Of a DNA stretch of 64,000 bases, positions 1 through 64,000 are shown piece by piece. Made by a program: the position numbers and the translations under genes. Within the stretch, counting starts at the first letter, position 1; each line of letters begins with the position of its first letter. Origin of the DNA: Methanobacteriota archaeon (GTDB lineage Archaea > Thermoplasmatota > Thermoplasmata > SG8-5 > JACRNV01); contig JACRNV010000014.1 in NCBI GenBank assembly GCA_016214785.1, positions 1-64,000 of the forward strand, given 5' to 3'. Below the pieces are notes generated by a model. It was not told the DNA's origin. It worked only from the letters and a program-made list of their open reading frames with translations, and ran no database searches.

Positions 1-63
1 CCACACCGAGAGCCGCAGACCGCTATTGACATGGCCAGCGACGGAAGAATCAGCTTCGGGGAC

Positions 64-129
64 TCCTCAAAGGTCTCTGAACGACTTCGCCAACTAACCT
101 TTGAGGATACCCCACCATTTATGGTGGGG
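64..129. other. Two adjacent perfect hairpins, possible 3' part of a structured RNA or terminators
   Basis: TCCTCAAAGGT (64-74) / ACCTTTGAGGA (97-107), 11 bp; CCCCACCA-TTTA-TGGTGGGG within 110-129. No convincing ORF in 1-360. Confidence 0.4.
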
Positions 130-363
130 AGCACTCATTATGGTCTAGCGCAAGTAAAATATTTGATTTACCCGTGTTGTTTTCTCCTATTAGAATAGCG
201 ATCGAATTTAAAGATTTAATTGAAATTTCATTACCAAACGACCTAAAGTTATCGATTTTAATATCTTTAATTATCACAACACCTCAACTTCTTCTCTATC
301 TTATAATCTTTTGTACCATATATTATATTACTTCTTGATTTCATCCCCCCCGAAATCAATATA

Positions 364-1110
364 ATGCAAACTGCTGATAGGTACATCGTGGCTTTGGACA
401 AGGAACTTGTCAATCAGCTCCGCCGCCAATCGTTATGGCTGCGAGACTCGTGGCTCTGGCTCTTACGGGAGAAGGGCATCTCGGGGAGCGCCCTCGACCT
501 CGGCTGCGGCCCCGGCCTGGTCATGGAGGCGCTCGGAGGTCGGCTCGATATCACCGGACTGGACTCCGACCCGGACATGGTCGCCATGTGCCGCGCGAAA
601 GGCCTCACGGCTGTCGAAGGGATAGCGGGATCCTTACCCTTCGGCGACAGCAGCTTCGATGTCGTCTACTGTTCCTTTCTCCTTCTGTGGGTCAAAGAGC
701 CCGCGCAGGTCGTTAGGGAGATGGCGCGCGTCTCGCGGCGTTTCGTCGTCTGCCTGGCCGAGCCCGACTACGGGGCGCGAATCAACCACCCGGCACAGGT
801 CGAAAGGCTGAACGACATGCTTTGCGAAGGCATCCGTGCGAAGGGCGGCGACCCGCAGGTCGGCCGGAAGCTGAGGACGGTCTTCAAGCGCGCGGGCGTC
901 GAGGCGCAGATAGGCGCGCACGCCGGCGTCTGGGACGTCGAAACGATGAGGCGCGAGATGGAAGGCGAATGGCGCTTCATCGAGGGGACGGCGGCATTCG
1001 GCAGCGATGCGGAGAGATTGGAGCTGAAAAGGATTTGGGAGGAATCGGTGGAGCAGGGGGAGATGCTGCTCTACAACCCCTTCTTCTACGCCGTGGGGGA
1101 GAAGCGATGA
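364..1110 (+). CDS. Class I SAM-dependent methyltransferase
   Basis: ORF with LDLGCGPGLV motif I, GLDSDPDMV, and SLPFGDSSFDVVYCSFLLLWV as in Methyltransf_11 proteins. Confidence 0.85.
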   Translation: MQTADRYIVALDKELVNQLRRQSLWLRDSWLWLLREKGISGSALDLGCGPGLVMEALGGRLDITGLDSDPDMVAMCRAKGLTAVEGIAGSLPFGDSSFDVVYCSFLLLWVKEPAQVVREMARVSRRFVVCLAEPDYGARINHPAQVERLNDMLCEGIRAKGGDPQVGRKLRTVFKRAGVEAQIGAHAGVWDVETMRREMEGEWRFIEGTAAFGSDAERLELKRIWEESVEQGEMLLYNPFFYAVGEKR

Positions 1111-1428
1111 TGTTGTACCTTTTCGGAAAATAGAATTATATGGGGTTAGAATGGACTGCTCGTGCAATCCCGCTCAACCGTCTCTACTACCTCATCACGT
1201 AAGCTTCAGATGTATCGAGCAAGCGTGAATTGATGTGTGAGGGGATAGGAAGGTGTGCGCGTTCAAGCGATGAGAGGGATTGCGCGCAATCCCTCGGTAG
1301 GGATTCAAAGGGGAACCCACGATAAGGATAATCTCTGCTGTTAATTGGCCGAATCGATTCTCCTTATCACCTCCCAAAGTTGAACTCATCCGCTTGCCGT
1401 AATAGGGATTTAAATCAGAGAATCTAAT

Positions 1429-1462
1429 AAATCCTTTTAGTCGTAGGGGTCCAAGGGGAATT
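1429..1462 (-). repeat. Dispersed repeat copy (ATTCCCCTTGGACCCC...AAAAGGATTT)
   Basis: Minus strand AATTCCCCTTGGACCCCTACGACTAAAAGGATTT. Confidence 0.6.
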
Positions 1463-1502
1463 GCGACTCACAGAAAAAACCGACAGAGCAATGCCCCTTG
1501 TT

Positions 1503-2876
1503 CTACATGCTGCTGTGCCTGTCCAGGCAGGTGTACTCCCCTTCCTTGATGGACAGGGGGCAGCCCCCTCCGCACGTGTCCCAGAGGGCGCAGTCCTTGC
1601 ACTTCTGGGGGAGGTACTTGCGCTCCCGCAATTCCTTGCACAGCTCGTGGTTCCATATCTTGTTCCAGGGGTCGGTAAGGATGTTGCCCAACGAAGTGTA
1701 GTAGCTCTGACACGGCAGGACGGCGCCGTCCGGCTCGACGGCCATGTTGATCGAGCAGGCCGTGCACTGCTTGATGCCCAGCCCCTCGTTGATTGGGTTG
1801 TACTCGCAGTACGGCGTCGGGGAGTACCATATCAGCCTGGCCTTCGTCTCCTCGGCGACGGCCTTGAGCCTCGCCAGAACAGCGGAGAGGCGCTCGAACG
1901 TGATTCCCTCGGCGCTCTTGCCGCCTCCGGAGCGGATTATGCCGTTGAAGGCGATGTTCTTGACTCCCAGGGAGGCGATGAAGCGCATAGTCTCCTCGAT
2001 GTCGCCGACGTTGCTGACCATTATCGTGGTGTTGGTGCTGACGTATATGTCCTCGGCTAGCGCGGCTTTAATCCCGGCAATAGTCTCATGCCACGCGCCC
2101 TGGGAGCATACGAGCGCGTCGTGGAGGCTCTCCCTGTGCGACAGGAGGGTGATTTGCACGTGGTCCAGGCCGACCTGCACGAGGTCGTGGAGGTAGCCCG
2201 GCCTCGCGAGGCTCCTGCCATTTGTCACAAGGCCGGTGACCTGCCCGTACTTCTCGGACTCGATAATCAATTCCCTGAGCCCGGGATGCAGCGTCGGCTC
2301 CCCCCCGGTGAATACGATGTGCGGGATGCCCTGCTCCCAGGTCTTCGCGATGACCTGCTTCCACTGCTCGGTTGTCAGCGCCTTCCTCTCGCCCGGCTCG
2401 TTGTAGCAGTGGCCGCACCTGTTCTGGCAGTCGTAGGTGAGCGCGAGGTCCATTCGGTAAGGCGAGGGCATGGCGTCCTCGCCTATGACCGGCGTCTCGG
2501 AGCCCATGAAGTCCATCACGCTCATGTCGCCGTGGACGAAGCCCTGGAGCTGCGCCCTCACAGCCCCGTGGTCGGCGACGGCCTGCGCCCTCTTGACCTT
2601 CTTGAACCTAGACAGTATATATTTAATGGTGCCCTTCTCGTCCTTCTCCTGGAGGATGCAGTGGACGTACTCCATCGCCGAGCCGTTGAGGAACAGCAGT
2701 TTCGACGCATCGACCAGAAGAACCCCCTTCCCCTCGGAATCGACGCGCAGGTGGAACCTGTGCCCGGTGAAGTCCCCTTTCCCGTCATACTTGTACGCGC
2801 CAGGCTTCAGGTCCGAGCGTTTCTTCCAGAGCGACATCAACGACCACCTCCCGCGCCCACCAGAGCATCCTGCCAA
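1503..2876 (-). CDS. Radical SAM/SPASM protein with PqqD/RRE-like N-terminal region
   Basis: CQNRCGHC (CX3CX2C), TGGEPTLHPG, SPASM-type cysteines (CTAC...C...CKDCALWDTCGGGCP...C); N-terminal GVLLVDASKLLFLNGSAMEYVHCIL resembles PqqD. Start may be 2837 (MSLWKK). Confidence 0.85.
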   Translation of the reverse strand: MAGCSGGRGRWSLMSLWKKRSDLKPGAYKYDGKGDFTGHRFHLRVDSEGKGVLLVDASKLLFLNGSAMEYVHCILQEKDEKGTIKYILSRFKKVKRAQAVADHGAVRAQLQGFVHGDMSVMDFMGSETPVIGEDAMPSPYRMDLALTYDCQNRCGHCYNEPGERKALTTEQWKQVIAKTWEQGIPHIVFTGGEPTLHPGLRELIIESEKYGQVTGLVTNGRSLARPGYLHDLVQVGLDHVQITLLSHRESLHDALVCSQGAWHETIAGIKAALAEDIYVSTNTTIMVSNVGDIEETMRFIASLGVKNIAFNGIIRSGGGKSAEGITFERLSAVLARLKAVAEETKARLIWYSPTPYCEYNPINEGLGIKQCTACSINMAVEPDGAVLPCQSYYTSLGNILTDPWNKIWNHELCKELRERKYLPQKCKDCALWDTCGGGCPLSIKEGEYTCLDRHSSM

Positions 2877-2935
2877 TCGTATTCTGGTGAACGCCTGATC
2901 GAATTACAATTATCTCCTGGCGCACGCCCGATCAT

Positions 2936-4603
2936 CTACCGCCCTCCCCCGGCGCATGCGCAAGCGCACGCACATGCGCATGCGCAACCGCCCCCGCCCC
3001 CGAACCCGCCGGCGCGGCCTCCGCTGCTGCTGTACTTGTAGACGGGGACTGGGTGAGTGACCCCGGTGACCTCCTGCGACAGGCCCTTGATGTTGCCGAC
3101 GAGGTTGCTGCTCGCGGACTTGACCTTGCTGGTGTAGGACTGGGCGAGCTGCTGGGCGCTGATCCCCGCTCCGGAAGGCGCGCCATAGAAGTGGTGCGGC
3201 CCGTGGATTATCCACGGCAGCACCCAGATGTCCGAGCGCATCCGGCGCTCGTAGTTGTCGTCGAGCATCATCCACTCGTTCTGGTCGGACAGGCCCTGCG
3301 CGAACTCCTCGGGCGTGCCCGCGGCCTTGACCTGCTTCCAGGCCTTATCGCATATCGCCTCGTAATAGCGCTTCGTTGCACCGTAGTTGAACCCCTCGAG
3401 CTTCTTCTGCGTCGAGTTGACGAGGTTGACCATCACGCTCAGGAGCTGCGCCCGGTCGACGCGGCCGTCGAGGCCGATGGCGCGCAGGTAGCCCGTCTCG
3501 TAGTCGTAATCGCCCCTCTCGGCGAGCTTGGTCAGCCTCATGGGCTTCTCTTCGGACACGATGCCGGCCATGCGCTTCCGTACGAGCCCGAAGAGCATCA
3601 TCGTGGCGACCATCTCCAGCGGCTTCTCGAGGACGACAGCCGCCTCAGGGGCCGTCAGGTCGCGTCTCGGCCCTGCGCCCGTTACGGAGAGCTTGGGCTC
3701 GAAGTAAGCGCGCGCCCTCTTCCTTGAATTGTAAATGCTATAAACGATTACGACTCCGAAGATGACGGCGATTATGAGGCAGGGCGCGAGAACGACAATG
3801 ATGTCCCAGAACGCCGACAGCGTGTCGCCGAGCTGGTCCCAAGCGGTGTACGTGTAATAATTGTCAACATATCTGGTCGGCAGTCCGGCGCCGAAGTCGT
3901 AGGAGCCGGCCTCGATGTCCCCCGGGGAGGCGTTGGAGGCCGTCCACGTTGCCATGACAAGCCCGGAAGCGTTGTCGAGCGCGATGCTGTCCCAGGGGTC
4001 GTTCTGGAGATAAATGGCCTCGGAGACGTTCGCGAACCCCGGCGGGAAGTAGACCCGTGAGCGAATGGAGCCCGTCGAGCCACGCTGGGACGAGGAGTCG
4101 AACCACGTGGGCCTGAACCTGATGCCTACGGTACCGGCCGTCTGCTCGTTCACATAGACCATGTGCGGGTTGTTGACCTGGAGGCGCACGGTGAAGTGCG
4201 TCCCGATGCCGATGGCCCTTTGGGTCGAGAGGTCGAACTCAACGCCTATCCCGATGCTCACGTATGGCGATTTCTGGACGCTGCAGGAGCGGGGCGCGAG
4301 ATTCCCGACCAGCACGCTGGCCGAGGCCGAGCCGAGGTTGTAGTACTTGTTCGGCATGCCGATGTCCACGCCGTCGATGGAGCCGTAATTTATGAACTCG
4401 ACGTCGTAGATTATGTCCACGCTGCCGTCCTTCTTCATGTAGACGTCCACCCACTCGTGGACGACGGAGAAGTCGTAGTCGGCCGCCCTAACATTGCTGG
4501 GAACCGCTACGAGAAATGCGAAGGACGATAGGACGATCGCCATGGTCACAGCGCTCGCGAGCGTCTTCCGGCGTTTTCCGACGATTCCCATCCCCCTCAC
4601 CAC
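2936..4603 (-). CDS. DUF2207-like membrane protein with Gly-rich (Cys-Ala)6 C-terminal tail
   Basis: Signal peptide, beta-rich ectodomain, TM (IIVVLAPCLIIAVIFGVVIVYSIY), basic cytosolic start, tail GGFGGGGG-CACACACACACA-GGGR. Start may be 4591. Confidence 0.8.
   Translation of the reverse strand: MVRGMGIVGKRRKTLASAVTMAIVLSSFAFLVAVPSNVRAADYDFSVVHEWVDVYMKKDGSVDIIYDVEFINYGSIDGVDIGMPNKYYNLGSASASVLVGNLAPRSCSVQKSPYVSIGIGVEFDLSTQRAIGIGTHFTVRLQVNNPHMVYVNEQTAGTVGIRFRPTWFDSSSQRGSTGSIRSRVYFPPGFANVSEAIYLQNDPWDSIALDNASGLVMATWTASNASPGDIEAGSYDFGAGLPTRYVDNYYTYTAWDQLGDTLSAFWDIIVVLAPCLIIAVIFGVVIVYSIYNSRKRARAYFEPKLSVTGAGPRRDLTAPEAAVVLEKPLEMVATMMLFGLVRKRMAGIVSEEKPMRLTKLAERGDYDYETGYLRAIGLDGRVDRAQLLSVMVNLVNSTQKKLEGFNYGATKRYYEAICDKAWKQVKAAGTPEEFAQGLSDQNEWMMLDDNYERRMRSDIWVLPWIIHGPHHFYGAPSGAGISAQQLAQSYTSKVKSASSNLVGNIKGLSQEVTGVTHPVPVYKYSSSGGRAGGFGGGGGCACACACACACAGGGR
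2951..2986 (-). repeat. (Cys-Ala)6 coding repeat at the C-terminus of the DUF2207-like protein
   Basis: Minus-strand codons TGC GCA TGC GCA TGT GCG TGC GCT TGC GCA TGC GCC, with mixed synonymous codons. Confidence 0.95.
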
Positions 4604-4974
4604 TTCGGCTCCTCCTCGAACACGCTCGTCTGGCCGCAGTAGGGGCAGACGGCGCTCAGGCCGCCCGATATCAGCGTGACGCTCCTACCGTCCAGCGCCG
4701 CCCCGCAGGACTTGCAGGAGAGCTTCCTTTCCCTGAACTCGCCCGAGCCGCCCATCGTGACGTTGTAGCTCTGCCGCACGATGGTCGGGGTCTGAGCCTC
4801 CTTCCTGATTATCATGTAGGCGATGCCGAAGAGCGCGAAACCGATGAGGGCCAGCACAGCCCCCATGATTATCGTGTCCATTGCCCCGGCGATCATGAAT
4901 ATGGCGCCGAGCATCAGGAGGAAGAGCCCTCCGATGACCAGGAGCCCGACGGCGACCTTTCCCATCATGCCCAT
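4597..4974 (-). CDS. Small membrane protein with C-terminal zinc ribbon
   Basis: Two N-terminal TM segments, then CKSCGAAL...CPYCGQTSVF; overlaps the start of the DUF2207-like gene. Confidence 0.75.
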   Translation of the reverse strand: MGMMGKVAVGLLVIGGLFLLMLGAIFMIAGAMDTIIMGAVLALIGFALFGIAYMIIRKEAQTPTIVRQSYNVTMGGSGEFRERKLSCKSCGAALDGRSVTLISGGLSAVCPYCGQTSVFEEEPKW

Positions 4975-5106
4975 GAAGACTCGAAATGTGCGTCCGGCTA
5001 TAAACCTATCGGTAGGGCGACGAGGAAGAAACCATCAAATATCACAAGGGCGTTATATCCCCCGCAAGAGGCGCGCGCCGGGCGCTCCCGGGAGCGGCGC
5101 TTGCAG

Positions 5107-5358
5107 GTGATTCAGTTGAAGAAGTTCGCCACGGAGCTGCGGGGCAAGACGGTGATGACAAACGACGGCCAGATACTTGGCATGATAGACAACTTCGTCT
5201 TCGACACTGTGACCGGTGACATACACCACGTGCTGGTCATACCGTCGGAGGACATCGAGACGCGCCTCTACAGGACCGACGCCCAGGGAAGGATAGTCCT
5301 CCCGTTCAAGGAGATGAAGGCCATCCGGGACGTCGTAGTCATGGACGTGAAGAAGTAA
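5107..5358 (+). CDS. PRC-barrel domain protein
   Basis: FATELRGKTVMTNDGQILGMIDNFVFDTVTGDIHHVLV is a PRC-barrel-like pattern; GTG start chosen within a longer open frame. Confidence 0.75.
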   Translation: MIQLKKFATELRGKTVMTNDGQILGMIDNFVFDTVTGDIHHVLVIPSEDIETRLYRTDAQGRIVLPFKEMKAIRDVVVMDVKK

Positions 5359-5391
5359 GGGCGTCCGAGCGCCGTACTGCCCGGAGCAGCA

Positions 5392-5610
5392 ATGGACATC
5401 GACGAGAAGATCGACAGGGGGGCGAGCATCCTCTGGTACATGGCCATATTCGCGGGCATCGCGATGGCGCTCGCCGGCGTCCTCTGGTTCCTCGAGCAGC
5501 AGGGGCTCATCCACATAGACTTCAATGCCGTCTGCGCATTCTCGCTCGTATTTCTAGGGATAGGTGTTATATTGTTCGGCCTCTGGCTGAGGTCCCTGAT
5601 AAAGTCGTGA
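5392..5610 (+). CDS. Small two-TM membrane protein
   Basis: ORF with two hydrophobic helices (WYMAIFAGIAMALAGVLWFL; AVCAFSLVFLGIGVILFGLWL). Confidence 0.65.
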   Translation: MDIDEKIDRGASILWYMAIFAGIAMALAGVLWFLEQQGLIHIDFNAVCAFSLVFLGIGVILFGLWLRSLIKS

Positions 5611-5614
5611 GCAA

Positions 5615-6502
5615 ATGGACATACCGCAGTACCCGAAGTTCGCGCCGGTGGAGCTGGCGCACAGGCCAGCCGTCCTGGATTTCCTGAGGGAGGAGCGGAC
5701 GGAGGTCTCCGAGGTGAGCTTCTCCAGCATATACAGCTGGCGCGACAGCTATGCCCCCTCGCTCTCAGTCCTCGACGGGCTGCTTGTAATCCGAATTCTG
5801 TTTCCCGACGGCAGCGTCCACTGCTTCCCCCCGTTAGGCGAGGGGGACAAAGTGGGCGCAGCCGAACGCCTCTTCGCCGATGGCTGCCAGGCCATGGCCG
5901 GCGTCACGAACCCTCTCATGGGTATGCTCAGCTCGAAGGGCCACCCGGTCGAGCCGGACAGGGACAACTGGGACTACGTCTATGGCACTGCCGACCTGGC
6001 CGCCCTCGCCGGGACGAAGTACCACCGGAGGCGCAAGGACATCAACAAGTTCGAGAAGGCTGGGAAGGCCGAGTCCGCAATTCTCCGCAGTGAGGACATG
6101 GCCGACTGCATCAGGCTCGGTCGCGTATGGTGCGAGGAGCACATCGAGGACGAGAAGGCAATCGTCATCGCCGAGTGCAAGGCTCTGGTGCGCGCGTTCG
6201 AGGATTACGAGACTCTAAGCCTCTTCGGCGTCGTAGCCAGGCTGAACGGCCAGATATGCGCGTTCGCGGTGGCCGAGGAGCTGAACCCGGAAATGGTCGC
6301 CACGCACTTCGAGAAGGCCGATGCACAGGTCCCGGGAGCGTTCCAGTACGTCAACAGGGAGTTCGCCAAGGCTTTCCAGTCCAGATACAAGTGGGTGAAC
6401 AGGGAGCAGGACCTCGGGCTGCCGGGCCTGAGGGAGAACAAGCTCTCATACCATCCGCAACGCATGGTCGAGAAGCACATAGTGCGGAAGGTGGTGGCGT
6501 AG
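5615..6502 (+). CDS. DUF2156 / phosphatidylglycerol lysyltransferase C-terminal-like protein
   Basis: Start FAPVELAHRPAVLDFL...SFSSIYSWRD and GNAT-like KYHRRRKDINKFEKAG, AFQYVNREFAKAF...LGLPGLRENKLSYHPQRMVEKH, typical of DUF2156 proteins. Confidence 0.75.
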   Translation: MDIPQYPKFAPVELAHRPAVLDFLREERTEVSEVSFSSIYSWRDSYAPSLSVLDGLLVIRILFPDGSVHCFPPLGEGDKVGAAERLFADGCQAMAGVTNPLMGMLSSKGHPVEPDRDNWDYVYGTADLAALAGTKYHRRRKDINKFEKAGKAESAILRSEDMADCIRLGRVWCEEHIEDEKAIVIAECKALVRAFEDYETLSLFGVVARLNGQICAFAVAEELNPEMVATHFEKADAQVPGAFQYVNREFAKAFQSRYKWVNREQDLGLPGLRENKLSYHPQRMVEKHIVRKVVA

Positions 6503-6625
6503 GGGCAAATGCACAGAGGCAGGAGCCCAGATGCGAACGCGCAGGCGCAAAGACGCTTGCGCAGATGTGCTGGGGCTTGAGCGCATACGCAAAGTTTTTT
6601 ACCGGCGCTAGCCAATGGCGTCCGG

Positions 6626-7156
6626 ATGACTGTCGAGGGCCAGAGGGGTCTTGTCGTCAAGGCGCATCTCGGCTATGTGAAGCAGCAGTGGGGCGCAGAG
6701 GCCCTGAGGGAATGCTGCGGCCATATCGGCATGGGGTACGACGACATCGACGAGGACGAGTTCTATTCCCGGGACGTCGAGAACGCCGTCCTGACGTGGA
6801 TATCGAGGAACAAGGGGATGGAGCACGTGCAGCGCTCGGGCCACCACGGCGTCATGAACCTCGGTGTATATTCATATCTCATCCCCCAAAAGAGCATCGA
6901 GACCATAGCCAGGGTCGCCGAGATGAGCTACATGGACACGTACAACTACGGCAGCATCAAGGTCATCAGCAACCCGCGCGAGAAGACGATATTCGTGCAA
7001 TTCGTCGCCAAGGACAGGATGCCCGAGAACTGCGCCGCGTGGCTGGGCGCGATGCAGGGCATATTCGACCTCGCGAAGGTGCGCGGCTCCGTGGAGCACA
7101 TCCGGTGCGTGCACAAGGGGGACCCGCTCTGCGAGTACAGGCTGAGGTGGAGATAG
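6626..7156 (+). CDS. V4R/heme-NO-binding-like sensory protein
   Basis: C-terminal VEHIRCVHKGDPLCEYRLRWR resembles V4R-type CxxxGDPxCEY; N-terminal GLVVKAHLGYVKQQWG. Confidence 0.5.
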   Translation: MTVEGQRGLVVKAHLGYVKQQWGAEALRECCGHIGMGYDDIDEDEFYSRDVENAVLTWISRNKGMEHVQRSGHHGVMNLGVYSYLIPQKSIETIARVAEMSYMDTYNYGSIKVISNPREKTIFVQFVAKDRMPENCAAWLGAMQGIFDLAKVRGSVEHIRCVHKGDPLCEYRLRWR

Positions 7157-7187
7157 GAAGGGCTCCTCATTATTCCAGAGATGGTTT

Positions 7188-7316
7188 CACGATGAGGAAT
7201 TCATTGGAAAACGATTTCCTCATCGTGGGTATGGACTTGCTGCGGCAAGTCCTACCGTTGCATTCTTTTGCTTCTATCACGACGAGAATTTACTGAGGAA
7301 ATGATTCCTCGTCGTG
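7188..7316. other. Tandem covarying hairpins in intergenic region
   Basis: CACGATGAGGAA (7188-7199)/TTCCTCATCGTG (7216-7227); GGACTTGC-TGCG-GCAAGTCC (7233-7252); CACGACGAG (7278-7286)/CTCGTCGTG (7308-7316). Confidence 0.55.
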
Positions 7317-7406
7317 GGTTTCGACCACTTTGGTAGCTTTCCAATTGGTTAGCTGTGCGGTGGTCTTACCATTTTTCTTTGATGTAATTTGATTGTAAAA
7401 GAAAAA

Positions 7407-7510
7407 TGGGCCCATCCGGATTCGAACCGGAGATCTGGTGTGTGTGAGACACCCGTCATTTGCGACGCAATTTCGCGGACGGAATTGCGCAACCGCTAGA
7501 CCATGAGCCC
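7407..7510 (-). tRNA. tRNA-Val(CAC) with ~30-nt insertion in the D-loop
   Basis: Acceptor GGGCTCA/TGGGCCC, anticodon arm GGTGT-CTCACAC-ACACC, T arm TCCGG-TTCGAAT-CCGGA. 104 nt versus ~74 expected; extra sequence GCGCAATTCCGTCCGCGAAATTGCGTCGCA after TAGCGGTT. Confidence 0.85.
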
Positions 7511-7584
7511 GCGCATTTCGGCATCGCCATTGTGGTTATAAGGCTTGCGTCGCCATTTTATCGCTGTCCACCCATCACCCAACG

Positions 7585-7764
7585 ATGCCCTCCGGCCTCA
7601 TGAAGGCGCTCCGCGCGTCCTGGCACGTCATACTGTTCCTAGTGCTGCTCATGTTCTCGATGATCTTCGTCGCGCAGTACACGCAGGCGCTTCCGCTGGT
7701 CATAATCCTCTGGATAATCGTCCCCGTCGTGGCGGTTAAATTGTGGAGGCGCGTGCGCCGCTAG
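7585..7764 (+). CDS. Small membrane protein (59 aa)
   Basis: MPSGLMKALRASWHVILFLVLLMFSMIFVAQYTQALPLVIILWIIVPVVAVKLWRRVRR; absent from the supplied track because of its length; stop overlaps the pyrE stop at CTAG. Confidence 0.55.
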   Translation: MPSGLMKALRASWHVILFLVLLMFSMIFVAQYTQALPLVIILWIIVPVVAVKLWRRVRR

Positions 7765-8291
7765 CGCTTCATTATTTGTGACACCTTCACGAGAGGGACG
7801 AGCTCGACGCCTTCCTGGGCGAGCGCCTCCTTCGCGCCCTCCTCTCTGTCGACGAGGACTATGGCCTTGGTCACTACGCCCCCCATCTCCCGGACTGCGC
7901 GGACGCCCTTCACCAGGCTGCCGCCGCTCGTCGTCACGTCCTCGATGAAGACGACGCTCTCGCCTTTGTTCAGCACGCCTTCCACGAGGTTGCCGGTCCC
8001 GTGGCCTTTCCTCTCCTTGCGCACGATGAGGAAAGGGATGCCAGTCTCGATGGATGTCGCGACGACCGGCGGGACGGCCCCGAGCTCTATGCCCGCGATG
8101 CGGCGCGCGCCCTTGACGAGCGGCGCCAGCGCCTTCGAGGCCTCGACGAGGAACTTGACATCGGTGCAAGCCTTCTTCATGTCCACGTAGTAGTCGCTCT
8201 CCCGGCCGGAGGCCAGCTTGAACTTCCCGAACTTGACCGCGCCCAGCCCTATCAACAGCTCCTGCAATCGCGTCATCATCTCACCTACCAT
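7761..8291 (-). CDS. pyrE: Orotate phosphoribosyltransferase
   Basis: KFKLASGRESDYYVDMKK and PRPP loop VVFIEDVTTSGGSLVKGVRAVRE. Confidence 0.93.
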   Translation of the reverse strand: MVGEMMTRLQELLIGLGAVKFGKFKLASGRESDYYVDMKKACTDVKFLVEASKALAPLVKGARRIAGIELGAVPPVVATSIETGIPFLIVRKERKGHGTGNLVEGVLNKGESVVFIEDVTTSGGSLVKGVRAVREMGGVVTKAIVLVDREEGAKEALAQEGVELVPLVKVSQIMKR

Positions 8292-8851
8292 GGCACCTTC
8301 TTCTTGCCCATCCTGAACCCTGCTATGTTCGTCAGCCTGTGGAAGAGCGGCATGATTATTATGACTGTGAGGAGGGCGACCCACCCCCAGCCGAGGACGA
8401 ACCTGTCGAGGAACCAGCCCCAGTTCACGACGGCCGCGAGGATCAGCGCCCCCGCGACGAAGTTATATGCATCGAGAACCGGCGCCTTCGCCCCGCGCTC
8501 CTTGCCGAGCCTGCGCTTGGCGAAGCTGCCGACGAGGTCGCCGAGGAGCGCCCCGACGGGGAGCGCGACGAGCGTCAGCAGATTGTACGGGTACGCCCCG
8601 AAGCCCCACTCGCCCGTCGGGTTCCAGGCCATGGCCGCGCCCTGGAAGGCTAGCGCAGTCCCCACGCCGATGGCAATGCCGCCGAGGAAGCCCGCCCACG
8701 TCTTACCCTCGCCCAGGACGGGGCTGCCATCCTTCATCTTCCTGCCGAAGTCCATCGGCGGGCCGCCGCCGAAGAGCACGGCGGCGGAGTTGGGCACCAT
8801 CGCGGGGAAGATGTACCAGATTCCCTGCAGGGCCGCGAGGAGGGGGTCCAT
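8285..8851 (-). CDS. carS: CDP-archaeol synthase
   Basis: FPAMVPNSAAVLFGGGPPMDFGRKMKDGSPVLGEGKTWAGFLGG and LPVGALLGDLVGSFAKRRLGKERGAKAPVLDAYNFV, typical of CarS. Confidence 0.92.
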   Translation of the reverse strand: MDPLLAALQGIWYIFPAMVPNSAAVLFGGGPPMDFGRKMKDGSPVLGEGKTWAGFLGGIAIGVGTALAFQGAAMAWNPTGEWGFGAYPYNLLTLVALPVGALLGDLVGSFAKRRLGKERGAKAPVLDAYNFVAGALILAAVVNWGWFLDRFVLGWGWVALLTVIIIMPLFHRLTNIAGFRMGKKKVPW

Positions 8852-8901
8852 CGGCGAGGGATATGCCGGCCATGACAAATATCTTTGGTTTCCGAGTAAA
8901 G

Positions 8902-8908
8902 TTATATA
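8902..8908 (+). promoter_or_regulatory. Candidate archaeal TATA box for the KaiC-like gene
   Basis: TTATATA about 32 nt before ATG 8940. Confidence 0.45.
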
Positions 8909-8939
8909 GTGAGAGCGCGTTATTCTTCCGGTCATTGAA

Positions 8940-9644
8940 ATGGTCGAGAGGATAAAGACTTACATTGAAGGCTTCGACGAGAAGCTTGAGGGCGGCATCC
9001 CGATGGGGCATGTAGTGCTCATCTGCGGGACGCCTGGGACGATGAAGAGCTCGACGGCCTTCGGCATCCTGTACAACAACGCCAAGCAGGCCGGCATGAA
9101 GGGCATGTACATCACGCTAGAGGAGGGCTACGACAACCTCCGGGGCGCCATGGCCGACCTCGGGATGGGGGACATCGAGGACCTCGACCTCTTCCTCGTC
9201 GACGTGGGCAAGATACGCATGGAGCACAAGGAGGAGGAGTACGGCAAGAACTGGCTCGACATCCTCACCAAGTACATCTCGAGCCGCATCGAGAACGACG
9301 GCTTCGACCTCGTCGCCATAGACTCCATGGCCGCGCTCTATGCCCTGGCCAGCCTGAAGAACCCGCGCATAGAGCTCTTCCACTTCATGCGCAGGCTCAA
9401 GGAGCTCGGAGCCACGATATTCCTCATTTCCGAGGTCCCGCACGGCTCGGACGCGCTGGTGCACCACGACGAGGACTACCTGGCGGACGCCATCTTCCAC
9501 CTCAAGCTCCACGAGGTCGGCGAGACGGACGTACAGCTGCGCATACGCTGCCTGAAGATGAGGAGGACGCGCCACAGCCTGGGATGGATGCGCCTCATCA
9601 TGAAAGACGGCAAGTTCGTCGTCACACCCGCGATTTCAGAGTAA
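8940..9644 (+). CDS. KaiC-like RecA-superfamily ATPase
   Basis: GFDEKLEGGIPMGHVVLICGTPGTMKSSTAFGILYNNAK (Walker A) and DLVAIDSMAALYAL (Walker B). Confidence 0.85.
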   Translation: MVERIKTYIEGFDEKLEGGIPMGHVVLICGTPGTMKSSTAFGILYNNAKQAGMKGMYITLEEGYDNLRGAMADLGMGDIEDLDLFLVDVGKIRMEHKEEEYGKNWLDILTKYISSRIENDGFDLVAIDSMAALYALASLKNPRIELFHFMRRLKELGATIFLISEVPHGSDALVHHDEDYLADAIFHLKLHEVGETDVQLRIRCLKMRRTRHSLGWMRLIMKDGKFVVTPAISE

Positions 9645-9688
9645 TAATACTGGGTGTGCCCGACGCCGGCCATCTCGGAATAGAAAGA

Positions 9689-12220
9689 CTACCAATCGAC
9701 TACCCAAACAGTATCTGCTGGGACGTAGACCCAATACCCTTCACCCGGTTTCATAATATAATTCGGGCCGACGACCTTGGTATGGTAAGTTGCATTCGCG
9801 TCGAAGGCCTCGACCATGGTTGCGCCGGTGCCCCAGAAGGCTACTGCCACGGTCGTTGTGGTATTGAGCGAAGGATAGCCAACCATGTTCCAACCTGTAT
9901 GCAAAGGGATTGATGTGAAGGTCGAATTTAATCCAGTCAGGTTTAGGAATCCATCGCCAACTGTAGTGATGTTGATCCAAACACCCATCGTACGGTTCAC
10001 CGTCGTCAGGTCGTTCAAAGTGCTCGCCCAACCTGTGTTGTACTGTTTCCAGTAGTTTGTAGCATCGAATGGGTCATACCATTGCAACCTGTCCCAAGTC
10101 GTATCCCCATCACAATCTAGAAGAGCGTTGGGGAGTACTAAATAGCCATTAATTAATGGCGAGGAAATGAAAGACCAACCAGCTACAACAGGTATTTTAT
10201 AATTGGTAAAGGACGTGTTTGAGAGTGAATACTCGACGGTGGATGGGGTTGCATTGTTGTCGAAAGCGAATGAGAATGTTGGGGCATTACCATATATTTG
10301 AGTGATGTTTATTGCGATATAATCAGTCGAACCTGCATTCCAATTTAGCATTCCCCAAAGTAAATATCCACCGGAAATGTAATTCGAACAATTATATGTG
10401 ATATTAGCAACAAAGATGCCACTCTGACCCCATCCAGTATACCAATTGTTAATTAGATCCCATATCCCTGTTACGGTGTTCCAGGCATGTATCTCAAGTG
10501 CCCCCCATGGGTCAACATTGCAGATTCCATAAGTCCCATTACACAATAAAGAAATGAAATTAACAGTCGTTGGCACTTCATCGATTTTAACTTTAAACCT
10601 AAAGAACTGACTATTATCAATACTTATAGAATCGATACATGAAATTTCGGAATACTCCACGTTACTGAACTCCACTAGATTGCTGTCAAATCCTCCTTGG
10701 CATTTCCATGCATCGTGAGGTCCACTAGTCTGCGTAACATTGGAATAATCATAAGTGTGTGTTATATTACAATTGAGTAATACTGAACTCACATGAATCC
10801 ACAGTTCAATTAAAAGTCTATCATTCGCTGGAAGGAGTGTTTTATTTATTACAGAATAATCCCAATAAAAACAGTGAAAGGATGTGAAGTTTACTATATC
10901 CTCATCGTCGTAATTTGTTGTGAAGAGTTTCTCGCCACTTACATTCTTTTTTACAATAGAGTATAAGTAGCCATGTGCATTATAAGTATTTAGTTTCCCA
11001 AACACCCTGAACTTCCATGTGCCTAGTAAATTCTGTGGCGATAAAAATATGTTACTAAGCCAGCCCGAATTAATTGAGTCAATCTTAAAGTCTCCAGTGC
11101 TATTAAGCAAGGAACTGTTCGCAATCTGAATTGAACTTTCGAATGAATCACAGTTTATAATCCTAAATCCGGGATATGGAGACTGAACTTGGAAAATGAG
11201 GACATTTTGAAAGATACCAATTGGATATCTATCTTTATTGAAACCGCCGGAGACTAAGTATGGCGTATCTCCAATACCATCGCTGCCAGATAAATCCTGA
11301 TTGGGTCCAGACATTACATCCGTGCCATTATAATTATCCCAATAATTGCCGCCGGATGGATAGCCGTTATCCCATGTATTTGTGCCAGTGTCTGATGCCT
11401 GGATTGTGTTGTTTCTGAAATTGTTGTGATATAAAGTATTACTAACAGGACTATTTACTAAATTAATTCCATAACTGTTATTGTATACATCATTGCCTCT
11501 CACTAGATTGTTTTTACAATTTTTATAAAATCTTAACCCATCGGAATTGAAAAATAACGTGTTATTTTGTATCGTATTGTTATCGCTCCAGGGGGCAGCA
11601 TTATAGTACAAATAGATTCCTTGCTGGTTCAATGCTGCAGTACAATTCATGATATTGTTGCCCGAGGACGATTCAAGGGCAATTCCAAAGGCATTGGACC
11701 ATATTGCATTATTATAAACGGTATCATTATTCGAATTGAGAAGATAAATACCGACGTTGCTACAAAGTGAAACATTATTATCGTTTAATGTGCCATTTTT
11801 AGTTAAATACAAGTACATTCCGCTATTCCGGGCATACGTTGCTGAATTCCCACTGGCATGATGCAGGTAACATCCGTGTACTGTAAAAAATGAAGTGACG
11901 TTTCCGATGAAAATGCAATAGCCAACGCCTGTGCCATTGATGTTATAATTCTCGATGATATAGGGATTTCCATAGGCCCCGTCCCCCGCCCATCCCTCGC
12001 TCGTCGCCATCGACGCAAACTCAGCGTTGGAGTTTATCCTAAAAGGCGCATGCGACGTATAATTCGAGAATGGAGATTGTATATTCGCATCTCTCTCGTT
12101 TTTTCCATCCTGGCTGCCCACGACCATGGCGCACAGCACCATCATTAGGCGGACGGCAACCGGTATGCACTTCCCCAGGGTTTTGCCCACCTTGCGCCTC
12201 CTTGTGCAATATACATGCAC
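9689..12220 (-). CDS. Secreted right-handed beta-helix (NosD-like) surface protein
   Basis: GNPYIIENYNINGTG, NNDTVYNNAIWSNAFGIALESSSGNNIMNC, GNYWDNYNGTDVMSGPNQDLSGSDGIGDTPY; AT-rich relative to flanks. Confidence 0.75.
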   Translation of the reverse strand: MHVYCTRRRKVGKTLGKCIPVAVRLMMVLCAMVVGSQDGKNERDANIQSPFSNYTSHAPFRINSNAEFASMATSEGWAGDGAYGNPYIIENYNINGTGVGYCIFIGNVTSFFTVHGCYLHHASGNSATYARNSGMYLYLTKNGTLNDNNVSLCSNVGIYLLNSNNDTVYNNAIWSNAFGIALESSSGNNIMNCTAALNQQGIYLYYNAAPWSDNNTIQNNTLFFNSDGLRFYKNCKNNLVRGNDVYNNSYGINLVNSPVSNTLYHNNFRNNTIQASDTGTNTWDNGYPSGGNYWDNYNGTDVMSGPNQDLSGSDGIGDTPYLVSGGFNKDRYPIGIFQNVLIFQVQSPYPGFRIINCDSFESSIQIANSSLLNSTGDFKIDSINSGWLSNIFLSPQNLLGTWKFRVFGKLNTYNAHGYLYSIVKKNVSGEKLFTTNYDDEDIVNFTSFHCFYWDYSVINKTLLPANDRLLIELWIHVSSVLLNCNITHTYDYSNVTQTSGPHDAWKCQGGFDSNLVEFSNVEYSEISCIDSISIDNSQFFRFKVKIDEVPTTVNFISLLCNGTYGICNVDPWGALEIHAWNTVTGIWDLINNWYTGWGQSGIFVANITYNCSNYISGGYLLWGMLNWNAGSTDYIAINITQIYGNAPTFSFAFDNNATPSTVEYSLSNTSFTNYKIPVVAGWSFISSPLINGYLVLPNALLDCDGDTTWDRLQWYDPFDATNYWKQYNTGWASTLNDLTTVNRTMGVWINITTVGDGFLNLTGLNSTFTSIPLHTGWNMVGYPSLNTTTTVAVAFWGTGATMVEAFDANATYHTKVVGPNYIMKPGEGYWVYVPADTVWVVDW

Positions 12221-12263
12221 GGGACGGCTTATAAGAGTTCCGCTGCTTTACTCGTTAATCTGC

Positions 12264-13196
12264 CTACTCGACTTTCTCCAGCGCCTGGAATATCGCCGTC
12301 GGGTACTTGTCTATGTCGAAAAGGCGACTGCGGTCGCCCGTCCATGTCTTGAAGGTCTCGGAATGCTTGCGCTCCAGGATGTCGGTGACCTTCTTCAGCA
12401 CCCTGCGCAGTATCTGCGGCTCTTCCCCGTGGAACGACAGCGCCACGCACACATACGCGCCGGGCTGTATCGAGAACTTCGTGCCGTCGACGTCCAGGGT
12501 AGCGCCCTCTGGATATTGCAGCGCCGCCTCCCTTATCTTCACGATGGCCTTGCTCAGGAAGCGCTTGTCCAGCTCTTCCTTAGGCTTCTTGCTTTTCACA
12601 GCCAGCAGAGTGCCGTCCTTGTGCATGACGACGATGGTGTCGAGCATCAACCCGGGGCTGGACGGCGCAGGCCTTGATTCAAGCTGGACGGCGAACTCCT
12701 GCTCGAAGAACTTCTCCTTTATCTTCTTCTTCAGGGTGCCTATGGCCATCTCGGCCTCGTTGAGCCTCCTCGGGTCCTCCAGTGCCTTCTTTATGGCCTC
12801 GGCCTCGCGCTCGAAGCCCTTGGTGTTGAGCGTGGCCAGCTCGGCCCTGAGCTCGGAGGTCTTGGGCTCGTACTTGAGCTGCGAGAGCCTCCTCTCCAGC
12901 TCCGGGATCTTCGACGGGTCGACGAACATCGGCTCGAGTTCGCTCAGCTTCTCCGGCGGCAGGGCGGCCTGGAACTCCCTGCGCAGAGCCTCGAGCATGT
13001 GTATCTTGGCGGAGAAGTCTTTCATTATCTGCGGTACGTGCTCCTCCCTCGCTCCCTTCAAGGCTATCATGAGCTCGGACAGGTGGTACCCCCTAAGGGT
13101 CCAGTCCATCAGAGTGTCGCCGTGGGTGGTGTCCCCGGCCCTCGGCAGCTCGCTGGCGGGCCTGGCGACTTCCCCGCTTCCCTTCCGCTTGGCCAT
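12264..13196 (-). CDS. Coiled-coil protein with C-terminal globular domain, function unknown
   Basis: Start MAKRKGSGEVARP at 13196; coiled-coil centre, then LDTIVVMHKDGTLLAVKSKKP. The longer ORF to 14213 runs antisense to folP. Confidence 0.7.
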   Translation of the reverse strand: MAKRKGSGEVARPASELPRAGDTTHGDTLMDWTLRGYHLSELMIALKGAREEHVPQIMKDFSAKIHMLEALRREFQAALPPEKLSELEPMFVDPSKIPELERRLSQLKYEPKTSELRAELATLNTKGFEREAEAIKKALEDPRRLNEAEMAIGTLKKKIKEKFFEQEFAVQLESRPAPSSPGLMLDTIVVMHKDGTLLAVKSKKPKEELDKRFLSKAIVKIREAALQYPEGATLDVDGTKFSIQPGAYVCVALSFHGEEPQILRRVLKKVTDILERKHSETFKTWTGDRSRLFDIDKYPTAIFQALEKVE

Positions 13197-13247
13197 CGGT
13201 GCCCAATATACAATCCAGCCATTTATCGTTTTTGCTTGGCAAGCTTT

Positions 13248-14459
13248 ATGACCGAACAGGGATATCGAGCCCCGATGGCGACCGCTCGCAGGTTCCGCAC
13301 CGGGGACGAGGCAAGGGCGTTCATGGGGCGCCTGGGCGTCCATTCGAAGGGCGCGGACATCATGGCGGCGAAGGCCATGCACCTGTGCGTGGCGCTGCGC
13401 GACGTTGAAGGACGGTGCGCGAACATAGTCAAGCAGGAGGCGCTGGCCGCGGGCGCGGAGGCGGCCGTGCCGTGGCAGGCCCTCACCGGCAAGGACTGCG
13501 GCACCGTCCTGCTGATGGGCACCGTCCAGCAGCTCGGCAGGGTGTGCGAGAAGCTGCGCGTGCAGCCCTTCTCCCTCGGCGAGAGGGCGGACGAGATTGA
13601 TGCCGCAATCGAGAATTACCTTTTCGAGGGCGTCAGGCTCCCAAGGCTTAAGGGAAAGAGGCTGAAGGGGAGCGCACCCCTCATCATGGGCGTCGTCAAT
13701 GCCACGCCGGACTCCTTCTACGACGGCGGGAGGCACGGGGGCGCGAAGGATGCCATAGCCCATGCCAGGAAGCTGATCTCCGACGGCGCGGATGTAATCG
13801 ACATCGGCGGCGAATCGACAAGGCCGGGCGCAAGGCCAGTCCCCTTGAAGGAGGAACTGAAGCGCGCGATACCCGTCGTCGAGGCATTGCGCGGTGCCGT
13901 CGTCTCCATTGATACGATGAAGCCGCAGATCGCCGAGAGGGCGATAGAGGCCGGGGCGTCCATAATCAACGATGTCACAGCGCTCTCTGACCCGAAGATG
14001 GCGCGGGTGGCAGCGAAGGCCGGCGCAGGCGTCGTCCTGATGCACATGCAGGGCGAACCGCGCACGATGCAGGACAACCCCAAGTACGACGATGTCGTGG
14101 GCGAGATTGCGCAGTACCTGGCGGAGCGCGCCGATGCAGCCATTTCGGCGGGCGTCAGGCGCGAGCGCGTCGCCATCGACCCGGGCATCGGCTTCGGCAA
14201 GACCACCGAGCACAACCTTGAAATCCTCTCGCGGCTCAGGGAGCTCAGGTCGCTGGGCTATCCGGTCTGTGTCGGCGTATCAAGAAAGGCGTTCATCGGA
14301 AAGACGCTGGACCTGCCGCCGGAGGAGCGCCTCGAGGGGACGCTCGGGGCTGTGGCAGTCGCGGTCATGAACGGCGCGGACATCCTGCGAGTGCATGACG
14401 TGAGGGAGTGCAGAAGGGCGATGCTGGTGGCGCACGCGATACATTCTGGTAAGCTCTAA
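13248..14459 (+). CDS. folP: Dihydropteroate synthase-like protein with N-terminal extension
   Basis: PLIMGVVNATPDSFYDGGRHGG, GADVIDIGGESTRPGARPV, VSIDTMKPQIAERAIEAGASIINDV, VLMHMQGEPRTMQDNPKY, IDPGIGFGKTTEHN. Confidence 0.88.
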   Translation: MTEQGYRAPMATARRFRTGDEARAFMGRLGVHSKGADIMAAKAMHLCVALRDVEGRCANIVKQEALAAGAEAAVPWQALTGKDCGTVLLMGTVQQLGRVCEKLRVQPFSLGERADEIDAAIENYLFEGVRLPRLKGKRLKGSAPLIMGVVNATPDSFYDGGRHGGAKDAIAHARKLISDGADVIDIGGESTRPGARPVPLKEELKRAIPVVEALRGAVVSIDTMKPQIAERAIEAGASIINDVTALSDPKMARVAAKAGAGVVLMHMQGEPRTMQDNPKYDDVVGEIAQYLAERADAAISAGVRRERVAIDPGIGFGKTTEHNLEILSRLRELRSLGYPVCVGVSRKAFIGKTLDLPPEERLEGTLGAVAVAVMNGADILRVHDVRECRRAMLVAHAIHSGKL

Positions 14460-14506
14460 TAGCTTATTGTATCACGATATGAGTTAAATTTCCTTACCGT
14501 GAGGGT

Positions 14507-14616
14507 TACCAATTAGTAAGGTCTCGTTTGTAGCCTATATGAAGTCTCGCTAACGCAACAGAACCCTACCCCGTCGGATGACCGACGGCCTACAAATTAG
14601 AATCTACTAATTGGTA
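14507..14616. ncRNA. Candidate structured noncoding RNA with three nested stems
   Basis: TACCAATTAGTA (14507-14518)/TACTAATTGGTA (14605-14616), inner TTTGTAG/CTACAAA, apical CCGTCGG-ATGA-CCGACGG (14571-14588). Confidence 0.4.
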
Positions 14617-14624
14617 GGGAAAAG

Positions 14625-14879
14625 CTACTCATTAGTAACTTTTTCTTTATGGTTGCAATTACATGGAAGCGATTTCCATTTTAACCATAATCCGCTAGGT
14701 AGCAATAGTATTCCCGCTATAAGCATTGTATAACGAATAATATCAGAAGATGTATTAGAAAACCCTGCTAATGCTATTAAGAAGATTCCACCTAAAATAC
14801 AGGCCATAGATTCTGTTTTCACGATAATCGTAGTGTCCACATTAACCGCCATTTTTCTCACCTTCAAGCATTTGACCAT
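14625..14879 (-). CDS. Small two-TM membrane protein
   Basis: ACILGGIFLIALAGF and YTMLIAGILLLPSGLWLKW; AT-rich. Confidence 0.5.
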   Translation of the reverse strand: MVKCLKVRKMAVNVDTTIIVKTESMACILGGIFLIALAGFSNTSSDIIRYTMLIAGILLLPSGLWLKWKSLPCNCNHKEKVTNE

Positions 14880-15066
14880 TGTACGACTGTTTGTAGTAAC
14901 CGTTCGTCCCGAAGTAATCCGTTGTCTGTCGTGCGTTCATCGAACAGTAATCGATTTGTTGATATAAGAGGCTTTCCGAACCCTCTAAGCGCACTTTCGG
15001 CGGAGAATTTCTTGTCATTCTCCTACCGAAAGGAATCCCCGTGCCTAGATTTTTACTTTCGGCCAC
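14842..15066 (-). CDS. Hypothetical small protein
   Basis: 74-aa ORF overlapping the next by ~38 bp; no recognised domain. Confidence 0.25.
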   Translation of the reverse strand: MAESKNLGTGIPFGRRMTRNSPPKVRLEGSESLLYQQIDYCSMNARQTTDYFGTNGYYKQSYNGQMLEGEKNGG

Positions 15067-15143
15067 CCCCTGGCAACCCTTTTAATGGCCGACCCCATCA
15101 TCCTCCCGGGGCAGCTGGAAAGACATGCCCCGGAAGTGATTAG

Positions 15144-16463
15144 ATGATAGACGAAAAGACGATCGCGCCCGTCGTGAAGGAACTCGCCAGGGCGCTGGGA
15201 GACGGAGCGGACGAGCAGCGCATCAGGGAGCTGCTGAGGGACTTTCTGGAGAACATGAAGCTCGAGATGGACCAGGCCAAGCGCATGGTCATCAAGGTCA
15301 TGGGCGGCAGGCCGATGGCCACGGCGATGCCGGGGTCGGACAGGAAGCTCGACGGGCTCGCGCTCGACGAGAAGAGCGTGAATTTGGTAGTCCGGGTCGT
15401 GCACGTGACCGAGAAGGAGATAGAGGCGCAGGGCACCAAGAAGCGCATCTATTCCGGCATCCTGGGGGACGAGACTACAACGAGGCCGTTCACGGCATGG
15501 GACGCCGGCGCGTTCAAGCTCTCCAAGGGCGACGTCATCAAGATCGAGAACGCCTACACGACCGAATGGAAGGGGGAGCCGCAGGTGAACCTCGGCAGGG
15601 GCGCCAGGGTGGCAGCGCTGCCGCAGAGCGCCCTGCCCAAGGTCGGCCGGAGGTCCGAGACGCGCAAGATCGCCGAGCTCCAGGAGGGAATGAGCGGCGT
15701 CGGCTTGAGCGGGCGCATCCTGAGCATCGAGAGGCGCGAGGTCACCGTGGGCGAGGAGAAGAAGACCGTCTTCTCCGGAACGCTGGCCGACCAGACGGGC
15801 AAGACGATGTTCTCGTCGTGGCACGACTTCGGCCTAAAGGAAGGCGACGCCATCAAAGTCGCGGGCGGTTACACCAAGAGCTGGCGCGGCATCCTGCAGT
15901 TCAACTTCGACGACAGGTCGCAGCTCGACAAGCTCGACGACTTCCCTGCCGCGAAGGACCTTTCGAAGCCTGTTACCCACAGCATCGAGAGCCTCGACAG
16001 GGCGGCGAGCGCCATCGACGTCGAGGTGCGCGGCATCGTGCTGGACATACGGCCCGGCAGCGGCCTCATCTTCCGCTGCCCGCAGTGCAACCGCGTGCTG
16101 CAGGCGGCGAGCTGCCGCGAGCACGGCGATGTGGAAGGGGAACCTGACATGAGGGTGAAGGCAATCCTCGACGACGGCACGGGGGCCATGACAGTGGTCT
16201 GCGGGCGCGAGGTCACGGAGCGCCTGCTGGGGAAGAGCCTCGACGCAGTCTTGAAGGAGATACATGGCAAGAAGGTCGTCAATTACGATACCGTGAGGGA
16301 CAAGGTCTCCGAGATGCTCATAGCCAAGCCAGTGTCGGTGCGCGGGAACGCGACCAACGACGAGTTCGGGCTCATGCTCGTGAGCACCGAACTGCGATTC
16401 CTGAGCATGGGCGTGGCCGACGACGCGCGCGCCATCCTGGCCGAAGAGGAGGGTGCGCAATGA
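15144..16463 (+). CDS. Replication protein A (OB folds plus zinc ribbon)
   Basis: Repeated OB-fold patterns (VNLVVRVVHVTEKE...; GVGLSGRILSIERREV...) and FRCPQCNRVLQAASCREHG. Confidence 0.87.
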   Translation: MIDEKTIAPVVKELARALGDGADEQRIRELLRDFLENMKLEMDQAKRMVIKVMGGRPMATAMPGSDRKLDGLALDEKSVNLVVRVVHVTEKEIEAQGTKKRIYSGILGDETTTRPFTAWDAGAFKLSKGDVIKIENAYTTEWKGEPQVNLGRGARVAALPQSALPKVGRRSETRKIAELQEGMSGVGLSGRILSIERREVTVGEEKKTVFSGTLADQTGKTMFSSWHDFGLKEGDAIKVAGGYTKSWRGILQFNFDDRSQLDKLDDFPAAKDLSKPVTHSIESLDRAASAIDVEVRGIVLDIRPGSGLIFRCPQCNRVLQAASCREHGDVEGEPDMRVKAILDDGTGAMTVVCGREVTERLLGKSLDAVLKEIHGKKVVNYDTVRDKVSEMLIAKPVSVRGNATNDEFGLMLVSTELRFLSMGVADDARAILAEEEGAQ

Positions 16464-17365
16464 TGCGCAGGGAGACGGCATGGCGCGTCTTCTCCGCCGA
16501 ACTCGGCGACGCGACGCTGGAGCTGCGGGGCGAGGGGGAGCGCGCCCCGACCTACCTGGTGACACCGCTCGGCGCGAAGATAAACCGCGTCATAGCCGTG
16601 GGCGTCATAACCGACGTGGAGAACACCGGCGAGGACGACAACCCGTACTGGCGCGCGAAGATGGCCGACCCGACGGGGACGTTCTTCATCTCCGCAGGGC
16701 AGTTCCAGCCCGATGCAGCAAAGGCGCTGTCCAGGCTCAAGCCGCCGGTCTTCGCGGCCGTCATAGGCAAGGTGAGGGCGTACTCGCCCGAGCCCGGCGT
16801 CACTTACATAACGCTCAGGCCGGAGATAGTAAAGGAGGTCGATGCCCAGACGCGCGACTACTGGGTGCTGGACGCCTGCCGGAGCCTGAGGCGCAGGCTC
16901 CATGCCTTCGAGGAGACCAAGGCGCTGGAGAAGCCCACGCGCGAGGCAGTGGCCGCGCTCGGCTACTCCGAAGTGGCAGACGGCATCATCACCGCCATCG
17001 AGCATTACGGCGAGGCCGATACCCCGAAGTACCGGGCCATCCTGCTCGAGGGGCTGAGATACCTGCTACCGGAGTACCAGCAGTCCCCGCCCGCAGAAGA
17101 GCCCGCGGAGGAGTCCGAGGCCGCCGAGACCGAGGAGGAGGAGGACGCCCTGGAGGCGATGCTCGCACCCACGCCGGACGAGGAGAAGGTCCTGAAGATA
17201 ATCGACGACCTCAACAAGGACGGCAAGGGCGTGCAGGTCGATAAAATCGTCGAGGCCGCCAAGCCCAAGAAGATGAACAAGGAGGCGGTCGAGAAGATGC
17301 TCGAGAGCCTCAAGGAGAAGGGGCAGGTCTACGAGCCCAAGCTCGGCAGGTTCATGCGCTCCTGA
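16460..17365 (+). CDS. RPA-associated protein (COG3390-like)
   Basis: Overlaps the RPA gene; OB-like INRVIAVGVITDVENTGEDDNPYWRAKMADPTGTFFISAG with C-terminal helical domain. Confidence 0.82.
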   Translation: MMRRETAWRVFSAELGDATLELRGEGERAPTYLVTPLGAKINRVIAVGVITDVENTGEDDNPYWRAKMADPTGTFFISAGQFQPDAAKALSRLKPPVFAAVIGKVRAYSPEPGVTYITLRPEIVKEVDAQTRDYWVLDACRSLRRRLHAFEETKALEKPTREAVAALGYSEVADGIITAIEHYGEADTPKYRAILLEGLRYLLPEYQQSPPAEEPAEESEAAETEEEEDALEAMLAPTPDEEKVLKIIDDLNKDGKGVQVDKIVEAAKPKKMNKEAVEKMLESLKEKGQVYEPKLGRFMRS

Positions 17366-17464
17366 GGGGCGATGATGTCAGCGAAGGGATAATCGCACAA
17401 TATCCGTCGCACTGGCGCCCATGGCAGAGGCGGCATGGGCGCCACTAACCTTTCCGACGATAAC

Positions 17465-17797
17465 TCACCACGGGATGTCCTTGCGGCAGTGCGGGCAGGC
17501 GCGGCTCTCCTCGGGCATCTGCGCGCCGCAGTGCATGCACGCAATCTTCTGGGGAGGCTGCCTTGCGGGTGCCTCGGTGAAGGCGAAAGCGCCCAGGACG
17601 GCTGCGAGAACGACGAACGTGACGCCGGCGACGAGGCTGAAGGTCACAAGCTCGGCGAAGTTGATGGATTCCCCGGCGGCTGCGCCGAGGAGCTGGACCA
17701 TCGTCGGGTATGCGAACCAGCCGAGCGCCATCCACAGGCACAGGGGGGATGCGAACCTCGCTGCCACTCGCGCCGCCTCCGGGAAGCGCTCCGTCAT
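17465..17797 (-). CDS. Small membrane protein with zinc ribbon
   Basis: TM segments and C-terminal IACMHCGAQMPEESRACPHCRKDIPW. Confidence 0.7.
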   Translation of the reverse strand: MTERFPEAARVAARFASPLCLWMALGWFAYPTMVQLLGAAAGESINFAELVTFSLVAGVTFVVLAAVLGAFAFTEAPARQPPQKIACMHCGAQMPEESRACPHCRKDIPW

Positions 17798-18363
17798 CCC
17801 ACCACCGAGACGGCGAAGTTGAAGAAGCCGTGGATGCACATCGCAACGGCGATGAAGAAGATGAAGTGCCAGGGGTCCTTGCTCTTCGTCCAGAGGCCGT
17901 ATCCCACGCCCGTCAGGGTCGTGCAGAGCATGTGCACCGGGAAGAGCAGGCGCGTCCCGAGGAGCATGAGCATCGTCCCCCAGCCCCACGAGGAGATGCT
18001 CCACATGTAGAGCGCGTCCTCCATGAGCGCGAACCCGAGACCGGCCACGAACCCTAGCACGGCCCATTGCACGAGCGAGAAGTCCGGCCGCTCCTCGTGC
18101 CAGACGACCATGAGCCCGATGGGCTTCACGGCCTCCTCGACGAGCGGCGCGACTATGGTCACCGTCAGCAGCGAGAAGAAGAGCGGGTCTATGAGGGCGA
18201 GCGCGAAAGACGGGACGATGTAACCCGTCTCGCCGAGCATGGCGAACGCGCCCGCGATGGCGCCCACGCCCATCGCCAGCGCGACGTGCCTGGCCCGTAG
18301 CTTGGGGGGCGCGCCTGGCGCATCACCCGTTGCTTGCGCGGGCGGGGGGCTCGTGCCTTCCAT
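17794..18363 (-). CDS. PrsW-family intramembrane metalloprotease
   Basis: APLVEEAVKPIGLMVV (EExxK), GLGFALMEDALYM, LFPVHMLCTTLTGVGYG, and CIHGFFNF. Confidence 0.85.
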   Translation of the reverse strand: MEGTSPPPAQATGDAPGAPPKLRARHVALAMGVGAIAGAFAMLGETGYIVPSFALALIDPLFFSLLTVTIVAPLVEEAVKPIGLMVVWHEERPDFSLVQWAVLGFVAGLGFALMEDALYMWSISSWGWGTMLMLLGTRLLFPVHMLCTTLTGVGYGLWTKSKDPWHFIFFIAVAMCIHGFFNFAVSVVG

Positions 18364-18367
18364 CCCC

Positions 18368-19375
18368 TCACTTCCCCGCCCTCTGGAGGAGCGCGTCCTC
18401 GAACTGCCACTGGCAGTGGAAGTGCGTGTTCCAGTCGGTTATCACTACGTATAGCCAGTAGTACGAGAACACGAGCAGCGAGATTACGGAGATGATGAGG
18501 TAGAGCGAGGTCGGGCGCTCCCACAGCTCCTTCGCGTCGGACGTTACCACCGGCGTGCCGAGCCTGGCGAAGGCCAGCCTGGTCTGGTGCAGGAAGGTGT
18601 GCTGCCTCGCGTCGTGTGCGTGGGCGTCCTTGGTCAGGGTGTTCAGTACTATGAGGAGTGCGAATACGTCCACGACCGGGATGGCGCAGAGAACCGCCCA
18701 CGTGACCGCGCCGCGCTCCGCGCCCTCGTCCGCGCTGCCGAGGGCGTCCACGGCGGTCATGCTCGCGACCTCCATGCCTATCGCGCCCTCGCTCTTCATG
18801 TTCCTCGCCGTTAGGTATTCCACAAGTCCTAAGCGGAACAGCCTGTCCCTTTTGACGTGGCGGTCCCTTCTGTCGACGAGTCGATAGACGACGACGGCCT
18901 GGACCACGTACTTCGTGGCGAAGAGGAAGAAGAGCCCTAGGGCGAATACGACGAAGAAAGGCCCGGAGTTCCAGCTTGAGGTCAGCGAGATGCTGTAAAC
19001 AACTACATAGAAGAAGAGAAGAACCCAGGAGCCCACCGTTGCAAGGAGCATCACCCAGACCCATATCGCCGAGAGGGGCCTGTCGGCCTCCTTCCTGTGG
19101 CGCAGCCCCTCGTTCAGCTTCTTCAGGCCATCCTCCTCGCTCGGAGCCTTGAACCCCAGAGGCCAGGGGCCGTGCCCCATCGGCGGCGGTGGCGGGGGCG
19201 GCGGCGTGGGCTGGGCGTACATCGGTATATATTGAGGTGTGTACTGTGGGGCGTAATGCTGCTGGTCGTGCGCGGACGGCATGTAGAGCTGGCAGCGAGA
19301 GCAGTACCAGCGCTGGTACTGGGTAATGAATGTGAGATTCTCCCCGCACCTGTAGCACTTGTACTCCGGTTCCAT
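18368..19375 (-). CDS. Zinc-ribbon multi-TM membrane protein (DUF4234-like)
   Basis: N-terminal YKCYRCGENLTFITQYQRWYCSRCQLY then Pro/Tyr-rich linker and TMs. Confidence 0.65.
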   Translation of the reverse strand: MEPEYKCYRCGENLTFITQYQRWYCSRCQLYMPSAHDQQHYAPQYTPQYIPMYAQPTPPPPPPPPMGHGPWPLGFKAPSEEDGLKKLNEGLRHRKEADRPLSAIWVWVMLLATVGSWVLLFFYVVVYSISLTSSWNSGPFFVVFALGLFFLFATKYVVQAVVVYRLVDRRDRHVKRDRLFRLGLVEYLTARNMKSEGAIGMEVASMTAVDALGSADEGAERGAVTWAVLCAIPVVDVFALLIVLNTLTKDAHAHDARQHTFLHQTRLAFARLGTPVVTSDAKELWERPTSLYLIISVISLLVFSYYWLYVVITDWNTHFHCQWQFEDALLQRAGK

Positions 19376-19418
19376 GATACCATCCAGAGTAGATTATATC
19401 TGTATATAAAACCTGCCT

Positions 19419-19913
19419 CTAAGGCTCGTACCCCCAGAGCCTGTCCCCGACGAAGTGCAGTGTGCGCACGACCTTTCCCTTCGAGCCTCGCATGCTCGGG
19501 CCGGCCGCGAGCGCCTTCCCGACGGCCAGCGGGGCTCCGTTCTTCATGTCCCGTATCCAGACGCCCTCCCCCTCCTGAATCGAGGCCTCAGCTTCGACGA
19601 CGCCGGGCGCCATGACGTCCGCGCCGTTGCAGACGAACTTGACCGCGCCCATGTCGACGGTGACGAACTTTGTTCGGGGGTGCATCGAGAGAATGAGGTG
19701 TACCGTCGGGAGGAGCGTTCCGCCATCCCTGAAGGCGACTATCCTCCCCTTGAGGATGATGACGTCCTGCTTGTCGAATGAGCCGCTCTCCACGGCCGAT
19801 TCCGGCGGGAAGGGGGTGATGCCCCACGCACGTTTCATCTCCGCGTCCAGGCTCTCCACCTCGCGGGTACGGAGGCGCCGCCTTTTGTGGACCCTAAGGG
19901 GCTCGGCGGGCAT
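19419..19913 (-). CDS. PUA-domain RNA-binding protein
   Basis: FVTVDMGAVKFVCNGADVMAPGVVEAEASIQEGEGVWIRDMKNGAPLAVGKAL, archaeal PUA pattern. Confidence 0.85.
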   Translation of the reverse strand: MPAEPLRVHKRRRLRTREVESLDAEMKRAWGITPFPPESAVESGSFDKQDVIILKGRIVAFRDGGTLLPTVHLILSMHPRTKFVTVDMGAVKFVCNGADVMAPGVVEAEASIQEGEGVWIRDMKNGAPLAVGKALAAGPSMRGSKGKVVRTLHFVGDRLWGYEP

Positions 19914-19921
19914 GTCTCAAC

Positions 19922-20899
19922 CTACAGTTCCTCGAGCTCGTTCAGTATCTTCTCCTCGAAGGCGGTGTCCTTCTTCTTCGGCTTGTCCTCGGGATCCTTC
20001 TTGAGGTCCAGGTCGTCGAGCAGGTGGTGGAGTTCCTTCAGCGAGACCTCCTCCTTCTCGTCGGCCGTGAGGTCGCCCTTGAGCAGCTCCTCCTCCTCCA
20101 TCTTCCCCTTCGCGGTCTCGGCATCGAGTTCGCTCCGGTACGCAGGCTGGAGCCTCTCGTACGTGGCCTTGGACACGCTGCCCAGAGCGTAGGCGTCCTC
20201 GAGCTGGTCGAGCTTCTCCTGCGGCGTGAGACCGACCTTTGGCAGTGTGTCCCTCTCGGCCTTCAGGGCCTTCTCGTAGTTGGCGAGGCTCTCGCCGTAG
20301 AGCCCCTTGGAGACCTTTCCGGCGGCGAACGCCCTCTCCAGTCCGGAAATCCTGTCCTCCGGCGAGAGTTCTGAGGACGGCAGGTGCTCGAACCCGAACT
20401 CCTCGTCTTCGGCGGGCTTGCGGGGTGCGGGGGCCTCTTTCTTGGCTGGCTCGCCCTTCTCCTCGGGCTCCTCCGGCGCTTCCCCCTTGCCCGGCAGGAA
20501 GTCCCATGCGCAGATGGCAACGATGCCGATTGCGAACGGCACTATCGAGCCGATGTGCCCCTGCGGCTCCTGGCTGCCGATGCCCGAGAAGGGGTTCTGG
20601 ATGCCGAGGATGTAGATCTGCACGACATTCAGCCTGAGGCCGACGATTCCGAAGACCCCTGCTGCCGCAAGGACGAGTCCGACGATGAGGAGCCAGTAGG
20701 TGGCCACGAACCCTTTGCCGCTCTCCTTTTCCTTGGGGTGCTCGGGCTTCTTTGGCTTTTCCTCCTTCTTCATCGGCGCCTTCTTTTCGGGCACTCTATC
20801 CCGGCGCTCGAGCTCCTCGTAGAGGTTCCGGCTGCTCTGCTTCTCGGTCTCCTGGGCCACGCCCCTGGCGCGCTTGTCGTCGATGGCCTTCGCGCTCAT
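19922..20899 (-). CDS. Membrane protein with SHOCT-like repeats (module 2 partner)
   Basis: Start MSAKAIDDKRAR overlaps upstream stop (ATGA). TM/loop NVVQIYILGIQNPFSGIGSQEPQGHIG; repeats LSPEDRISGLERAFAAGKVSKGLYGESLANYEKAL; tail AFEEKILNELEEL. Confidence 0.75.
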   Translation of the reverse strand: MSAKAIDDKRARGVAQETEKQSSRNLYEELERRDRVPEKKAPMKKEEKPKKPEHPKEKESGKGFVATYWLLIVGLVLAAAGVFGIVGLRLNVVQIYILGIQNPFSGIGSQEPQGHIGSIVPFAIGIVAICAWDFLPGKGEAPEEPEEKGEPAKKEAPAPRKPAEDEEFGFEHLPSSELSPEDRISGLERAFAAGKVSKGLYGESLANYEKALKAERDTLPKVGLTPQEKLDQLEDAYALGSVSKATYERLQPAYRSELDAETAKGKMEEEELLKGDLTADEKEEVSLKELHHLLDDLDLKKDPEDKPKKKDTAFEEKILNELEEL

Positions 20900-23800
20900 G
20901 GGCGTCCCCTCCTGCGCCGCCAGGCGATGGCCAATGGCACGACGATCAGAACGATGGGCAGCGCCATTGCCTGGAACTCGGGGATGGAACCGATGTTCCG
21001 GGCGTTTGGCGTCGGCTGGTCGGCATTTATTCCGCATGTGATTTCCCAGTCCGCTTTCGCGTTGGTGTCGTTGGAGCTCATGTCCCTGCCGATGGTGTTG
21101 CCCTGAACGAATCCAGTCGTGTCCACGTATCGCCCAGCACCCCCGGGCCAGTTGGACGAGTTGACCGCGAGCTGGTAGTACGCGCCCGAAGGCTCCGAAG
21201 TCCCCCAGGCCACGAAGTCCCTGATGGTGCCGTTTGCGTCCACGAGTGCGAGGTAGTCGTCCGCGCCGAGCGACGAGCCGGCATCGACCTTGCTGTAGCC
21301 GCCGGCGATGAGGGCCGTCGCTGCTGGATATGTGTATACTGCCAGGTCTGTGCCGTCGATGAGCTTCCATCCGGAGATGTCGTACGTTACCGCCGCCGGG
21401 TTGTAGATCTCGAACCAGTCGTCGCCGCTCGTCGGGTCGAACATGGCCTCGTTGATGACCACGGTGCTCTGTGTGAGGGAGACGCGCTGCGCGTACAGGT
21501 CGTAGTCCAAGGTATTCCGAAGGTCATGCCATAGGACGATGGCGCCGCCCTGTCCGTCTATCACGACCTGCGGGGTGTAGGATGTATCGACGGGGCTTGA
21601 TGTGACGAGCAGCGGCATCCCCGCCGCGTCCCACTCGATGGCGCCGGTCGAATTGATGTGCTGGAGGCAGATGCGCCCGTTGGTCGCGTCATTGAAGGCT
21701 ATCAGCGCGCCGCCGTCGCCGTCGGGCACGGCCTGCGGCCTCTCCTGGTTGCCGGTAGCATCGCAGATGCCGATTCCCGAGGGCACCAGAACGTTCCCTT
21801 CGCCGTCGATGTTCTGGGCGAAGACGCTGTTGGTGCCGTCGCGTCCGTCCTGCCAGACGACGATGGCGCCCCCCTTGCCGTCCGGCGATAGCTCGGGGTA
21901 GTACTGGTTCCCCGGGTTGGCGCAGACCTGAATGCCGTCGGCGGTCCAGTTGGCCGCTCCGGACGAATCGATGCGCTGCGCGAAGGCGTGCGAACCACCG
22001 CCGCGGGTGTCCTGCCATGCGATTATTGCGCCGCCGGCCCCGTCCTGCAGCACGCGCGGCGAGAATTGCGTGTCGGACTGGGCGCAGACTGGCATGCCGT
22101 TCGCAGTCCATTGGGACGAGCCCGACGGATCAACGCGCTGGGCGTAGATGTCCGATATGGCATTGGCGGGATCGGACCTGTAATCCTCCCATACGATTAT
22201 GGCGCCGCCCTGCCCGTCCTGGACGGCCTGCTGCGAGTACTGGTCGTTGTCGGCGTCGCCCACCGGCACGCCATCCGCTGTCCAGAGCATGGCGCCCGAT
22301 GAGTTGGCCCTCTGCGCGAATACGCTGTAGTTGACCCCGTTGCGCCAGTCGTCCCAGGCGATGATGGCGCCGCCCTGTCCGTCGGGGACGATTTGCGGCG
22401 TGTTCTGGTCGTTCGGCGCCGTGCAGACCGCAGCCCCGTTCGCGGCCCACAGTACCTCGCCCGTGGCGTTTACGCGCTGGGCGTAGATCTCGCCGTCCCC
22501 GCGCAGGTCCATCCATGCGATGATTGCTCCGCCCTGCCCGTCACAAACGAGCACCGGGAGCAGCTGGTCGCTGCCTTCTGTGCAGATGGCCACGCCGCCG
22601 GCCGTCCAGAGCGCTTGCCCCCCGGCGGTCATGCGCTGCGCGTAGATGTCGACATTCCCCGCGCGCAAGTCCTGCCATGCGACGATGGCTCCGCCCTGCC
22701 CGTCAGGGACGGCCGCGGAGGCTTGCTGGTTGCCAGTTGCGGTGGAGACCGCCGTGTTGGTCGCAGCGTCCCCCCAGTCTGGGTGCAGGGAATGGCTCTC
22801 GACGAACTCCTTGCCGTCCTCGATGATGGCCTGGGCGTAGATGTCCCAGTCTGTCGTTGCGCTATTCCGTTGGTCCAACCAGAGGATGATAATTCCCTTA
22901 AGCTCGTTCGCTGTTTTAGACTGCTCGGGAGATTGCGCTTGCTGGTTGCCGGATAGCCAGCGGTTATCGATAGTAATTCGGGGTATTCTTTGGTTTCCAG
23001 ATGCTGTTGATACCGAAATTTCATTTTCAGCCCAAAGCGGGACCCCATTTATGTTCACTCGCTGGGCGTAGATGTCGCTGTTGCCGCCGTTTCTGAAATC
23101 TTCCCATGTAATTATCGCTCCACCCTGCCCGTCGGGAACGATCCGTTGGTACCCTTGTAGGTTGACAGCTGTGCATATCCCAGTCCCATTGTCAGTCCAC
23201 TGCATAACCCCGGTCGCGTTCACGCGTTGTGCGTAGATATCACCATTGCCACGCCAGTCTTCCCATGCGATTATCGCTCCACCCTGTCCGTCGGGTACAA
23301 GCTGCGGGTTATATTGACCATTAACCGCAGTACATATTGCGGTGCCATTCTCAGTCCACTGAATCGCTCCAAGCACACTCACTCGCTGGGCGTAAATATC
23401 GTTATTAATCACACCTGCCCTGTAATCCTCCCATGTGATGATGGCACCTCCCTGGCCGTCTGAGATTATCTTCGGATAATATTGGTTGTTGGTAGCTGTG
23501 CATATGATGATGCCATTTGCAGCCCATTGTGCTATTCCAGTCGCGTTCACGTGCTGCGCATAGATATCGTGATTACCGTTTCTGATATCTTGCCAGGTTA
23601 TTATCGCGCCGCCTTGCCCGTCAGGTATGAGGTTCGGGTTATATTGACCATTGGCGTCGTTGCATGTTGCCACGCCATTTACTATCCACTGAGTTAAACC
23701 TGATGCATTCACGCGCTGGGTGTAAATGTTCCAGAAACCAAGATGGTTATCTCCCCATGTAATTATCGCTCCACCCTGACCATCTGGGATTATCTTTGGA

Positions 23801-26154
23801 TAATATTGAGTGTCTGTGGCAGTACATATGGCTATTCCATCCAGTGTCCAATTAATCACTCCTGTCGCGTTCACGAGTTGAGCATAGATATCATAGTAAC
23901 CATTTCGACCATCGTGCCAGGTTATTATCGCCCCGCCCTGACCATCGGGAATCAATGTAGGATTATATTGAGATCCGGTCGCAGTACATATTGCTATTCC
24001 ATTGCTTGTCCATTGTGGAGAGCCTGTCGCGTTGGCTCTCTGCGCATAGATATGATTGAAGGTGCCACTGCGATTATCGCTCCATGTCATTATTGTTCCA
24101 CCTTGACCATCTGGTACGAGTTGTGGATCCGACTGAGCATTTACAGCAGTGCACACCGCGGTGTTCGTCGTCTCGTCCCCCCAGCTCGGGTCCAGGACGC
24201 CTCGCGTCCCCCCGCGCACGGCGCCCACCACCGGCTGGAAGGTCGTCGTGTCCTTGCGCTGCGTCCAGTCCGTTGTTTCGATGTAGATGGATGCGTTCCC
24301 CGAGGGATTGCCTATCATGCTGAACGGCACGCCGGCCTCGAGCTGGTGCGCGCCCGATCCCGCCTGCGCGACCCCTATCGGGCCCATGCCAGGATAGCTG
24401 AGAAGCTGCCTGGAGGTTATCTTGCCGCCCGTGCCCTTGACCTCGAGGCAGTAGTCGGCCTGCACGCCGCTTATCCATTGGCCGCCGGGGACGGCGTCGA
24501 TGTAGATGCGCGTCAGGTCCTCGCCGGCTGTCCTTGGAAGGACCGCAGCGCCAGGGGTCACAGTCCCTGAACCGCCGCCCCCCGCCGACCTGACCCTCTT
24601 GACCGGCGATACCATGCCGCCGAAGACCTGTCCCGAGGGGCTGAAGCCGACATATGCGTAGAAGTTCCCCTGGGAAGTTGTCGCCGCGTGCTCTGTGACG
24701 TCTATGTCCGGGTTCGGGCAGGCGACGGCGTTTTCCGTGTACTTGGGCACGCCCCCCCAATCGGCGAACGCGCCATCTATCGCAATGTTCGCTGGCGCGC
24801 CCTGAGCGTAGGCCGCGAGGCCATATCCGGCGACCGACGCGGAGCCGCTCGATGAAACCGTTGCAACGGATGCCCTGACGAGGGTGCCGAGCACGATGTT
24901 GGACATGTCCGCGGTCACGGTCATGGACGCGCTCGTCCCCGCGCGTACCTGCATGCCGGCCGTCAATCCCGAAACAGACGTTTCGGCCACGCCAGAGCTC
25001 GCTATCCGCATCCCGTTCACGGTGACGTCCTTGCCGCTCGCCCTCAGGGTCAGCGCCAGGAGGTTGTTCGCGCTCACGATGCCCGCGCTGTCGAGGGGCG
25101 CCTGCGTGACCACGAGCGCGCCGTTGTCCCCGTCGACTTTCGGCGTGCATATCTCCCCGGTGGCGTTCTCGGACGCCGTCGCAAACCTCGCATAGTAATT
25201 GCCGGGGTTGATGACCGCGCCGACGTTTGCCGCGAACTCTAGCTCGCTCCCCGAGGATCTCCCCATTCCTGTGCCAATAGTCCTGAAGGCGCTCCAGTTG
25301 CGCTGGTCGGAGCCGGAGAACCGCGACGCCTGGACGGTCCAGGGCGAGCTGCGCCAGCCATAGGCCTCGATGACGTAGTCTGCGCCGATGTCCCCTGCGA
25401 TGTACCCGGTAGTATCGGTTTTGTCGGAATCGACGAAGAGCAGGTACCGCTCGATGGCATCCTTGTACTGGAGGTTCCCCCGCGTTTTCAGGTAGCCATA
25501 GACGACCTCTTTCTCCGTCGCGACTGAGAAGTCCACTATGTCCAGTGACGCATCAGTTGCAGCGGTCGTGTCGCTGTAAACTACCTTCGAGCCCCAGTCG
25601 CCGAAGGCGCCGTCAATGTCAACGAACTTCGCCGGGGTCGGCGGAGGCAACAGAACGACGTAGGAAACGGCCAGCGTGACAACGAGGATTATGACGAGGA
25701 AGACCGAGAACCTTTTTCGCATTATGTCCTGGATCCCCAGCATGTTGAACTTGTGCTGGCCGGGAAGGCCGCTGGTGCGCCCGAGCCCGTTGGTAAGGCC
25801 ATTGGTGCAGCCCATGCCGTTGGTCAGGCCGGGCAAGGCCCCCATTCCATTAGTGAGGCCGTTCGCGCGCCCTGCTCCTGCAAGCCCGTTCGTCCTCCCG
25901 AGTCCGTTCGTCAGGCCCGAGCCCTGCGCGAGGCCGTTGCCGTTCGTGAGACCTTTGCACATGCCGTTGGCCAGGCCCTTGGGTGCGCCGTTGCCATTTG
26001 CAAAACCTTTACCGATCCCGTTCGTGAGCCCGCTCCCCAGGCCATTCGTCAGCCCCCTGGATGGCGCTGCCCCGGACCGCGCATCCTTGGGAGTTCCGTT
26101 AGCAAGTCCGTTCCCATTGGCCAAGCCTCGGCGATTCCCGACGTTTCGCGACAT
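20896..26154 (-). CDS. Giant surface protein: N-terminal TNG repeats, TM, two 8-repeat beta-propeller-like arrays, lamin-tail domain, IPEF-TM-Arg C-terminus
   Basis: GLTNG repeats before TM (FSVFLVIILVVTLAVSYVVLL); 16 copies of ~52-aa DGQGGAIITWxDxRxGxxDIYAQRVNATG; VVINEAMFDPTSGDDWFEIYNPA; SIPEFQAMALPIVLIVVPLAIAWRRRRGRP. Confidence 0.88.
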   Translation of the reverse strand: MSRNVGNRRGLANGNGLANGTPKDARSGAAPSRGLTNGLGSGLTNGIGKGFANGNGAPKGLANGMCKGLTNGNGLAQGSGLTNGLGRTNGLAGAGRANGLTNGMGALPGLTNGMGCTNGLTNGLGRTSGLPGQHKFNMLGIQDIMRKRFSVFLVIILVVTLAVSYVVLLPPPTPAKFVDIDGAFGDWGSKVVYSDTTAATDASLDIVDFSVATEKEVVYGYLKTRGNLQYKDAIERYLLFVDSDKTDTTGYIAGDIGADYVIEAYGWRSSPWTVQASRFSGSDQRNWSAFRTIGTGMGRSSGSELEFAANVGAVINPGNYYARFATASENATGEICTPKVDGDNGALVVTQAPLDSAGIVSANNLLALTLRASGKDVTVNGMRIASSGVAETSVSGLTAGMQVRAGTSASMTVTADMSNIVLGTLVRASVATVSSSGSASVAGYGLAAYAQGAPANIAIDGAFADWGGVPKYTENAVACPNPDIDVTEHAATTSQGNFYAYVGFSPSGQVFGGMVSPVKRVRSAGGGGSGTVTPGAAVLPRTAGEDLTRIYIDAVPGGQWISGVQADYCLEVKGTGGKITSRQLLSYPGMGPIGVAQAGSGAHQLEAGVPFSMIGNPSGNASIYIETTDWTQRKDTTTFQPVVGAVRGGTRGVLDPSWGDETTNTAVCTAVNAQSDPQLVPDGQGGTIMTWSDNRSGTFNHIYAQRANATGSPQWTSNGIAICTATGSQYNPTLIPDGQGGAIITWHDGRNGYYDIYAQLVNATGVINWTLDGIAICTATDTQYYPKIIPDGQGGAIITWGDNHLGFWNIYTQRVNASGLTQWIVNGVATCNDANGQYNPNLIPDGQGGAIITWQDIRNGNHDIYAQHVNATGIAQWAANGIIICTATNNQYYPKIISDGQGGAIITWEDYRAGVINNDIYAQRVSVLGAIQWTENGTAICTAVNGQYNPQLVPDGQGGAIIAWEDWRGNGDIYAQRVNATGVMQWTDNGTGICTAVNLQGYQRIVPDGQGGAIITWEDFRNGGNSDIYAQRVNINGVPLWAENEISVSTASGNQRIPRITIDNRWLSGNQQAQSPEQSKTANELKGIIILWLDQRNSATTDWDIYAQAIIEDGKEFVESHSLHPDWGDAATNTAVSTATGNQQASAAVPDGQGGAIVAWQDLRAGNVDIYAQRMTAGGQALWTAGGVAICTEGSDQLLPVLVCDGQGGAIIAWMDLRGDGEIYAQRVNATGEVLWAANGAAVCTAPNDQNTPQIVPDGQGGAIIAWDDWRNGVNYSVFAQRANSSGAMLWTADGVPVGDADNDQYSQQAVQDGQGGAIIVWEDYRSDPANAISDIYAQRVDPSGSSQWTANGMPVCAQSDTQFSPRVLQDGAGGAIIAWQDTRGGGSHAFAQRIDSSGAANWTADGIQVCANPGNQYYPELSPDGKGGAIVVWQDGRDGTNSVFAQNIDGEGNVLVPSGIGICDATGNQERPQAVPDGDGGALIAFNDATNGRICLQHINSTGAIEWDAAGMPLLVTSSPVDTSYTPQVVIDGQGGAIVLWHDLRNTLDYDLYAQRVSLTQSTVVINEAMFDPTSGDDWFEIYNPAAVTYDISGWKLIDGTDLAVYTYPAATALIAGGYSKVDAGSSLGADDYLALVDANGTIRDFVAWGTSEPSGAYYQLAVNSSNWPGGAGRYVDTTGFVQGNTIGRDMSSNDTNAKADWEITCGINADQPTPNARNIGSIPEFQAMALPIVLIVVPLAIAWRRRRGRP
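25755..26130 (-). repeat. N-terminal GLTNG/GLANG repeat region
   Basis: About 17 Asn-Gly dipeptides before the TM segment; boundaries approximate. Confidence 0.9.
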
Positions 26155-26237
26155 GTCCCCTACCTCGGTTTCCCTATGGTATAGGGACGATGTTTATTAA
26201 AAGTAGTGGGAAGGGGTTTTGCATGGTCGCGCCGCGC

Positions 26238-27479
26238 TCAGAGGTTCTCGAGGTCCTCTATCTCCTTGAGTATCTTCTCCTCGAAGGCGTCGTTCTTCTT
26301 CTTCTTGTCTCCTTTCTTTTCGTCTCCGGGCTCTTCTATGTCTTCCAGCAGGGAATAGAGCTCCTTGATGGTCTGCTCCTCCTTGACCTCGGCGGTCAAG
26401 TCCCCCGATAGAAGCGCGTCCTCCTCGGCGGCGACCCTGGCCTTCTCGGCGTCGAGCTCGGTCTTCAGCATGCGCAGGTTCTTCTCGAACGTCCCCTTCG
26501 AGATTCCTCCCATCCGGTAGGCGTCCTCGAGATGATTTATCTTCTCCTGGGTGCCGAGGTGGTGCGGAGGCATCGCGGCCTGCTCCTTCTTCAGCTCCTC
26601 CTCGAACCTGGTGAGGTTCTTCTCGAAGAACTCCTTCGTTATCCTGTTGTTGTGATAGCCCTCGGTGAGGTGCGCGATCTTCTCCTCGGGCGTGAGATGG
26701 TGCGGTGGCAGGTGTTTCTCGAGTGCCTTCTCCTCCTCGCTCTTCTTCGCCTCCTCGTGCCCGAGATCCTCTTCGAACTTGGCCAGGCTCTGTTCGTACA
26801 GCCCTTTGCTTACCTTGCCCTGGGCGTACGCCTTCGCGAGGTGCTCTATCTTCTCCTCGGCGCTGAGGTGGTGCGGCGGGAGGTGCTCGTGCCCGAACTC
26901 CCTAGGCGCAGCCGGCTCGGCCTTCGCAGGCGCTCTGATAGGCTTTTCTTCTACTTCCCGCCCGGCTTCCTCGACCGGCTCCGGCTCTTCCTCGGGCTCG
27001 GGGGCAGGTGCGCGCCATCCCCAGACGCCCATCGTAACAATGCCTGCCGCGAAGAAAACGATTCCGACTATGTGCCCCTGCGGTTCGAGCCTGCCAATGC
27101 CCGAGTAGGGGTTTTGTATGCCTAGTATTAGGGTCTGAACGAAGTTCAGGCGTAACCCCACTACGCTGATGAATCCGAGCAATGTGACGAGCAACCCTAT
27201 GATCAGGAGGGCATAGCTGACCTTTTTAGGCTCATCCTCCGACGGAGGCTTGCTCGTGCCATCGCCTTTCTCCTCAGGTTCAGCCGCGTCCTTGATGGTC
27301 GGGACGGTGGATTCCGCCCCTGCGGTGGTTTCGTCTGCGGTCGTTTCCTCGGGCGCCTCTTCGATGGCGCTTTCTTCCGCGCCTCCGGGCTGCCCGAGAT
27401 CCTTCTCGATGTCCTCGGACCCCAGATGCTGCTGGCGCTCCTGCTCCAGACGTCGCTTCTGCTTGCTCTTCTTACCCAT
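26238..27479 (-). CDS. Membrane protein with SHOCT-like repeats (module 1 partner)
   Basis: NFVQTLILGIQNPYSGIGRLEPQGHIVG; three repeats of type PPHHLxxEEKIxHLxxAYxxGxISKxxxEKNLxxFEEEL; tail AFEEKILKEIEDLENL. Overlaps stop of 27472-30078. Confidence 0.78.
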   Translation of the reverse strand: MGKKSKQKRRLEQERQQHLGSEDIEKDLGQPGGAEESAIEEAPEETTADETTAGAESTVPTIKDAAEPEEKGDGTSKPPSEDEPKKVSYALLIIGLLVTLLGFISVVGLRLNFVQTLILGIQNPYSGIGRLEPQGHIVGIVFFAAGIVTMGVWGWRAPAPEPEEEPEPVEEAGREVEEKPIRAPAKAEPAAPREFGHEHLPPHHLSAEEKIEHLAKAYAQGKVSKGLYEQSLAKFEEDLGHEEAKKSEEEKALEKHLPPHHLTPEEKIAHLTEGYHNNRITKEFFEKNLTRFEEELKKEQAAMPPHHLGTQEKINHLEDAYRMGGISKGTFEKNLRMLKTELDAEKARVAAEEDALLSGDLTAEVKEEQTIKELYSLLEDIEEPGDEKKGDKKKKNDAFEEKILKEIEDLENL

Positions 27480-30078
27480 CCCTTTCCCTCCTCTGCCTCA
27501 AGCGGAAGATGGCGATCGGGACAATTACGAGTAGGATGGGAACAATCATCACGGGGTATTCCGGAATTTCTAAATTACCCCATGTGGAGAGATCCGTGAC
27601 GCTGACACTGCTCCCGCCCCAGTAGTAGTTAGCGGATGTATCGGCATTATAAATGTCAATCGCGAACCCGGCGATATCGCCCGATGCTGGGGTGCTTACT
27701 CCCCAAACCTGAATGAGCGGGATTGCAAATTTGTAGAAAACATAGGAGTCTTTCGCGCCAGCCGCATTCCAACCAGAAACGGATATTCCGGTTGTCCAAA
27801 CACCGCCCGTCCCATCATAGGCATTTGTGGAGGTGGGTGTGGATGTAGTGTCTGTGGCCAGGAATTTCCTATCGTCCGTTGTCGGAGTATTTATACTAGT
27901 ATCGTCTCTATCGAAGTATAGGGCGCAATAGTCACTAGAACTCGCAGTCTCATCTGCCGTGACCCTTATGCCCACATAAAGGTTAGTGCCATCGTGCCAT
28001 ACGTGAAGTTCATATGTCACACCACCGGTATAATTGAAAACCTCTGAATTAGTCCATTCGGAGTCTCTCCAGGTTTTATCAATAGTGATTGAGTTCGAGA
28101 GGCTTGGCACAGTGCTGAACGATAATGTGCCGAGAGTTACTGGTGCCGGTCCAACACTTCTGGTCACACCAGTAATTAGGCTCGTTTGAATGGGAGCAGT
28201 CGTGTCCGTCCTCTTCTCCCAGTCCGTCGTCTCGATGTAAATCGAGATGTTCCCGCTGGGATTCCCTATCAGCGAGTACGGCGCCTCCGCCTCGAGCTTG
28301 TTGCCGCCGGTCTCGGCCTGTATGTCGCCTATCAGGGTCATGCCTGGGAAGCTGAGAAGGCGCTTCGTGGCGATCTTGCCATTGTACCCTTTGAGATCGA
28401 TGCAGTAGTCTGCCTGGATGCCGCCGATGGTCTGGCCGCCGGGGACGCTGTCGATGTAGATGCGCGTTATATCCTCGCCGCTGACCTTCGGGACTACGAC
28501 AGTCCCTCCTCCTCCGCCGCCACCGCCGCCCCCGGTCGACCTGACCCTTTTCACTGGTGAAACGGTGCCGCCGAACGCCTTGCCAGCGCCGTTGAAAGAG
28601 ACGTAGGCGTACAGATTCCCCGACATCGCTGTCGCCGCGTGCTCGGCGATGTCGATGTTCGGGTTCGCGACGTCGTTGGCGGGCGAGTCGGCATGCATCT
28701 GCACGCCTGCCCAGTCCGCGAACGCTCCGTCGATTGATATCGCAGACGGCGCAGAAGAGGCGTATGCCGCCAGGCCCGTTCCGACGATCGTGGACGGCGT
28801 GCTGGCGCTAACCGATGCGACCGACGCCTTGACGAGCGTCCCCGCTGCAAGGCTCGCAACGTCGCCAGTCACAGTAAGCGTGGCCGAAGTGCCGGCGCGG
28901 ACCTGCATGCCGGTCGAGTAGCCGGTTATACTTGTGGAAGCGACGCCCGCGCTCGATATCTGGATGCTGTTGACTGTGACGTCCGTCGCGATTGCGCGAA
29001 GCGTAAGGGTCAGGAGGCTGTTATCGCTGACGATGCCAGCGCTGTCCATCGGTGCCTGCGTGACGACGAGAGCGCCGTTCAAACCATCCGCCAATGGGGC
29101 GCAGGATTCGGCGGTCGCTGACTCTGAAGCGCTCACAAACTTGGCGCGGATGCTCCCCATCCTGAGGGCCGCGCCGACGTTCGCCGCGAACTCGAGCTCG
29201 GTGCCGGAGGATTTGGCGCTCCCAGTCCCAATGGTCCTGAAAGCGCTCCAATTCTGCTGGTCGGCGCCCGAGAACCTCGATGCCTGGACGTTCCATGCCG
29301 AGCCCTGCCAGCCGTAGGCTTCTATGACGTACTCGGCGCCGATGCCGCCGACGAGATAGCCGGTCGCTGCATTATTATCGGAATCGATGAATGCAAGATA
29401 TCTGTCGACCTGGGTGCGCGAGAGGAGAGTCCCCCTAGTCTGCAGGTAGCCATAGACGAAATCCTTCTCCGTGGCAATAGAGAACCTGGATATATCGAGC
29501 GGCGCGTCGGATATTGTTGAGGTGTCGTCGTAAATGGTCTTCGTGCTCCAGTCCCCGAACGAGCCGTCGACGTCGACGAACTTCTCCGGAGCAGATCCCG
29601 GCAGGAGCAGCACGAACGCCACCGGGAGCATGACCAGGAAAAGCACGATGAGCATTATCGATATCTTCTTCGGAGACAGGGACTGCGCCCCGTACATGTC
29701 GAACCTGCGCCTGGCCATCAGGCCGTTCGTGTGGCCGATGCCGTTCGTCAGGCCATTGGTCCGGCCGAGCCCATTGGTAAGGCCGTTAGTCTTTCCAAGG
29801 CCATTCGTGAGCCCGTTCGTGCGTCCTGTCCCGTTTGTAAGGCCATTAGTCCTTCCGAGGCCGTTAGTCAATCCGTTCGTCCGGCCGACGCCATTGGCGA
29901 GGCCGTTAGTCCTTCCCCTGCGCAGGCCATTGGTCCGGCCGACGCCGTTCGTCAAGCCATTGGCGAGGCCGTTGGTAAGACCCCTGCTGTCCGAAACGCG
30001 GCCCGGCTTTTTATCCGCATTCGCAGACCCATTGGTCAGTCCGCGTTCGTTCCTTATCTCACGCATGTTTTCCCTCAC
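27472..30078 (-). CDS. Surface protein: N-terminal TNG repeats, TM, DOMON/CBM9-like domains, IPEY-TM-Arg C-terminus
   Basis: GRTNGLTNGL repeats, TM (IMLIVLFLVMLPVAFVLLLPG), scaffold APEKFVDVDGSFGDW... shared with 20896-26154, C-terminus EIPEYPVMIVPILLVIVPIAIFRLRQRRERDG. Confidence 0.85.
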   Translation of the reverse strand: MRENMREIRNERGLTNGSANADKKPGRVSDSRGLTNGLANGLTNGVGRTNGLRRGRTNGLANGVGRTNGLTNGLGRTNGLTNGTGRTNGLTNGLGKTNGLTNGLGRTNGLTNGIGHTNGLMARRRFDMYGAQSLSPKKISIMLIVLFLVMLPVAFVLLLPGSAPEKFVDVDGSFGDWSTKTIYDDTSTISDAPLDISRFSIATEKDFVYGYLQTRGTLLSRTQVDRYLAFIDSDNNAATGYLVGGIGAEYVIEAYGWQGSAWNVQASRFSGADQQNWSAFRTIGTGSAKSSGTELEFAANVGAALRMGSIRAKFVSASESATAESCAPLADGLNGALVVTQAPMDSAGIVSDNSLLTLTLRAIATDVTVNSIQISSAGVASTSITGYSTGMQVRAGTSATLTVTGDVASLAAGTLVKASVASVSASTPSTIVGTGLAAYASSAPSAISIDGAFADWAGVQMHADSPANDVANPNIDIAEHAATAMSGNLYAYVSFNGAGKAFGGTVSPVKRVRSTGGGGGGGGGGTVVVPKVSGEDITRIYIDSVPGGQTIGGIQADYCIDLKGYNGKIATKRLLSFPGMTLIGDIQAETGGNKLEAEAPYSLIGNPSGNISIYIETTDWEKRTDTTAPIQTSLITGVTRSVGPAPVTLGTLSFSTVPSLSNSITIDKTWRDSEWTNSEVFNYTGGVTYELHVWHDGTNLYVGIRVTADETASSSDYCALYFDRDDTSINTPTTDDRKFLATDTTSTPTSTNAYDGTGGVWTTGISVSGWNAAGAKDSYVFYKFAIPLIQVWGVSTPASGDIAGFAIDIYNADTSANYYWGGSSVSVTDLSTWGNLEIPEYPVMIVPILLVIVPIAIFRLRQRRERDG
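29715..30045 (-). repeat. N-terminal GRTNGLTNGL repeat region (10-aa, ~30-bp period)
   Basis: About 18 Asn-Gly dipeptides with mixed synonymous codons; boundaries approximate. Confidence 0.92.
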
Positions 30079-30148
30079 TCAAGTCAATGAGAGTAACGGT
30101 TGTAATATGTGACTTCTATATATAGATTACTTAATTGTTATCATAACT

Positions 30149-31432
30149 TTACGAGATTTTTTCCCGGCTCTCCTTCATGAACTCGCGCATGAGGACCGTG
30201 GCGTACGTGCCGCGCGGGAGGGCGAAATTGAACTGCGCCACCCCTCCCACGACATTGCTGGAGAACTCCCAGTAGGGCGATACGAGCGCGCGACGCGTCC
30301 CCTTGGACGACATCCTGCGCATCGCCGGTATCATGAAATCGTCCTGTTCCAGCCCTTCATCGCTCACGATGCGCTCCTCTATCTCCCCCTGGATGCCGCT
30401 CGCGAAGAGGGATTTCCAGCCGAAGAGCACGCCGCTGACGAAGGCCTTTCCCTCGCGGCAAAGGCGAGCCATGAGATCGACGTTCTCAGTGCCGACCTCT
30501 ATCCTCCGCTCCTGGTCAGGGAGCCCCTTCTTGTCCACAGTCAGCACCATGTCGCCGACGAGCGGGACGTTCGGCGCGTGCCCGAGCCGCATCCTCTCGC
30601 TCAGCGCGCGGTTGAATAAGTACGCCTGGTACGCGTGGACGAACATCATCTGCAGGTTGAACGGGAGGGCCGAGAGCGCCCCCGTGTAATCCCCCGGGCT
30701 CTTCACCAGGTGGTTGATCACAGCCAGCTCGAACGAGAGGTTCTTCGGGAAATACCGAAGAGCGAGGGGGAAGTCGCGCTCCCCCTCGAGCCTGCGCCTG
30801 GCTTCCAGGGCTTCGGGGATCTCGCCCTCGATGGGGTTGGCCAGGTAGAGCATCACGCCCCTCTCGAAGTCGCCGTTGACCATTGCCTTTCCCACGAGAT
30901 GGGTGACGGGGCGCACGGCGCCGAACCTCTGGACGCCGAAGAAATTGGGGAAACCGCCCATCGCCATAAGCTGGCCGTGAATGGCCTCGGTTCTTTCCTT
31001 TGCCTCCTCGTCCGAGCAAGCGAGATCGCGCGCGTTCAGCCGGAACCTGTTGCCGACGAGGTCGCCTATCTCGAGCCTCCTGTTCGTCATGTAGAGGTCG
31101 CTGATTTCCACGTCGGCGATGCGGATGGACGCCACCGCCTCCATGGGCGCCTGGAACTCCATGAGCTGCGTGGTCACGGCCCTCTTGTCCTTGGTCCCGG
31201 CGAAGAAAATCCTGCGCCTGCTGACGCGCAGCTCCCTCGAGAGCTGGCGCACGAGGCGGTTGGACTCCCAGTTGCGCGACTTGACCTTGGCCACGGTATA
31301 GAGGCTGCCGCCCGGCGGAGGGAGGTCGGAAATCTCCTCCACCACGAAGTCCTCGGGCGCGGCCTTCAGGATGCCGCCGATGCCTGGCGATGATGTGGCG
31401 TACTGGCCGATGCCGATGTCATTGCCCATCAT
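30149..31432 (-). CDS. truD: tRNA pseudouridine synthase D
   Basis: FFAGTKDKRAVTTQLMEF motif, NFFGVQRFGAVRPVTHLVGKA, and C-terminal LPRGTYATVLMREFMK. Confidence 0.95.
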   Translation of the reverse strand: MMGNDIGIGQYATSSPGIGGILKAAPEDFVVEEISDLPPPGGSLYTVAKVKSRNWESNRLVRQLSRELRVSRRRIFFAGTKDKRAVTTQLMEFQAPMEAVASIRIADVEISDLYMTNRRLEIGDLVGNRFRLNARDLACSDEEAKERTEAIHGQLMAMGGFPNFFGVQRFGAVRPVTHLVGKAMVNGDFERGVMLYLANPIEGEIPEALEARRRLEGERDFPLALRYFPKNLSFELAVINHLVKSPGDYTGALSALPFNLQMMFVHAYQAYLFNRALSERMRLGHAPNVPLVGDMVLTVDKKGLPDQERRIEVGTENVDLMARLCREGKAFVSGVLFGWKSLFASGIQGEIEERIVSDEGLEQDDFMIPAMRRMSSKGTRRALVSPYWEFSSNVVGGVAQFNFALPRGTYATVLMREFMKESREKIS

Positions 31433-31468
31433 AATACGCCACGCGCACGCCCTATAAAAAATTGAGCC

Positions 31469-32488
31469 TCAGAGGTCCCTGAACGGCACGAGGTCGCAGC
31501 ACATGCAGGGGAAGCACATGGTCTCGAACGTCAGGGTCGTGAGCCCGCGCGCGCTCATCATCCGCTTGCTCTTGGCGGACAGACCGACCTGCCGCTCGGC
31601 CGGCTGGGCTTGGGGCGCGAAGCCCAGCGCCGCCTTGAGATTGCCCGAGTTTCTATCGTTGACCCTCAGCGCGCGCAGGTTGGGCACGACGCCCATGTCC
31701 ATCAGCCGCCCGGCGCACTCCAGCGCTTCCTCGTCGCTCTCGCCGAGGCCGCAGATGATGTTCGAGGCGACCTTCCCCTCGCCAAAGAGGGCGACCGCGC
31801 GCTCGAGGGCCGCGATAGCCGCATCCCTGTCACGGCCTCGGCAAACCTTCGAGAACAGCTCATCTGTCGCGGTCTCGACGTTGATTTTTATCTCGTCGGC
31901 GCCAGCGTCCCTCAGAACCTTCACCTGGCTTAATCCGCTGATGTAGGGCTCGACGCCCATTGGCGCGTCGGGGAGCGCCGCGCGCACCTTCCGCAGGACG
32001 CGCGCCATGCCCTCCACCGATTTTTCGGGCGAGCCGATGACGCCGCCCGTTATCGCCACAGATTGGAAGCCCTCCTTCCGTGCGGCGTCCAGAATCGTTT
32101 TCACGACCCTGTCCTCTGTTATCCTTTCTGACAATCTTTCAGAAGTCTGCGGCGTGCTGCAGAATGCGCAGTCGTAGACGCAGCCCGCGCCGAGGTTGAC
32201 GAACGCCTGCCCAGGGCAGTGGAGCAGGATGGGCTCTATTTCCACGCCGCCGGCGATTTTATCGCCGTCGAGAATAAAACTGCCCGCCCTCGTCAGCCTC
32301 AGGCATTCGTTCGGGTGCGGTGAAATGGCCAGTTTCAACCTCGTTTTGCCGAACCGGAACGCGAGCGCCTTGCTCCCGGCGCCCGGCCCTGCCGTCGAGC
32401 GGTCGAACAACCGGGGCAGCGCGAAGCCGGGCTCGACGTACACCTTTCCAGCGGCGAGCAGGCGGGCTTTTACTATGTGAGATTCCAT
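31469..32488 (-). CDS. Radical SAM protein
   Basis: CVYDCAFCSTPQ (CX3CX2C), AITGGVIGSPEKSVEGM; unusual C-terminal MCFPCMCCDLVPFRDL. Confidence 0.8.
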   Translation of the reverse strand: MESHIVKARLLAAGKVYVEPGFALPRLFDRSTAGPGAGSKALAFRFGKTRLKLAISPHPNECLRLTRAGSFILDGDKIAGGVEIEPILLHCPGQAFVNLGAGCVYDCAFCSTPQTSERLSERITEDRVVKTILDAARKEGFQSVAITGGVIGSPEKSVEGMARVLRKVRAALPDAPMGVEPYISGLSQVKVLRDAGADEIKINVETATDELFSKVCRGRDRDAAIAALERAVALFGEGKVASNIICGLGESDEEALECAGRLMDMGVVPNLRALRVNDRNSGNLKAALGFAPQAQPAERQVGLSAKSKRMMSARGLTTLTFETMCFPCMCCDLVPFRDL

Positions 32489-32512
32489 TTGGCCCCCTCG
32501 ATCACTGTCTCA

Positions 32513-33943
32513 TTAAATGTCATTGGGGCTCTCTTCCGGCGGTTTCTTCGTATATTTCCATTTCGCACCGCCTGCCGAGTCCTCGATGGCGATGCCCAGC
32601 GCCTTGAGCCTGTCGCGGATGAGGTCGGCGGCCTTGAAGTCCTTGCGCTTCCTCGCATCCTCCCGCAGCTCGACCAGGATATGCATCAGGGGCGCCAGCA
32701 TGTCGTCGCCCTCGGCTTTCTGCGCCGCGAGGACGCCGAAGAGCCTGTCGAACTCGCCGAAGAGCGCGATCGCCTCCTCCTTCGCCTTCTCGCAAACCTT
32801 GCCTTCGTCCAAGGCTTTGTTTATATCCCTCAGAAGCTCGAAGACCGCAGCGACGGCCCCGCGCGTGTTGAAGTCCTCGTCCATGGCCGCCTCGAAGTCG
32901 GCGCGCGCCTTCTTCGCCCTCTCCCACAGATCGGGGTTCGGGTGCTCCGCGGTCTTTGTGTCCCGGAGCCTGTCCCAGGTCGAGCGGATGCGGGCCAGGG
33001 ACAGCTTTGCCTCGTCCAGCGCTTTGTCGTTGAAGTCTATGGGCTTCCGGTAGTGGGTGTTGAGCAGGAAGAAGCGCACGACGCCGGGCTCGTAGAGCTT
33101 CAGGACGTCTTTGATAGTGAAGAAGTTACCCAATGACTTTGACATCTTCTCCGCACCGACGTTCATGAGCCCTCCGTGCAGCCAGTACTTGACGAATGGC
33201 TTGCCCGTGAGCGACTCGGACTGCATGAGCTCGTTCTCGTGGTGGGGGAAGACCAGCTCCGAGCCCCCGCCGTGGATGTCGAGGGTCTCGCCCAGGTACT
33301 TCATCGACATGACGCTGCACTCGATATGCCACCCCGGGCGCCCCTTGCCCCAGGGCGAGTCCCACGAGGGCTCGCCGGGCTTCCAGGCCTTCCAGAGGGC
33401 GAAGTCCATCGGGTCCTCCTTCCCCTCCTCCGAGTCCACTCGTCCGGAGGACTGCATGTCATCGAGAGACTGGTGTGACAGCTTGCCGTACTCCTTCACC
33501 TTCGAGACCTTGAAGTACACGGAGCCCATCGATGCGTATGCGAAGCCGTCGGCGATGAGCTTCTTGATTGCCTCCCGCATCTCGGGGATGTGGTGGCTCG
33601 CTACCGGGTACTCGTCAGCGTCCCGTACGCCGAGGGCGCGCATGTCTTTGAAGTACTCCGCGATGTACTTCTTCGCCAGCTCGTCGAGCGAGATGCCGAG
33701 CTCGTTCGCGCGCTGTATGCAGTGGTCCTCGACGTCCGTGAAGTTCACCACGTACTTGACGGCGTACCCCCTGCGCTCCAGGTGCCTGCGTATCACGTCG
33801 AACGTGACCGCGGACTTGGCGTGCCCCATGTGGCTGTCGTCGTAGGTGTTGATGCCGCAGACGTACATGCCCACGCGGCCCGGATTCACGGGCGTGAAAT
33901 CATCGAGCTTTCCGGTCATTGTGTTCTGCACGCGCAGCGTCAT
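32513..33943 (-). CDS. cysS: Cysteinyl-tRNA synthetase
   Basis: MYVCGINTYDDSHMGHAKSAVTFDVI, WDSPWGKGRPGWHIECS, HGGGSELVFPHHENE, KMSKSLGNF. Confidence 0.96.
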   Translation of the reverse strand: MTLRVQNTMTGKLDDFTPVNPGRVGMYVCGINTYDDSHMGHAKSAVTFDVIRRHLERRGYAVKYVVNFTDVEDHCIQRANELGISLDELAKKYIAEYFKDMRALGVRDADEYPVASHHIPEMREAIKKLIADGFAYASMGSVYFKVSKVKEYGKLSHQSLDDMQSSGRVDSEEGKEDPMDFALWKAWKPGEPSWDSPWGKGRPGWHIECSVMSMKYLGETLDIHGGGSELVFPHHENELMQSESLTGKPFVKYWLHGGLMNVGAEKMSKSLGNFFTIKDVLKLYEPGVVRFFLLNTHYRKPIDFNDKALDEAKLSLARIRSTWDRLRDTKTAEHPNPDLWERAKKARADFEAAMDEDFNTRGAVAAVFELLRDINKALDEGKVCEKAKEEAIALFGEFDRLFGVLAAQKAEGDDMLAPLMHILVELREDARKRKDFKAADLIRDRLKALGIAIEDSAGGAKWKYTKKPPEESPNDI

Positions 33944-34034
33944 TGTCTCACGGTTCGGCGTATCGGGAGATGGGATAAATAGGTTGCCGCCCATGCAAAC
34001 CTTGAAATGGCTCAAGGCGTTCAGAGGCGCGCAA

Positions 34035-34192
34035 GGGCCGGTAGATCAGCGGAAGATCGCTTGCTTCGCAAAGGGATTTCCCTCGGGAAATCCCCCTTGA
34101 CCCCCTGACGGAAAGGATTTAACGACGGTTGAGTCCACGTTGACAGGGGGCGAAATAGCAAGAGGCCGCGGGTTCAAATCCCGTCCGGTCCA
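34035..34192 (+). tRNA. tRNA-Ala(CGC) with ~86-nt intron at canonical 37/38 position
   Basis: GGGCCGG...CCGGTCC-A acceptor with G3:U70; anticodon stem CTTGC/GCAAG, loop TTCGCA|intron|A (intron about 34071-34156); T arm GCGGGTTCAAATCCCGT. Confidence 0.85.
34089..34120 (+). repeat. Dispersed repeat copy inside the tRNA-Ala intron
   Basis: AATCCCCCTTGACCCCCTGACGGAAAGGATTT. Confidence 0.5.
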
Positions 34193-34498
34193 TTTTCGCT
34201 TTTACATCGCTCCGAGCATGATACAAGGGATTTGAACCAAGACGCAAGGAGTTTTGAATTATTTACACAGCACCTTGCGTCGCAGGTCGCGGTGAGGAAT
34301 CGTTTTAAATCGTATACTCACCGCGATAGATGAATTATCGTTATATTTCTAAATTAATACTTTACATCCACCCAAAGTTTAAACAACCCGCTGATGATTG
34401 AGAGTGCGCAGGGGGGCTCCCTTGAAAAAGATCCACGACAGCATCCTGGAGACGATCGGCTCGACTCCCATGATAAGGCTGAGGAGGATTGGCGCCGG

Positions 34499-34588
34499 GC
34501 TCAAGGTCGCAGAGAAGATGGACAGGAAGGGGCGCGTCGTCACGCTGATACCGGACTGCGCGCTGCGCTACATGTCGACAGATCTCTT
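34499..34588 (+). repeat. Copy 1 of an exact 90-bp direct repeat
   Basis: Identical to 35149-35238; encodes LKVAEKMDRKGRVVTLIPDCALRYMSTDLF. Confidence 0.97.
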
Positions 34589-35148
34589 TACAGGATGATC
34601 GTCGTCATGCCCGAATTCGTCAGCAGGGAGCGAAAGATGATTTGCGAGGCGCTCGGCGCCGAGGTCGTCCGGACCCCGAAGGGAGAGGGCATCGAGGGGG
34701 TCATCAGGAAGGCCGAGCAGATTGTCAGGAACAACGAGGGCGCGTTCATGCCCAACCAGTTCGGCAACCCCGCCAACCCGAGGGCGCACCGCGAGACGAC
34801 CGGCAGGGAGATACTGGAGCAGACCGGCGGGAAGCTCGACGCGTTCGTCGCCGCCGCTGGGACCGGCGGGACGATGACCGGAGTGGCATCGATCCTGAAG
34901 GAGAAGGTGCCGGGCGTCAGGATAATCGTCGTCGAGCCGGCGGGCTCCCCGGTACTCTCTGGAGGGAGGGCGGGATACCACAGGATTGAGGGCATCGGCG
35001 AGGGGTTCGTGCCGGAGAACCTAGACAAGAGCCTCTACGACGAGATCATCGTGGTCTCGGACGAGGACGCGATGGCGATGAGCCGGCGCCTCGGCAAAGA
35101 GGAGGGCATCCTCGCAGGCATATCGTCGGGCGCCAACGTCTTCGCCGC

Positions 35149-35238
35149 GCTCAAGGTCGCAGAGAAGATGGACAGGAAGGGGCGCGTCGTCACGCTGATA
35201 CCGGACTGCGCGCTGCGCTACATGTCGACAGATCTCTT
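35149..35238 (+). repeat. Copy 2 of the exact 90-bp direct repeat (native 3' position)
   Basis: Identical to 34499-34588, offset 650 bp (not a multiple of 3). Confidence 0.97.
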
Positions 35239-35280
35239 CCAGAACAAGGGGCATTCTTCGCTTCAATCAAGCTTATAATC

Positions 35281-35310
35281 GAATTCCCCTTGGACCCCGA
35301 AAAAGGATTT
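35281..35310 (+). repeat. Dispersed repeat copy
   Basis: GAATTCCCCTTGGACCCCGAAAAAGGATTT; a second partial copy GATTCCCCTTGGACCCC is at 35348-35364. Confidence 0.6.
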
Positions 35311-35421
35311 GGGGGTCAAGGGGGTTTGCGGTCAAACCCCTTGATCGGATTCCCCTTGGACCCCGGACAGAATCTGTTGACGTGGGATTCTAAGACGATT
35401 AGAGTAACAATTCGAATCCCA

Positions 35422-36906
35422 CTAATTGTCTTCGATTATCTTGACCGATTCCCCGCCGTGCAATGTCTCTCTGGGGCGTGTGGCCACGAGCAGCGGCATC
35501 GTGAGGCTTCCGCCAGTGACCAGCGCGACCCCTATCGGGAGGCGCTGTATCTCCTCGTCCATGCCCTTGGTGAGCCCTTCCACCGACGACGTGACCGCAT
35601 TCAGGTCGTTGGGGTTCGTTATCTTGAGGATGACCTGGGTGTTGCACTGGCTGAGGACGTTCTTGTCGACCTTGGCCGGGCGCTGCGTGATGACAGTGAG
35701 CCCGAGGCCGAACTTGCGCCCCTCGGCCGCGATGGTGCGCATTATCTTCGAGCAGGCGGTCGCGCCCTGCTGCGGGCAGTAGTTGTGCGCCTCCTCGACG
35801 ACCATCATCATCGGCGGTATATGGTCGGTCTTGCGAAGCTCGAAGAGGGCCATGGCCAGCCGGTTCACGACCAGCTCGGCTATGTCCGCCGGCGACCCGC
35901 GGAGGTTGAGTATCGTGGTCTTTCCCTTCTCGATCATCTCGCTTATCTTCGTGCCGCGGTCGGCGAAGATGTCTATCTCCTGGAGGTACTCAAGCTCCAT
36001 CAGCAAGTTGCCGGCCGGAAGCTCCTCGTCGGCGTCGAGGGTCTTTATCAGGTCCTTCATGGTGAAGCTCGGCTTCGTGCTGCGCAGGGCTTCGATGGCG
36101 CGCTTGACGGCCGGGAGCGCCTGCCGGACGTTCTTGACGTTGGCAAGGGCGAGTATCTCCCTGGCCTCCAGGTTGGCGAGCGTGAACTTCAGCGGCTGGG
36201 CGCTCGTGTTTATCTTGGTGTCCGGTGAGAACTCGAGTATCCTGTCGGCGTACGCGTGTGGCTTGACGCCGAAGCGCTCCATGTCGGGCGATTGCTTCGC
36301 CGCCTTCGCCAGCGTGGCGTACTCGCCGTGCGGGTCGATGATGAGTGTGGTGACGTTGTGCTTCATCAGCTCCTCGATTATGACGCCGGTGATGTAGCTC
36401 TTTCCGCCGCCGGTCTTGGAGAGCACGCTCAGGTGCTTCTGCACGAGCGTATTTATATCAAGATAGATAGGGATATCGTGGCCGTTGAGCAGGCCGATGT
36501 ACGCGCCGACCTTCTGGTCGCTCTTAAGGCCCACGACCTTGCGGATGAGATCCTCGTCGGCGCGGTGTATCGTCTCGCCGGCCTTCACCGGGGTCTGGGG
36601 GCACTGCATGATGTTGCGCTCGTCCCTGTAACCTATGACTGAAATGGTGGCAGAGACCTTCTCCTCGATGCTGACCTGCTCGCCGTTCGCTATCTTCTGC
36701 GCCTTGTCGATGGAGAGGTTCGTGTGGCGCTCGACGCTCGTCGCCTGGCAGAGGACTGGCCCGCAGGTCTCGTGGAAGACCTGCACGTACTCCATGCGCT
36801 CGAGCGGGGCGTTCACGGCGCATTTGAACTCCGAGGTGGTAACGTCGCCGTAGATGACGCCGACGGGCTCCGAAGAAGAAGTATCATGGCTTCCGTTGTG
36901 GTTCAT
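35422..36906 (-). CDS. HerA-like DNA-translocating ATPase with HAS-barrel
   Basis: LSVLSKTGGGKSYITGVIIEELM (Walker A), TTLIIDPHGEYATL, MMMVVEEAHNYCPQQG; N-terminal GVIYGDVTTSEFKCAV. Confidence 0.88.
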   Translation of the reverse strand: MNHNGSHDTSSSEPVGVIYGDVTTSEFKCAVNAPLERMEYVQVFHETCGPVLCQATSVERHTNLSIDKAQKIANGEQVSIEEKVSATISVIGYRDERNIMQCPQTPVKAGETIHRADEDLIRKVVGLKSDQKVGAYIGLLNGHDIPIYLDINTLVQKHLSVLSKTGGGKSYITGVIIEELMKHNVTTLIIDPHGEYATLAKAAKQSPDMERFGVKPHAYADRILEFSPDTKINTSAQPLKFTLANLEAREILALANVKNVRQALPAVKRAIEALRSTKPSFTMKDLIKTLDADEELPAGNLLMELEYLQEIDIFADRGTKISEMIEKGKTTILNLRGSPADIAELVVNRLAMALFELRKTDHIPPMMMVVEEAHNYCPQQGATACSKIMRTIAAEGRKFGLGLTVITQRPAKVDKNVLSQCNTQVILKITNPNDLNAVTSSVEGLTKGMDEEIQRLPIGVALVTGGSLTMPLLVATRPRETLHGGESVKIIEDN

Positions 36907-36996
36907 CGCCTCTGTACCCGAGTGCACGGCATCCCATCCGACTTTCGGTATATACGCGCGACAGGATAAATAATTTCCTATGCCCCAAGGTAAAGG

Positions 36997-37003
36997 ATAT
37001 ATA
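36997..37003 (+). promoter_or_regulatory. Candidate TATA box for the WD40/surface protein gene
   Basis: ATATATA in AAAGGATATATAGTG, ~24-30 nt before ATG 37024. Confidence 0.45.
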
Positions 37004-37023
37004 GTGCCGTCAACTATCTCTTT

Positions 37024-40000
37024 TTGGTCAATGGAGAGATCATCATGAAGGGGATTGGCTCGGTGATTCTCGTCGCCGCAATCGTGTGCTCGGGCATGCT
37101 CGCTGCCCTGCTGACTGTGTCCGACGGCGTCAGGGCGGACACGTACAAGGCCAACGTCCTCGTCAACGACATGACGTTCGGCAGCCAGTCGTGGCCCAAG
37201 TGTGCCATAGACTCCAGCGGCGCGATGCAGGTCGTGTGGGTGGACACGCGCGACACGAGCCCCTTCGGCCGGATACGCTACGCTTACAGTTCCAACAACG
37301 CGACGTCCTTCCTCACCCCTTCCATTCGGGTCGTGCCCGAAGCCCAAGTCACGGGGAGCCAGGCCAACCCGGACGTGGCAATCCAGAACGGGACCACCAT
37401 CGCGGTATGGCAGGAGAACGTCGGCGGTTACTGGGACGTTAAGGCGGCCGCGAGGAACGGCACTGCGAGCGCCTTTTCGCAGCCAATCACCGTCAATGCC
37501 TGGACGAACGATTCGCAGGAGATGCCATCGGTATCAAATGGTGGGGGCAGGACCGCAGTAGTCTGGAGGGACGGGCGCTCTGACAACCTCGTCCTCATCA
37601 CGAATGCGAACACAGGGGCGGTCGTCTGGTCCCTGGCGCACACAGCCACAGTGACGTCGGTGACCTTCTCGCCTACTGGCGATAGGGTTGCCGCTGCGGC
37701 CGAGGACGGCAGCGTCAGGATATGGAGCATGGCGACGGGCGCGCTCGTCCGCACCCTGAGGGACCACACGCAGCGCGCGACATCGGTATCTTGGTCCCCG
37801 GACGGCTCGAGGCTCGCCACGGCCGGCTGGGACTTCACGGTTAGAATATACGACGGCGCGACATACGCGCCGGCGAGCGTCCTGTCCAATTCCGAAAACC
37901 CCATCAATTCAATGTCGTGGTCGCCGGACGGGGCGCGCCTCGCGGTCGGCCACAACGGGGAGGGTGTGTACACAGGCTGGTCGACGCCGGGCTTCCCCGA
38001 ATACAGGTTCAATCTCACACTCTGGTATCTCAACGGAACCCTTTGGGAATGGGGCTTCGTGGGGACGCACAACGCGCCCATAAACGGCGTCGAGTTCTCT
38101 CCCGACGGCAAGTGGGTGGCCACCGGCGCTGGATTCCCCCCCGGGGAGGGGGCTTCGATGGACAACACGGTTGGCATCTGGAATTCGACGAGCGGTCTCT
38201 TGGCAAACATCGTTCCGCTCGGTTCCTGCGTCAATTCCATTTCATGGTGGTCTGACTCTGTGAATATGACCGCTGGACTGTTTAATGGCACAGCACCGCA
38301 GTTCGATGCCATGAACGACTTGGTCCACGCGTGGCTCGTCGGGCACGGGGGCAGCGTCAGGGCAGTGGACAAAAGCCCGGCCGGCGAAAGCGTTGCAACT
38401 GGCAGCATCGACACGACTGCGAAAGTGTGGAATGCAACGAGCGGCATCGCGACGCAAAACATCACCAGTCACGCCACAACAGTCCACACCGTCGCGTGGT
38501 CGCCCGACGGCGCGCTCGTGGCGTCCGGCTCGGGGAACTCCCTCCAGTACCGTAGGAACGAGTATCACATCTACTGCGCGGTCTCCTCGGATGCGGCCAA
38601 CACATTCCCGGTGCAGAAGCGCGTCACGAAGATCGGCTCGATGTTCACGGCTTCTCCAAGGGTATCTGTGTCGGGCAACGGCAAGATTGGTGTGGTATGG
38701 TACGATAACCACGAGGGCTTCTTCGATATATATTATTCCTCCTCCGTCGATGGCGGCCTGAGCTTCTCGGACGCGGTCTCCGCGGCCAACGGGGCGGTCT
38801 ACTCGGCGAGCATGCGCTACAACCCCGACGTCGCCTTGGATGACGGCGGCGTCGCCCACGTTGCATGGCACGACGGCCGGGGGAAGGTGGCGTTCGACGA
38901 GCGATATGATATATATTACTCGAACTCGACCAATTTCTCATCCACCCTCGCAGTCAGCCCGACGGCCAACTACATGAACCAGTCCGACCCGTCGATATCG
39001 GTCTCCCCGAACGGGGCGAACGTATATATCGCCTGGAGGGAGATAGGAATGCAGAGCGACATCAAGGTCGGCAAGTCCGTCAACAGCGGGGCGACGTGGC
39101 TCGCGCCAGACACCGTCAGCGACGTTGCAGGCGGCTCGAAGGAGCGCCCGTCGGCCGCCTTACTTGGCTCCGAGATGTACGTCTGCTGGCAGGACACGCG
39201 GCTCGGCAGCGCCGACATATTCGCCTCCACCAGCGCGGGACCGGACACGTGGCCGCCGTCCCTGACGAGCCACTACCCCTCCACGGGGGAGTCAGGAGTG
39301 TCCGTCTTCACATCGATCAACCTGTTGTTCTCGGAACCCGTCAACGCATCGACAGTCGGCCCCAGGTTCGCGCTGAGCGGAGGCGGTCAGGTCTGGAACG
39401 AGACGAACTGCGCCTTCGCATGGAGCGCGTACGGGGATTATGTTAGCATCACTCCGAACTCCTCCCTGAAATACAGCGAGGCGTACTCCGTCATCGTGAA
39501 GGCCGGGGTGAGCGATTTGTCGGGCAACCCGAGCGCGTCGGACGCGGCATGGGGGTTCACGACGGGTTCGGACGTGGATGCGCCGAGGCTCTCGCACAAC
39601 CAGCGCTACCTCCAGGTCTCGTACGACCAGACGCTGACGCTGACGGTGGAGGCCATCGAAACAACGGGGCTCTCCTACGTCAACGCCCACACAAAGGGCG
39701 TGGCCGATTCCACTTTCTCCGCCCACAATATGAGCTACCTCGCTGGCAATACCTGGACGTACACCGTGCCCGAGCAGGGCGCTTTAGGCACGATCCAGTA
39801 CTACTTCCAGTCCGCGGACGCGAACGGCTACACCTCGACCCTCCCTGAGAACCTCAGCGCCGTCGCGCCGTATTCCGTCGCTGTCATAGACCCGTACGTC
39901 CCGGTTATCTCGCACGCGCCGCTCGCGCAGGCGAGGATAATGTCCCCGATCCAGGTCAGGGGGAACATCAGCGACGGCATCGGCGTCCAGAGCGCCTTCC

Positions 40001-40752
40001 TGTACTACAAGGGGAGCCAGTCCCTGGGCTATTCGGCCATCGCGATGGATAGGGAGAGCGGCGACGCGAAGAACGGCTCATACCTGGCCACGATTCCACA
40101 GCAAACTGCAGTTGGAGTAATCAGGTACTACATTTGGGCCAACGACACATCGAACAACACGGCCCAGACCACGGCGGCGGACATCGCCGTGAGCGACAGC
40201 ACGCCGCCTACGTTCCTTGGGGAGCCTACCCTGCAAATCCTGGACGACGGCTCGATTGAGATAAGGGTCAACGTCACGGACGACAACGGCATGGCGCGCG
40301 TCATCCTGCACTTCCTCCCCGTCGGGGGCTCGGGCTACATCGAGAAGGAGATGACCGGCGTGGGCGGGACGGAATACAGCGCCCACATCCTCGCCCAGGT
40401 GCGCACCGGGGATTTCAGGTACTACATCGAGGCTTTTGACGTATCGGGCAACATGAACAGCACGAAGGGGATGAACGGCGGCGAGCCGTACACCGTCCAC
40501 ATGGAGGGCAGCACCCCCGCGCCCGAGTACATCATCCTCGCCGTCGCCATAGTCGTCATCATAGGCTCCCTCGTCGCGCTGGCCTTAATCATCAGGGCCC
40601 GGCGCAGGAAGGGAGGCAGTGCCCGCGAGGATGCCACGCCCCTGAAAGACAGCGCGGCCGACGGCCAGGCTGCATCGCGCCCGGGCGGCGGCGACGGCAC
40701 CGTATCTGAGGATCCATCGACAAACAGGGACATGCCTGGGAAGAAGGGTTAG
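37024..40752 (+). CDS. Secreted/anchored surface protein with WD40 and sialidase-like propellers, Ig-like domains and C-terminal TM
   Basis: Signal peptide; AHTATVTSVTFSPTGDRVAAAAEDGSVRIWSM WD repeats; PDVALDDGGVAHVAWHDGRG; Big_5-like STGESGVSVFTSINLLFSEPVNASTV; C-terminal TM and RRRKGG. Confidence 0.85.
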   Translation: MVNGEIIMKGIGSVILVAAIVCSGMLAALLTVSDGVRADTYKANVLVNDMTFGSQSWPKCAIDSSGAMQVVWVDTRDTSPFGRIRYAYSSNNATSFLTPSIRVVPEAQVTGSQANPDVAIQNGTTIAVWQENVGGYWDVKAAARNGTASAFSQPITVNAWTNDSQEMPSVSNGGGRTAVVWRDGRSDNLVLITNANTGAVVWSLAHTATVTSVTFSPTGDRVAAAAEDGSVRIWSMATGALVRTLRDHTQRATSVSWSPDGSRLATAGWDFTVRIYDGATYAPASVLSNSENPINSMSWSPDGARLAVGHNGEGVYTGWSTPGFPEYRFNLTLWYLNGTLWEWGFVGTHNAPINGVEFSPDGKWVATGAGFPPGEGASMDNTVGIWNSTSGLLANIVPLGSCVNSISWWSDSVNMTAGLFNGTAPQFDAMNDLVHAWLVGHGGSVRAVDKSPAGESVATGSIDTTAKVWNATSGIATQNITSHATTVHTVAWSPDGALVASGSGNSLQYRRNEYHIYCAVSSDAANTFPVQKRVTKIGSMFTASPRVSVSGNGKIGVVWYDNHEGFFDIYYSSSVDGGLSFSDAVSAANGAVYSASMRYNPDVALDDGGVAHVAWHDGRGKVAFDERYDIYYSNSTNFSSTLAVSPTANYMNQSDPSISVSPNGANVYIAWREIGMQSDIKVGKSVNSGATWLAPDTVSDVAGGSKERPSAALLGSEMYVCWQDTRLGSADIFASTSAGPDTWPPSLTSHYPSTGESGVSVFTSINLLFSEPVNASTVGPRFALSGGGQVWNETNCAFAWSAYGDYVSITPNSSLKYSEAYSVIVKAGVSDLSGNPSASDAAWGFTTGSDVDAPRLSHNQRYLQVSYDQTLTLTVEAIETTGLSYVNAHTKGVADSTFSAHNMSYLAGNTWTYTVPEQGALGTIQYYFQSADANGYTSTLPENLSAVAPYSVAVIDPYVPVISHAPLAQARIMSPIQVRGNISDGIGVQSAFLYYKGSQSLGYSAIAMDRESGDAKNGSYLATIPQQTAVGVIRYYIWANDTSNNTAQTTAADIAVSDSTPPTFLGEPTLQILDDGSIEIRVNVTDDNGMARVILHFLPVGGSGYIEKEMTGVGGTEYSAHILAQVRTGDFRYYIEAFDVSGNMNSTKGMNGGEPYTVHMEGSTPAPEYIILAVAIVVIIGSLVALALIIRARRRKGGSAREDATPLKDSAADGQAASRPGGGDGTVSEDPSTNRDMPGKKG

Positions 40753-40765
40753 CGGAGGTTGTCGC

Positions 40766-42880
40766 GTGCGCATAGTCGATCTCCCTCTCCCAGATAACTA
40801 CATCGACGCTCTCGTGAAGGCCGGCTATTCCGATTTCTACCCTCCGCAGGCGGAGGCCATGCCCGCCGTGCTCGCCGGGAAAAGCGTCGTGCTGGCGGCG
40901 CCGACCGCGAGCGGGAAGTCGCTCGTCGCCTACGTCGCCTGCATGCAGCACGTCCTCAAGGGCGGTAAGGCGTTCTACATCGTGCCGCTGAGGGCGCTCG
41001 CGAGCGAGAAGCAGGCCGACCTCCGGGGCTTCGAGGGTCTGGGGATCAAGGTCGCCTACGCCGCAGGCGATTTCGACGGCCCGGACCCCACGCTGGAGAG
41101 GTACGACATCATTGTGGCCACGTCCGAGAAGGCCGACTCGCTCATGCGCCACAAGAGCCACTGGCTGAACGAGATTACGCTTGTCGTGGCCGACGAGGTC
41201 CATCTCATCACCGACCCGGACCGCGGCCCGACGCTCGAGGTCACGCTGGCGAAGTTCAGGAAGATGAACGCCGGCGCGCAGATAATCGCCTTGTCGGCGA
41301 CAATTAAGAACTCCAAAGAGCTGGCCGATTGGCTCGGCGCAGAGCACGTCTACAGCGAGTGGCGCCCCGTGCCACTGAAGGAAGGGGTCTATCTCGACGG
41401 CACAATATCGTTCAGCGATTTCACTAGCCGCGAAGTCGTAGGAGGCGCCCGCGACCCGGTGGAGCGAATGGTGCTGGACGTCGTCGCCGAGGGCGGCCAG
41501 GCGCTGGTCTTCGTCAACACGCGCCGCTCGTCCGAGAGCCTGGCCGGGAAGATATCGGGCGCGCTCCTGAAAGTGCTCGGCGAGGGGGAAAAGGATGCGC
41601 TTTCGGCCTTGGCAAAGGAGCTGGCCGAGTGCCAGGACGAGCCCACGTCCTTCGGCGACAGGCTCGTGATATGCGCCAGGGGCGGCGCGGCCTTCCACAA
41701 TGCGGGGCTGACGAACGCGCAGAGGACGAGGGTCGAGAAGGCCTTCAAGGAACGGGTGCTGAAGTGCATTATCGCGACACCGACGCTGGCCGCTGGCATC
41801 AACCTCCCCGCGCGGCGCGTTATCGTCCGCGATGTCCACCGGTACGACGCGAACTTCGGCAACGTGCCGATACCCATCATGGAAATCAAGCAGATGTGCG
41901 GCAGGGCGGGCAGGCCGCGGTTCGACAAGTACGGAGAGGCCGTCCTGATAGCGAAATCGGACTCCGAGCGCGAGCGTTTGATGGAGCGCTACCTGCTCTC
42001 CGACGCCGAGCCGGTCGTCTCGAAGCTCGGTGCCGAGCCTGCGCTGCGCACGCACATCCTCGCCGCCATCGCGACGGGGCAGGTCGCCGACCGCAGGTCG
42101 CTGGACGATTTCATCTCCGGCACATTCTTCTCGCATCAGCAGGACAAATGGAAGATAGACGCGGACATAGAGAACGTCCTCGAGTTCCTCTGCCAGGAGG
42201 GGCTCGTGCAGGATCGCCAGGGCCTGAGGCCGACGCAGTTCGGCAAGCGGACTTCGGACCTCTACATAGACCCTCTCTCGGCGGTCACGCTGAAGAAGGC
42301 CGTCGAGGAGTACGGCAAACTCGAGGGCGTGAGCAATCTGGCGCTGCTGCACTCCGTCTGCGCCACGCCCGACATCCAGGCGCTCTACCTGCGCACTGGC
42401 GACGACTGGGTCGAGGAGGCCGTCGATGCCAACAAGGGGCCTTTCCTCATCGGGCGCGCCAATGATTTCTTCCTCGCCGAGGTGAAGACGGCGGCGCTCA
42501 TCCACGACTGGATGGACGAGCGCAGCGAGAACCACATAGTCAACAGGTTCGGCATCGGTCCCGGCGACATCAGGTCGAAGGTCGAGAGCGCCGAGTGGAT
42601 TGCGTACTCCTTCGCGGAGCTTGCTAGGCTCTTCGGGAACGCCGAGCTGACTGAGCGGCTGCGGGTTCTCGTACTGCGCATCCAGAACGGCGTGAAGGAG
42701 GAGCTGGCGCCGCTGGTAAGGCTGCGCGGCATCGGGCGGATAAGGGCGCGCCTCCTGTTTCAGGCCGGGTACAAGAGCGCGACGGACATCGCGCAGGCCG
42801 ACGAGAAGAAACTGAGCGCGCTGCCGGGCATCGGGCCGAGGATAGCTGCGAGCATAAAGGGGCAGGCGGGACGTATATGA
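40766..42880 (+). CDS. hel308: Ski2-like DNA helicase Hel308
   Basis: YPPQAEAM (Q motif), APTASGKSLVAYV, VVADEVHLI, SATIKNSKELADWL, QMCGRAGRPRFDKYGEAVLI, C-terminal HhH LSALPGIGPRIAASIKG. Confidence 0.92.
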   Translation: MRIVDLPLPDNYIDALVKAGYSDFYPPQAEAMPAVLAGKSVVLAAPTASGKSLVAYVACMQHVLKGGKAFYIVPLRALASEKQADLRGFEGLGIKVAYAAGDFDGPDPTLERYDIIVATSEKADSLMRHKSHWLNEITLVVADEVHLITDPDRGPTLEVTLAKFRKMNAGAQIIALSATIKNSKELADWLGAEHVYSEWRPVPLKEGVYLDGTISFSDFTSREVVGGARDPVERMVLDVVAEGGQALVFVNTRRSSESLAGKISGALLKVLGEGEKDALSALAKELAECQDEPTSFGDRLVICARGGAAFHNAGLTNAQRTRVEKAFKERVLKCIIATPTLAAGINLPARRVIVRDVHRYDANFGNVPIPIMEIKQMCGRAGRPRFDKYGEAVLIAKSDSERERLMERYLLSDAEPVVSKLGAEPALRTHILAAIATGQVADRRSLDDFISGTFFSHQQDKWKIDADIENVLEFLCQEGLVQDRQGLRPTQFGKRTSDLYIDPLSAVTLKKAVEEYGKLEGVSNLALLHSVCATPDIQALYLRTGDDWVEEAVDANKGPFLIGRANDFFLAEVKTAALIHDWMDERSENHIVNRFGIGPGDIRSKVESAEWIAYSFAELARLFGNAELTERLRVLVLRIQNGVKEELAPLVRLRGIGRIRARLLFQAGYKSATDIAQADEKKLSALPGIGPRIAASIKGQAGRI

Positions 42881-42941
42881 TGTTTGACGACCTACTATCA
42901 GAGGTGCAGTTAAAATAGAAGCAGTCCATTTGCAGTGCAGC

Positions 42942-43023
42942 GCGGGGGTACCCGAGCGGCCAAAGGGGCAAGGCTTAGGACCTTGTGGTTAGTCCTTCGC
43001 CGGTTCAAATCCGGCCTCCCGCA
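42942..43023 (+). tRNA. tRNA-Leu(UAG)
   Basis: GCGGGGG acceptor, anticodon arm AAGG-CTTAGGA-CCTT, long variable arm, T arm GCCGGTTCAAATCCGGC, 3' CTCCCGC-A. Confidence 0.9.
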
Positions 43024-43093
43024 TAGATTTATTATTCTAACAGAGGGAGGCCGGATAGGCCTAATTTAATAGCGTGAAAGGAATTAGGTCGTG

Positions 43094-43108
43094 TCCGGCC
43101 TCCCGCAT
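43094..43108 (+). repeat. 15-bp direct duplication of the tRNA-Leu 3' end
   Basis: TCCGGCCTCCCGCAT at 43010-43024 and 43094-43108, plus inverted GGGAGGCCGG at 43045-43054. Confidence 0.9.
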
Positions 43109-43122
43109 CCCAATTCGGTAAG

Positions 43123-44712
43123 ATGGAGTATAGTATGATATCGAAAATAGTAACGGTTGCAACCACTCTCCTCCTCCTCTCGATATTGTTCAGCGCCACT
43201 GCGCAACCCTCCGATTTGGGCTCTGTCTGGTCCGTCCAGAAGCTCGACATCAGCCAGGGCGATGTGGGTGACTTCTCGATGGTAATCGATTCCAAGGGGA
43301 ACCCCCATGTGTGCTACTACTACCGTCCGAACCAGAAGAGCAACATGCTGAGGTATGCCCGTTACGACGGGACGCGCTGGAAGGTCGAGACCGTGGACGA
43401 GCAGACCGGTGAGGGCAGCATTTCGTCCCCTTCTCTCAAACTCGATTCCAGGGACGTTCCGCACATCGCGTATGCCGATCTCAGCGCCGAGGCCTACGAT
43501 AGAGGCGGGACGCTCAAGTACCTCTCCCCGAATGGAAGCGCGTGGAAGAACGAAACTGTCGGCTACTTCGGCATTCTAGAATCCTTTTCATTTACGTTCG
43601 ACACACAGGACCAGCCGCACTTCGCAGTCCTCGATTACTCGCTTATTCGGAAGGGCTCGTTGGATCACATCACATTCACTGGGTTGAACTGGACGACTGA
43701 AGTAATCGATGTCGGGCTCCCATCCAGTAGCTTGACATCCATGGTCATTGACAGGCATGACAGGATTCATGTCGGTTATTCAGGAGTATCGTATCTGACC
43801 CCTATAGATACAAAGAACATCTTGAAGTACGCGCTCTTCGATGGAAGGTCGTGGAGGAACAGCACTATAGGAACTGGCTGCGATGTGGGAAGGACTTCGA
43901 TGGTACTGGATTCAAGCGAGAACCCTCTCATATGTTATTACGATAAAGGCAACACGTCGCTGAATTACGTATCCTTCAACGGTACAACCTGGGCTCACGA
44001 AACAATCGACAGCGCATGGGACGTCGGCGATCACTGCTCTCTGGCGCTGGACTCGGGAAACGAACCGCGCATCGCCTACTACCTGCGCAGCACATCCTCG
44101 GAATTCGTTGACGAGAGGCACAAAGAAGACCCCGCAGACATCAAGTGCGCCTACCGCTCGAACTCGACCTGGCGGACCGAGTTCGTCGAGGGCGCGAACT
44201 CGTTCACAGAGTCGATTGCGTTGGCGCTCGACCGCAACGACACTCCATACATCGTCCACAAGGGCTACGAGGCCGGCGGGCTGTTCGATTTCAGCACTTG
44301 CGCGAGGCTGCTGAAAAAAGTCCCTGCGGGACCGGGCCCCGAGCCAGGCGCAGATTCCGACAACGATTCCCTGCCGGATATGTGGGAGACGAAAAAAATC
44401 GGGAACCTGACATACTCGGGGGAAGATGACTCGGACGGCGATGGCTACACCAACTTCCAGGAGTACCAGGCTGGCACCGACCCGATGAACATCCTGACCA
44501 GGCCGAACTCTGTGGACAGAAGCGCCAGCCAAATCGATTACCGCATCGTGGCGGGCGTAGTTATCGTTACATTGGTCATCATCGCCGCCGTCATCGCAAT
44601 GTCGTCCTGCAGATGGAGGAAATCCGAGCCTACTGTCCGGGATGCGGCAACCTCCTCCAAACCCTCTCGAGATGAATCGCTGGAATCCCCTCCCCCGCCC
44701 CCCTCTGGATGA
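43123..44712 (+). CDS. Secreted/anchored beta-propeller-like protein with calcium-binding-type repeat and C-terminal TM
   Basis: Signal peptide, repeats of DSxxxPHIAYxD type, DSDNDSLPDMWE...GEDDSDGDGYTNFQEYQAGTDP, TM IVAGVVIVTLVIIAAVIAM. Confidence 0.78.
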   Translation: MEYSMISKIVTVATTLLLLSILFSATAQPSDLGSVWSVQKLDISQGDVGDFSMVIDSKGNPHVCYYYRPNQKSNMLRYARYDGTRWKVETVDEQTGEGSISSPSLKLDSRDVPHIAYADLSAEAYDRGGTLKYLSPNGSAWKNETVGYFGILESFSFTFDTQDQPHFAVLDYSLIRKGSLDHITFTGLNWTTEVIDVGLPSSSLTSMVIDRHDRIHVGYSGVSYLTPIDTKNILKYALFDGRSWRNSTIGTGCDVGRTSMVLDSSENPLICYYDKGNTSLNYVSFNGTTWAHETIDSAWDVGDHCSLALDSGNEPRIAYYLRSTSSEFVDERHKEDPADIKCAYRSNSTWRTEFVEGANSFTESIALALDRNDTPYIVHKGYEAGGLFDFSTCARLLKKVPAGPGPEPGADSDNDSLPDMWETKKIGNLTYSGEDDSDGDGYTNFQEYQAGTDPMNILTRPNSVDRSASQIDYRIVAGVVIVTLVIIAAVIAMSSCRWRKSEPTVRDAATSSKPSRDESLESPPPPPSG

Positions 44713-44774
44713 GCCCGCCATTCAGTAGAAAACCATATCTTCTATGGCGCATTTCACCCTATGGGCGTGCAGCA

Positions 44775-45329
44775 ATGATCGAGATAAGGTTCCACGGCCG
44801 GGGGGGCCAGGGCGCAGTCGTGGCCTCGAACATCCTCGCCGACGCGGCGTTCCAGGAAGGTAAGTCCGTGGCGTCGTTCCCGTTCTTCGGGGTCGAGCGC
44901 AGGGGCGCGCCCGTCACGGCCTACACGCGCATAGATGATCGGCCGATACGAATCAAATCCAGTATATACAAGCCCAATTACGTCATCGTCATGGACCAGA
45001 CCCTTCTGAAGGCCGTTGACGTCTTGGCAGGGCTGAAGGACGACGGCGCGATCCTCGTCAACACTCAGAGGAAGCACGAGGAGATGGGCATCGACAGCAG
45101 GTTCAAGCTTGCGACTGTCAACGCCACTGGAATCGCCATCAAGCACAAGCTCGGCAGCAGGGAGGCGCCCATCGTGAACAGCGCCGTCCTGGGGGCTTTC
45201 GCGAAGGTATCCGGCCTTGTGAAGATCGACACGCTGGTGACCGCCATAATAGCGGCGGCCCCTTCGAAGAAGGAGGAGAACGCTCTCGCCGCCAAGGACG
45301 CATACGCGGAAACGGTGGTGCGCCAATGA
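44775..45329 (+). CDS. porC: 2-oxoacid:ferredoxin oxidoreductase gamma subunit
   Basis: [25 protein letters not shown]...[16 protein letters not shown]. Confidence 0.92.
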
Positions 45330-45604
45330 CGACTAGAAAGGCCGCTCACAAGGACCTGCCGCGGATGCCGATAACAACGATCCCTTCGACCAAGGTCGTC
45401 ACGGGTTTCTGGCGCACGTTCAGGCCCACGCTCGACGAGTCGAAATGCATCAAGTGCCGCATCTGCTGGAAGTTCTGCCCCGACGTCTCGATTTCGATGA
45501 CCGACGATTCTTTCCCGGCCTTCGACTACGAGCACTGCAAGGGCTGCGGGATATGCGCGAACGAGTGCCCGAGGAAGGCGATAATCATGGTCATGGAGGA
45601 ATGA
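45326..45604 (+). CDS. porD: 2-oxoacid:ferredoxin oxidoreductase delta subunit (2x[4Fe-4S])
   Basis: CIKCRICWKFCPD and CKGCGICANECPRKAI. Confidence 0.92.
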   Translation: MTTRKAAHKDLPRMPITTIPSTKVVTGFWRTFRPTLDESKCIKCRICWKFCPDVSISMTDDSFPAFDYEHCKGCGICANECPRKAIIMVMEE

Positions 45605-46788
45605 GGATGCGCAAGGTCATCACCGGCAACTCGGCGTCGGCGTACGGCGCCAAAGTGTCGCGCGCGGAGGTCATAGCCGCCTACCCGATAACGCCGCAGA
45701 CGTCCATCGTCGAGAAGATCGCCGACTTCGTTGCCAACAAGGAGATGGACGCGAAGTTCATCAAGGTCGAGAGCGAGCACAGCGCGATGGCGGCGTGCAT
45801 CTCCGCCTCCATGGCCGGCGCGAGGACATACACGGCCACGTCGTCCCACGGGCTCCTGCTCATGCACGAGATGCTCATCTGGGCGTCGGGCTCCCGGGCT
45901 CCCGTAGTCATGTCGAACGTCAACCGCGCCAACGGCCCGCCGTGGAGCGTCTGGGCCGACCAGCACGACACTATGGCCCAGCGCGACACGGGCTGGATGC
46001 AGTTCTACTGCGAGAGCAACCAGGAAGTCCTTGACACCATCATCCAGGCGTACAGGGTCGGCGAGCAGCGCGACATCATGACCCCCTCCATAATCATCGA
46101 GGACGCGTTCGTGCTGTCGCACACCGCAGAGCCCGTGGACATCCCGGACATCGGGGTGGTCGACAAGTTCCTCCCGCCGTTCGACCCCCCGAGCAAGGTA
46201 ATACCCGGCGAGCCGTATGGTTATGGTTCCTTGGTCATGCCCGACCTCTACATGGACTTCAGGTACAAGATCGCGGAATCGATGGACCTGGCCAGGGACA
46301 GGCTCAGGCAGGTCGACAGAGACTTCCAGAAGCACTTCGGCAGGTCGTACGGCGGCCTCGTGGAGTTCTACGAGTGCGAGGGCGCCGACGCGGTCATTCT
46401 GACAGCGGGCACGGCCGCCAGCACCGCCAAGGACGTCGTCGACAAGATGCGCAGGGAAGGAAAGAAGGTCGGCGTTGCGAGGATGCGCGTCTTCAGGCCC
46501 TTCCCTTACGAGGAGGTGCGCAAGCTGGCGAAGATGGCCGGCGCCATCGGCGTTCTGGACCGCTCCTACTGCTTCGGCTACGCGGGCCCGATAGCGTGCG
46601 AGGTCATGGGCGCGCTTTACAACATCAGCGACAGGCCTCCCATCAGGAGCTACATCGCCGGCCTCGGCGGCAGGGACATAACCCCCGAGGTGCTGGAGCG
46701 GCTCTTCGACGAGATACTCGCATTCAAAGGCAAGGGGTCAGGCGAGGAAGTAAAGTGGGTCGACCTGAAGGGACTGGAGGGGCTCTGA
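45601..46788 (+). CDS. porA: 2-oxoacid:ferredoxin oxidoreductase alpha subunit
   Basis: GNSASAYGAKVSRAEVIAAYPITPQTSIVEKIADF; ATGA overlap with porD. Confidence 0.93.
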   Translation: MRMRKVITGNSASAYGAKVSRAEVIAAYPITPQTSIVEKIADFVANKEMDAKFIKVESEHSAMAACISASMAGARTYTATSSHGLLLMHEMLIWASGSRAPVVMSNVNRANGPPWSVWADQHDTMAQRDTGWMQFYCESNQEVLDTIIQAYRVGEQRDIMTPSIIIEDAFVLSHTAEPVDIPDIGVVDKFLPPFDPPSKVIPGEPYGYGSLVMPDLYMDFRYKIAESMDLARDRLRQVDRDFQKHFGRSYGGLVEFYECEGADAVILTAGTAASTAKDVVDKMRREGKKVGVARMRVFRPFPYEEVRKLAKMAGAIGVLDRSYCFGYAGPIACEVMGALYNISDRPPIRSYIAGLGGRDITPEVLERLFDEILAFKGKGSGEEVKWVDLKGLEGL

Positions 46789-47687
46789 TGGCCAAGGCCA
46801 CGATCCCGGAAGAGGAGCTGATGCTCTCGGGCCACGTCGGATGCCTCGGGTGCGGCGCGACGCTGACGATGCGCTACGTCCTCAAGGCCCTCGGAAAGAA
46901 CACCGTAATCAGCGTTCCCGCCTGCTGCTGGGCGGTCATGCCAGGCCCGTACCCTCTCAGGTGCCTGGAGATACCGATGCTCTACAACGCCTTCGAGACG
47001 ACGGGGGCGTCCATATCGGGCCTGCGGGCGGCGTACGACATGAAGGGCAGGCCGGACATCAACGTCCTCGGCTTCGCCGGCGACGGCGGCACCGCTGACA
47101 TAGGCATACAGTCGCTCTCCGGCGCCGTCGAGCGCGGGGACAACGTCTTCTACGTCATGTACGACAACGAGGCCTACATGAACACGGGCGTACAGCGCAG
47201 CTCATCGACGCCCTACGGCGCCTGGACGACCACGACGCCCGGCGGGACGACCGGGGACTGGAAGCGCCAGCCGAAGAAGAACATGATGGAGATCATGGTC
47301 GCGCACAGGATACCGTACGCAGCCACGGCCTCCGTCGCCTATCCCGAGGACATGGTGAAGAAGCTGCGCAAGGGCATCGACGTCAGGGGACCGAAGTTCT
47401 ATCACATATACGCCCCGTGCCCGACGGGCTGGCGCCTGTCGCCCGACAAGACGATAGAGATTTCAAAGCTGGCCACGGACTCTTGCATCTTCCCCATCTA
47501 CGAGGTCGAGAACGGCATCTACACCATCAACCGCAAGCCGGCCAAGAAGGTGCCGGTGCGCGACTACCTGCGGCTCCAGGGGAGGTTCAGGCATCTCGGA
47601 GAGGAAGAGTTGAATCGCATACAGGAAGCGGTCGACTGGGACTGGAAGCTTCTCCTCCGGAAGGAGGAGTTCATGAAGGACATGTGA
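46788..47687 (+). CDS. porB: 2-oxoacid:ferredoxin oxidoreductase beta subunit (TPP-binding)
   Basis: GHVGCLGCGATLTMRYVLKAL, GFAGDGGTADIGIQSLSGAVERGDNVFYVMYDNEAYMNTGVQRSS. Confidence 0.93.
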   Translation: MAKATIPEEELMLSGHVGCLGCGATLTMRYVLKALGKNTVISVPACCWAVMPGPYPLRCLEIPMLYNAFETTGASISGLRAAYDMKGRPDINVLGFAGDGGTADIGIQSLSGAVERGDNVFYVMYDNEAYMNTGVQRSSSTPYGAWTTTTPGGTTGDWKRQPKKNMMEIMVAHRIPYAATASVAYPEDMVKKLRKGIDVRGPKFYHIYAPCPTGWRLSPDKTIEISKLATDSCIFPIYEVENGIYTINRKPAKKVPVRDYLRLQGRFRHLGEEELNRIQEAVDWDWKLLLRKEEFMKDM

Positions 47688-47689
47688 GC

Positions 47690-49540
47690 ATGGACCGGAT
47701 ACTGAGCAGGGACGAGGGAAAGAAGCTCTTCCTCCTGGGGAACGAAGGCATCGCGCGGGGCGCGCTCGAGGCGGGCATAGGCCTCGCCGCAACATATCCC
47801 GGCACGCCGTCGTCGGAGATTGGCAACGTCCTATCGAGAATTGCCAAGGACGCCGGCATCTATTTCGAATTCTCCGTGAACGAGAAGGTCGCCGTCGAGG
47901 TGGCCGCCGCAGCGTCGGCGTGCGGCGTGCGCTCCCTGACGTTCATGAAGCACGTCGGCCTCAACGTCGCCGCGGACCCGTTCATGACCATCGCATATAC
48001 GGGGGTGCGCGGGGGATTCGTTCTAGTTTCGGCAGACGACCCGTCGTGCCACTCGAGCCAGAACGAGCAGGATAACAGGTACTACGGCCAGATTTCGGGC
48101 GCACCCATCATCGAGCCATCGACCCCTCAGGAGTGCAAGGACATGACGAGGATTGGCTTCGATTTATCGGAGAAGTTCGAGCTCCCGTTCATCCTGCGCA
48201 CGACGACGAGGGTCAGCCACATGCGCGCCCCCGTCTCCATAGGCCCTCTGAGGGGGCCGAAGGCCGAGGGGAGGTTCGAGAAGGACCCGGAGAGATTCGT
48301 CGTCCTGCCGGCGCATGCGAGGAAGCGCCACGCCGTCCTCCTGGAGCAGCTGGCGAAGCTGCAGGAGTTCTCAGAGAAATCGGAGCTGAACCGCTTCGAG
48401 GGCTCGCGCGACTCGAAGCTCGGCGTGCTGACCGCTGGCGCGGCCTACAACTACACGGCGGAGGTGATTCACGCTTCCGGGCTCGGCCACAGGCTCCTGA
48501 AGCTCGGGCTCCCGCATCCATTCCCCGCTAAGCTAGTGCGCGAGTTCATCGAACCGCTCGACACGCTCATCGTCTCGGAGGAGCTGGAGCCGATAATGGA
48601 AACGCAGGCGCTGGCGCTCGCGAAGGACGCGAATCCGAAGCTCAAGGTCATCGGCAAGGGGAGCGGGCACTTCCCCAGGCTCTACGAGTACAGCCCCGAC
48701 ACGATGGCGTCTGCGCTCGACAAAGCCTTAGGCACGAAGCTCGCCAAGCCAGTTGCGACTCCTAAGGAGATGAAGCTCCCGAACAGGCCGCCGGTGCTGT
48801 GCCCAGGCTGCCCGCACAGGAGCACGTACTACGCCGCGCGGAAAGCGCTGAACAAGAGGGACTCCGTCTATTCCACCGACATCGGCTGCTACACGCTGGG
48901 CATACAGCCGCCGATGCTCGCCGCCGACTTCCTGCTCTGCATGGGGTCGAGCGTCGACGCGGCCTGCGGGTTCTCCAAGGCAACGGACCAGTTAATCCTC
49001 GCGTTCATCGGCGACTCGACCTTCTTCCATTCGGGCATCCACGGGATGATAAACGCCGTCTACAACGGAGACAGGTTCGTCTACACCATCCTGGACAACC
49101 GCACGACCGCGATGACGGGCCACCAGCCCAACCCCGGGATGGGCGTCAATGGCATGGGCGAGCCCTCCCCGGAGGCGGACATCGAGGGCATAGCGAAGGC
49201 CTGCGGCGTCAAGTGGCTGCGCACCATCGACCCGAGCGAGACCAAGGATGCGATAGAGGCGTACAAGGAGGCGCTCGACTACCAGGGCGTCGCCGTCATA
49301 GTCTCCCGGCGCGCGTGCGTCCTGCTCGAGGCCAGGGACAGGAAGAAGGCCGGCTCGTTCAGGCAGTTCCACGTCAAGCCCGACGATTGCAGGTTCTGCC
49401 TCACGTGCATCAAGCAGTACGGATGCCCGGCCCTCGTGAAGGGGGAGAAGAAGGTCCACATCGACGCCGCGCTGTGCAACGGCTGTGGCGTCTGCGCGCA
49501 GGTCTGCCCGTACAAGGCCATCGAGGAGGATAAAGAATGA
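47690..49540 (+). CDS. iorA: Indolepyruvate ferredoxin oxidoreductase alpha subunit
   Basis: LLGNEGIARGALEAGIGLAATYPGTPSSEI, CPGCPHRSTYYAARKAL, C-terminal CNGCGVCAQVCPYKAI. Confidence 0.94.
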   Translation: MDRILSRDEGKKLFLLGNEGIARGALEAGIGLAATYPGTPSSEIGNVLSRIAKDAGIYFEFSVNEKVAVEVAAAASACGVRSLTFMKHVGLNVAADPFMTIAYTGVRGGFVLVSADDPSCHSSQNEQDNRYYGQISGAPIIEPSTPQECKDMTRIGFDLSEKFELPFILRTTTRVSHMRAPVSIGPLRGPKAEGRFEKDPERFVVLPAHARKRHAVLLEQLAKLQEFSEKSELNRFEGSRDSKLGVLTAGAAYNYTAEVIHASGLGHRLLKLGLPHPFPAKLVREFIEPLDTLIVSEELEPIMETQALALAKDANPKLKVIGKGSGHFPRLYEYSPDTMASALDKALGTKLAKPVATPKEMKLPNRPPVLCPGCPHRSTYYAARKALNKRDSVYSTDIGCYTLGIQPPMLAADFLLCMGSSVDAACGFSKATDQLILAFIGDSTFFHSGIHGMINAVYNGDRFVYTILDNRTTAMTGHQPNPGMGVNGMGEPSPEADIEGIAKACGVKWLRTIDPSETKDAIEAYKEALDYQGVAVIVSRRACVLLEARDRKKAGSFRQFHVKPDDCRFCLTCIKQYGCPALVKGEKKVHIDAALCNGCGVCAQVCPYKAIEEDKE

Positions 49541-50130
49541 AGCCTTACAGCATCCTCGTCACGGGCGTCGGCGGCCAGGGGGTTCTTTTCATTTGCCAGA
49601 TAATCGGCGAGGCCGCGCTCCTCGAGGGGAAGGAGGTTGTGATGAGCGAGGTCCACGGCATGGCCCAGCGCGGAGGCGTCGTGACATCTACAGTAAGGAT
49701 AGGCGCGGGCGCCCTCAGCCCTCTGGTCGCTCGGGGAGACGCGGACATGCTCATCGGCATGGAGCCAGTCGAGACCTACCGCATGCTCAATGTCGTCTCG
49801 CCAAATACGGAGATTATCACATCGGAAGTGCCAATAGTCCCGGCATCGGTATCCATCAGTGGCGAGGTCTATCCAGATGTCAACGAATTATTTTCGGAAG
49901 CGAAGAAGACCTGCCCTGCGTTCAAGGTCATAGAAGCGGGGAGGATTGCGCGCGAGCTCGGCAACCCGGTTGTGGCGAACGTCGTGCTGCTGGGCGCCTT
50001 CGCGGCGGCGAAGACGTGCCCGATAAGGAAGGAGAGCCTGCTGGCCACCATGAAAGAGAGCGTCCCGGCGAAGGCGCTGGCCATCAATTTGAAAGCATTT
50101 GAAAAGGGATTTGAGTCGGTGAAGGCTTGA
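49537..50130 (+). CDS. iorB: Indolepyruvate ferredoxin oxidoreductase beta subunit
   Basis: SILVTGVGGQGVLFICQIIGEAALLEGKEVVMSEVHGMAQRGGVV; ATGA overlap with iorA. Confidence 0.94.
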   Translation: MKPYSILVTGVGGQGVLFICQIIGEAALLEGKEVVMSEVHGMAQRGGVVTSTVRIGAGALSPLVARGDADMLIGMEPVETYRMLNVVSPNTEIITSEVPIVPASVSISGEVYPDVNELFSEAKKTCPAFKVIEAGRIARELGNPVVANVVLLGAFAAAKTCPIRKESLLATMKESVPAKALAINLKAFEKGFESVKA

Positions 50131-50266
50131 GATACAACTGCGCCTTCACGCTCAATGAGATTCAACCGTTTTAAAAAATCCCATCACGCAAAGCTACAAT
50201 GAAAAGGATTTGTGGAAGTAGAGACGGTTGATTGTCGACCGCACGCAATTCCGTATCTTATCGTCT

Positions 50267-50295
50267 AAATCCTTTTGGAGGCGAAGGGGGATTTT
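50267..50295 (-). repeat. Divergent dispersed repeat copy
   Basis: Minus strand AATCCCCCTTCGCCTCCAAAAGGATTT, with an inverted AAAAGGATTT at 50202-50211. Confidence 0.35.
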
Positions 50296-50310
50296 CGGTA
50301 ATATCCCCTT

Positions 50311-51615
50311 CTACTTTGGTCTCTCATCCACCACTCGCTTCGCCTTGACCGTCACCTGCTCTATCGATCCCGGCGGGAGCACCTTCACTTCGGGGCGCAG
50401 CGTGACCACCGAGTGGATGCCGTCCTGTATCTCCCGCGCCAGTATCTCCGCGTCCCGGTCGGGCATCTTCCTCCTCGCCTCGACCTCGACGCGCATCTGG
50501 TCAAGCAAGCCAGTGCGGTAGAGCACGATGCGGTAGTTCGAGCCCACGGCGGGGAACCTCATCAGCACGCTCTCGACCTGGCTCGGGTAGACGTTCGTCC
50601 CCTTGACGATGAACATGTCGTCGGTGCGCGCCTTCACAGGCGCGTGTTTCACGTGAGTCCGGCCGCACTCGCACTTCCTCGTGTCTAAGAGGAACGAGAT
50701 GTCCCTCGTCCGGTAGCGCAGCAGCGGCATGCCCTCCTTGGTGATGGTGGTCAGCACGACCTCCCCCTCCTCTTCGGCTTCGACTGGCTCTAAGGTCTTC
50801 GGGTCGAGTATCTCGACGATGAAATGGTCCTCCCAGAGATGCAGGCCGTCGTGCATGTCGCAGTCCGTGGATACTCCGGGCCCGCACATCTCCGTCAGGC
50901 CGTAGATGTCATGGACGTCCATGTCCCACGCCTCGGATATGCGCTCCTTTAAGCCCGACGTGAAGAACTCCGCCCCGAAGAGGCCGTTTCTGACTTTCAA
51001 ATCCTTCGCCGGATTGAGCCCCATCTCGGCGGCTTTCTGCCCGAGATGGGCGGCGTAGGACGCCACGCCCGAGATGAACGTCACGCCGTAGTCCATCATG
51101 AGCTGGAGCTGGCGCTCGGTCTGCCCGCCTCCGGCGGGAACGACGAGGGCGCCGACCTTCTGCGCGCCGTAGTGGAATCCGAACGCGCCGGTGAAAAGCC
51201 CGTACGGGATCGGGTTCTGGAATACGTCCTTCTTCGTCAGGCCGGACATCGTAAGGCACCGCGCCATCACGTCCGACCAGACATCAAGGTCGTGAGGGGT
51301 GTAGCAGACCGTCACGGGCTTGCCGGTCGTGCCCGACGAGGCGTGAAGCTCGACGCACTTCTCCAGCGGCGCGGCCATCATCCCGAAGGGGTATGCGTCC
51401 CGGAGGTCGTTCTTGACTGTGAAGGGCAGCTTCGTGATGTCGGAGAGCCTGCGGATGTCGCCGGGCGCGACGCCGAGCCTCTTCATCTCCCCCTTGTAGA
51501 ACGGGACCTTCTGGTAGACGAGCTTCGCCGTGGCCCTCAGCCGCCTGAGCTGCAGGGCATCGAGCGCCTTCCTGTCAATCTGCTCGGACCCCCTCTGGAA
51601 ATACGACGCTTTCAT
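50311..51615 (-). CDS. paaK: Phenylacetate-CoA ligase
   Basis: ELHASSGTTGKPVTVCYTPHDLDVWSDVMAR, DIYGLTEMCGPGVSTDC, GRTHVKHAPVKARTDDMFIVKGTNVYPSQVE. Confidence 0.93.
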   Translation of the reverse strand: MKASYFQRGSEQIDRKALDALQLRRLRATAKLVYQKVPFYKGEMKRLGVAPGDIRRLSDITKLPFTVKNDLRDAYPFGMMAAPLEKCVELHASSGTTGKPVTVCYTPHDLDVWSDVMARCLTMSGLTKKDVFQNPIPYGLFTGAFGFHYGAQKVGALVVPAGGGQTERQLQLMMDYGVTFISGVASYAAHLGQKAAEMGLNPAKDLKVRNGLFGAEFFTSGLKERISEAWDMDVHDIYGLTEMCGPGVSTDCDMHDGLHLWEDHFIVEILDPKTLEPVEAEEEGEVVLTTITKEGMPLLRYRTRDISFLLDTRKCECGRTHVKHAPVKARTDDMFIVKGTNVYPSQVESVLMRFPAVGSNYRIVLYRTGLLDQMRVEVEARRKMPDRDAEILAREIQDGIHSVVTLRPEVKVLPPGSIEQVTVKAKRVVDERPK

Positions 51616-51707
51616 GGCGCACCGCGCGGCAATCCCCCCGCGCGTATATGGAGGTTTCGGGGGCGGGCTTTTATGTCGGATGGCGAAGGCGCGGCGCAGG
51701 ACAATGG

Positions 51708-51714
51708 TTATATA
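51708..51714 (+). promoter_or_regulatory. Candidate TATA box for arcC
   Basis: GGTTATATACTCG about 34-40 nt before ATG 51748. Confidence 0.45.
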
Positions 51715-51747
51715 CTCGTATAGGTTGGCAGCCTTTCTCTGATATAT

Positions 51748-52695
51748 ATGAAGACAGCGACCATCGCAATCGGAGGGAACGCCATCCTGCGCGCGGGCCA
51801 GAAGGGGACGGCGGGGGAGCAGCTCGCGAACCTCGGTAAGGTCTGCGAGACGCTCGCCACCCTGATCGAGCAGGGCTACGACGTCGTGCTCACCCATGGC
51901 AACGGACCCCAGGTCGGCAACATAGTCCTCCAGCAGGACTCTTGCACAGAAGCCGTCCCGGCGATGCCGCTAGACGTCTGCGTCGCCGAGTCGCAGGGGA
52001 TGATAGGCTACATGCTCCAGCAGACGCTCCAATCCGCCCTCGTCAGAAGGAAGATAACGAAGCGCGTCTGCTCCGTCGTCACGCAGGTCGTCGTGGACGC
52101 GCGCGACCCGGCGTTCAAGAAGCCCACAAAGCCAATCGGAACTTACTTCCCCAAGGAAGCGGCGGAAAGGATGGCGAAGGAGCGAGGCTGGGCGATGAAG
52201 GAGGACAGGGCTCGCGGCGGCTACAGGCGCCTTGTGCCGTCGCCGAGGCCCATCGACATCGTCGAGAAGGACTCGATAAAGCGCCTGGTCTTCAACCCAT
52301 CGGGAGGGTACATCATCATCGCTGCCGGGGGCGGTGGAATTCCTGTCATAGCGACGCCGCAGGGCTTCAAAGGCGTCGAGGCTGTCATCGACAAGGACCT
52401 GGCCTCCGGCGTGCTGGCATCGTCCATCGGCGAGAAGCTGTTCGTCATGCTCAGCGACGTCCCGCAGGTCTACGTCGGCTACGGCAAGCCCAGCCAGCAC
52501 GCGCTGGCCAAGACCACCGCCGCGAAGATGAGGGAGTACATGGGGAACGGCGAGTTCCCGGCGGGGAGCATGGGCCCGAAGGTCGAGGCGGCAATATCCT
52601 TCCTCGAGAAGGGGGGCAAGGAAGTCATCATCACGAGCCCGGAGGCGCTGCTCGACGCCCTCGCTGGGAAGGCGGGGACGAGGATAACGCAGTAA
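51748..52695 (+). CDS. arcC: Carbamate kinase
   Basis: AIGGNAIL, VVLTHGNGPQVGNI, IIIAAGGGGIPVI, DKDLASGVLASSI. Confidence 0.95.
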   Translation: MKTATIAIGGNAILRAGQKGTAGEQLANLGKVCETLATLIEQGYDVVLTHGNGPQVGNIVLQQDSCTEAVPAMPLDVCVAESQGMIGYMLQQTLQSALVRRKITKRVCSVVTQVVVDARDPAFKKPTKPIGTYFPKEAAERMAKERGWAMKEDRARGGYRRLVPSPRPIDIVEKDSIKRLVFNPSGGYIIIAAGGGGIPVIATPQGFKGVEAVIDKDLASGVLASSIGEKLFVMLSDVPQVYVGYGKPSQHALAKTTAAKMREYMGNGEFPAGSMGPKVEAAISFLEKGGKEVIITSPEALLDALAGKAGTRITQ

Positions 52696-52735
52696 GGGGC
52701 ATACCGTTAAGTAAGCCCGCGCTTTTCGCACTCCG

Positions 52736-53440
52736 ATGGTCGAGTTCAGGATGCTCCAGGGCTCCTCGTTCCTGGACTGGGACGGGATGATCTCTGCCGT
52801 GGCATGGGTCCCGCGCTGCAACCTGAAGTGCTCGTTCTGCCAGAACGGGAAGCTCATCTCGAAGCCGGAGGAATTCCCGGTTATAGCCGAAGAGCAAATC
52901 ATCGCGCTCTTCGCCGAGCACGGCGATTACCTCGACGGTTTATGTGTCACAGGAGGCGAACCGACCACTTACTCAGGCATTCCAGCATTTTTAGAACGAA
53001 TCAAGCCCGCTTGTAAAAGGATAAAGCTCGACACCAACGGGACAAATCCAGCGATGCTGCGTGAGATACTCGCCTCGAAGCTCGTCGATTATGTCGCCAT
53101 GGACGTCAAGGCGCCGCTGGACGAACGGTACGAGCGAGCGGTGGGATGCAAGATCGACGTTGAGAAGGTGAGAGAGAGCATCAGGCTGATAATGAAAATG
53201 GCGCCCGGCTACGAGTTCCGGACCACAGTCGTTCCGACGTTGGTCTCAAAGAGGGAAATCCCCGAGATGGGGAAGGCCATCGAGGGCGCGGGGAAGTGGG
53301 CGCTGCAACAATATGCCCCTCGGGACGCCTGGCAGCCGGAGATGAGGCTCGTGAAGCCCTACCAGCGCGAGACTGTGATGGAGATGGCGCAGATTGCCCA
53401 AGGATATGTAAAAGAAGTGGTCGTACGCGGCAGCTTCTAA
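52736..53440 (+). CDS. Radical SAM activating-enzyme-like protein (NrdG2/TIGR02495-like)
   Basis: AWVPRCNLKCSFCQNGKL (CX3CX2C), LCVTGGEPTTYSGI, YVAMDVKAPLDERYERAVG. Confidence 0.85.
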   Translation: MVEFRMLQGSSFLDWDGMISAVAWVPRCNLKCSFCQNGKLISKPEEFPVIAEEQIIALFAEHGDYLDGLCVTGGEPTTYSGIPAFLERIKPACKRIKLDTNGTNPAMLREILASKLVDYVAMDVKAPLDERYERAVGCKIDVEKVRESIRLIMKMAPGYEFRTTVVPTLVSKREIPEMGKAIEGAGKWALQQYAPRDAWQPEMRLVKPYQRETVMEMAQIAQGYVKEVVVRGSF

Positions 53441-53501
53441 AATGCTCCTATCCAAATCGTAAAGGATTTAAGTTATTGGATTTAATGCATTTTAGGTTTA
53501 T

Positions 53502-53840
53502 TTAGTCCTTGTACGGTATCAGGCAGAGGAACTTCGTCGGCCCCTTCCCCTTCTGGAGGAACTGGTGCCACTCGCCGGCGGGTACGAAGATGAAGTCCCC
53601 TCCCTTGAACTTCCTCTCCCCTTTCTCGGTCTTGAGCGCGCCCTCGCCCTCGACGATGAAGACCTCGTGCTCCCAGTCGTGCTGGTGGTACGGCGTGTAG
53701 CCGCCGGTGCTCATCTCGAACATGCGCATGGCGAACCTTTCCGCGCCGTCCTTCTTGGTGATGAGCCACCGTATCGTGATGTCCTTCGAGCCCTGCCCCG
53801 GGTCCTCGGCCTTGACCTCGGTGTAGTGCGCGTGCCTCAC
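53502..53840 (-). CDS. Cupin-domain protein
   Basis: YTPYHQHDWEHEVFIVEGEGAL and GDFIFVPAGEWHQF; GTG start overlaps serA stop. Confidence 0.88.
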   Translation of the reverse strand: MRHAHYTEVKAEDPGQGSKDITIRWLITKKDGAERFAMRMFEMSTGGYTPYHQHDWEHEVFIVEGEGALKTEKGERKFKGGDFIFVPAGEWHQFLQKGKGPTKFLCLIPYKD

Positions 53841-54781
53841 TTCAGCACCTCTTTGTTCACGACGGCGTCGGGCCTCTCGCCGCGCAGGGCTTTGAGCACC
53901 TGCTCCGCGACCATAACGCCGGCGCGCTCCTGCCCCTCGTGCGTCGAAGCCCCGATGTGCGGCGTGAGGATGATGTTGTCCAGCGTCAGCAGCGGGCTGT
54001 TCGCCGGAGGCTCGCTCTCGTACACGTCGAGCGCCGCGCCGGCGATCCTCTTCGACTTCAGTGCCTCGCAAAGCGCCTTCTCGTCGATGATGCCGCCCCT
54101 CGCGCAGTTGACTATGAAAACGGTCCTCTTCATCTTCTCGATGGCCATGGCGTTCACCATGCCCTTCGTCTCGGGCGTGAGCATCGCATGTATGGTGATG
54201 TAGTCCGAGTCCTTCAGGACTGTGTCCAGGTTCACGAGCTTGATGCCCATGTTCTCCGCAGCCTCCTTCGGCAGGTACGGGTCGTACGCGACCGTCCTCA
54301 TGCCGAAGGCCTGGGCGCGCTTCGCGACCTCGCCGCCTATCCTGCCGGCGCCGATGAAGCCCAGTGTTTTGCCGCAGAGCTCAGTCCCCATGAACCCCTT
54401 CTTTTCCCACTTCCCGACGTGCATTGTCAAATCCGCCCTGGGCAGGCCCCTGGCCAGCGACAGCATTAGCCCGAGCGCGAGCTCCGCGACGGATACGGTG
54501 CTCCCCTGCGGGGCGTTGACGACCATTATGCCTTTCCTGGTCGCAGCGGCGACGTCGATGTTGTCGACGCCGATGCCCGCCCTGCCTATGACCTTCAGGT
54601 TCGCGCCCTTCTCAATGACCTCCGCGGTGACCTTCGAGCGCGAGCGCACGATGAGCGCGTCGTACTTGCCTATCTCCGCGGGCAGCTCCTGCGGGGAGAG
54701 ATCCTTCTCCACGACCTCGTGCTCCTTCCTCAGGGCCGCAGCGCCCTCCTCCGCGATGCCGTCAGTGATTAGTATCTTCAT
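53837..54781 (-). CDS. serA: D-3-phosphoglycerate dehydrogenase (no ACT domain)
   Basis: GRAGIGVDNIDVAAATRKGIMVVNAPQGSTVSVAELALGLMLSLAR, GKTLGFIGAGRIGGEVAKRAQAFGM, NCARGGIIDE. Confidence 0.92.
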   Translation of the reverse strand: MKILITDGIAEEGAAALRKEHEVVEKDLSPQELPAEIGKYDALIVRSRSKVTAEVIEKGANLKVIGRAGIGVDNIDVAAATRKGIMVVNAPQGSTVSVAELALGLMLSLARGLPRADLTMHVGKWEKKGFMGTELCGKTLGFIGAGRIGGEVAKRAQAFGMRTVAYDPYLPKEAAENMGIKLVNLDTVLKDSDYITIHAMLTPETKGMVNAMAIEKMKRTVFIVNCARGGIIDEKALCEALKSKRIAGAALDVYESEPPANSPLLTLDNIILTPHIGASTHEGQERAGVMVAEQVLKALRGERPDAVVNKEVLK

Positions 54782-54875
54782 GGTCTCGCACCCAGATGGG
54801 CGAACGCGGATTTAAACGGTTCGGCGAAATAGGCCGCCCCGCAAGCTTAATAACGCCACATTTACATCGGCGCGC

Positions 54876-55628
54876 ATGGACCATTCCACTAGGCATCGCC
54901 TCGCGAAGGGCATATGCTCCCGCGTCGTCGGGAAATACCCGGGGCAGGTCGTCCTCTGCGGCCTATATGGCTCGACGGCGAGAGGGGACGACACGGAGTG
55001 GTCCGATATAGAGATGTACTTCGTGACAAAGAAGGGGTGCAGGCTCCGAACACGCCATTTCATCTTTAATGATGTTCAGGTCTATGCCGGGGCGATAACG
55101 GAAAATACCCTGCTCGGGATCCTCGGGGCTCCAAGCTACAAATGGGCGTTCTGGATGGGCGTATTGGATGTAACAGAAACTCTTCACGGCGAATCCAAGA
55201 AGGTGAAAGCATGGATGGCCGTCGGGAAGGCCGTCCCCGAGGCCAAGTTCAAGAAGGCGCTGTCGGAGATACTCTCAGACGACGAGCTCGTCGAATCCTA
55301 CGGGCGCATAATGTCCTGCAGGGAGCGCGGGAACGCCAGGGACGCGCACCTCGCTGTGGTCGAAGTGCTCTATGAGATGCGGAACGCGCTCTGCCTCCTC
55401 AACAGGGGCTGGGTGATGCACGATTACTACAATGGATTGGAAGACACATTCAGGTTCGCGAAGCTCCCGCGCGGGTGGAAGTCGATCGTGCCGAGAATCT
55501 GGGCCGCGAGAGATCTTGACGAGGTCGCGCATCTCGCCGAGAGATTGATGGAAAGTTTCATGGAATTGATGGCTAAAGAAGGGATAGAAAGGCATGTATA
55601 TCGGGAATTATCGGAGATTCCTCTCTAA
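54876..55628 (+). CDS. Nucleotidyltransferase-domain protein
   Basis: VVLCGLYGSTARGDDTEWSDIEMYFV (GS...D.D nucleotidyltransferase motif). Confidence 0.75.
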   Translation: MDHSTRHRLAKGICSRVVGKYPGQVVLCGLYGSTARGDDTEWSDIEMYFVTKKGCRLRTRHFIFNDVQVYAGAITENTLLGILGAPSYKWAFWMGVLDVTETLHGESKKVKAWMAVGKAVPEAKFKKALSEILSDDELVESYGRIMSCRERGNARDAHLAVVEVLYEMRNALCLLNRGWVMHDYYNGLEDTFRFAKLPRGWKSIVPRIWAARDLDEVAHLAERLMESFMELMAKEGIERHVYRELSEIPL

Positions 55629-55637
55629 TCCCTCATT

Positions 55638-56585
55638 TCAATCAATCGCGCACCCGTTCTTCCTCAACCTTTCGAGGACGGCGTCCCAGGTCGGCGGGTT
55701 GGTCTGCGCGCCCTCGCTCTCTATGACGAAGCTCGCCGCCGCCGAGCCGGCGAGCGCGCACTCCGTCAGCTCGCGCCCGCGCTCCCACGCGGCGTAGAAC
55801 CCGGCCCTGTAGGAATCGCCGGCGCCGGTCGGGTCGACCATGCGCCTTGGCGGCATCGCTGGCACGGCGTCGAAGGAATCGCGCACGTACAGCTCGCTGC
55901 CGCGCTTGCCGCGCGTGACCACGAGCACGTCGACGTGGTCTAGCAATGCTCGCGGCGATTTCCCGCCGATGTATTCCAGGGCTGTGGCGAGCTCCGCGCC
56001 GTTGGCGAACATGATGTCCGCCATCTCGAGCATCTGCGCGAAGCTACGCTTGTCATATACGTAGTGGATTTCCTGCGACGGGTCGAGCGCAATCTTCTTC
56101 CCGCGCTTCGTGGCGTACGCGGCGACCTTCGAGTAGTACTCGGGCCTCCCGGTGCCGAAGTGGACGAGCTTGCTCGTGTCCACGGAATGCGCGAGCACCT
56201 CGAAGCGCTCGGCGTCCCTCATCGGCCCCTGGTCTATGTAGGCCACCTGTCTTTCGTCGGGGTCGGTGACTATCATGCAGGTGGGCGTCGAGTATTTCTC
56301 GCACCTGACGAGGTCTGTGACGTCCACCCCCGCGGACCTGAGGGCGTCCTCGTAATCCTTGGGGAAGTCCTCGCCGACGAACGACGCCAGCGCCGGCGTC
56401 CCCCCCATCCTCGCCATGAGGAATGCTATGTTCGCGCCAGTGCCGCCCCTGTAAGTGCGCTGGCCGCGCACCTCTATGGAGGTGTTCGGCTCCGGGAACT
56501 TGGGCACTTCCATTATGCGGTCTATCGTCGTATGCCCGAAAATACCGACGAAATTCGCGCGCTGCGCGACCTGCCTGCCCCTCAT
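55638..56585 (-). CDS. PfkB-family carbohydrate kinase
   Basis: RTYRGGTGANIAFLMARMGG and MVDPTGAGDSYRAGFYAAW. Confidence 0.9.
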   Translation of the reverse strand: MRGRQVAQRANFVGIFGHTTIDRIMEVPKFPEPNTSIEVRGQRTYRGGTGANIAFLMARMGGTPALASFVGEDFPKDYEDALRSAGVDVTDLVRCEKYSTPTCMIVTDPDERQVAYIDQGPMRDAERFEVLAHSVDTSKLVHFGTGRPEYYSKVAAYATKRGKKIALDPSQEIHYVYDKRSFAQMLEMADIMFANGAELATALEYIGGKSPRALLDHVDVLVVTRGKRGSELYVRDSFDAVPAMPPRRMVDPTGAGDSYRAGFYAAWERGRELTECALAGSAAASFVIESEGAQTNPPTWDAVLERLRKNGCAID

Positions 56586-57217
56586 CCCAGACCCTCCAGC
56601 ACATTCTTGGCCTGATGGAAGTCCTTGAAAGGCATCCCGCCGAGCTTCTTGAGGAGCGCCCCCCTGGCCAGGAGGACGTCGGCGCGCTTCGCGGCGTCCA
56701 TGTCCGAGTAGCCGTCGCCGATGTACAGCACCTTCCTCCCGCTCTTCTGGAACGCCATGACGCGCGCCTCCTTGCGCACGCCCGACAATGGCGATTTTCT
56801 CGCCGGATCGCGGAAAATTATCGAGATGCGATTCCCTGCGAAGGCGGCGCTGTTCGCCTCGAACTTCGCGTCCACCCCGGCTTTTTTCAGGACGGGCCCT
56901 ATGTAGAAGTCCAGGCCCTCGCTGAGGATGACGAACGGTATGCCCGCCGTCTGGCATTTGTCAACGAAAGCCTTGAAACCGCGCCGGACGACGGCGCTCT
57001 TCAGGGCGAAAGAGACAATCTCTTCCTTGCCGGCGCGCACGAGCGCGAACTGCCTTGCCAGCGCCTCGCGCGAGCCTATCTTGCCGTCCCGATACTCCTT
57101 CTCGACGGATAGCCATGCGTCGCCGGTGTATTTCCGCAGTATCTCCTCGGCCACGTCCCTGGTGGTCACGGTGCCGTCGAAGTCGCAGGCCACGGCCCAC
57201 TTCCCCCCCGGAGCCAT
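56582..57217 (-). CDS. HAD-superfamily phosphatase (SerB/MtnX-like)
   Basis: KWAVACDFDGTVTTRDVAEEIL, FVILSEGLDFYI, KVLYIGDGYSDMDAAKRADVLLARG. Confidence 0.85.
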   Translation of the reverse strand: MAPGGKWAVACDFDGTVTTRDVAEEILRKYTGDAWLSVEKEYRDGKIGSREALARQFALVRAGKEEIVSFALKSAVVRRGFKAFVDKCQTAGIPFVILSEGLDFYIGPVLKKAGVDAKFEANSAAFAGNRISIIFRDPARKSPLSGVRKEARVMAFQKSGRKVLYIGDGYSDMDAAKRADVLLARGALLKKLGGMPFKDFHQAKNVLEGLG

Positions 57218-58464
57218 CAGGTCCCTTCCCGCCACGAGGTCAGATACTCTTTCTGCCTCTTCGAGAGCGAGTCGATCTCGATGCCGTGCGACGAGAGCGC
57301 CAGCTTCGCCACCATGCCGTCCAGCTCGCGCGGCACGTCGTAGACGCCCGGCTTCATCCTCCGGCCGTTCTTTGCCAGGTGGCCGGCGCAGAGCGCCTGT
57401 ATTGCGAAGCTCATGTCCATGATCTCGACCGGATGGCCTTGGCCGGCGGCGAGGTTCACGAGCCTCCCTTCCGCGAGCAGGTAGAGCTTCCTGCCGTCCC
57501 CGAGGGCGTACTCGTCGACGAACTCGCGCACTCTCTTCACCGTTTTAGAGGCCTTCTTGAGCGCGTCCTTCGATATCTCGTTGTCAAAGTGCCCGGAGTT
57601 GGCCATGACGCAGCCGTCCTTCATGTTAGCGATGTGCTCGGCGGTTATGATGTCCCTGCAGCCCGTGGCCGTGACTATGAAGTTCGCTTTCTTGACGGCT
57701 TCCGCCATGGGCGCGACCTCGAACCCGTCCAGGTGCGCCTCGACGGCCCTTGTCGGGTCTATCTCGGTCACGACGACCCTCGCGCCCATGCCCCTGGCGC
57801 GCATGGCGATGCCCCTGCCGCACCAGCCGTAGCCGGCGACGACGAACGCGCGCCCGGCGACCAGCAGGTTCGTCGCATTGAGGATGCCGTCCATCGTCGA
57901 CTGGCCGGTGCCGTACCTGTTGTCGAAGAGGTACTTCATGCTCGCGTTGTTCACAGCCATGACGGGGAACTTGAGAGCGCCCTCGGCGTGCATGGCCCTG
58001 AGCCTGATGATGCCGGTAGTGGTCTCCTCGTTGGCGCCGATGACCTCATCTAAAAGCTCCCTGCGCTCGGTATGTAAAAGGAAGATGAGGTCTCCGCCGT
58101 CGTCTATCGTTATCTGCGGTTTGATGTCCAGCACCCTGTGCAGGCTCTCGTAGTACTCCTTGTTCGACTGCCATTTCTTCGCGCGCGTGTCGAGCTTGTA
58201 GCGCTCGTTCAGCGCGACGGCGACGGAATCGTCGGTGGAGAGCGGGTTGCAGCTCGTGAGCCTGACTTTGGCGCCCGCCTCCTGCAGCGTCAGCGCGAGC
58301 ACGCCCGTCTTCGCCTCCACGTGCAGGGCCATGCCTATCCTCAGGCCTTTGAGAACCTTGCTCTTGATCAGCCCCTGGCGCACGTCTGCCAGGACGTCCA
58401 TGTGAGCCCTCGCCCATTCGAGTCGGAGGGCGCCTTTGTCGGCCAGCGCCTTGTCAGCGGACAT
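57217..58464 (-). CDS. ahcY: S-adenosylhomocysteine hydrolase
   Basis: IGMALHVEAKTGVL, NNASMKYLFDNRYGTGQSTMDGILNATN, GYGWCGRGIAMRARGMGARVVVTEIDPTRA, MANSGHFDNEI. Confidence 0.95.
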   Translation of the reverse strand: MSADKALADKGALRLEWARAHMDVLADVRQGLIKSKVLKGLRIGMALHVEAKTGVLALTLQEAGAKVRLTSCNPLSTDDSVAVALNERYKLDTRAKKWQSNKEYYESLHRVLDIKPQITIDDGGDLIFLLHTERRELLDEVIGANEETTTGIIRLRAMHAEGALKFPVMAVNNASMKYLFDNRYGTGQSTMDGILNATNLLVAGRAFVVAGYGWCGRGIAMRARGMGARVVVTEIDPTRAVEAHLDGFEVAPMAEAVKKANFIVTATGCRDIITAEHIANMKDGCVMANSGHFDNEISKDALKKASKTVKRVREFVDEYALGDGRKLYLLAEGRLVNLAAGQGHPVEIMDMSFAIQALCAGHLAKNGRRMKPGVYDVPRELDGMVAKLALSSHGIEIDSLSKRQKEYLTSWREGT

Positions 58465-58669
58465 GTATGTACCAGAAGGGAGAAGGAGGGGGAGGACAAA
58501 AGGGTTTTGGACGGAAGGATTTATATTAGGGTTAAAGACGTGCTCGGCATTATGAGCCGCGGCTCGTGCGTCGTAATCGAGCTCACTCAAAATAGCCAGG
58601 AGTTCCTGAATAATAATGAATGCAGATAGAGAGATTCTTGATTTCTTCGTCTATCCTAATCGTTGTATA

Positions 58670-58903
58670 TCAGTGAACTATGATCACGATTAATATTACT
58701 ATTACAAATGCGATAAGCAGCCAACCTTTTATTGAGTCTGTTGTTCGAATGATAAATCTATGTCTACTTGCAGTAAGTTCAGTATCGTAATATTCTGTAA
58801 ATATTGGAGAACATGCAGTGGCACATCCTTCAGGATCGCCTCCTTCCTTGTTACAGACCTTAATGCAATGGTCAAACATTTCCTCTTGTCGTCGATGATT
58901 CAT
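58670..58903 (-). CDS. Small C-terminally anchored membrane protein with Cys motif
   Basis: DHCIKVCNKEGGDPEGCATACSPIF then C-terminal TM GWLLIAFVIVILIVIIVH. Confidence 0.5.
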   Translation of the reverse strand: MNHRRQEEMFDHCIKVCNKEGGDPEGCATACSPIFTEYYDTELTASRHRFIIRTTDSIKGWLLIAFVIVILIVIIVH

Positions 58904-58907
58904 TATC

Positions 58908-59141
58908 TCACTTCCCTCTACTTTTTACACAAAAGATATGCTTTTTATCTGCGTCTGAAAACTTACCGTATCCATCTATTTCCATTATCTCCAGATGCTT
59001 CTTTACAGTTCTTGAGTCCATATCCAATTCCTTTGCAAGCTCAGAAAGAGGGACACAACTTGATCCATCAGTTTCTTCTCTGATACGCTCGATCATTTCT
59101 CTTACTGAGCGGTGCTCTCGTGAATATTTTGTGAAGGACAT
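58908..59141 (-). CDS. Small winged-helix-like DNA-binding protein
   Basis: CVPLSELAKELDMDSRTVKKHLEIMEIDGYGKF helix-turn-helix pattern. Confidence 0.6.
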   Translation of the reverse strand: MSFTKYSREHRSVREMIERIREETDGSSCVPLSELAKELDMDSRTVKKHLEIMEIDGYGKFSDADKKHIFCVKSRGK

Positions 59142-59318
59142 TTAGCGCGCCTCGGTAACGCACATGGTCAATCCTGTATAAATACTTTTTCTTTTTAATA
59201 CATATTGTTGCATATTGTTTACCTAAATCTGCTAGTAGGCTTTAAGGTGCAGAGAGACATCGAATCTCCTTTTCCATCACTTTGAATACAAACACTTCAT
59301 TCAGGAATCTTTATTACT

Positions 59319-59561
59319 ATGTTTGAAATCTGTAGTATTATGGATCGCGCTCAATCAACCATTCGACGAATACGAAATGCAATAAAAGACGGAAATCTGA
59401 AGAAGAAATTTACTGGGATGGATTTAGTAAAAATTGGAATTAGGCCAGGAACCGCATGGACATTTCTCTGGAAACATAGAAAAGGAACAACGCAATCAGT
59501 TAGGGAATATTTTATCAAGAACTCAGTCGGCCAATATAGTTTGATAGATGATGATTCTTAG
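59319..59561 (+). CDS. Small basic protein, possible HTH
   Basis: 80-aa ORF in AT-rich region; stop overlaps the convergent stop of the next gene (TTAG). Confidence 0.5.
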   Translation: MFEICSIMDRAQSTIRRIRNAIKDGNLKKKFTGMDLVKIGIRPGTAWTFLWKHRKGTTQSVREYFIKNSVGQYSLIDDDS

Positions 59562-60583
59562 TCTTTTGTCTTAAAGCAATTGGTATGCACCTCAATAAAC
59601 GCTAGCTTTATTTCCTCTAGTAATCGTTCCATTGAGTTGAGTATTATCAAGTTTTCAATAGATGGCTTTGAGGTGAGTAATGCAACGTTGACGTGATATA
59701 ATGAAATAGCCGCGTTTTGTCCGGGATCGGCCAAACCAGCATTGCTTGGTCCTGAAAGAATCAAGTCTTTGGACGAAATAATCCCTAAATTGAAACGAAT
59801 CCCTTTAGGATTTGCATGAGTAGGATGGCTAGCCATTCTGTAATATGGTCGTAGATGATTTAAACCAACTGCTTTTTCAATGTCAACGAAGCTAGGTCCA
59901 TGCCCATCTTTTCTATTTGTGTTCACGACTCTTGATGCCCAGCCATAATTGCCAGAAAATGGCTTGCCATATTTCCGACAAAGTTCATCTCGCATTTTGT
60001 TAAGTTTGTCTAATTCATCCTGGGTAATTGGTTCCGTGTCTAATTTTCTTTCATGCGTCTTTAATTCGTTTAGAGCCTTATATGATTCGATTATTTCATG
60101 AAGTAAGTATCGCTCCGCAAGTTCTTTGTCATGCATTTTTATCAAGTGACTTGTCACAGCTATTTCGTGTAAAGTTCGCCATCTAGCATGAGCGCCCGAG
60201 GCATAACCGCTACGAAGCAGGGTATGTATTTCATATGCTGTTAAACAAGCTCGGCCATGCAGCCTGATTAAAACCTCGAATATAAAATCATTCTCTTTTA
60301 CTGCTACTGGTCGGAATTTTTTATTGAATGTTTCACCTGTTTCGTGAGACATCACAATAAACATTCCTAGAAGGTCAAGTGGTTTTTTCCATATGTCATA
60401 AAGACGCTTTTCAAAATTTCTCCTTATTAGTTGATGTTCTTTAAGTATTCTAGGCGCATCGTGCTTCAGTTCATCGAGTAATTTAGAGCCTCCTTCATGA
60501 ATTGCCTTTTTAGTTATTTTTGAAATTATACTAGGTACATCGCTAATTTTACTCAAATCAATTTCATTCTTTTTTAATGGCAT
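59558..60583 (-). CDS. DUF5677-like protein
   Basis: LIRLHGRACLTAYEIHTLLRSGYASGAHARWRTLHEIAVTSHLI and YRMASHPTHANPKGIRFNLG, as in DUF5677 proteins. Confidence 0.7.
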   Translation of the reverse strand: MPLKKNEIDLSKISDVPSIISKITKKAIHEGGSKLLDELKHDAPRILKEHQLIRRNFEKRLYDIWKKPLDLLGMFIVMSHETGETFNKKFRPVAVKENDFIFEVLIRLHGRACLTAYEIHTLLRSGYASGAHARWRTLHEIAVTSHLIKMHDKELAERYLLHEIIESYKALNELKTHERKLDTEPITQDELDKLNKMRDELCRKYGKPFSGNYGWASRVVNTNRKDGHGPSFVDIEKAVGLNHLRPYYRMASHPTHANPKGIRFNLGIISSKDLILSGPSNAGLADPGQNAAISLYHVNVALLTSKPSIENLIILNSMERLLEEIKLAFIEVHTNCFKTKD

Positions 60584-60599
60584 AATATCGAATCCACGC

Positions 60600-61031
60600 T
60601 CACAACTTATATCTCGCCGGGTACATCTCTCCTGGCTTGAGATATTCAATCTCTTTAATCAGGAGTTCGACGAGCGCGAACTCCGGGTCGTCCGGGCCCT
60701 TCCAGTACTCCTTGAAGAAGGGGCACTGCGCGACCATCTTCGCCTTCGTTCTCCTGTCCTTCACGATGCGCGCCTTCCCGCTGGCCCGGATGTAGCCGCT
60801 GTGCTCCCCGCCCTTGAAGGCGTAGCAGAACTCGAAGGCGGGGTCTTTGGCCATCTCTCTGGCCTTCTTGGAGCCTGCGCTCGTGAACACCCACAGCCTC
60901 GAATCGATGCAGCCGAGGCTCACGGGCCTGACCCTTGGCGTCTTACCATCGTAGGTGGCCAGGTAGGCCGTCTGGAATTTCGAGAAGTTCCCCCATATCT
61001 CCTTTTTTGCGCTGGCTGTGAGCTTTTTCAT
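60600..61031 (-). CDS. Pyridoxamine 5'-phosphate oxidase-like FMN-binding protein
   Basis: FQTAYLATYDGKTPRVRPVSLGCIDSRLWVFTSAGSKKAREMAKDPAFEFCYAF. Confidence 0.82.
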   Translation of the reverse strand: MKKLTASAKKEIWGNFSKFQTAYLATYDGKTPRVRPVSLGCIDSRLWVFTSAGSKKAREMAKDPAFEFCYAFKGGEHSGYIRASGKARIVKDRRTKAKMVAQCPFFKEYWKGPDDPEFALVELLIKEIEYLKPGEMYPARYKL

Positions 61032-61214
61032 TTTCCGACCCCGTGTTTCAGACAGATAAACCGCTTGCAGGGCATTAACCTATCGTCCGTATGGCGCAAT
61101 CCAATACGAGAGCAATTCACAAATCCACTTTATCTTCTGGATATTATGTACATTGGGAATTCCCACGGATGTCCGCAGGAACCCTTATTAACGGCCGCGA
61201 AATCGGGTATCCAG

Positions 61215-62144
61215 ATGGAAAAGAACGTAATAGAAGTCAGGGGCCTGGTCAAGGTCTACGGCGAGACCAGGGCAGTCGACGGCATTTCGTTCGACGTCCG
61301 CGAGGGGAGCGTCTTCGCCTTCCTGGGGCCGAACGGCGCAGGCAAGACAACGACGGTCGAAATCATCGAGACCATACGCCGCCCAACGGCAGGCGAGGTC
61401 GGGCTCCTGGGCATGGACATCAACAAGGACAGGAAGAAGATACTCGAGCGCATCGGCGTGCTGCCGCAGGAGTTCAGCTCGTTCGACAGGATGACCGTGC
61501 GCGAGACCGTCCACTACTTCCGGCAGCTCTTCGGCGCAGGCTCCGACGTCGACGCTCTCCTGAAGCTGGTCAACCTCGAGGAGGAGAAGGACAAGCTCTA
61601 CATGAACCTCTCCGGCGGCCTCAAGCAGCGCGTGGGCATAGCGGTCGCTCTCGTGAACGACCCCGAGCTGGTCTTCCTGGACGAGCCCACGACCGGCCTG
61701 GACCCGCGCTCGAGGCGGGAGGTATGGAACGTCATCGAGGGCCTGAAGAAGCGCGGCAAGACGATATTCCTCACCACGCACTACATGGAGGAGGCCGAGG
61801 TCCTCGCGGACCACATCGCCATCATCTCCAAGGGGAAGATCATTGCCCAGGGCAGTCCGTCCGAGCTGATAGACGCCTTCGGCAAGGCAATCCACGTCAC
61901 GATAAGGGGCGCGGGAGCCGAAATCGGGCCCATTGCCAAGGATATGGGGCTCGCCCTCCCGAAGAACGGGAACGGCAAGACGGTCGTCGACGTGAGGACG
62001 AACGACCAGGTGCTGGTCCTTCTCGACAGGCTCAAGGCCGCGAAGGTGAGCTACTCGGGCATAGACGTCCGCAAGGCCAACCTCGAAGAAGTGTTCCTCT
62101 CGCTCACGGGCGAGAAGCTCACGGCCGGGGGCGACGAGCGATGA
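61215..62144 (+). CDS. ABC transporter ATP-binding protein
   Basis: FLGPNGAGKTTTVEIIE, NLSGGLKQRVGIAVALVNDPELVFLDEPTTGLDPRSRREVW. Confidence 0.95.
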   Translation: MEKNVIEVRGLVKVYGETRAVDGISFDVREGSVFAFLGPNGAGKTTTVEIIETIRRPTAGEVGLLGMDINKDRKKILERIGVLPQEFSSFDRMTVRETVHYFRQLFGAGSDVDALLKLVNLEEEKDKLYMNLSGGLKQRVGIAVALVNDPELVFLDEPTTGLDPRSRREVWNVIEGLKKRGKTIFLTTHYMEEAEVLADHIAIISKGKIIAQGSPSELIDAFGKAIHVTIRGAGAEIGPIAKDMGLALPKNGNGKTVVDVRTNDQVLVLLDRLKAAKVSYSGIDVRKANLEEVFLSLTGEKLTAGGDER

Positions 62145-63751
62145 ACCTGACCAGGATATACGCCAACATAGTGGTCAACATCAAGGGGTTCTACAGGAAC
62201 AAGGGGGCGATGTTCTTCGTCCTCTTCTTCCCGATACTGCTCATACTCCTGTTCGGGGCGATATTCTCGAACATTGGAGATCAATCATACCCGATCGCCG
62301 TTCAGAACAAGGACGGCGGCTGGTGGTCGCAGCAGGTCGTCGAGGGCCTGAACAAGACCGGGATGATAACTGTAACGATGGTCGACCCGTCCGCCGACCC
62401 GTATGCCTACATGAACGACACCAAGTCGAACGCCGTCCTCATAATACCCGAGAACTTCACGGCAGACATCAACAACACGAAGCTGTCGTTCCAGTACACA
62501 CTCGACGCGCTATCGAAGACGACAGAGTCGTTGAATTACACGGTCGAAGCCCTATCACGGACGACGGACTCGCTCAACTACACCCTGATGGCGCTGAACG
62601 ACACCGGCAACGCGCTCAATTACACGGCGATGGCCCTGAGCAGCACGCAAGGGGCCCTCAACTACTCCCTGATGGCGATGAACAGCACGCAGTGGGCGCT
62701 GAACTACTCGGGGATGGCGCTAGCGTCCGCGCCGCCGAGCTCCACGACGTTCATCGGGCTCGCGATGAACGCCAGCGCCGAGTCGCTGGGGAGCACCGGG
62801 ATGGCCCTGAACCTGACGCCGGCCGCGCTGAACGCCTCGCTCGCGGCATTAGGCGGCTCGCAGTCCTCGATGAACGCCACCCTGCTGGCGCTCCAGTACA
62901 CCCAGGCCACGCTGAACGCCACGCTGGGCGCGCTCAACGCCACGCAGGCGGCGCTGAACTTCACCATCGGCGCCCTGAACTTCGCCATACCGTCCAACGA
63001 GACGCTGAAGCTTACCATGCTCTACGATTCCAGCTCCAGCAGCGCGCTGACGAAGGTGCAGATACTCCAGCAGGTCATGGACGGCTTCAACAAGGGGCTG
63101 AGCAACGCGCAGGACGTCATGGCCATAGACCCGCAGTCGGTCGTCGCCAAGCAGTTCAAGTTCATAGACTACTACGCGCCGGGCATCGTCGGAATGTCGG
63201 TCATGACGGCGAGCCTCTTCGGCACGGTGGGCATGAACACCGAGCTCAGGCAGAAGGGCGTGCTGCGCAAGCTGGCCACCACCCCGCTCACGAGGGCGGA
63301 GTGGCTCGTGTCGAACATCCTCTACCAGCTCATACTCGCGTTCATATCGACCGCGCTCATTCTATTCGTAGGCTATCTGGCGTTCGGGCTCAAGCCAATC
63401 ATAAACATCTTCCTCTTCGTCTTCGTGCTCATGGACGTATTCGCCTTCTCGGGCATAGGCATGCTCATCACGCGCTTCGTGAAGGACGCCGAGGCCGCGC
63501 AGGCTGCGGCGAACCTGGTCATGTTCCCGGTGATGTTCCTGTCCGGGACGTTCTTCCAGATCGAGATGATGCCGGACTTCCTGCAGACGGTCGCCAACTT
63601 CATGCCCCTCTACTACGTGAGCGACGGCCTGAGGCAGGCGATGATACTGCTCAACTGGGCGATGCTCTATTATGACCTCATGGTCATTTCCGTCTTCGGG
63701 ATCATCATGTTCGTCCTGGGCATCCTGCTGACGTCGTGGAAGGAAGACTGA
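62141..63751 (+). CDS. ABC-2 type transporter permease with large repeat-containing extracytoplasmic insert
   Basis: N-terminal FFVLFFPILLILLFGAIFSNIG; C-terminal TMs (GTVGMNTELRQKGVLRKLATTPLTRAEWL...); central ALNYTxMALxxT repeats. Confidence 0.9.
   Translation: MNLTRIYANIVVNIKGFYRNKGAMFFVLFFPILLILLFGAIFSNIGDQSYPIAVQNKDGGWWSQQVVEGLNKTGMITVTMVDPSADPYAYMNDTKSNAVLIIPENFTADINNTKLSFQYTLDALSKTTESLNYTVEALSRTTDSLNYTLMALNDTGNALNYTAMALSSTQGALNYSLMAMNSTQWALNYSGMALASAPPSSTTFIGLAMNASAESLGSTGMALNLTPAALNASLAALGGSQSSMNATLLALQYTQATLNATLGALNATQAALNFTIGALNFAIPSNETLKLTMLYDSSSSSALTKVQILQQVMDGFNKGLSNAQDVMAIDPQSVVAKQFKFIDYYAPGIVGMSVMTASLFGTVGMNTELRQKGVLRKLATTPLTRAEWLVSNILYQLILAFISTALILFVGYLAFGLKPIINIFLFVFVLMDVFAFSGIGMLITRFVKDAEAAQAAANLVMFPVMFLSGTFFQIEMMPDFLQTVANFMPLYYVSDGLRQAMILLNWAMLYYDLMVISVFGIIMFVLGILLTSWKED
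62470..62993 (+). repeat. ~14-aa repeat rich in N-x-S/T sequons within the ABC-2 permease
   Basis: SLNYTVEALSRTTD-SLNYTLMALNDTGN-ALNYTAMALSSTQG-ALNYSLMAMNSTQW-ALNYSGMAL ... ALNATQAALNFTIGAL. Confidence 0.9.
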
Positions 63752-63806
63752 ACACGATAAAACGCGCAGGACGCTGTGCTCCTATCATAAGAAGTGCGGA
63801 GGCCGG

Positions 63807-64000
63807 TCAATCCTTCTTCTCCCAAATCCGCCTGTAATAATCGTTTATGGAATTCCAACTATAGTCATATCTCTTCCATTCCCATGCAAAGTAATTCACG
63901 ACGGCGGCGCACTCATAAAACGCACTAGCGACGTAAGGTTTATTGTCATGGTCCGGATGGCCATCGGCAATCTCTGGACGGGTGCGCAAATCCCATGCGC
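63807..64000 (-). CDS. Partial ORF, likely C-terminal part of a gene running off the window
   Basis: Open frame to window edge: ...NKPYVASAFYECAAVVNYFAWEWKRYDYSWNSINDYYRRIWEKKD. Confidence 0.35.
   Translation of the reverse strand, partial: AWDLRTRPEIADGHPDHDNKPYVASAFYECAAVVNYFAWEWKRYDYSWNSINDYYRRIWEKKD

Follow-up and report, generated by a model that had tools for sequence, protein, structure and literature searches.

A radical SAM/SPASM enzyme paired with the Cys-Ala-repeat tail of a membrane protein: a candidate modification system in archaea and bacteria

Analysis of the window, by which is meant the whole 64,000-nucleotide stretch of archaeal DNA, pointed to what is probably a post-translational modification system devoted to an integral membrane protein, whose C-terminal tail would be modified by thioether cross-linking. 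The confidence placed in this combined reading is a compromise between two separate judgements and leaves out a further methyltransferase step: that the enzyme's target is the cytosolic tail, modified in place, is considered highly probable, and that the product is a thioether cross-link is a prediction with about even chances. Comparison of the sequences establishes a conserved gene cassette, the co-occurrence of tail and enzyme, an RRE-like domain in the enzyme, and a match between tail type and enzyme clade.

The conserved cassette

Three minus-strand genes in an operon-like order were described in the first-pass annotation, and they were confirmed at positions 4597-4974, 2936-4603, and 1503-2876. 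The first encodes a small zinc-ribbon transmembrane protein with a conserved C-terminus (EEPKW), and overlaps by 7 bp with the second, which encodes the 555 amino acid protein that bears the tail; homologues with the identical tail type were found in both archaea and bacteria. The third encodes an enzyme with an RRE-like domain followed by radical SAM and SPASM domains (Pfam PF04055 and PF13186). The listed open reading frame starts at a TTG codon (2876), but judging from the homologues the ATG at 2837 is the more likely start, giving a protein of 444 amino acids encoded at 1503-2837. A class I SAM methyltransferase, encoded on the plus strand at 364-1110 and convergent to the operon, was absent from the earlier annotation and is also a member of the conserved set. 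The conserved cassette thus consists of the zinc-ribbon membrane protein, the tail protein, the RRE-radical SAM-SPASM enzyme, and the convergent methyltransferase, the last being a conserved neighbor where the tail ends at GGGR. Homologues of the zinc-ribbon protein were located upstream in approximately 22 loci, from archaea to Armatimonadota. No peptidase or exporter recurred beside the cassette in the neighborhoods of the compared loci.

The tail and the protein that carries it

The tail protein ends in GGFGGGGG-CACACACACACA-GGGR, exactly as had been claimed. This tail, the proposed substrate, is encoded at 2939-2986 on the minus strand, with the (Cys-Ala)6 repeat CACACACACACA at 2951-2986 and GGGR at 2939-2950. 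The codons of the repeat vary (TGC GCA TGC GCA TGT GCG TGC GCT TGC GCA TGC GCC), and a pure hexamer repeat was present in 0 of 72 tails, so the tail is not a DNA microsatellite translated by accident. A run of three TGYGCN units was matched at just one other place in the 2.18 Mb genome, C18:4343, and as it does not lie in the reading frame of any likely gene this match was attributed to chance. Nowhere else in the protein is conservation as strong as in the tail, and the terminal ...CACACAGGGR was invariant in 48 aligned homologues which, aside from the tail, were 27-51% identical to the window protein. This indicates conservation far above chance, with the qualification that most of the 48 were retrieved with a pattern that included the first Cys-Ala pairs, though not GGGR. 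In the Bacillota tails there is a conserved extension past the repeat, and in every lineage seen the tail remains joined to a large conserved protein. Only alanine and glycine are found beside the tail cysteines, which leaves little basis for choosing an acceptor residue.

The order of elements in the tail protein is a signal sequence, an extracytoplasmic beta-sandwich (approximately residues 45-242), a transmembrane helix (approximately residues 254-298), a cytosolic winged-helix/helical region, and a disordered C-terminal tail. The signal sequence, extracytoplasmic domain, transmembrane helix, and positively charged flank together place the tail on the cytosolic side in the predicted architecture, which bears out the topology first proposed.

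The protein had also been described as DUF2207-like, and here the kinship is weak. In a Pfam search there was no DUF2207 match in the window protein or in the other 47 aligned homologues; the gathering score (PF09972/PF20990) was reached only by one sister protein, L214, which barely passes (24.8 against a cut-off of 24.4 bits), and two others (L097 and L143) were sub-threshold. DUF2207 proteins share with the tail protein an extracytoplasmic N-terminal domain, a transmembrane segment, a cytosolic part, and a glycine-rich C-terminus, but the glycine-rich end of an ordinary member (L214:9854-10999) has no cysteine repeat. Otherwise the Pfam search of the tail protein returned stray matches only and a PDB profile search returned no match, and partial fold matches to chains of M1 aminopeptidase and oligosaccharyltransferase structures (TM-score approximately 0.25) were too low to be informative about function.

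The enzyme

The CX3CX2C radical SAM motif (C137, C141, and C144; 2406-2429, minus strand) lies within a PF04055 match (E 8e-21), and its three cysteines were invariant in 58 sequences. PF13186 was found in 58 of 58, and Pfam, alignment, and direct reading of the sequence agree on a SPASM region at 1524-1766 (minus strand) with the full seven-cysteine pattern of auxiliary Fe-S clusters, a pattern that is reduced in the Bacillota homologues. Both features had been recognized in the first-pass annotation, as had a PqqD/RRE-like N-terminus, which was likewise upheld. The AlphaFold2 secondary structure of residues 13-101 (2535-2801, minus strand) comprises four strands and then three helices, and positions 23-103 of the enzyme profile match the lasso-peptide RRE protein TfuB1 (6jx3, E 2.4e-4). 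A PqqD match was found in 33 of the 58 enzyme homologues; the window enzyme alone gives none.

Profile and fold searches identified SkfB, SuiB (peptide-bound), and CteB as the nearest solved structures, the best match being 6efn (E 1e-38). Assignment to known NCBIfam radical SAM families was rejected because the enzyme falls far under every curated cut-off (62.1 bits against a cut-off of 400 for the ACGX family TIGR04340, and 69 against 268 for HxsC), and neither substrate nor product is assignable by homology for the same reason.

Co-occurrence of tail and enzyme

Tail and enzyme were expected to co-occur, and their co-occurrence was nearly perfect in three samples; in a fourth both were rare yet coincident. 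Among the 344 genomes sampled from the phylum, the enzyme was found in 22 and a real tail in 21, and each of these 21 had both (Fisher p approximately 2e-31, a figure that ignores kinship among the genomes). The 22nd enzyme (G202) is located at a contig end and has no tail. One extra pattern-positive genome (G098) had chance matches and no tail, and the matches in G574 were also due to chance. Within genus g35, two genomes had both tail and enzyme, and two of the others (G047 and G133) had neither. In the Chloroflexota class sampled, a close enzyme was present in 18 genomes and the tail in 17, with no genome containing the tail alone; the remaining genome (G396) has the enzyme and the methyltransferase, and its tail was not found by the pattern. 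In the Oscillospiraceae order the tail was present in two of two enzyme genomes.

The whole of GTDB was scanned for the DNA of the tail, and the following figures are among the matches listed. There were 93 real tails. For 71 of them the retrieved DNA includes the enzyme, and in all but a few of the remainder the flank needed to see it is missing. Twenty-five further matches were rejected as chance, and none of these had the enzyme (0 of 25). One apparent exception, L035, was dismissed since its enzyme lies just outside the fetched stretch. Two tails (L075 and L130) had no enzyme nearby, and the L075 genome carries the enzyme elsewhere. Tail and enzyme were both present, among these matches, in Heimdallarchaeota, Chloroflexota, Armatimonadota, Planctomycetota, Bacillota, and others. 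Carriers of the system include the named strain Ornatilinea apprima (L041) and Leptolinea sp. HRD-7 (L074), the genome of which is complete.

The idea that the substrate is the cytosolic tail of the membrane protein is thus supported by co-occurrence, the RRE-like domain, and the predicted topology of the tail. All of the computational tests that the first-pass annotation had proposed against its own reading were run, and none refuted it.

Sister enzymes and the methyltransferase

Sister enzymes that lack a Cys-Ala tail partner are instead accompanied by a membrane protein of this type whose tail has the form (Cys-His-Ser-Ala)n. When tail type was compared with the enzyme tree, seven groups required six changes, which is the minimum. 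The branch leading to the enzymes of the CHSA type is long (3.3 changes per column), making their kinship with the other enzymes less secure.

The methyltransferase was present with 42 of 55 tails ending at GGGR, versus 0 of 25 that do not end there. Those Cys-Ala-type enzymes whose tails are extended belong to a single clade, and the correlation may therefore reflect very few evolutionary events.

Proposed mechanism and alternatives

In the proposed mechanism the RRE-like domain would bind the membrane protein in its C-terminal region on the cytosolic side, probably at the residues that directly precede the tail, and the radical SAM/SPASM core would modify the repeated cysteines, or adjoining residues, of the (Cys-Ala)n tail. 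The likeliest outcome would be intramolecular thioether cross-linking of the sactionine/ranthipeptide type, by which a flexible tail would become a compact structure, redox-inert or metal-coordinating, that is retained on the protein. Where tails end in GGGR-COOH, capping of the C-terminal carboxylate by the methyltransferase may follow, although its action on the C-terminus is a speculative prediction, judged less likely than not. The zinc-ribbon membrane protein would be an accessory.

The chief alternative, to which a minor but appreciable probability is given, is that the tail is indeed the enzyme's substrate but the chemistry differs, for instance epimerization of every other residue, producing a strand in which D and L forms alternate, or formation of C-C or C-N bonds. 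A strict dipeptide repeat would suit an enzyme acting at every second residue, and EpeE, a radical SAM epimerase, is among the structural relatives recovered by the fold search. However, cysteine is constant in both (CA)n and (CHSA)n tails, which indicates chemistry at sulphur, and the best structural matches, SkfB, CteB, and SuiB, all form cross-links. Somewhat less probable is an unmodified tail that serves as a zinc, copper, iron, or Fe-S site, with the enzyme making or inserting something else: six or seven cysteines close together could bind metal, and zinc ribbons occur alongside, as separate proteins or as domains, but for an enzyme with an RRE-like domain and kin among peptide maturases the lack of a peptide substrate would be difficult to account for, and the tail was found only with the enzyme in the phylum, in the Chloroflexota class, and among the whole-GTDB matches listed.

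It is improbable that a small cofactor or peptide is made from the tail and released, as in the case of PqqA or mycofactocin, with the membrane protein only a carrier. In favor are the resemblance of the RRE domain to PqqD and a distant kinship to PqqE and the mycofactocin enzymes, but the methyltransferase aside there is no conserved peptidase, exporter, or tailoring enzyme, and both the fusion of the tail to a large conserved protein and the extension after the Bacillota tails argue against release. Cysteine-rich cytosolic tails near membranes can be acylated, and the cysteines might be multiply S-acylated to make the tail a membrane anchor, with the enzyme nearby by coincidence. This is very improbable, as the tail-enzyme association is far too strong for coincidence, and an established S-acylation system of this kind is not known in prokaryotes.

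Comparison with known systems

SkfB (the sporulation killing factor maturase), CteB, and SuiB have the RRE-like domain, radical SAM core, and SPASM domain in common with the enzyme, but their substrates are short secreted peptides that carry a leader, while the candidate substrate here is the tail of a membrane protein of 300-650 amino acids. The candidate substrate also differs from the short leader-bearing precursor of sactipeptide and ranthipeptide systems, which is usually cleaved and exported; in the window it is the tail of a protein of 555 amino acids. ACGX, His-Xaa-Ser, and other NCBIfam repeat-peptide systems also have a radical SAM/SPASM enzyme adjoining a short-repeat substrate, but the repeat here is not theirs and the enzyme is under their cut-offs.

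In the literature searched, the closest published concept is the pairing of TIGR04222 proteins with MNIO enzymes (PMC12452194), in which the proposed substrate of a neighboring enzyme is likewise the C-terminal tail of a membrane protein, disordered and rich in Cys and Gly. However, MNIO (DUF692) is a multinuclear iron oxidase unrelated to the radical SAM enzyme here, and the TIGR04222 tail is predicted to be periplasmic rather than cytosolic. The pairing is also looser, with MNIO genes absent from 490 of 1372 TIGR04222 genomes (PMC12452194). Neither five homologous tail proteins (at E 0.1) nor the window protein (at E 1) matched TIGR04222. No pairing of a radical SAM enzyme with DUF2207, the CACACACACA string, or Cys-Ala was found in the literature searched, and the system, which matches no curated family, appears to be undescribed there.

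Implications

RiPP chemistry is usually seen as a route to secreted peptides and cofactors. Here a RiPP-type enzyme is tied to one nearly invariant membrane-protein tail from Heimdallarchaeota to Clostridia, and signs of cleavage or export are absent. A broader picture, held with slightly less than even confidence, is of an ancient archaeal and bacterial system in which a cross-linked, C-terminally capped cysteine structure would be built by the radical SAM enzyme on the cytosolic end of the protein and retained there as a redox, metal, or signalling part instead of being released as a peptide, with a catalytically dead paralogue in many bacteria and the methyltransferase common. If the tail is modified in place, this would be a new and widely distributed class of membrane protein modification. 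The two repeat types provide substrates for working out the chemistry, and a poorly understood membrane protein family gains a function to look for.

The gene cluster and its products

Three genes of the cluster, for a zinc-ribbon membrane protein (4597–4974), the tail protein (2936–4603) and the radical SAM enzyme (1503–2876, probable start ATG 2837), form an operon on the minus strand, at exactly the positions given in the first-pass annotation. Absent from that annotation was a fourth gene of the locus, encoding a SAM methyltransferase (364–1110, plus strand) convergent to the operon. Near this cassette, on the opposite strand, the product of 5615-6502 (+) matched the phosphatidylglycerol lysyltransferase C-terminal domain (PF09924, E 4e-42).

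The tail protein contains, in order, a signal sequence, a beta-sandwich domain, one transmembrane helix, and cytosolic winged-helix-like and helical regions, and is disordered from residue ~528 to its end, GGFGGGGG-(CA)6-GGGR. Its earlier label as DUF2207-like is weakly supported. The end of the tail was invariant across 48 homologues, although these share just 27–51% identity with the window protein, and the codons of the window tail are not uniform across (CA)6. Mean net charge was +1.8 after the last transmembrane helix versus -0.5 before it, with an increase across the helix in 50 of 71; this positive charge places the tail in the cytosol, as had been proposed.

The enzyme matched Pfam Radical_SAM (E 8e-21) and SPASM (E 7e-12), and direct inspection of the sequence revealed a complete seven-cysteine SPASM pattern; no curated NCBIfam model claims this protein. 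The predicted RRE-like N-terminus was borne out by an AlphaFold2 model (pLDDT 89) with four strands followed by three helices, the RRE arrangement, by a match of the enzyme alignment profile at positions 23–103 to the lasso-peptide RRE protein TfuB1 (E 2.4e-4), and by Pfam PqqD in 33 of 58 enzyme homologues. The core of the profile matched SkfB, PqqE, SuiB and CteB, and the top Foldseek matches were SkfB and SuiB with or without its peptide, with CteB not far behind.

Many bacterial loci contained a second enzyme copy without CX3CX2C (L028:4111-5313, L077:3584-5140, L030:1670-2974 and others), which accompanies the active gene in many Chloroflexota, Armatimonadota and Planctomycetota. Some copies retained a PqqD-like or SPASM-like region, and this copy is likely a pseudo-enzyme partner.

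Other features of the window include a gene at 9689-12220 (-) for a secreted-looking 843-aa protein with beta-helix-like repeats (in a stretch of 39% GC, versus ~60% elsewhere in the window) and a gene at 59558-60649 (-) for a 363-aa protein within a stretch of 44% GC at 58-60 kb, both probably acquired. An ABC-2 type permease (~62150-63751, +) carries ~12 tandem repeats of ~14 residues (…ALNYTLMALNDTGNALNYTAMALSSTQGALNYS…), many containing N-x-S/T, in a loop that is probably outside.

Co-occurrence of tail and enzyme

Co-occurrence of tail and enzyme was assessed in four genome samples and was close to complete. Among 61 relatives, a close enzyme was found in eight genomes (51–62% identity outside the window), and the tail protein adjoined it in the same eight; in G026 of this sample the gene was interrupted by runs of N. 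In 344 genomes of the phylum, 22 had the enzyme (E<1e-30), 22 the tail DNA pattern and 21 both. The enzyme without a visible tail (G202) lies at a contig end, where a tail would be out of view, and the pattern in G098 consisted of chance matches in unrelated reading frames. Within one genus (g35), some genomes had both genes and others neither. The Chloroflexota class of Ornatilinea (130 genomes) had a close enzyme in 18 genomes and a tail in 17, with no tail found without the enzyme. One order of Clostridia (149 genomes) had the enzyme in two genomes, both with the tail, and a third pattern match that was due to chance. Fisher p values for the last three samples were 2e-31, 2e-20 and 3e-4, which ignore kinship and overstate the case.

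A scan blind to the enzyme, for DNA of Gly-(Cys-Ala)4 in one genome per GTDB species, yielded at least 117 stretches. Among the matches listed, 93 were true C-terminal tails, 71 of them with the enzyme within the fetched DNA, and 25 were chance matches, none with the enzyme in the locus. Nearly all true tails without the enzyme in the fetched DNA were missing the flank where it would sit. At L035 the enzyme lies directly past the end of the fetched stretch, and for L075 it is elsewhere in the genome, beside a methyltransferase; L130 has a tail with no enzyme nearby. Because tail and enzyme are on separate contigs in two genomes (G397, G491) and one locus (L123) encodes two tail proteins, action in trans is plausible. 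Tails were found in archaea (Thermoplasmatota, Heimdallarchaeota) and in Chloroflexota, Armatimonadota, Planctomycetota, Coatesbacteria, Zixibacteria, Aminicenantes, Bacillota, Acholeplasmatales and Eggerthellaceae.

Tail types, enzyme clades and the methyltransferase

Four tail forms recurred. The archaeal form is (CA)6-GGGR, and CACACACA-G-CACACA-GGGR came mainly from Chloroflexota. Armatimonadota, Planctomycetota and some other groups have CACACA-G-CACACACA-GGGR. The fourth form, (CA)n-GGGRAGC(S/T)xKDFY or GGGAAGCAPK, has a short extension and occurs in Bacillota and a single archaeal family (f41). In the Chloroflexota class, 14 genomes lacked a CA tail and encoded a more distantly related enzyme (31–37% identity); in the three of these loci inspected, the neighbouring DUF2207-like protein ends in (Cys-His-Ser-Ala)n (CHSA). 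The CHSA-type loci (L214:6150-7831, L216:2977-4728, L220:2953-4727) share two more neighbouring genes. One encodes a coiled-coil protein (~380-420 aa), and the other a membrane protein bearing a zinc ribbon (CPYC…CPNCGA) at its C-terminus.

On a maximum-likelihood tree of 58 enzymes, the seven tail and taxon groups required six changes, which is the minimum. Enzymes of f41 grouped with the extended-tail Bacillota enzymes (support 100/99), not with those of other archaea, and the CHSA pair had a very long branch.

Among tails with at least 2.5 kb of visible flank, homologues of the methyltransferase METHYLTRANSFERASE lay at most 4.5 kb from 42 of 55 tails ending at GGGR and from none of 25 extended or CHSA tails. 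As the enzymes that go with extended tails make up a single clade, this correlation may reflect very few evolutionary events. Relatives of the methyltransferase identified by profile in the PDB included, among many others, the RiPP-pathway enzymes LahSB, BamL and CypM. LahSB methylates a C-terminal carboxylate, an analogy which suggests that the methyltransferase may cap the free C-terminus.

Proposed function

The enzyme is of a known kind, the RRE-SPASM maturases. Its substrate type is not, the sole parallel found being the TIGR04222 membrane proteins with MNIO enzymes, in which the tail is predicted to be periplasmic and the link between protein and enzyme is looser than in the present pairing (PMC12452194). 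No description of this pairing was found in the literature searched, which took in few subscription papers or preprints, and an earlier one is possible.

In the proposed mechanism, the RRE domain would bind the stretch preceding the tail and the SPASM enzyme would modify the tail cysteines. The leading candidate for the product is a set of thioether links, since cysteine is constant across the two kinds of repeat and the closest structures belong to enzymes that form cross-links. No peptidase or exporter recurred beside the cassette in the loci compared, so the modified product probably remains on the membrane protein, where we infer that the tail would have a redox, metal-related or structural role at the membrane.
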